The position numbers and the translations under genes were made by a program. A DNA stretch of 22,951 nt from a virus: positions 1 to 22,951 of IMG/VR virus record IMGVR_UViG_3300047548_000159; one strand, written 5' to 3'. Positions 1-22,951 of the stretch are shown one piece after another. The notes beneath the pieces are model-generated. The model was given only the letters and a program-made list of their open reading frames with translations, did not search any database and had not been told where the DNA came from. Every line of letters starts with the position of its first letter. Positions within the stretch are counted from its first letter, which is position 1.

Positions 1-1
1 G

Positions 2-634
2 GGTGGAACTGGATTAACTTCATATACCATTGGTGATATTATTTATGCTTCTGGATCAACTACCTTGGCAAAACTGGCTGGGTTAGCCACAGGCAATGCC
101 CTAATATCTGGTGGAGTAGGAACAGCGCCATCATGGGGAAAGATTGGTCTTACTACTCATGTTTCAGGAACTCTTGCCGTTGCTAATGGTGGAACTGGAG
201 TAACAACATCAACAGGAACAACAAACGTCGTGCTCTCTGACTCACCAACACTTACTGGAACTCCTCTTGCCCCAACTGCTTCAGTAGATACTAATACAAC
301 TCAAATTGCTACAACAGCATTTGTTATTGGTCAAGGGTATCTAAAGTCATCAACAGCATCGTCAACCTATGCACCAATATCAAATCCAACTTTCACAGGA
401 ACAGTTTCATCAAATGGAACATTGATTAAGATGAATGCAGATGCGACTTCTGGATCTGATGATGTTTACTTTACTGTAGAAAGAGGCTCTGACCCAGATG
501 TTTCTCTGAGATGGAATGAGTCAACCGATGCTTGGGAATTTACTAATGATGGAACTACTTATCAAGGTATAGGATCAGGATCTGGCGGCGGCGGGGTAGA
601 TCTAGAAGCAGTTCTTATGTTCGCTGGTATGTAA
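2..634 (+). CDS. Tail fibre protein, C-terminal part (5' end outside the window)
   Basis: The reading frame is open from base 2, so this is the last 210 residues of a longer protein. The first TTG or ATG inside it is not a real start. The visible part is low-complexity and rich in Gly, Thr and Ser. It carries the repeat style of phage fibres: GGTG followed by a GD-I-YASG segment, then a second copy of the motif as NGGTG near residue 65. It also has the IATTAFV segment (about residues 101-107) common in T4-like and siphovirus fibres. It ends in a Gly-rich linker and a short hydrophobic tail (LMFAGM). Such fibres are trimeric, sit at the tail tip and bind the host surface. The trimeric receptor-binding role is family knowledge. 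The 118-base gap downstream separates it from the reductase gene. Its exact position on the virion cannot be told. Confidence 0.8.
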   Translation, partial: GGTGLTSYTIGDIIYASGSTTLAKLAGLATGNALISGGVGTAPSWGKIGLTTHVSGTLAVANGGTGVTTSTGTTNVVLSDSPTLTGTPLAPTASVDTNTTQIATTAFVIGQGYLKSSTASSTYAPISNPTFTGTVSSNGTLIKMNADATSGSDDVYFTVERGSDPDVSLRWNESTDAWEFTNDGTTYQGIGSGSGGGGVDLEAVLMFAGM

Positions 635-689
635 CAAAAATGTTATAAAAAAATATTAGACAAGCACCAATACTTGTTACTGTTAAGAA

Positions 690-718
690 TAGACACCACA
701 AGATATCGCTGCTATACT
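690..718 (+). promoter_or_regulatory. Sigma-70-type promoter for the reductase gene
   Basis: TAGACA at 690-695 (five of six matches to TTGACA), a 17-base spacer, and TATACT at 713-718 preceded by TGC, giving an extended -10. This is the best two-part promoter in the window. Transcription would begin near 725, leaving a leader of about 28 bases with a ribosome-binding site (AGGACGG, about 739-745) ahead of ATG 753. Confidence 0.72.
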
Positions 719-752
719 ATTCATTATTCAAATTTTATAGGACGGTGTTTAT

Positions 753-2699
753 ATGTCATTCATTGACGAAAATGGATCAATTTCAGATCCATATAGAAAC
801 TTTATTCACGTTAGTAGATACTCCCGATGGCTGGAAGAAAAGGGAAGAAGGGAGACTTGGGTAGAAACAGTAGATCGCTACATGGACTTTATGAAGAATC
901 ATCTTGTTAAGAACTATAACTATGATGAGAATGATATTAAGTTTGCACAAGTTCGTGATGCCATTCTTAACCACAGAGTTATGCCATCTATGCGTGCCAT
1001 GATGACCGCAGGACCAGCATTGGAGCGCGATAATATCGCTGCATACAATTGCTCTTTTATTGCGGTAGATAGCCTTAGGGCCTTTGATGAGGCTATGTAT
1101 ATCCTCATGAATGGAACTGGTGTTGGATTCTCTGTTGAGCAGAAATATGTTGCCAGCCTTCCAGTTATTGCAGAGGAATTCTACCCAACAAACACAACAA
1201 TTATTGTTGAGGATTCAAAGTTGGGATGGGCAAAGGCATTTAAGGAATTGATCGGTTTGCTCACAACTGGTCAGATTCCAGAATGGGATATGTCCCGTGT
1301 CCGTCCAGCAGGAGCACGACTTAAGACCTTTGGTGGTCGTGCATCTGGACCTGAGCCACTTCACGACCTTTTTAACTTTACTGTTGAGACATTCAAGATT
1401 GCTAAGGGCCGTAGACTTAAGCCAATTGAGGCTCATGATCTTATGTGTAAGATTGGTGAGGTAGTTGTTGTTGGAGGCGTTCGCCGTTCTGCTCTTATTT
1501 CACTTTCTAATTTAGATGATTTTGAAATGGCTAAGGCTAAGAGTGGTCAGTGGTGGGAGCAGGAGCCACAGCGTGCCCTCGCTAATAACTCAGCGGTATA
1601 CAATGCAAAGCCAAACGTTGCACAGTTCCTTCGTGAATGGAGAAACCTTTATGAGTCAAAGTCAGGAGAGCGTGGGATCTATAACATGGATTCCGTTAGA
1701 AAGCATATTGACAAGTTCGGAAGGCGTGACTCTTCAAAGGTTGCAGGAACTAATCCATGTGGTGAGATCCTTCTCCGTCCCAATCAGTTTTGTAATCTAA
1801 CAGAGGTTGTTATTGAAGCATCAGACACTGTTCAAGACCTCTTTGAAAAAGTTAGAATTGCAACGATTCTAGGAACATGGCAGTCAACACTGTCAAACTT
1901 TAAGTACATTCGTAAGTCTTGGAAGGATAACACAGAAGAAGAACGACTCCTTGGTGTTTCCCTAACAGGAATCTTTGGAAATAAGTTGACAGGAACAGTT
2001 CACAAGGATCTAGGAGCAATGCTTGATGAAATGCGTGGCGTTGCTGTTTCTGTAAATATGGAGGAAGCAGATACCCTTGGAATTGAGCATTCTGCTGCTA
2101 TTACAACAGTAAAGCCATCTGGAACAGTTTCTCAGTTAACAGGAGTTTCTTCTGGCATTCATCCATGGTATTCAAAGCACTATATTCGTACTGTTCGTGC
2201 AGACAATAAAGATCCTTTAACACAATTCCTAAAGGACTTTGGTGTTCCAAACGAACCAGATGTAATGAAACCAGATGCTACAACAGTTTTCTCATTTCCA
2301 ATTGCAGCACCAAAGAATGCTGTTGTAACAGAAGATCTTTCTGCAATTGATCATCTTGAAGTATGGAAGATTTATCGCACACATTGGACAGAGCATAATC
2401 CATCTGTAACAATCAATGTTAAAGAAGACGAGTGGGTTGATGTTGCTTCTTGGGTATATAAGAATTTTGATCATATTGGAGGAGTTTCCTTCCTTCCAGC
2501 ATCAGAGCATACCTACAAGCAAGCACCATATCAAGAGATAACTGAAGAAGAGTATAATAAAGTAGTGGCCTCCATGCCTAAGAGAATCCCTTGGGAGTCT
2601 CTACCTCTTTATGAATTAGAGGATACAACGACAGGGAGCCAAGAACTGGCTTGCACCTCCGCTAGTGGATGCGAAACTGTTGATTTAGTTTCTGCATAG
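753..2699 (+). CDS. nrdJ: Class II adenosylcobalamin-dependent ribonucleoside-triphosphate reductase
   Basis: The enzyme makes deoxyribonucleotides from ribonucleotides for phage DNA synthesis, with coenzyme B12 as radical source. At 648 residues it resembles the monomeric Lactobacillus leichmannii type, which is about 740 residues, so it is somewhat short. C336 and E338 lie in NPCGE, and C347 lies in FCNLTEV. The 11-residue spacing between the two cysteines equals that of C408 and C419 in the L. leichmannii enzyme. C100 (AYNCSF) matches the second active-site cysteine, C119. C634 and C640 form the C-terminal pair that passes electrons from thioredoxin. The GTGVGFSVE and VKPSGTVSQLTG segments are also typical of the family. 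It has its own promoter and ribosome-binding site. Its place between a tail fibre and another structural gene is odd, because phage nucleotide genes usually sit in early or replication modules. Class assignment is strong. The exact substrate level (tri- rather than diphosphate) is inferred from similarity. Confidence 0.93.
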   Translation: MSFIDENGSISDPYRNFIHVSRYSRWLEEKGRRETWVETVDRYMDFMKNHLVKNYNYDENDIKFAQVRDAILNHRVMPSMRAMMTAGPALERDNIAAYNCSFIAVDSLRAFDEAMYILMNGTGVGFSVEQKYVASLPVIAEEFYPTNTTIIVEDSKLGWAKAFKELIGLLTTGQIPEWDMSRVRPAGARLKTFGGRASGPEPLHDLFNFTVETFKIAKGRRLKPIEAHDLMCKIGEVVVVGGVRRSALISLSNLDDFEMAKAKSGQWWEQEPQRALANNSAVYNAKPNVAQFLREWRNLYESKSGERGIYNMDSVRKHIDKFGRRDSSKVAGTNPCGEILLRPNQFCNLTEVVIEASDTVQDLFEKVRIATILGTWQSTLSNFKYIRKSWKDNTEEERLLGVSLTGIFGNKLTGTVHKDLGAMLDEMRGVAVSVNMEEADTLGIEHSAAITTVKPSGTVSQLTGVSSGIHPWYSKHYIRTVRADNKDPLTQFLKDFGVPNEPDVMKPDATTVFSFPIAAPKNAVVTEDLSAIDHLEVWKIYRTHWTEHNPSVTINVKEDEWVDVASWVYKNFDHIGGVSFLPASEHTYKQAPYQEITEEEYNKVVASMPKRIPWESLPLYELEDTTTGSQELACTSASGCETVDLVSA

Positions 2700-2719
2700 C
2701 AATAGGTCGCAAATGGCAG

Positions 2720-2749
2720 GCGGGATAGGATGTATGAGTCCTATCCCGC
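2720..2749 (+). terminator. Hairpin after the reductase gene, probable terminator
   Basis: CGGGATAGGA (2721-2730) pairs perfectly with TCCTATCCCG (2739-2748) around an 8-base loop, with one more G-C pair outside (2720 with 2749). Only three T residues follow, so intrinsic termination may be partial. It lies two bases before the TGCTATAAT promoter of the next gene. Confidence 0.6.
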
Positions 2750-2751
2750 TT

Positions 2752-2760
2752 TGCTATAAT
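2752..2760 (+). promoter_or_regulatory. Extended -10 promoter TGCTATAAT for the LamG-like tail gene
   Basis: TGC plus consensus TATAAT at 2755-2760, with no good -35 at the expected distance (2732-2737 reads GTATGA). A start about 7 bases downstream, near 2767, would give a leader of only about 9-10 bases that overlaps the Shine-Dalgarno sequence TTAGGAG (2764-2770) before ATG 2776. Confidence 0.6.
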
Positions 2761-2775
2761 TGATTAGGAGAACAA

Positions 2776-5700
2776 ATGACTGCTGTTTCTAATCTTTATG
2801 CTGCCAAACTATATTCAGAACATCCTATCGCTATTTGGCCATTAGATGATGACGCTTCTTATATTTCCCTTATAACAGATACTCAGAGAAGATTTGAATC
2901 AGATTCTCCATATGCAGGGTGGACAATAACTAACGGAACAGCAAATGACTCTATAACCCTTCCAGATATAGGATCTCCATTTAATAGCGATATTTATGCG
3001 GGCATAGAGGGAGATATTCCAGTATTAGATGGAACAGTAATAGAGGCTCTTAGCCCAGACCTATTTCTTTTTAGTGATTGCAACGAAGATCTAGAAACAT
3101 TTTGCATAAGCATGTATGTTTATCAAAATTCAAACTATATCTCAGAATATGAGATAGGGTATGAGTATTATGACAATGATGTATCATCTTGGATACAAGT
3201 AACAACAACTTTTGATGCTCTTCCAAGAGAAGGATGGATACATCTTCAAGACACCTTTAGAATTCAGGAATTCGACGCTGACTACTGTCACATTATATTT
3301 AGAGCAATTGCTAATACTGGCGGCATATCAGAAGACTACGAACTAATACTCAATGGCATAACAGTTGGACAGTGGTCAGAAGCATTTACATCAGTAAGTT
3401 TAGGATCTAATCCACAAGCAGCGCCTTCTCCTTACACAACATTTGATGCCCTACCAGCGGATCAATATGGCTTGCTTGCTGATAATGCATATTACATGAT
3501 TGAAGACGGAAACTTATTAGCAAAGAATACTGGAATACCCATGATATTTGGATCAGAAAATGTTACTCGTCTTTATCCAACATCTGATGGAAGCCCTTCT
3601 CTTATTGTTCCAAACAAAAATATGTTTACTGAGTATGGAAGATTTCAAAATTTTACTTTTGAGTCTTGGTTAAGAATTAGACCAGTTACAAAAGAATCAA
3701 GAAAAATAATTGGGCCAGTAGATACTAATGATGGAATTTATGTAACAGAAGGATTTATTAGTTTAGTAATAAATAATAGATTTATATCTCATAATATTTC
3801 AGAATGGTATAGACCAATAATTCTTCACGTTGTAATGAAAGACGACAGCATTTCAATGATTATTAATGGAGAACAAGTTGGACAACTTAACTTTGATAGA
3901 AGAAGCCTAGTTTTTTCTGAAAGCGAATGGTTTGGCTTCTACACATATAATGATTTTGATATTTTTGAGATTGACTGTGTATCTATTTTTCCATATCCAG
4001 TTCCAGTTGAGATAGCAAGAAAAAGATTTGTATGGGGGCAAGGAACAGATCCAGTTGAACTTATCAATGACTCATTTGATGGAGAAGAAGCAGTAATTCA
4101 ATTCTCAAATGCAAGATATAATGCAAACAGAGTTTACCCAGATAAAGAAAGGTGGGATGCAGGATATTATAATAATTTAATTGCAAACACTAATTCTTTA
4201 TCTGTTCCACAGTATTCTTTACCTAATATAAACCTAGGAAATAGAGATATATCTGAATGGTATTCGGATAATAAAGATTTAAATGATCTATTGTACCCAT
4301 CTGGCAACCATCCATTATTCTTTTCATTTAGGCCAAACATAGAAGATGGTGTCTGGGAACCAGTAGATGGAACAAACTGGACAGAACAGTCATATTTAAA
4401 TTTTTCAACATTATCCTTTTTATCATCACCAATTAGTGCAATTTATGGGATCTTTGAGGTAGAGGAAGAAATACTTTCAGATAGACCACTAATAAAAATA
4501 GTAAACTCTATTTCTGGAAAGTCATTTGATATATCTATAAATGGATATGACGTTACATATAATTTTGATGGAGAAGAATTAACTGGAACAGGGTTTTCTT
4601 CTGGCACATCCCACTTCGTTGTTGGATTCCATATTCCAAGCCTATCTAACGCTTTCAACTTTGAACTTTCATCATTCTTTGGATCTCCAGAATTTTTGCA
4701 GGTGTTTATTGGCGGAGATGAATCATCAACGTTTGAAGGTAAAATATACAGGATAGGATTTGCAGATCAATCAAACTATAACGAAATTTCTCAGCACTTT
4801 GATTCAGATACAGGGATAGTTGCGTATGATGACAGCGCCTTATTAGAAGAACACTATGCCTCATATACTCTTTCTCCATTTTTTAGATACAATGCATTTT
4901 TCTTGGACATATCTGTTTCTGCTCAGTGGGAAGAGTATTTTCCACTATCTTCTTTTGCCTCCTACATAACAAAAAGAGATGGAAGCACAGCCTATGATAT
5001 TGACTATCTTCAATTTAATTTCGGATACCCATCTTTAATAGAGATTGTTGAAACAATTGTTGATAATCCAGACTGGATATATCAAGAACTTTTTGATGAA
5101 TACAATGGTCCAATTCAAAAAAGTTACGAAATTCTTGATAATGCAATTTTAACAGGGTACGCAGATTATGCAGCATTGGCATCAAATAGCATTACTGAAT
5201 ACCAAATTGATACTAGTGGGTCTTCTCTTGATGCATATGTAACATTCCAGTTGCTAGCAGAAGGTGCTGACGAACCTTTATCAAGTTTTATCAATACAAA
5301 AAATCTTACAGATTCTTATACCATTTATGCAGAAGAAGAAAACACAAATTTAGATCCATACAAAGCATATAAAACAAAGTTTAGGATAGTTGACGGAACT
5401 GTTATATATCCACCAAAAACAATTAACTTTGAAAGTGTCGCTATTGTTGTGCATTTTGATATTAATCAGGACGGAATAATTAGCAATCCGCTTAAGATAA
5501 AGGATATGCAGATAACTTCTAGATCACTGAATGATAATGGACTAACCCCCATTGGCACTAAAACAGGAACAAATATTTATCCATATGTAAGGTCTGGAAT
5601 ATATTATAGTGGTAAATCTAAGAATCCAATTTTAATAGGAAAAGACAACTTGCCATATTTATACCTGACAGAGAAAACAGGCATAAGAGTTTTAGAGGAT

Positions 5701-6438
5701 AGCGCAGATAAAGAGTATGGCATTATTGTTCCTATAAATGAACAAAAAAGCGTTAACTATTCCTTGGGTGCCGTTCAGTTGTTCATGAAATACAGCATTT
5801 TACATCCTGTACCTACTACTCAAGTAATATTTACATTAACTCATCAAGATGGTGTAATAGAGTTTACTTTAACCCCAGATGAAACTGCACAAAGATTTTA
5901 TGTAGGAGCAAGAGATCAGTTAACAAAAAATACTTATTCTAATTTAATAATTTATCAAAATGGTATACAAGTTGATACCCCATACATACTAGAAAATGAA
6001 TGGAATTCTTTAGCAGTATCCTTTAACACACCGCTAGATTTCTCTGGTTATGCTGGTTCAATAAACCTACTTTATGGATGTAATTTTGATAAGATTTCTT
6101 TCTTTAAGTCAACTGGACTCAATGAGTTTAGTGTAATTATTCCAAGAAACTGGTCTGATGTTCTCTATAATGATCAAGCAGAAGATCCATTAAATATTGT
6201 CGATTGGCAAGAATGGTATGATGAAAATGGTGTCTTAAGCATACCCAATGAATGGAAAGACGTTTATGTTTTAGAGGAAACAATTCAATTCTCTATAACT
6301 CCATCAGACATATACTCTGCTTATTGTGGAACAAATATTATTACATCAGATGACAATACTGGAGTATCAATAGAAGAAGATGACTTTACTATGTTTGCAG
6401 ACCAAACATGGCTAAAGGTTGTGCAAAAACCAGTCTAA
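2776..6438 (+). CDS. Very large minor tail protein with repeated LamG-like domains
   Basis: A 1220-residue protein, acidic and rich in Tyr, Phe, Ser, Asp and Asn, with no signal peptide or membrane segment. The N-terminus (YAAKLYSEHPIAIWPLDDD) is a common opening of phage LamG-type proteins. About residues 100-215 look like a carbohydrate-binding beta sandwich. Three LamG or concanavalin-like folds can be recognised by their FTFESW, INGEQVG and ENEWNSLAVSF type strands: about 290-405, 535-670 and 985-1115. Such modules bind sugars, so a role in host adsorption at the tail tip or baseplate is likely but inferred. The start ATG has a clear TTAGGAG 5 bases upstream. Lys and Arg codons are mostly AAA and AGA, unlike the capsid gene. 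It lies before the portal gene rather than after the tape measure, where tail-tip genes usually are. It could instead decorate the capsid or be part of a fibre. Confidence 0.7.
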   Translation: MTAVSNLYAAKLYSEHPIAIWPLDDDASYISLITDTQRRFESDSPYAGWTITNGTANDSITLPDIGSPFNSDIYAGIEGDIPVLDGTVIEALSPDLFLFSDCNEDLETFCISMYVYQNSNYISEYEIGYEYYDNDVSSWIQVTTTFDALPREGWIHLQDTFRIQEFDADYCHIIFRAIANTGGISEDYELILNGITVGQWSEAFTSVSLGSNPQAAPSPYTTFDALPADQYGLLADNAYYMIEDGNLLAKNTGIPMIFGSENVTRLYPTSDGSPSLIVPNKNMFTEYGRFQNFTFESWLRIRPVTKESRKIIGPVDTNDGIYVTEGFISLVINNRFISHNISEWYRPIILHVVMKDDSISMIINGEQVGQLNFDRRSLVFSESEWFGFYTYNDFDIFEIDCVSIFPYPVPVEIARKRFVWGQGTDPVELINDSFDGEEAVIQFSNARYNANRVYPDKERWDAGYYNNLIANTNSLSVPQYSLPNINLGNRDISEWYSDNKDLNDLLYPSGNHPLFFSFRPNIEDGVWEPVDGTNWTEQSYLNFSTLSFLSSPISAIYGIFEVEEEILSDRPLIKIVNSISGKSFDISINGYDVTYNFDGEELTGTGFSSGTSHFVVGFHIPSLSNAFNFELSSFFGSPEFLQVFIGGDESSTFEGKIYRIGFADQSNYNEISQHFDSDTGIVAYDDSALLEEHYASYTLSPFFRYNAFFLDISVSAQWEEYFPLSSFASYITKRDGSTAYDIDYLQFNFGYPSLIEIVETIVDNPDWIYQELFDEYNGPIQKSYEILDNAILTGYADYAALASNSITEYQIDTSGSSLDAYVTFQLLAEGADEPLSSFINTKNLTDSYTIYAEEENTNLDPYKAYKTKFRIVDGTVIYPPKTINFESVAIVVHFDINQDGIISNPLKIKDMQITSRSLNDNGLTPIGTKTGTNIYPYVRSGIYYSGKSKNPILIGKDNLPYLYLTEKTGIRVLEDSADKEYGIIVPINEQKSVNYSLGAVQLFMKYSILHPVPTTQVIFTLTHQDGVIEFTLTPDETAQRFYVGARDQLTKNTYSNLIIYQNGIQVDTPYILENEWNSLAVSFNTPLDFSGYAGSINLLYGCNFDKISFFKSTGLNEFSVIIPRNWSDVLYNDQAEDPLNIVDWQEWYDENGVLSIPNEWKDVYVLEETIQFSITPSDIYSAYCGTNIITSDDNTGVSIEEDDFTMFADQTWLKVVQKPV

Positions 6439-6440
6439 TC

Positions 6441-6449
6441 TGCTATAAT
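6441..6449 (+). promoter_or_regulatory. Extended -10 promoter TGCTATAAT, probable leaderless transcript
   Basis: TATAAT at 6444-6449 is preceded by TGC. The ATG at 6456 begins exactly 7 bases after the hexamer, so the expected first transcribed base is the A of the start codon. No Shine-Dalgarno sequence lies between them (TTAACC). The motif sits two bases after the stop codon of the preceding gene. Confidence 0.65.
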
Positions 6450-6455
6450 TTAACC

Positions 6456-6824
6456 ATGAGCAACAAGAAAAAAGCCCAAATTGGTCAATCAAAAGCCACA
6501 ATCATCCACAAAGACTACGAGTGGGGACTATATTTTTGGAAACTTCCCAGCGGCCACCTGTTTCATGACGGCCAAGGAAATCTTTTAAATATTCCATCTA
6601 TGAAGAACGACCTCGCCAAGATTGCAGAACTTAGAAAGGCTGCTGCTCATTACGGACAGCCAGAAGGAACACCGTGGTTTTATCCTGGAATTAAAAGAGC
6701 ATCTGATGAAACCTATTCTGAACAGGTAGAGAGAATGAAGAGCGGTCTTATTCCGAACCTTAACGATATGGGTGCGGTATATGATGCACAGAGAACTCTT
6801 AGGACATATGGAGACGAGGGCTAA
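6456..6824 (+). CDS. Small conserved-looking protein ahead of the portal, function unknown
   Basis: A 122-residue soluble protein with no motif I can assign. The N-terminus is basic (SNKKK). The middle has aromatic and Gly segments (WGLYFWKLPSGHLF) and the C-terminal half looks helical. An ATG at 6408 is in frame but would overlap the previous gene by 31 bases and place a promoter inside the coding sequence. The ATG at 6456, exactly 7 bases after TATAAT, is therefore preferred, and the mRNA is probably leaderless. The stop codon overlaps the portal ATG (TAATG), so the two are co-translated. By position it might be a small terminase or a portal partner. Nothing in the sequence shows a DNA-binding motif, so this stays unknown. 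Confidence 0.7.
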   Translation: MSNKKKAQIGQSKATIIHKDYEWGLYFWKLPSGHLFHDGQGNLLNIPSMKNDLAKIAELRKAAAHYGQPEGTPWFYPGIKRASDETYSEQVERMKSGLIPNLNDMGAVYDAQRTLRTYGDEG

Positions 6825-8458
6825 TGGAAAGACAAGAAATCGTCATTAGGTATTCTGATGAAATTGAAAATACAAATGTTTTTTCCGAACAAGACCCATT
6901 TAGTAAGTCTTGGGATGACCTAAAAGATCTAAAGGGAATTAATACTAACTTTAAGAGAAGAACAACAAGAACAGAAAATAAAATTGATAAGGCTATATCA
7001 AATATTCCTACAAATAGGTACGGAGAGGTAACAGGAGCATATGCAGAAACCGCAGGAGTCCGTGCCTCTGGCATAGATGGAGTCAAGTCAAAGCAAATAA
7101 ATCCAGGCGAAGTATTTAGAAATGGATATGGTGTCTTTGACGTTATCACTCCTCCATATAATCTTTATGAACTTGCAAACTTTTATGATACTAATTTTGC
7201 CAACCATGCAGCAATTGACGCCAAAGTAGCAAATACAGTTGGACTCGGCTATCGGTTTGAGACTACTCAGGACACACTTATGCGTATGGAAAATATGGAA
7301 AATGAAAGCGCCATGCAGAAAGCCCGTCGCAGAATAGAAAGACTTAAGGGCGAGGCGGTAGAGTGGCTAGAAAGCCTAAATGATGATGATAGTTTTCTCA
7401 CTACCATGGAGAAGATAGACCTAGATCTTGAATCAACTGGAAATGCATATCTTGAGGTTGGTCGTACTGTAACAGGAGAGATTGGTTATGTTGGCCATAT
7501 TCCATCAACAACAATGAGGGTAAGAAGAATTCGTGATGGATTTACTCAGATTGTTGGAGGAAGGGTTATTTATTTTAGAAATTTTGGAGCAACTAATCCA
7601 AATCCTATTACTGATGATCCACGACCAAATGAGGTAATTCACTTCAAGGCTTACTCACCACTAAATACTTTTTATGGTGTTCCAGATATTCTTTCTGCCT
7701 ACCTCTCACTTAAGGGTGATCAGTTGGCATCACAGTTTAACATTGACTATTTTGAAAACAAGGCTGTTCCAAGATATATTGTTGTGGTTAAGGGTGCCAG
7801 ACTTGATTCAGAATCAGAAGATAGACTTTTTAGATTCCTTCAGACAGGATTAAAAGGACAAAACCATAGAACTCTTTATGTGCCCCTCCCACCAGATCAA
7901 GAAGGAAACAAGATTGAGTTCCAAATGATGCCAATTGAGGCCAATGTTCAGGAGGCCTCTTTCGATAAGTATCATCAAAAGAATCGTGATGATATTCTAA
8001 TGGCACACCAAGTTCCACTTTCTAAACTAGGCGGTGTAGACACTGGTGGCCTTGCTGCTGCCTTGGCACAAGACCGAACATTTAAAGAGCAGGTAACTCG
8101 TCCTGCCCAAAGATATATTGAGAAAATGGTTAACAAAATAATAAAGACTAAGACAGACATAATTGAGTTAAAGTTTAATGAATTAACTTTAACTGATGAA
8201 ATATCTCAGTCTCAGATTATTGAAAGATACATTAAGACTCAAGTTATTACTCCAAATGAAGCAAGAGAGCAACTTGGCCTTCCTCATCGTCCAGATGGAG
8301 ATACACCATTTGTCATGTCTCCCCGTCAAGCAACAGACGCTAGAGCAAATACGGCAGGGAATAGGCAAAGAGATGCAGAAAGAATGAATAATAACTCTGA
8401 TAGCACTGCAACAACTACAGGAAGAAACCCTCAGGGCGAGGGAAGAAGAACACAGTAG
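6824..8458 (+). CDS. Portal protein
   Basis: A 544-residue portal of the HK97/PBSX type. Portals form the twelve-part ring at one capsid vertex through which DNA is packaged and leaves, and on which the neck is built. Recognisable segments are FANHAAIDAKVANTVGLGY (about 126-144), the STGNAYLEV core (about 204-212), HFKAYSPLNTFYGVPDI (about 274-290), and the C-terminal HQVPLSKLGGVDTGG stretch (about 391-405) with the helical EQVTRPAQRYIEKMVNKII that follows. About the last 45 residues are polar and probably disordered (NNNSDSTATTTGRNPQGEG). It starts by TAATG overlap with the preceding gene, with GAGGG nearby, suggesting coupled translation. Length is typical for the family. No terminase large subunit precedes it in this window, which is unusual for the arrangement. 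Confidence 0.92.
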   Translation: MERQEIVIRYSDEIENTNVFSEQDPFSKSWDDLKDLKGINTNFKRRTTRTENKIDKAISNIPTNRYGEVTGAYAETAGVRASGIDGVKSKQINPGEVFRNGYGVFDVITPPYNLYELANFYDTNFANHAAIDAKVANTVGLGYRFETTQDTLMRMENMENESAMQKARRRIERLKGEAVEWLESLNDDDSFLTTMEKIDLDLESTGNAYLEVGRTVTGEIGYVGHIPSTTMRVRRIRDGFTQIVGGRVIYFRNFGATNPNPITDDPRPNEVIHFKAYSPLNTFYGVPDILSAYLSLKGDQLASQFNIDYFENKAVPRYIVVVKGARLDSESEDRLFRFLQTGLKGQNHRTLYVPLPPDQEGNKIEFQMMPIEANVQEASFDKYHQKNRDDILMAHQVPLSKLGGVDTGGLAAALAQDRTFKEQVTRPAQRYIEKMVNKIIKTKTDIIELKFNELTLTDEISQSQIIERYIKTQVITPNEAREQLGLPHRPDGDTPFVMSPRQATDARANTAGNRQRDAERMNNNSDSTATTTGRNPQGEGRRTQ

Positions 8459-8466
8459 CAAATTAG

Positions 8467-8475
8467 TGCTATAAT
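8467..8475 (+). promoter_or_regulatory. Extended -10 promoter TGCTATAAT upstream of the protease gene
   Basis: TGC plus TATAAT at 8470-8475, with no clear -35. The predicted start near 8482 would give a leader of about 30 bases containing AGGA (8504-8507) before ATG 8513. It is the first of two such motifs in this 54-base gap. Confidence 0.55.
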
Positions 8476-8494
8476 AACATTTCTATAAAATTGT

Positions 8495-8503
8495 TGGTAT
8501 AAT
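8495..8503 (+). promoter_or_regulatory. Second extended -10 promoter TGGTATAAT upstream of the protease gene
   Basis: TGG plus TATAAT at 8498-8503, ending 9 bases before ATG 8513. A transcript from here would begin at about 8510 and be leaderless or nearly so, losing the AGGA used by transcripts from the upstream copy. Tandem promoters could give two mRNA forms. Confidence 0.5.
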
Positions 8504-8512
8504 AGGATCAGT

Positions 8513-9784
8513 ATGAATATTTCTAAAGCACATTGGGAATCTGAAGGAAATAATTTACGTCTCTCAATGCCTATTGCAAAGGTAGACGTTGAGCGTAGAG
8601 TTGTTTCTGGATTTGCTACTCTAGACAATATAGATCGCCAAGGCGACATTGTTCCATCTGAGGCAAGCATGAAGGCTTTTGATAAGTTTCGTGGAAATAT
8701 TCGTGAAATGCACGATGATAAGAAAGCGGTGGGCAAACTAGTTTCTTTCAAGGAAGACTCCTTCTATGATCAAGAAACTGGAAAAATATATAAAGGCGTC
8801 TTTGTTTCTGCTTATGTAAGCAAGGGTGCTCAAGATACTTGGGAAAAAGTTCTTGATGGAACACTCACAGGCTTTTCAATAGGCGGCAGCGTAAAGGATT
8901 ATGAGGATACATACAACGAAGACATGGATAAGTCAGTAAGAATAATTAAGGAATACGACCTATTTGAACTTTCTCTTGTTGATAATCCTGCTAATCAGTA
9001 TGCAAATGTTATTTCTATTGAGAAGGGTCATACTGGAGGGTATCTTTCCAAGGCTCTCATTGAGAACGTATTCTGGTGCAGCGAGGACGATATTGTCCAA
9101 CTATCTGCTGGTAGCACATCAGACTGCCCAAGATGCGATAAGAGTATGAACAATATTGGTTTCGTTGAAACTAATGACGCACAAAAGGCAGATGTAGTAA
9201 AGTCTATTCTTTCTACTGTCAAAAATGATGCAAAGGAGGTAAGCAAGATGGATAATGAAACAATTGAAACAGCCTCCACAGAAGAAGCAGCAGAAACTGT
9301 TGTAGAAGAAACTGTAGAAAAGGCTGTTGATGCAGAGACTGCTGAAGTTGAAAAGGTCACCATTGAAGTTGAAACAGAAGAAGAGGCTGCAATGGCCGAT
9401 GAGACTGAAGAAGAATCCATGGATGAAGAGGATGATGACATGGAGGATAAGGCAATGGGCGCTGGTGGCAAGGGATATGATGATGAACTTAAGCCAACAA
9501 AGTCTCTTGTTGATGAAATGCAGTCAACATTCAACATGCTTGCTGACACCATTAAGGCTCTTAATGAGAAGGTAGAAGAACTCAACAAGACGGTTTCTGG
9601 TGTAAAGCAGGAAGTTGATTCAGTAAAGAATGATTTTGGAAAGCGTGTAGATGCTGTGGAAAAGGATACCGCTTTCCGTAAGTCTGGCGATCTAGGCGAG
9701 GTCGTTCAGGAGCCAATTTTCGAAAAGGCTCAAAGATCACTATGGGGCGGTCGTTTCCTCACAAAGTCCGACCTATTCGCATAA
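8513..9784 (+). CDS. Prohead serine protease of XkdF/S78 type fused to an acidic coiled-coil scaffold
   Basis: A 423-residue protein. Residues about 15-170 are a phage maturation protease. The candidate catalytic residues are H67 (REMHD), S122 (LTGFSIGG) and E152 in FELSLVDNPAN, as in the His-Ser-Glu set of the HK97-type S78 family. Residues 189-208 hold a cysteine and a CPRC pair, a possible incomplete zinc ribbon. From about 246 onward the protein is very acidic (Glu/Asp runs to about 320), then forms a predicted coiled coil (about 335-390), then a basic and aromatic tail ending in LTKSDLFA. The C-terminal part looks like a scaffold that shapes the prohead and is cut out during maturation. 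An in-frame internal start at 9248 probably makes that part separately. It lies directly before the capsid gene, the usual order. Catalytic residues are assigned by motif only. Confidence 0.87.
   Translation: MNISKAHWESEGNNLRLSMPIAKVDVERRVVSGFATLDNIDRQGDIVPSEASMKAFDKFRGNIREMHDDKKAVGKLVSFKEDSFYDQETGKIYKGVFVSAYVSKGAQDTWEKVLDGTLTGFSIGGSVKDYEDTYNEDMDKSVRIIKEYDLFELSLVDNPANQYANVISIEKGHTGGYLSKALIENVFWCSEDDIVQLSAGSTSDCPRCDKSMNNIGFVETNDAQKADVVKSILSTVKNDAKEVSKMDNETIETASTEEAAETVVEETVEKAVDAETAEVEKVTIEVETEEEAAMADETEEESMDEEDDDMEDKAMGAGGKGYDDELKPTKSLVDEMQSTFNMLADTIKALNEKVEELNKTVSGVKQEVDSVKNDFGKRVDAVEKDTAFRKSGDLGEVVQEPIFEKAQRSLWGGRFLTKSDLFA
9248..9784 (+). CDS. Nested in-frame scaffolding protein (internal start in the protease gene)
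   Basis: ATG 9248 is in frame with the protease (its residue 246). It is preceded by AAGGAGGT at 9233-9240 with a 7-base gap, one of the strongest ribosome-binding sites in the window and placed inside a coding sequence. It would yield 178 residues: an acidic N-terminal half, a coiled coil, and a C-terminal tail that could bind the capsid protein. This mirrors lambda, where Nu3 scaffold is read from inside protease gene C. The site sits at the border between the protease/cysteine part and the acidic scaffold part, which supports a functional start. The sequence shows the site. Use of it is inferred. Confidence 0.72.
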   Translation: MDNETIETASTEEAAETVVEETVEKAVDAETAEVEKVTIEVETEEEAAMADETEEESMDEEDDDMEDKAMGAGGKGYDDELKPTKSLVDEMQSTFNMLADTIKALNEKVEELNKTVSGVKQEVDSVKNDFGKRVDAVEKDTAFRKSGDLGEVVQEPIFEKAQRSLWGGRFLTKSDLFA

Positions 9785-9800
9785 CAAATAAAGAAAATAC

Positions 9801-9808
9801 GGAGGTGA
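9801..9808 (+). promoter_or_regulatory. Near-perfect Shine-Dalgarno of the capsid gene
   Basis: GGAGGTGA is fully complementary to the 16S rRNA anti-Shine-Dalgarno core and lies 6 bases before ATG 9815. No TATAAT occurs in the 30-base gap, so the capsid gene is probably co-transcribed with the protease gene and reaches high output by strong translation. Confidence 0.75.
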
Positions 9809-9814
9809 AATACA

Positions 9815-10921
9815 ATGTCAGAAGAAATCTTGAAGAACCAGCCAAGTGAGTCAGGTGAGTATGGAGATCCTAACCCAGGTCTATATCAGGGTCAGGGCGC
9901 ATTCGCTGCTGGCGGCATTGGTGGTGTAAGTGATCCATCTGCTGGTGTATTGGGAAATATCCCAACAGCAGAGTATGGTGATACTACAGGCCCAAACGCC
10001 GTTAACCCAACAGGTGTTGCTTCAGGTCTACTCAATCCTGAGCAGGCTCGTCGCTTCATCGACTACGTTTGGGACGCAACAGTTCTCGCTAACGACGGTC
10101 GTCGTGTAACCATGCGTGCAAACACCATGGAAATCGAAAAGGTCAACGTTGGAGAGCGCGTTATTCGTGCTGCTGCACAGGCTCTTGGTGAGTACACCAA
10201 CGCTGGTGCAACTTTCACAAAGGTTGAACTAACAACCAAGAAGATTCGTTTGGACTGGGAAGTTTCAACAGAGGCATTGGAAGATAACATCGAAGGTGGT
10301 GCTCTTGAGGATCATCTCGTTCGTTTGATGACAAATGCTTTTGCAAACGATATCGAAGATTTGGCAATCAATGGTGATGGAGGCGCTGATCCATTCCTCG
10401 GAATCATGAATGGTTTCGTAAATCAGGTAACAACCAGTGGCGATGCCCACGAAGCAGTTGTAACTGTTACAAACAATGAGTGGACTCCAGAGGTAATGCA
10501 GCAGATCATCTACGCATTGCCACGCAAGTATCGTGCCCTTAAGAGTGGACTCAAGTTCTACGCAGGTACAGACACATTCGCAGGAATCGTTGCTAGCAAC
10601 GGTACACTTGCTGATGCCGTCTACACCTACGGAGCACGCGATGTCTACCTCTCTGGTGCAGACCAGACAATGGGCAACGCTCGCGTAACTCGCGTTCTTG
10701 GTGTTCCAGTTCTAGAAGTTCCTTACTACCCTGCTGATTATGTCGATTTGACATTCCCACAGAACCGTGTATGGGGCTTCCAGCGCGACATCACAGTCAA
10801 CCGTGAGTACAAGCCAAAGAAGGACACAATTGAATACACAGTATTCGTTCGCTTTGGCCTCACATGGGAAGAACTAGACGCAGTAGCATTCGCTGATGCC
10901 GCATCTGATCCTTCATCCTGA
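9815..10921 (+). CDS. Major capsid protein, HK97 fold
   Basis: A 368-residue shell protein that follows the protease-scaffold gene. The N-terminal arm of about 70 residues is Gly/Pro-rich and flexible. The region around residues 72-190 (LLNPEQARRFIDYVWDATVL, then RAAAQALGEYTNAGATFTKV, then DWEVSTEALEDNIEGGALED) has the N-arm and long-helix pattern of siphovirus HK97-type capsids. The C-terminal half carries the peripheral and axial domain strands, with VWGFQRDITVNREYKPKKD near residues 312-330. All 11 Lys codons are AAG and all 18 Arg codons are CGT or CGC, opposite to the neighbouring tail gene at 2776-6438. This is consistent with selection for high expression. A strong hairpin follows the gene. 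Confidence 0.93.
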   Translation: MSEEILKNQPSESGEYGDPNPGLYQGQGAFAAGGIGGVSDPSAGVLGNIPTAEYGDTTGPNAVNPTGVASGLLNPEQARRFIDYVWDATVLANDGRRVTMRANTMEIEKVNVGERVIRAAAQALGEYTNAGATFTKVELTTKKIRLDWEVSTEALEDNIEGGALEDHLVRLMTNAFANDIEDLAINGDGGADPFLGIMNGFVNQVTTSGDAHEAVVTVTNNEWTPEVMQQIIYALPRKYRALKSGLKFYAGTDTFAGIVASNGTLADAVYTYGARDVYLSGADQTMGNARVTRVLGVPVLEVPYYPADYVDLTFPQNRVWGFQRDITVNREYKPKKDTIEYTVFVRFGLTWEELDAVAFADAASDPSS

Positions 10922-10941
10922 TAATTAAATACAGTGTTTGT

Positions 10942-10970
10942 TGGGGAGTAGGTTTCGTGCCTACTCCCCA
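10942..10970 (+). terminator. Strong hairpin after the capsid gene
   Basis: TGGGGAGTAGG (10942-10952) pairs perfectly over 11 bases with CCTACTCCCCA (10960-10970) around a 7-base loop (TTTCGTG). No T run follows, so it may be a tail-less terminator of the kind proposed in Actinobacteria, or a 3' end that protects the abundant capsid mRNA. A promoter motif starts 11 bases downstream. Confidence 0.6.
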
Positions 10971-10981
10971 CAAGCATATTC

Positions 10982-10990
10982 TGATATAAT
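10982..10990 (+). promoter_or_regulatory. Extended -10 promoter TGATATAAT for the connector operon
   Basis: TGA plus TATAAT at 10985-10990, with no clear -35. Transcription near 10997 would include the GAGGAAAGG ribosome-binding site (10997-11005) ahead of ATG 11013. It appears to serve the five overlapping or adjacent genes 11013-14080. Confidence 0.58.
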
Positions 10991-11012
10991 TGCAATGAGG
11001 AAAGGTATAAAT

Positions 11013-11474
11013 ATGTCAGATTTTTCAAAAATGACCGTTGCTAAACTTAAGGAATATGCCGAAGAAAATGGCATTGATCTAGGTTCTGCAAAGACCAAGA
11101 CAGCAATGATTTCTGTGCTTACAGATACTAGTTCAAACATATCTTTAGCAGAGCAACCATCAGAAAATGTTATCGGATCAAATAAGATTGTTACAGAGAA
11201 GAGAACTCCTGTATCGAATACAAGGCCAAATGAAGATGGAGTTATGACTGTAGGTTCAGCGGATAATTTTAAGAACAAAGAGTTTAAAGTAGATACTGAA
11301 ACACCAGTTGGAAAGTTGGCTGTATATTCTGAAAAGAATATGAACTGGGTTGGTGTTGGAGTAGTTAAAAAAGGATATAATATCGTCACAAAGGAGGCAG
11401 CCGACAAATGGCTTACCCGCAAGGGTATTCGTGAGGCTACAGCAGAAGAAGTAGCAAGCCATTACGGTTTGTAA
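11013..11474 (+). CDS. Small post-capsid protein with SAP/Rho-N-like N-terminus, role unknown
   Basis: A 153-residue protein directly downstream of the capsid gene. The start ATG 11013 is chosen because GAGGAAAGG stands 7 bases before it. A TTG at 10938 is in frame but would run through the hairpin and the promoter. Residues about 2-40 (FSKMTVAKLKEYAEENGI) resemble the helix-extended-helix of SAP, LEM or Rho N-terminal domains, which bind nucleic acid or serve as small docking modules. The middle (about 45-80) is polar. The C-terminus (about 90-153) has a beta-rich part and a KWLTRKGIREATAEEVASHYG helix often seen in phage head-associated proteins. It could be a capsid accessory or a connector subunit. 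Similarity is by eye and the function is not established. Confidence 0.6.
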   Translation: MSDFSKMTVAKLKEYAEENGIDLGSAKTKTAMISVLTDTSSNISLAEQPSENVIGSNKIVTEKRTPVSNTRPNEDGVMTVGSADNFKNKEFKVDTETPVGKLAVYSEKNMNWVGVGVVKKGYNIVTKEAADKWLTRKGIREATAEEVASHYGL

Positions 11475-11477
11475 AAC

Positions 11478-12434
11478 ATGAATATACTTAGGCAGACCCC
11501 ATTTCCATTGGAAGTATCATATAGTGATTTAACCCCAAACACTGACTATGCGTTAGAAATATATGACGATCACACTGAGTTACAACTTTCTGTAACAGTT
11601 ACTTCTGATGGAAGTGGGGTTATCTCTTACGAATTGCCAACAGTATTTGAGAAATACGACGAGACATATTCACTATATATCTACAACCTAGACGTTAATG
11701 ATGAGCCAGAGGAGACAGTTGTTATAGATAACTTGTATATCTATAGACCATATGTTAATCCACTGACGCTGGCCGATCTTGATTGTGACGAAGAAGAATA
11801 CACAAATTTAGAAAGAACTGCAAGACAAATTATTGACACTCTTGTCGGTGGATTTTATTATACAAGGGGAGAGATTGAGGCTTCTGGTCTAGGAGCAGAC
11901 TATCTTCCATTGTCAAAGAGAGCAAACAAGATTAATGCAGTATATGAAAATAATGTCAAGGTTTACGATAGAATTGATCCTATAGATGGTCAATATACTT
12001 ATGTTCTATCTCCAGATAAAACTGCTATGACAATTCAGGTGAACGGAGAATATAACAGGCTTCAGTCAAAGCAAGTAAGGCTTCCCTTGGCCGCTTCAGA
12101 TTCCTTTATGTTTTATGGAGATGACTACGATGCAGTTCAGGCTCTTACTGAGATTAAGGGTGCAGCAATGTTTCCAAAAGATTGGGACTATATAGTCTAT
12201 GGTGAATGGGGATGGCCAGTTGTTCCTCAAGATATCAAAGATGCTACAAGAATGCTAATTAATGATATGAAGTGTGGAAAATTATCATATGTTCAGAAGT
12301 ATGTAACAGAATATGAGACTGATCAGTTTAGGGTTAAGTATAGCGATCTATCACTTAAGGGAACAGGGAATCTTCTAGTAGATAAGATTTTGGAGAACTA
12401 CTCCGTTCCTATCTACCGCTTGGGAGTTCTGTAA
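11478..12434 (+). CDS. Head-tail adaptor (connector) with an N-terminal Ig/FN3-like domain
   Basis: A 318-residue protein. About residues 1-95 form an alternating beta pattern like an Ig or fibronectin type III fold (SYSDLTPNTDYALEIYDD, SDGSGVISYELP). About residues 96-318 look like a gp6/gp15-type adaptor. The C-terminal portion has the typical WPVVPQDIKDATRMLINDM helix, then the segment GTGNLLVDKILENY. Adaptors of this kind form the ring beneath the portal, usually in 100-200 residues, so the N-terminal domain is an addition. Such domains decorate virion surfaces and may bind carbohydrate weakly. It starts 3 bases after the preceding stop with no good ribosome-binding site, so translation is probably coupled. 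The downstream gene overlaps it (TAATG). The adaptor call rests on order plus the C-terminal pattern. Confidence 0.65.
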   Translation: MNILRQTPFPLEVSYSDLTPNTDYALEIYDDHTELQLSVTVTSDGSGVISYELPTVFEKYDETYSLYIYNLDVNDEPEETVVIDNLYIYRPYVNPLTLADLDCDEEEYTNLERTARQIIDTLVGGFYYTRGEIEASGLGADYLPLSKRANKINAVYENNVKVYDRIDPIDGQYTYVLSPDKTAMTIQVNGEYNRLQSKQVRLPLAASDSFMFYGDDYDAVQALTEIKGAAMFPKDWDYIVYGEWGWPVVPQDIKDATRMLINDMKCGKLSYVQKYVTEYETDQFRVKYSDLSLKGTGNLLVDKILENYSVPIYRLGVL

Positions 12435-12883
12435 TGAACCTCTGTTATGATAATTTGTTTTCCATGAAAATGGACATATATTATTCTACAGAACAGCAAG
12501 ACCGATTTGGCAAGGAAGTAAAAGAATGGACCTTAGATAGAACTGTAAATGGATACGCAGAGATCCTTGGTGCAGTAGATAAGGATGGACTAAAAAATAA
12601 CGTATTCTTTGAATACGAGGGAAAACTTATTGGTAGAACAAAAGAAGATCCAAGAACATCTATGCAAGGAATAAATTATCCAATAACAAGCATACTTATT
12701 ACTAATATAGTGGATGCAAAGACTGGAACAGAGTTCTACACAGAGTCCTATGGAGATAGGTCTGGAGAATCAACAATATTTGAAATAATGGCAGTAGAAC
12801 CATACGTTAATCCATGGAATGAAATAGAATATTACAAGATACTATTTAATAGATCTGATCGTCAAGTGATGCCCAATGATTAA
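12434..12883 (+). CDS. Probable head-closure (head-tail joining) protein
   Basis: A 149-residue, beta-rich protein beginning at a TAATG overlap with the adaptor gene. It lies second in the connector operon, where SPP1 gp16-like head-closure (stopper) proteins are normally found. The opening KMDIYYSTEQQDRFGKEVK followed by beta strands and an acidic loop (SYGDRSGESTIF, about 107-118) fits a small beta barrel with a long loop. No enzymatic motif is visible. The assignment is mostly from gene order. It overlaps the next gene by 8 bases, so the operon is tightly coupled. Confidence 0.5.
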   Translation: MNLCYDNLFSMKMDIYYSTEQQDRFGKEVKEWTLDRTVNGYAEILGAVDKDGLKNNVFFEYEGKLIGRTKEDPRTSMQGINYPITSILITNIVDAKTGTEFYTESYGDRSGESTIFEIMAVEPYVNPWNEIEYYKILFNRSDRQVMPND

Positions 12884-13547
12884 TACTAGAATAAGAAATA
12901 AAGAACTTGATAAAATACTTAACAATGCAGTTTACTATTCTAATGGATTTCTACAGGGGGTAGAACTGAGCAGGCTTGAGTTCAATAGGATACTTGGCGG
13001 TTATACAGCAGAAGCACTTGGACAATATATTGACTCAAAAGCAAGAATGAATCCAGAATCTCTTCATCATGTTTATGAGTGGGGGCAGGCAGGAAATAGT
13101 GGGGCAAGACTTTTTAAGTTTAACGTCAAAGCCACGAACACACTAATAAATTTTGACGGAAAGTTTCTGCAATCAAGATCTACTCCACCAAACTCAGACA
13201 GCGTTTTCTCTAACAAGGCTAGAGTAATGGAAAATAAAATATCTGTAACAGTTTCTCCCCGAGTGTCACCAGTCTTGGCATTTGAAGATGAGGGAGAAAC
13301 AGTGTTTACTACGCAATCAGTTTTCATAGAAAATCCAGGTGGTGATGCAGTAGCAGGATCGTTCGGCAGAGTAGTTGATGAATTTTTTGATGTATACTTT
13401 ACTGCATCAATATTTAACCAATTGCTCAAAAGCCTTCAGGCACCAAAAGAGTTTTCTAGATATTTTTCGCAGGGAGCAAAACAGGGCAAAGGTATAGGCG
13501 TAACGGCAGGAAGAAAGTATCTTTTATCTAAGGGGATAGAATTCTAA
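12876..13547 (+). CDS. Probable neck or tail-completion protein, HK97 gp10-like position
   Basis: A 223-residue protein that overlaps both neighbours. The first third is helical. Residues about 48-71 (LGQYIDSKARMNPESLHHVY, then EWG) carry the HVYEWG-type segment seen in gp10-like neck proteins of siphoviruses, after which long strands (MENKISVTVSPRVSPVLAF) predict a beta sandwich. The C-terminal quarter is helical and basic. Its place between the head-closure and tail-terminator candidates agrees with a neck (Ne1) role at the head-tail junction. Evidence is pattern and synteny only. It could also be a minor tail protein. Confidence 0.5.
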   Translation: MINTRIRNKELDKILNNAVYYSNGFLQGVELSRLEFNRILGGYTAEALGQYIDSKARMNPESLHHVYEWGQAGNSGARLFKFNVKATNTLINFDGKFLQSRSTPPNSDSVFSNKARVMENKISVTVSPRVSPVLAFEDEGETVFTTQSVFIENPGGDAVAGSFGRVVDEFFDVYFTASIFNQLLKSLQAPKEFSRYFSQGAKQGKGIGVTAGRKYLLSKGIEF

Positions 13548-14080
13548 TGGCTTTTTCTGATTTTGGCATAGCACCTCTTGCTGTAAATGGATATTTATGG
13601 GATACAATGAAGGCAATAGAGCCAACACTGTCTAATTCCAGAAACTATGGTCAAACTGTTCCTATTTTCCCATTAGGAGACGCGGCATCTGGTAAAAAAT
13701 CTTGGGAAAATAAAACATATCTTATATATGACAGAATGTTCAAACCAATGAAAGATCCTTTCTATCAAGTAAAGTGTGAAGAGTTAAGATATCATCTTAA
13801 AGCAAAAGAAGATGACACCTTCATTTGGGGTTCTGTTCTACAGCAAATTCTTGATAGGCAAGACGATGCTGGCAAGGATGTAAATCAATGGATTAGAGAA
13901 AATGGTGGAAGTGAAACTTATCCAATATATTTTCACAGCATAAGGGTTTATCAAGTTTCCTCTAGCATTGCTACTGAAAAAGAGAATCTTCGTGACTTCA
14001 GCGTCAGGCCATTCTATATAACAGAATTCATTTTTGATCTTAAATATCATTATACAAAGTCCATTGAAGAATACTTGTAA
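13547..14080 (+). CDS. Probable tail terminator protein
   Basis: A 177-residue protein starting at a TAATG overlap and ending the connector operon immediately before the tail-tube gene, the usual slot of the tail terminator that caps the tube and joins it to the head. The sequence mixes helices and strands, with IYFHSIRVYQVSSSIA near residues 126-141 and a strand-rich C-terminus (RPFYITEFIFDLKYHY). Tail terminators are commonly 130-200 residues, so the length fits. No diagnostic motif is visible, so the name rests on position. The alternative is a minor tail or neck subunit. Confidence 0.45.
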   Translation: MAFSDFGIAPLAVNGYLWDTMKAIEPTLSNSRNYGQTVPIFPLGDAASGKKSWENKTYLIYDRMFKPMKDPFYQVKCEELRYHLKAKEDDTFIWGSVLQQILDRQDDAGKDVNQWIRENGGSETYPIYFHSIRVYQVSSSIATEKENLRDFSVRPFYITEFIFDLKYHYTKSIEEYL

Positions 14081-14089
14081 AAAATACGG

Positions 14090-14095
14090 TATAAT
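14090..14095 (+). promoter_or_regulatory. TATAAT motif upstream of the tail-tube gene
   Basis: Consensus TATAAT preceded by CGG rather than TGn, 10 bases after the previous stop. Transcription near 14102 would give a leader of about 50 bases that contains a hairpin and the GAGGTGA ribosome-binding site. No good -35 is visible (TTGAAG at 14064 is 20 bases away). Confidence 0.45.
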
Positions 14096-14113
14096 TAATA
14101 CTGAGGAAACGCC

Positions 14114-14134
14114 CCATAGTTAAATAAACTATGG
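14114..14134 (+). promoter_or_regulatory. Hairpin in the leader of the tail-tube mRNA
   Basis: CCATAGTT (14114-14121) pairs perfectly with AACTATGG (14127-14134) around AAATA. The 3' arm holds a false in-frame ATG (14131) and ends 4 bases before the true ribosome-binding site AGAGGTGA (14139-14146). It could stabilise the mRNA 5' end and keep ribosomes off the false start. Confidence 0.55.
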
Positions 14135-14151
14135 AAACAGAGGTGAAAAGT

Positions 14152-14832
14152 ATGGCATATACACGCGGAGATTCCAAGAATATCATCGTTGGCGCAGCCG
14201 CTATGTTCGTTTCAACAGGCGCTGAGTTCGATCCAGATACCGTTGTCTTCCCAGACTTCGTTGAGGACACTCAGTACATTGACACTCTCACTGATTCAGC
14301 AGAGGGTCAGGCTCTTGTTCGCAACATCGGTTACACCATGAATGGTCTTGAACTACAGTTCCAGCCAGATTTTGGTGAGGTTCAGGTTGATCAGTTGCTT
14401 GACGTTGCAAAGTTGTACAAGCAGGGTATGCAGGTTAATCTTGCTACAGCATTCGCTGAAGCAACCTTAGAAAACCTTCTTGTCGCTATTGCAGCACCAA
14501 CAGGTGACTACGATGCAAGCGTCACATTGGATAGCCCAATGGACACAGGAACAGTTTCTCAGGCATCAACACTTGAACTAACTTCAGGCGCTATTGGTGA
14601 ATGTCCAGTAGAAAGAGGTCTAGTTGCAGTAGGACCAGGCACAGGCGATTGTGATGCAACTCAGTACATTGAGCGCATCTACGTTGCTTACCGTGCTTTG
14701 TCGATTGACAATGTTACAGTATCTGCAAAGCGTGATGAGCCCTCAATGTTTGAGGTTTCATTCCGTTTGCTTCCTGCTAACAACGGTTCATACGGAAAGA
14801 TCGTTGATCGCACTGTAAACAGCACTACCTGA
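14152..14832 (+). CDS. Major tail tube protein
   Basis: A 226-residue protein that would polymerise as hexameric rings into the tail tube. The start ATG 14152 is preferred over the in-frame ATG 14131 because AGAGGTGA lies 5 bases before it, while 14131 is buried in a hairpin. Segments typical of actinophage tube proteins are GYTMNGLELQFQPDFGEVQV and DQLLDVAKLYKQGMQV near residues 60-95, followed by AFAEATLENLLVA (about 101-113). About residues 120-160 are Ala/Thr/Ser-rich. The gene favours CGN for Arg and AAG for Lys, as in the capsid gene, and is followed by a strong terminator. No sheath gene lies beside it, which supports a non-contractile tail. Confidence 0.88.
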   Translation: MAYTRGDSKNIIVGAAAMFVSTGAEFDPDTVVFPDFVEDTQYIDTLTDSAEGQALVRNIGYTMNGLELQFQPDFGEVQVDQLLDVAKLYKQGMQVNLATAFAEATLENLLVAIAAPTGDYDASVTLDSPMDTGTVSQASTLELTSGAIGECPVERGLVAVGPGTGDCDATQYIERIYVAYRALSIDNVTVSAKRDEPSMFEVSFRLLPANNGSYGKIVDRTVNSTT

Positions 14833-14857
14833 TAGCACCACAACTTAATAGGCAATT

Positions 14858-14879
14858 GCCCCGCTTCGGCGGGGCTTTT
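14858..14879 (+). terminator. Intrinsic terminator after the tail-tube gene
   Basis: GCCCCGC (14858-14864), a TTCG tetraloop, GCGGGGC (14869-14875) and then TTTT. This is a textbook rho-independent terminator with an extra-stable UUCG loop. It ends 7 bases before the next promoter motif. Confidence 0.9.
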
Positions 14880-14886
14880 GTCATTC

Positions 14887-14895
14887 TGCTATAAT
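14887..14895 (+). promoter_or_regulatory. Extended -10 promoter TGCTATAAT for the chaperone genes
   Basis: TGC plus TATAAT at 14890-14895. The -35 position would fall inside the terminator stem, so promoter activity must rest on the extended -10. Transcription near 14902 gives a leader of about 22 bases with GAAAGGA ahead of ATG 14924. Confidence 0.62.
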
Positions 14896-14923
14896 TGTTT
14901 CACCTACTATTGAAAGGAATACA

Positions 14924-15259
14924 ATGCCAACACAAGTATATGAAGAGTCAGAAATTGAACTCATTGATAAGACCAAGGTCAAGATGCGACCACTAAAGAT
15001 TTCTCTCCTTCGTGAGTTTATGAAGAAGTTTGAGGGAATTGCCAAGGTAGCAGATGATAACGATAAGTCAATGGACATCCTTATTGATTGCGTTCAGATT
15101 GCTATGAAGCAGTATGCTCCAGACTTGGCCACTGATCGTGAAAAGTTGGAAGATAATATTGATCTTCCTAGTGTGTATAAGGTTATTGAAGCAGCATCTG
15201 GAATTAAGTTTGATGACGAGGGAAACGCGAGAGCGGCGGGGATTCGTGGTCTGAACTAG
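14924..15259 (+). CDS. Tail assembly chaperone G (unshifted product)
   Basis: A 111-residue acidic, helical protein placed between the tail tube and the tape measure. In lambda-like phages this gene makes a chaperone that coats the tape measure and recruits tube subunits, and it is absent from the mature virion. The helical core (about 22-75, KISLLREFMKKFEGIAKVAD) and acidic C-terminal part fit the actinophage G family. The last ten codons after GGGAAAC are unusually GC-rich (GCG AGA GCG GCG GGG), unlike the rest of the gene. This matches their use as part of a frameshift signal. Confidence 0.82.
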   Translation: MPTQVYEESEIELIDKTKVKMRPLKISLLREFMKKFEGIAKVADDNDKSMDILIDCVQIAMKQYAPDLATDREKLEDNIDLPSVYKVIEAASGIKFDDEGNARAAGIRGLN

Positions 15260-15621
15260 ACCTTGTAAAACTTGAGTCAGAAATATTCCTTTTGGGAATG
15301 TGGAAAGACTACGCTGAATTAGAAAATAGTCTTTCTATGCCAGAACTTACAGCAATCCTCGTCGCTAAAAGAGAAGCAGATTACGATCAAAAAAAGTTCC
15401 TCGCTGCTTTGCAGGGAGTAGATCTAGATAAGGGATCTGGGTCTTCACGCGGCCAAAAAGAATGGGAAGACATGAAGGCTAGAGTCTTTAGTAAAGGTAA
15501 GGCACAAGACTCAGATGACATTACCTCCCTTACTGGTATTACTGCAAAACAAAAAGGTTTTGGAATTGGTCAAGGACTTGAGTTTACTGATGGCAATAAG
15601 GCTAAAAATCCCTTTGGTTAG
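14924..15621 (+). CDS. Tail assembly chaperone G-T fusion made by -1 frameshift
   Basis: The T reading frame is open without a stop from 15217 to the TAG at 15619-15621, in frame -1 to G. Slipping at GGGAAAC (15220-15226) joins the first 101 residues of G to 131 residues of T, giving about 232 residues. The T part begins RESGGDSWSELDLVKLESEI and goes on through LLGMWKDYAELENSLSMPEL. This segment is typical of actinophage T domains. An ATG or TTG start inside T would cut off that conserved region, and no ribosome-binding site precedes the first candidate (TTG 15292). G-T bridges the tape measure and tube subunits during tail assembly. The ratio of G to G-T usually matters, and the efficiency here is unknown. 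Confidence 0.85.
15220..15226 (+). promoter_or_regulatory. Programmed -1 ribosomal frameshift site GGGAAAC
   Basis: Read in the G frame the heptamer is G GGA AAC, a canonical X XXY YYZ slippery site and one base different from the lambda G-T site (GGGAAAG). It lies 33 bases before the G stop codon and within the short window where both frames are open. The following 15 bases are GC-rich and may act as a stimulatory structure. Confidence 0.85.
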
Positions 15622-15623
15622 TG

Positions 15624-15629
15624 TATAAT
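15624..15629 (+). promoter_or_regulatory. TATAAT motif upstream of the tape-measure gene
   Basis: TATAAT stands 2 bases after the T stop codon, preceded by GTG rather than a proper TGn. Transcription near 15636 would begin within the AGAGGTG ribosome-binding site (15635-15641). It may be a weaker member of the promoter set. The tape measure is also reachable from the promoter at 14887. Confidence 0.4.
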
Positions 15630-15648
15630 TAAGTAGAGGTGTAATGCT

Positions 15649-18600
15649 TTGGCTGACGACGTAAATGCAAATATTAGAATAGATATAGATACCTCTGATG
15701 CATTAGCATCATTGAGGACTCTTCAGTCACAAATATCCACTTTTAATAAGTCTATAATTCAAAGCAATGCTTCTGCTGTTGCTGCTCAGAAGTCAATGAC
15801 AGCAACACTGCTTGCTCAGATTGGTGCAACAAAGCAGTTCTCTGTTTCTATGGCAAATGTAGAAACAAGCACATCTCGTCTAGGTAGGGCAATAGAAAAA
15901 AATAAACTCTCTCTAGGAGAGTATTTTAGATATGGAGTTGCTTCTAGTAGAAATTTTGGCAGGGTATTTAGCAGAGAGCATACTGCCATCATGGATCTCG
16001 CAGCAGACAGAGTAAAAAGACTTCAAACACAATATATTGCCATGGGTGAAGCCCAAAACGGTGTAACTAGGGCAATGGCTGTTCGCCCAATGAATCTTTT
16101 TAATGCAGACGCAGCAATATCAATACAAAGGCAGCAACTTTTTAATAAACTTCTTAATGATGGAAGCACTAGCCTAATTAACTTTGGTAAGAATACTCAG
16201 TGGGCTGGTCGTCAGTTGATGGTAGGCTTCACTGTACCATTGACTATTTTTGGCGGTGTTGCTGGACAGATCTTTATGGATCTAGAAAGACAAGTAATTA
16301 ACTTCCGTCGTGTCTATGGCGATGCCATGACTCCTGCGGGAGAGACTGATGCAATGGTTGCTGAAGTGCAAAACCTTGCCAAAGAGTTTACTAAGTACGG
16401 AATTGCAGTAAAAGATACAGTTGGCCTTGCAAGCGATGTTGCTGCTGCTGGTGCCCAAGGAGACGATCTTGTTGCCGCTACAGCACAGTCAACAAGACTA
16501 GCAACCCTTGGTATGATTGAAATGAATCAGGCTATGACGGCAACCATGGCCTTGCAAACTGCGTTTATGTTAAGCAATGAAGAACTTGCTCAATCAATTG
16601 ACTTCCTAAACGCTGTTGAAAACCAAACAGTTCTTTCTCTTGATGATGTTTCTGAAGCCATCCCTCGTGTTGCACCAGTCATCAAGGGCCTTGGTGGAAA
16701 TGTTCAGGATCTCGCTATATTCCTTACCGCTATGCGTGAGGGTGGGGTAAGTGCAGCAGAAGGAGCAAACGCTCTCAAGTCTGGTCTTGCATCTTTGATT
16801 AATCCAACAAAGGCTGCTAAAGAGCAATTGAGGGATGTAGGCATTAATATCAACGCTATTCTTTCTCAGAACAAGGGGGATATTCGTGCAATTGTTACTG
16901 AATTTGGAACAGCACTAGGAACCTTAGATAAGTTTTCAAGGCAACAAACATTGGCCAAGGTATTTGGAAAGTATCAGTTTGCTCGTCTAGGCGCTCTATT
17001 TGAAAACATTTCCAGAGAAGGTTCGCAGGCTCAAAGAGTCGTAGATCTTACTGGACAGAGTTTTGAAGAATTAAATGCATTAGCAGAGAAAGAACTCTCA
17101 GCAATTGAAGAGTCCGTGGGGATGAAGTTTACTGGTGCAGTAGAAAGACTTAAGTTGGCCATTGCTCCAATTGGAGAGGTGTTCTTAAGAGTAGCAACAC
17201 CAATTATTGAGGTAGTAACAAAACTTCTTGAAAAGTTTAATGAATTAAGCCCAGGAGTAAAACAATTCATCACCGTTCTGGTAGCGGGAGTTGGAGTAGT
17301 TGTTCCAACAGTTATCATGCTTATAGGTCTTTTTGGTAACTTTATTGGTCAGGCCGTTAAGGGCTTTGCTATGTTCAATAACTTCTTTAATAGATTAAGG
17401 GGTGGTGGAGGAGATCTTTCTTATCTTACAGAGCAAGAACTTGATGCTGCTGCCGCAGCAGCAACTTTAGAAGGTAGAACAGAGTCTCTTACCTCTGCTC
17501 TTAATATACAAAGAACAGCAGTGGGGCAGTTAACTAGAGCATATAGCAATTATGCAACTGCTGCCACAACAGCAGCAACAAACTTGCCACAGGCATTTAG
17601 ACAGGCACCACCACCAAGAACTATGGCTACTGGTGGAATGGTTGGTGGTACTGGAAACAAGGATACAGAGCCAGCATTGCTAACTCCAGGCGAGTTTGTC
17701 ATGAATCGTCAGGCAACAGAAAGGTTTGCACCCCTTCTTGATGCAATGAATCGTGGACAGATTACTGAACTAAACGATGGAAGCAGACTAGCAAGAACAG
17801 CGTTTGGTGATTTTCAAACACAAAGATCTAACTCAGTTTCTGGTGTGATAAGCCTACTTTCACAATTAGTTAATTTATCAGAAACCGATACCCAAAGAGT
17901 AACAGAAGGTCTTAGAGCATTAGAGCAACAAAATAAATTAAATAGATCAAGTACAGAGCAGTTAATAAAACAACTTGGGGTTATGCCACAAAGACTTTCA
18001 ACTGCAATGGTTGATGCACATGTCTTTACACAATCACAACAAAGTATTACTGCTGCTGAAGCAAAAAGACTTGCTGCTGCAAGTGGTTCACCAATAACAG
18101 CGCCAGAGTCTCTTAGAAAGTTAGATGTATTAGAGCAACTAGAAGCAAGCGTTCCAGGATCAACAAGAATTCTACAAAGAAGTGATTTTGTTGTAGGTCT
18201 TCCAAAAGAAATAAATAACGCATTAAAAGACGGACTCTCTGCTGGAGCGTTTGCTGACGCATTTGAAACATCTGGAGTAGAAAAATGGGGTAAGGTTATT
18301 AAGATGTCTGGAGCAAATGCTCAAGACGCTATACCAGAATTTTCACTTCTTGATGCAAAAGTAATAGAATTAAGCAGAAATGCTGAATTAGCAGGGCTCA
18401 AGGTTGGTGACATGGCCGACCAAACAAAGGGAATAATTGCTTTTGGAGATATAACAAAACAAGCAATAGATGAACTAGAATCCTCAGGGTACTCTATGGG
18501 CATTGTTAGACAAGCCGTAGAGGATTTGGAGGGCAGATTCAGAACATTTCAAGTCGGAATAAACTCAGAACTAATTCCAGCATTAAGAGAGGCTGGATAC

Positions 18601-21600
18601 ACCATAGAAGAAATATCAGGGGTATCCGCTAGTGGAAGAATGGAAAGAGGATATGAAATCTCTGGCCAAGGGGTATCTCCAATATTTGTAAGAGGACAAA
18701 GCCAAAGAGAAAGGGCTCCAGGAGCATATGGAAACGTTTCGTCATCTGCTTATTCCTTAGGAGATGTAGCAATCAGTGGAATAAATACTGCAACTGGTTC
18801 AGCATCTGAATCAAAGAGAGCACAACAAGCAGCAAAAGATGTTGTTGATGGATTTGCCAATGAACTTAAAAGAGGCATTCCAGATGCACAATCTGCCGCA
18901 CAAGGTCTTGGCAATGCAGCAATGGACTCACTGGTTGAGTCAACATCAAGAAAAAGAAGGGGGGCAACAAGGCCACAGGGACCAGCAGAACTAACTACAG
19001 CAGAACTTGAGGCAATGGAAAGAAAGAAAAGGCGTGCTGAAAGAAAAGAAAGGGGGCCAGCAACTGGTGGTGGTGGCCTTAGCCCACTAGCATTGAGAGA
19101 AGGAGAGGAACTTTCTAGAATCGCTAACATTTCTGATGCTCAAGATATGGCAATGAGAGAAGAAATAAACAGAGCGCATGATGCAGCGATTAAAGAAGAT
19201 ACTATTAGAATACAGCAATCTGCCATAGAACAGTCCAAAATGAAGGACGGACTTAAAAAATTTGGTGGGGCACTTAAGAATGGTAGCATGAAATTAACAG
19301 GAACAATGTTTGCCCTTGATGGTTTAATATTCGGTCTTTCCATGATGAATAATGGTATTGGACAAATTGCTCAAAACATTATGCCAGTCGTCTTTGGCCT
19401 ACAAGGGTTACAGATGATTTTCCCAATGTTAATGAATCCAGTTGGATTGGCTGTTGCTGCTATTGCTGCCGTTGCGGGTGGGATGTGGCTTGTAAAGAAG
19501 CAGATAGATGATATGAAAGAAAGGGCGAAAAACTTTTCTAGCGCCATGTACGGTGCAGAAAAAAATATAAAGGATACAGCAGAATTTTTTGGAAGAAAAA
19601 CTTTTTCTGAAAGACTACAATCTATTAAATCTGTTTCTGAAACTGGAGAAAAAATTTCTTCTAGACAACAAGAAGAAGCCTCTTCATATATTGGATCAGA
19701 GGCTGGAGTTGCGCTAGTAGACAGTATTCGTCAAGTTTTAGATACAAGTGGCACTGAAGCGGCATCAGAAGCAATAAGAAATAACATAACTAGAATGATT
19801 CTATCTGGTGCAATAAGTAAAGATATGGGCGGAGCAATTGCACAAGAAATTGGAGTAGCGCTTGAAAATCAAGAAGTTGGTGTTAGGGCCAACGCACAGA
19901 TAAACTCAATTATTGGTCCAGATGGAACAAGGTTGGACAATATTAATGACAGATTGCAAATAATAGCAGACATAACTGGAGATGCAACAAGTCTTATTGA
20001 TGCCTTTGAGGGTGCTGGTCTAATTTGGGATGGATCATCTTGGTTCTCTCAAATTTCAATGTCTTGGACGGGTCAAGGAACGCCAGAACTGTTTGCATCC
20101 GCAGCAATAGAGAATACAGTAAATAAATTAAATATATATGGAAACGAATTAGACAGGCTAGAAGTTAAACTAAATAACGGATCTCTAACTGCTGGACAAT
20201 ATGCAAAAAGGGTAAGCGAAATATTTGATCAAAAACAAATTATTGATTGGCAATCAATGGTTCAGGAAGGACAAAAATATTTTGGAGACGAATATCTTTT
20301 AGGCGGTGACGCTTATGACGAAATGGGACAAAAACTAATAGACGCATTTGATGTTAGCGTTATGGGGCAATTAGGGGAACAAAAGGGGCAAGAATTCCTT
20401 GATGGATTTACTGTTCCATTAAAAACAATGGCTAGCACGGGTGGATTTTTTGGTATCGGTGAAACAGAGTATGTTCAAACAATAGATATTGACTTAAGAA
20501 ATGTTGATCAAGTTACGCAAAAAGTTTCTTTATTAGAGCAGCAGATTGCAGATCAGGTTAGCGCAGGCAATGAAGAGCGAGCCAATATGCTTAGGGCAGA
20601 AAGAGATAATTTATTAAGGCAACAAGAAGCCCTAATGAATATATCTTTAAAGGTTCAATCTAAAGAAATACCAATGTCAGTTATTGAAAATATGTTTAAC
20701 AACAACATGACCCCAGTAGACATATTTGCAAAACTATCAACAACTTTTGAAAATCCAGAGGCACAAGCAATATGGTCTATGGCATTAGGGGTAGTTGACC
20801 CAGAAGACGTTATGTTCCAAGTAATAACTAATTATTTAGAGGCTGGTTCTTTAGAAGATGCCAAAAAATTAACTATGTTGGCACTAGAAGGAAAACAACT
20901 AGGCTTAAACGTGGACTATGTATTTAATACTTTTGGGATTGCTGGAGTAAGAGATGCTATTAAAGATATAAAGAGTTTTAACAAGTTAAAAAGCCCAATA
21001 ACAAAAGAAATGGTAGCAAAATATTGGCAAGAGGGATTTGAACTAACTGATAGACAAATGGAAGCATTTATGGCACTTCCAGATAGTCAAAAAAAGGAGT
21101 TTTACTCCATATACAGAACTATAATTGCAGACCCAGAAAGAATGAGTGCAGTTGGTGCCAAAAAACTTTCTGGAGTAAACAACATGTATATAAGTCCAGG
21201 AGATAAAGTTAATGTTGGAACTCAAGAACAAATAGATGAGTCCTTAGGCTTAAATGAAAAAGGAAATACAAAAGAGTATCCAGCACCAAAGGGTGATGAC
21301 ACTGGTGGCGGCGGGGGAGAAAAAGAAAAATCTGCTCTAAAACAAATGCTTGATAGCATCAATGAAAGAATAAAGTTGTATGGAAATGCCACTAAGTTTA
21401 CCCAAAAACTTCTTACTGCCAAAAAGGGATTTAAAAAAGCATTAGAAAGTTTAACTACAGAGGGAAGTATCGCCCAACAACTAAGGAATCTTAATTTATC
21501 TGAAAGCCTTATATCAGACATCCTTAGCCAAGGAGCAGAAAACGCACAAAAGATTATGAACAAACTTGGAAAGACAGGTTTAAAGAGACTTAGCAAGGTT

Positions 21601-22951
21601 TCTGTTGCAGGAACTGCTATGGAACAGATAAGTGGTTTTAGAGGAGAAACAAGAAGAGCGGGATACGAAGAAACAGCAACAAGAAGGCTTGAAGCCACTG
21701 GTCAATTTACTAAAGAACAAATTAAAGAAATTGCTGGAAACGAAGAACTTGCTGAAGTTATTGCATTGCTTCCCAAGGGTACAAAACTATGGACCCAGTA
21801 CATAAATAATCTAAGAAGATCAACAAATGCTCAAGAAAATTCAAATGAAAAACAAATAGATCAAATTAAAGAAAAGATGGATCTTGAAACAAAAGCATTT
21901 GAAAAAGCAGATAGGGCTATTGGAAAACAAATAGATGCACAACAAGAACTTATTGATTCTATTCAAGAAGAGATTGATTCTATAGAAAAACTCAATGAAG
22001 CAGATCAAAGACTGTTGAGAGATAAAGATAGACAGATTGAATCATACAATAGAGAAATCGATGCTATAGAAAGAGTTATTGAAAAAGAACAAAACAAGAT
22101 AGACAAACTAAAAGAAGAGGATGATTTAAGAAACCGTAGGGCTTCTGAACTTAGCCATGAACTAGAACTTCTTTCTCAGGCAGAACAAGAAATTCGTGAC
22201 GTATATCAAGATAGACTTGAGGCTCTTGATAAGGTAGCAGAGGTAAACGAAAGAATTCTTCAGCAACAAAGAGATCAGTTGAATGTTTCTCAGGCACTTG
22301 CTTCTGGAGATATTTATGAGGCTACCCGTGCTGCCCAAGAAATGCGTCAAAACGATATTGCTTTTGCACAACGTCAAACCAGAGAAGGCCTAGAGGCTGG
22401 CATGGAAAACCAAATTGCTGGACTTAGAACTTCAGAGGGATTGACAAGAGAGCAAGCAGAAAAAGAAATTGCAAATATTAAGGAACAGTCATACCAAACA
22501 TCTCTACTAATTCAGGGAATAGAAGATACTATTCTTAAGAAGAATAAGGATATAGAAGCAATTAAGATCAAGATTAGAGATGTTGAGGATGAAAAGTTGA
22601 AGATTGAGGATAGGATTTATGATCGTGAAACTCTAATCTTAGATATTCAGCAAAGAAGGCTTGGACCAGAAGAAGAGCGGTATAAGAGACTTACTGATCA
22701 AAGAAATGAAATGAAAAAAATATATGATACTCAAATTGATAATATGGAGAAGCAAGTAGAAGAACTAGAACTTGGAAAAGATAGGCTAAAGCAAATAAAC
22801 GATCTAGGAGATGCTTGGATTCGTGTGGGAGAAGCAATTGCTGCTGCAAATAAACTTTATAATAGCAAAAAAGAAAAACTTGGACCAGTGCCAACAAGGA
22901 TAGTTGGGGAGTCCTATGATGAATGGCAAACTAGATTAGCAAAATGGGAAG
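15649..22951 (+). CDS. Tape measure protein, TP901-type (3' end outside the window)
   Basis: The frame is open for 2434 codons to the last base. It starts at TTG 15649, the first possible start after the in-frame TAG at 15634, with AGAGGTG 7 bases upstream. The next ATG, at 15796, would lose the typical N-terminus (NANIRIDIDTSDA). Residues about 185-570 match the TP901-1 tape-measure core, ending in a long hydrophobic stretch (about 540-568, VLVAGVGVVVPTVIMLIGLF). A conserved PALLTPGEFVMN motif lies at 675-686. A second hydrophobic cluster spans about 1217-1284 (VGLAVAAIAAVAGGMWLV). A Gly run (about 1886-1890) begins a linker, and residues about 2065-2420 are Glu/Gln/Lys-rich coiled coil. The protein sets tail length and may reach or cross the host membrane during DNA ejection. 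By the usual 1.5 angstrom per residue the visible part alone would set a tail of at least about 365 nm. Confidence 0.9.
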   Translation, partial: MADDVNANIRIDIDTSDALASLRTLQSQISTFNKSIIQSNASAVAAQKSMTATLLAQIGATKQFSVSMANVETSTSRLGRAIEKNKLSLGEYFRYGVASSRNFGRVFSREHTAIMDLAADRVKRLQTQYIAMGEAQNGVTRAMAVRPMNLFNADAAISIQRQQLFNKLLNDGSTSLINFGKNTQWAGRQLMVGFTVPLTIFGGVAGQIFMDLERQVINFRRVYGDAMTPAGETDAMVAEVQNLAKEFTKYGIAVKDTVGLASDVAAAGAQGDDLVAATAQSTRLATLGMIEMNQAMTATMALQTAFMLSNEELAQSIDFLNAVENQTVLSLDDVSEAIPRVAPVIKGLGGNVQDLAIFLTAMREGGVSAAEGANALKSGLASLINPTKAAKEQLRDVGININAILSQNKGDIRAIVTEFGTALGTLDKFSRQQTLAKVFGKYQFARLGALFENISREGSQAQRVVDLTGQSFEELNALAEKELSAIEESVGMKFTGAVERLKLAIAPIGEVFLRVATPIIEVVTKLLEKFNELSPGVKQFITVLVAGVGVVVPTVIMLIGLFGNFIGQAVKGFAMFNNFFNRLRGGGGDLSYLTEQELDAAAAAATLEGRTESLTSALNIQRTAVGQLTRAYSNYATAATTAATNLPQAFRQAPPPRTMATGGMVGGTGNKDTEPALLTPGEFVMNRQATERFAPLLDAMNRGQITELNDGSRLARTAFGDFQTQRSNSVSGVISLLSQLVNLSETDTQRVTEGLRALEQQNKLNRSSTEQLIKQLGVMPQRLSTAMVDAHVFTQSQQSITAAEAKRLAAASGSPITAPESLRKLDVLEQLEASVPGSTRILQRSDFVVGLPKEINNALKDGLSAGAFADAFETSGVEKWGKVIKMSGANAQDAIPEFSLLDAKVIELSRNAELAGLKVGDMADQTKGIIAFGDITKQAIDELESSGYSMGIVRQAVEDLEGRFRTFQVGINSELIPALREAGYTIEEISGVSASGRMERGYEISGQGVSPIFVRGQSQRERAPGAYGNVSSSAYSLGDVAISGINTATGSASESKRAQQAAKDVVDGFANELKRGIPDAQSAAQGLGNAAMDSLVESTSRKRRGATRPQGPAELTTAELEAMERKKRRAERKERGPATGGGGLSPLALREGEELSRIANISDAQDMAMREEINRAHDAAIKEDTIRIQQSAIEQSKMKDGLKKFGGALKNGSMKLTGTMFALDGLIFGLSMMNNGIGQIAQNIMPVVFGLQGLQMIFPMLMNPVGLAVAAIAAVAGGMWLVKKQIDDMKERAKNFSSAMYGAEKNIKDTAEFFGRKTFSERLQSIKSVSETGEKISSRQQEEASSYIGSEAGVALVDSIRQVLDTSGTEAASEAIRNNITRMILSGAISKDMGGAIAQEIGVALENQEVGVRANAQINSIIGPDGTRLDNINDRLQIIADITGDATSLIDAFEGAGLIWDGSSWFSQISMSWTGQGTPELFASAAIENTVNKLNIYGNELDRLEVKLNNGSLTAGQYAKRVSEIFDQKQIIDWQSMVQEGQKYFGDEYLLGGDAYDEMGQKLIDAFDVSVMGQLGEQKGQEFLDGFTVPLKTMASTGGFFGIGETEYVQTIDIDLRNVDQVTQKVSLLEQQIADQVSAGNEERANMLRAERDNLLRQQEALMNISLKVQSKEIPMSVIENMFNNNMTPVDIFAKLSTTFENPEAQAIWSMALGVVDPEDVMFQVITNYLEAGSLEDAKKLTMLALEGKQLGLNVDYVFNTFGIAGVRDAIKDIKSFNKLKSPITKEMVAKYWQEGFELTDRQMEAFMALPDSQKKEFYSIYRTIIADPERMSAVGAKKLSGVNNMYISPGDKVNVGTQEQIDESLGLNEKGNTKEYPAPKGDDTGGGGGEKEKSALKQMLDSINERIKLYGNATKFTQKLLTAKKGFKKALESLTTEGSIAQQLRNLNLSESLISDILSQGAENAQKIMNKLGKTGLKRLSKVSVAGTAMEQISGFRGETRRAGYEETATRRLEATGQFTKEQIKEIAGNEELAEVIALLPKGTKLWTQYINNLRRSTNAQENSNEKQIDQIKEKMDLETKAFEKADRAIGKQIDAQQELIDSIQEEIDSIEKLNEADQRLLRDKDRQIESYNREIDAIERVIEKEQNKIDKLKEEDDLRNRRASELSHELELLSQAEQEIRDVYQDRLEALDKVAEVNERILQQQRDQLNVSQALASGDIYEATRAAQEMRQNDIAFAQRQTREGLEAGMENQIAGLRTSEGLTREQAEKEIANIKEQSYQTSLLIQGIEDTILKKNKDIEAIKIKIRDVEDEKLKIEDRIYDRETLILDIQQRRLGPEEERYKRLTDQRNEMKKIYDTQIDNMEKQVEELELGKDRLKQINDLGDAWIRVGEAIAAANKLYNSKKEKLGPVPTRIVGESYDEWQTRLAKWE

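Follow-up and report, generated by a model that had tools for sequence, protein, structure and literature searches.

The stretch of viral DNA considered here (the window) is the 22,951-base virus record IMGVR_UViG_3300047548_000159, in which a predicted prohead protease–scaffold fusion gene forms an open reading frame of 423 amino acids (aa) at positions 8513–9784 of the plus strand. The protein matches the Pfam profiles PF04586 (35.9 bits, cut-off 21) and PF14550 (33 bits, cut-off 24), while PHROG 9427 spans its whole length (E = 2e-123). By these scores, which lie above the curated cut-offs, the product is assigned to the S78 (HK97-type) prohead proteases, and its profile matches at E up to 0.1 include no protease family other than S78. 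Residues H67, S122, and E152 are invariant across the aligned homologues, and the His and Ser are putative catalytic residues.

The gene is preceded by a portal gene and followed, after a gap of 30 nt, by the gene of an HK97-fold major capsid protein (9815–10,921, plus strand; 368 aa), which has the Shine–Dalgarno (SD) sequence GGAGGTGA at 9801–9808 (plus strand). The capsid protein matches TIGR01554, and its match to PF05065 (Phage_capsid) begins at residue 72, with no long N-terminal domain ahead of it. The interval between the protease and capsid genes contains no other scaffold gene. The open reading frame downstream of the capsid gene (10,938–11,474) contains a SAP-like segment and shows a weak match to the prohead protease inhibitor family phrog_8608 (1.6e-5), and its true start is probably internal to the listed frame, at MSDFSKM. 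The relatives found in Streptomyces and Rhodococcus phages point to an actinobacterial host.

The AlphaFold2 model of the fusion protein was built on 43 sequences (mean pLDDT 63, pTM 0.38), and begins with the S78 protease domain, a beta-domain formed by residues 1–160 (8513–8992, plus strand, as for all the segments that follow; pLDDT about 80–90). This domain is followed by a cysteine-bearing beta element (WC...CPRC; residues 183–219, 9059–9169), which is also evident in the alignment, and by a linker helix (residues 225–243, 9185–9241). Beyond the linker lies an acidic stretch (residues 246–325, 9248–9487) with a pLDDT of about 30, the modelled disorder covering residues 242–325, and then a long helix of 61 residues (327–387, 9491–9673), which is a probable coiled coil, given its coiled-coil matches. 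The flexible C-terminus carries the conserved motif SLWGGRFLTKSDLF (9734–9781), with the near-invariant columns W.GG.FL..SDL, and may be a capsid-binding end. The net acidic fraction is 0.148 in the tail versus 0.041 in the protease part. Profile searches with the tail recovered PHROG 9427, the family to which it belongs, together with coiled coils of a generic kind, and no known scaffold; the PDB sequence search returned generic coiled coils only, and a search of PDB folds with the complete model found nothing at E below 0.001. In a single clade of homologues (L031, L032, and L034), the beta element (approximately residues 185–215) has lost its cysteine pairs and kept the neighbouring fold residues, as if a putative metal site had decayed.

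An internal SD sequence, AAAGGAGGT, is located within this gene at 9232–9240 (plus strand). The longer string GCAAAGGAGGTAAGCAAGATG comprises AAGGAGGT at 9233–9240, which is followed by a 7-nt spacer and by the ATG at 9248. This ATG is codon 246 of the 423, in frame with the protease gene, and is the sole in-frame start in the protease coding sequence with an SD match of more than 5 nt; the frame that it opens (9248–9784, plus strand) encodes 178 aa, a putative scaffold. The original prediction of a ribosome-binding site 7 nt before an in-frame ATG is thus borne out, and so is its placement of this start at the junction of the protease/cysteine part and the acidic coiled-coil part, since the domain limits of the AlphaFold2 model set codon 246 at the border. 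When the amino acids were held fixed and the codons redrawn according to the gene's own usage, an SD of such length arose in approximately 12% of the redraws for this sequence alone (p ~ 0.12), so that a single sequence is weak proof.

Homologous loci were collected from IMG/VR and the annotated phages, and thinned to 56 mutually related sequences less than 85% identical, which represent IMG/VR contigs, Streptomyces phages of the Stanwilliamsviridae, and the Rhodococcus phage NiceHouse, for whose protease a viral-contig search found no relatives. At the border of the protease and the tail, every one of the 56 carries an in-frame start (ATG in 47, GTG in nine) preceded by an SD, whose match is never shorter than 6 nt (6–10 nt, mean 8.2, versus 5.1 under the synonymous null). 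The SD and start are also kept beyond this set, in the Rhodococcus phage Trina (EGGQSN), and in Coruscant and Mandalore (KGGADQ). Taken one sequence at a time, the synonymous null is not rejected (median p 0.11 in the 56 related homologues), and this test was set aside as too weak to be the sole proof of the internal SD.

The residues encoded at the border vary, being AKEVSK, NKEVQP, TKEENP, TEEENP, KKEASP, DKEGNN, or KKENDN in IMG/VR contigs near the stretch, EGGAEQ, KGGAEQ, or NEGGVI before the internal start in the Streptomyces phages, and KGDFPQ in NiceHouse. The SD is found in two codon phases, the distance from GGAG to the start being 13 or 10 nt in 45 sequences and 12 or 15 nt in the other 11. 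Different residues and two codon phases indicate that it is the nucleotide signal, rather than the peptide, that is conserved. In L128, a six-codon insertion shifts the SD and the ATG together. Homologues that keep the protein and lose the SD and ATG had been named as the case that would refute the prediction, and the opposite is observed, with the residues changing and both signals staying in place.

Chance may, of course, produce such signals as by-products of conserved Lys-Glu residues, as the p of about 0.12 in this stretch alone might suggest, but this explanation is contradicted by the homologue comparison, in which varied residues in two codon phases carry one nucleotide signal, and it is scarcely credible. 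In the 45 sequences that resemble this stretch, the codons under the SD are invariant, with Lys encoded by AAG in 41 of 41 cases and Glu by GAG in 43 of 43, whereas the gene-wide usage of these codons is 57% and 33%, respectively. Variation is present at synonymous sites elsewhere, the median fraction of the major codon being 0.74 over 137 two-fold columns. The third residue under the SD ranks with the most conserved columns at its first codon base, but other columns do so too, and this was not taken as proof. Relative to other parts of the gene, the region of the internal start is weakly structured (median 88th percentile in the 56 homologues). One homologue (L067, from position 4001) has a stop at codon 146 that breaks the protease frame, through either a sequencing error or a mutation, and its internal SD and ATG are intact.

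Two other routes to a free tail product were considered. In phage P2, the release of the scaffold by self-cleavage of gpO has reportedly been observed, and a cut at the border of the fusion might free the scaffold in a similar way here, with the SD and ATG not being its main source. The fusion of a protease to the tail makes such a cut possible, but the conservation of the SD and start in all the homologues, despite the varying border residues, would be left unexplained, and this route is very improbable. A separate scaffold promoter, in the style of herpesvirus UL26.5, was sought and rejected, as none of the 56 homologues has a TATAAT in the 100 nt that precede the internal start.

The protease's own start has an appearance that formed no part of the original prediction. 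An extended -10 promoter, TGGTATAAT, identified from the sequence and its homologues, lies 9 nt before the protease ATG (8495–8503, plus strand). An exact TATAAT is found 7–10 nt before the protease start in 45 of the 56 homologues, mostly at 9 nt and often in the extended form TGNTATAAT, versus a chance rate of 1.3% in shuffled upstream sequences. This start is nearly devoid of an SD, with no match of at least 4 nt in 38 of the 56 and a match of 5–6 nt in only three; the SD of the capsid gene measures 7–9 nt in all 44 readable cases. In NiceHouse, the protease is preceded by TGGTATAAT-N9-ATG, and in the Loccivirinae (Patelgo and Wakanda, for example), by TTGGCT-N17-TATTAT-N6-ATG, while the -10 match is weak in the Boydwoodruffvirinae. 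Reading by eye gave TTGCAT-N17-TAATAT-N6-ATG in Coruscant and TGGTATAAT-N10-ATG in Trina, once the given start is shifted four codons inward; the annotated protease ATG of Trina (L163, 1544–1556), part of TATAATG, overlaps the -10 box, and the real start is probably located at this inward position.

A -10-like box approximately 10–12 bp before the start most probably denotes a leaderless gene, a type common in the Actinobacteria (PMC3160421). Given the -10 box and the near absence of an SD, the protease start is likely to be leaderless, or nearly so, and the 9-nt gap may leave room for a leader of some 6 nt at most. The scaffold could also be produced as proposed from a longer mRNA with an ordinary, leadered protease start, in which case the TATAAT would be an unrelated promoter. 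Head genes are often transcribed on longer late mRNAs, and 9 nt is among the longer gaps for leaderless genes (cf. PMC3160421), but an ordinary start accounts poorly for the near-constant distance of the TATAAT in the 45 homologues and the near-lack of an SD, and the promoter–ATG arrangement is repeated genome-wide, with 41 TGNTATAAT-N6-10-ATG sites in seven relatives versus four in the reversed control. A leadered start is, on this evidence, unlikely.

In the phage collection, the proteases next in relatedness are those of the T5-like Vibrio phages, which are 191–208 aa long and lack the tail, as well as any internal start preceded by an SD of at least 5 nt. The capsid proteins of these phages (463–465 aa) have about 175 residues before the profile, which starts at residues 176–182, and are approximately 100 aa longer at the N-terminus than those of the present family, in which the capsid proteins of StarPlatinum (331 aa) and NiceHouse (338 aa) match PHROG 1623 from residues 2 and 1, respectively. 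In HK97 and T5, the scaffold is the coiled-coil-like N-terminal (delta) domain of the capsid protein (PMC10275583). A delta domain would place approximately 100 aa or more before the capsid fold, and the capsid profile in the window begins before this, at residue 72. The extra capsid domain is thus accompanied by a short protease, as in the T5-like Vibrio phages, and its absence by a tailed one, as in this family.

The role proposed for the nested product in the original prediction, that of a scaffold, fits the gene order, the resemblance of the tail to a coiled coil, and the lack of a long N-terminal domain in the capsid protein, and is suggested by position, composition, and exclusion. The internal start might instead be used to make a protein of another kind, such as a regulator or inhibitor of the protease or a minor internal head protein, with scaffolding provided elsewhere. 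In favour of this alternative, profile and fold searches matched the tail to no proven scaffold. The tail is, however, acidic, has a probable coiled coil and a near-invariant C-terminal motif, and ends 30 nt from the gene of a capsid protein that lacks the long T5-like domain, which makes a function other than scaffolding improbable.

Nested protease and scaffold genes are already known. A passage of PMC8508860, citing Shaw and Murialdo 1980, places the scaffold of phage lambda (C/Nu3) in frame within the 3' part of the protease gene, and the present layout shares this in-frame nesting. The suggestion that it copies lambda C/Nu3 holds for the layout, but not for descent, given that the protease is of the S78 (HK97/T5) type, with no other family matched, while that of lambda is of the C type (S49), and the protease start has a leaderless look here. 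In the Mu-like phage KS10 (genes 28/29), the scaffold frame also lies in frame inside the protease gene, with its own SD, and its authors noted that this arrangement is found in many phages (PMC2628397); the KS10 protease belongs to another family, however, and has an SD-like AGAGAA and no leaderless promoter. The mark of such nesting, an internal in-frame start with a ribosome-binding site conserved beyond the amino acids, is present in every homologue examined here. The HK97-fold capsid protein and S78-type protease recall HK97 and T5, in which the scaffold is joined to the capsid protein, whereas here it would be joined to the protease. The leaderless (TA-led) genes of the Actinobacteria share the -10-like box near the start codon and the lack of an SD (PMC3160421), but here these features belong to a phage head gene, which combines them in one frame with a nested start led by an SD.

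The novel element in this otherwise known arrangement is the apparent pairing of two start modes. The open literature searched holds no description of a conserved pairing of leaderless and SD starts, and the open library, which is incomplete, none of the scaffold of this phage family. In 58 annotated Streptomyces phage records, the stretch is annotated as protease only, and the present finding supplies a name for their so far nameless scaffold. It would also mean that two related lineages join the scaffold to different genes, the T5-like one to the capsid gene and the other to the protease gene.

Considering the two start signals, their conservation, the domain border, and the lack of a rival scaffold gene, the gene almost certainly yields a separate scaffold from its internal start as well as the protease fusion, and it is highly probable that a single mRNA combines a (nearly) leaderless start for the protease fusion with an SD-driven start for the nested scaffold. 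RNA polymerase, directed by the promoter at 8495–8503, would generate an mRNA with its 5' end at the protease ATG or a few bases from it, and the fusion would be translated from this start at a modest rate. Ribosomes binding the internal SD of the same mRNA would begin at the ATG at 9248 and make the free scaffold in larger amounts than the fusion, ahead of the SD-led capsid gene. The free scaffold, through its acidic flexible stretch, coiled coil, and C-terminal motif, would co-assemble with the delta-less capsid protein, and the shared tail would carry the fused protease into the prohead, from which the protease would later remove the scaffold.

The two start modes, if used, would set the amount of each protein, and this conserved natural pair in one frame may serve as a model for how phages set the protease-to-scaffold ratio, which is open to testing in cultured Streptomyces phages. 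That the ratio of scaffold to protease follows the state of the host ribosomes during infection, rather than SD strength alone, is a more speculative idea and rather doubtful.

Starts of the leaderless type are also encountered at other positions. In the window, TGCTATAAT-N6-ATG at 6441–6458 forms a second such start, and the ATG at 6456 is probably the true start of the gene listed from 6408. In the clade of L008, the same promoter lies 9 nt before another ATG, which opens a leaderless-type upstream frame of 37 codons, and the internal SD is retained. It is found about 110 nt ahead of the protease in L008, L009, L010, L013–L016, and L022, and this upstream frame ends in a stop codon that overlaps the start of the protease, in what appears to be translational coupling.
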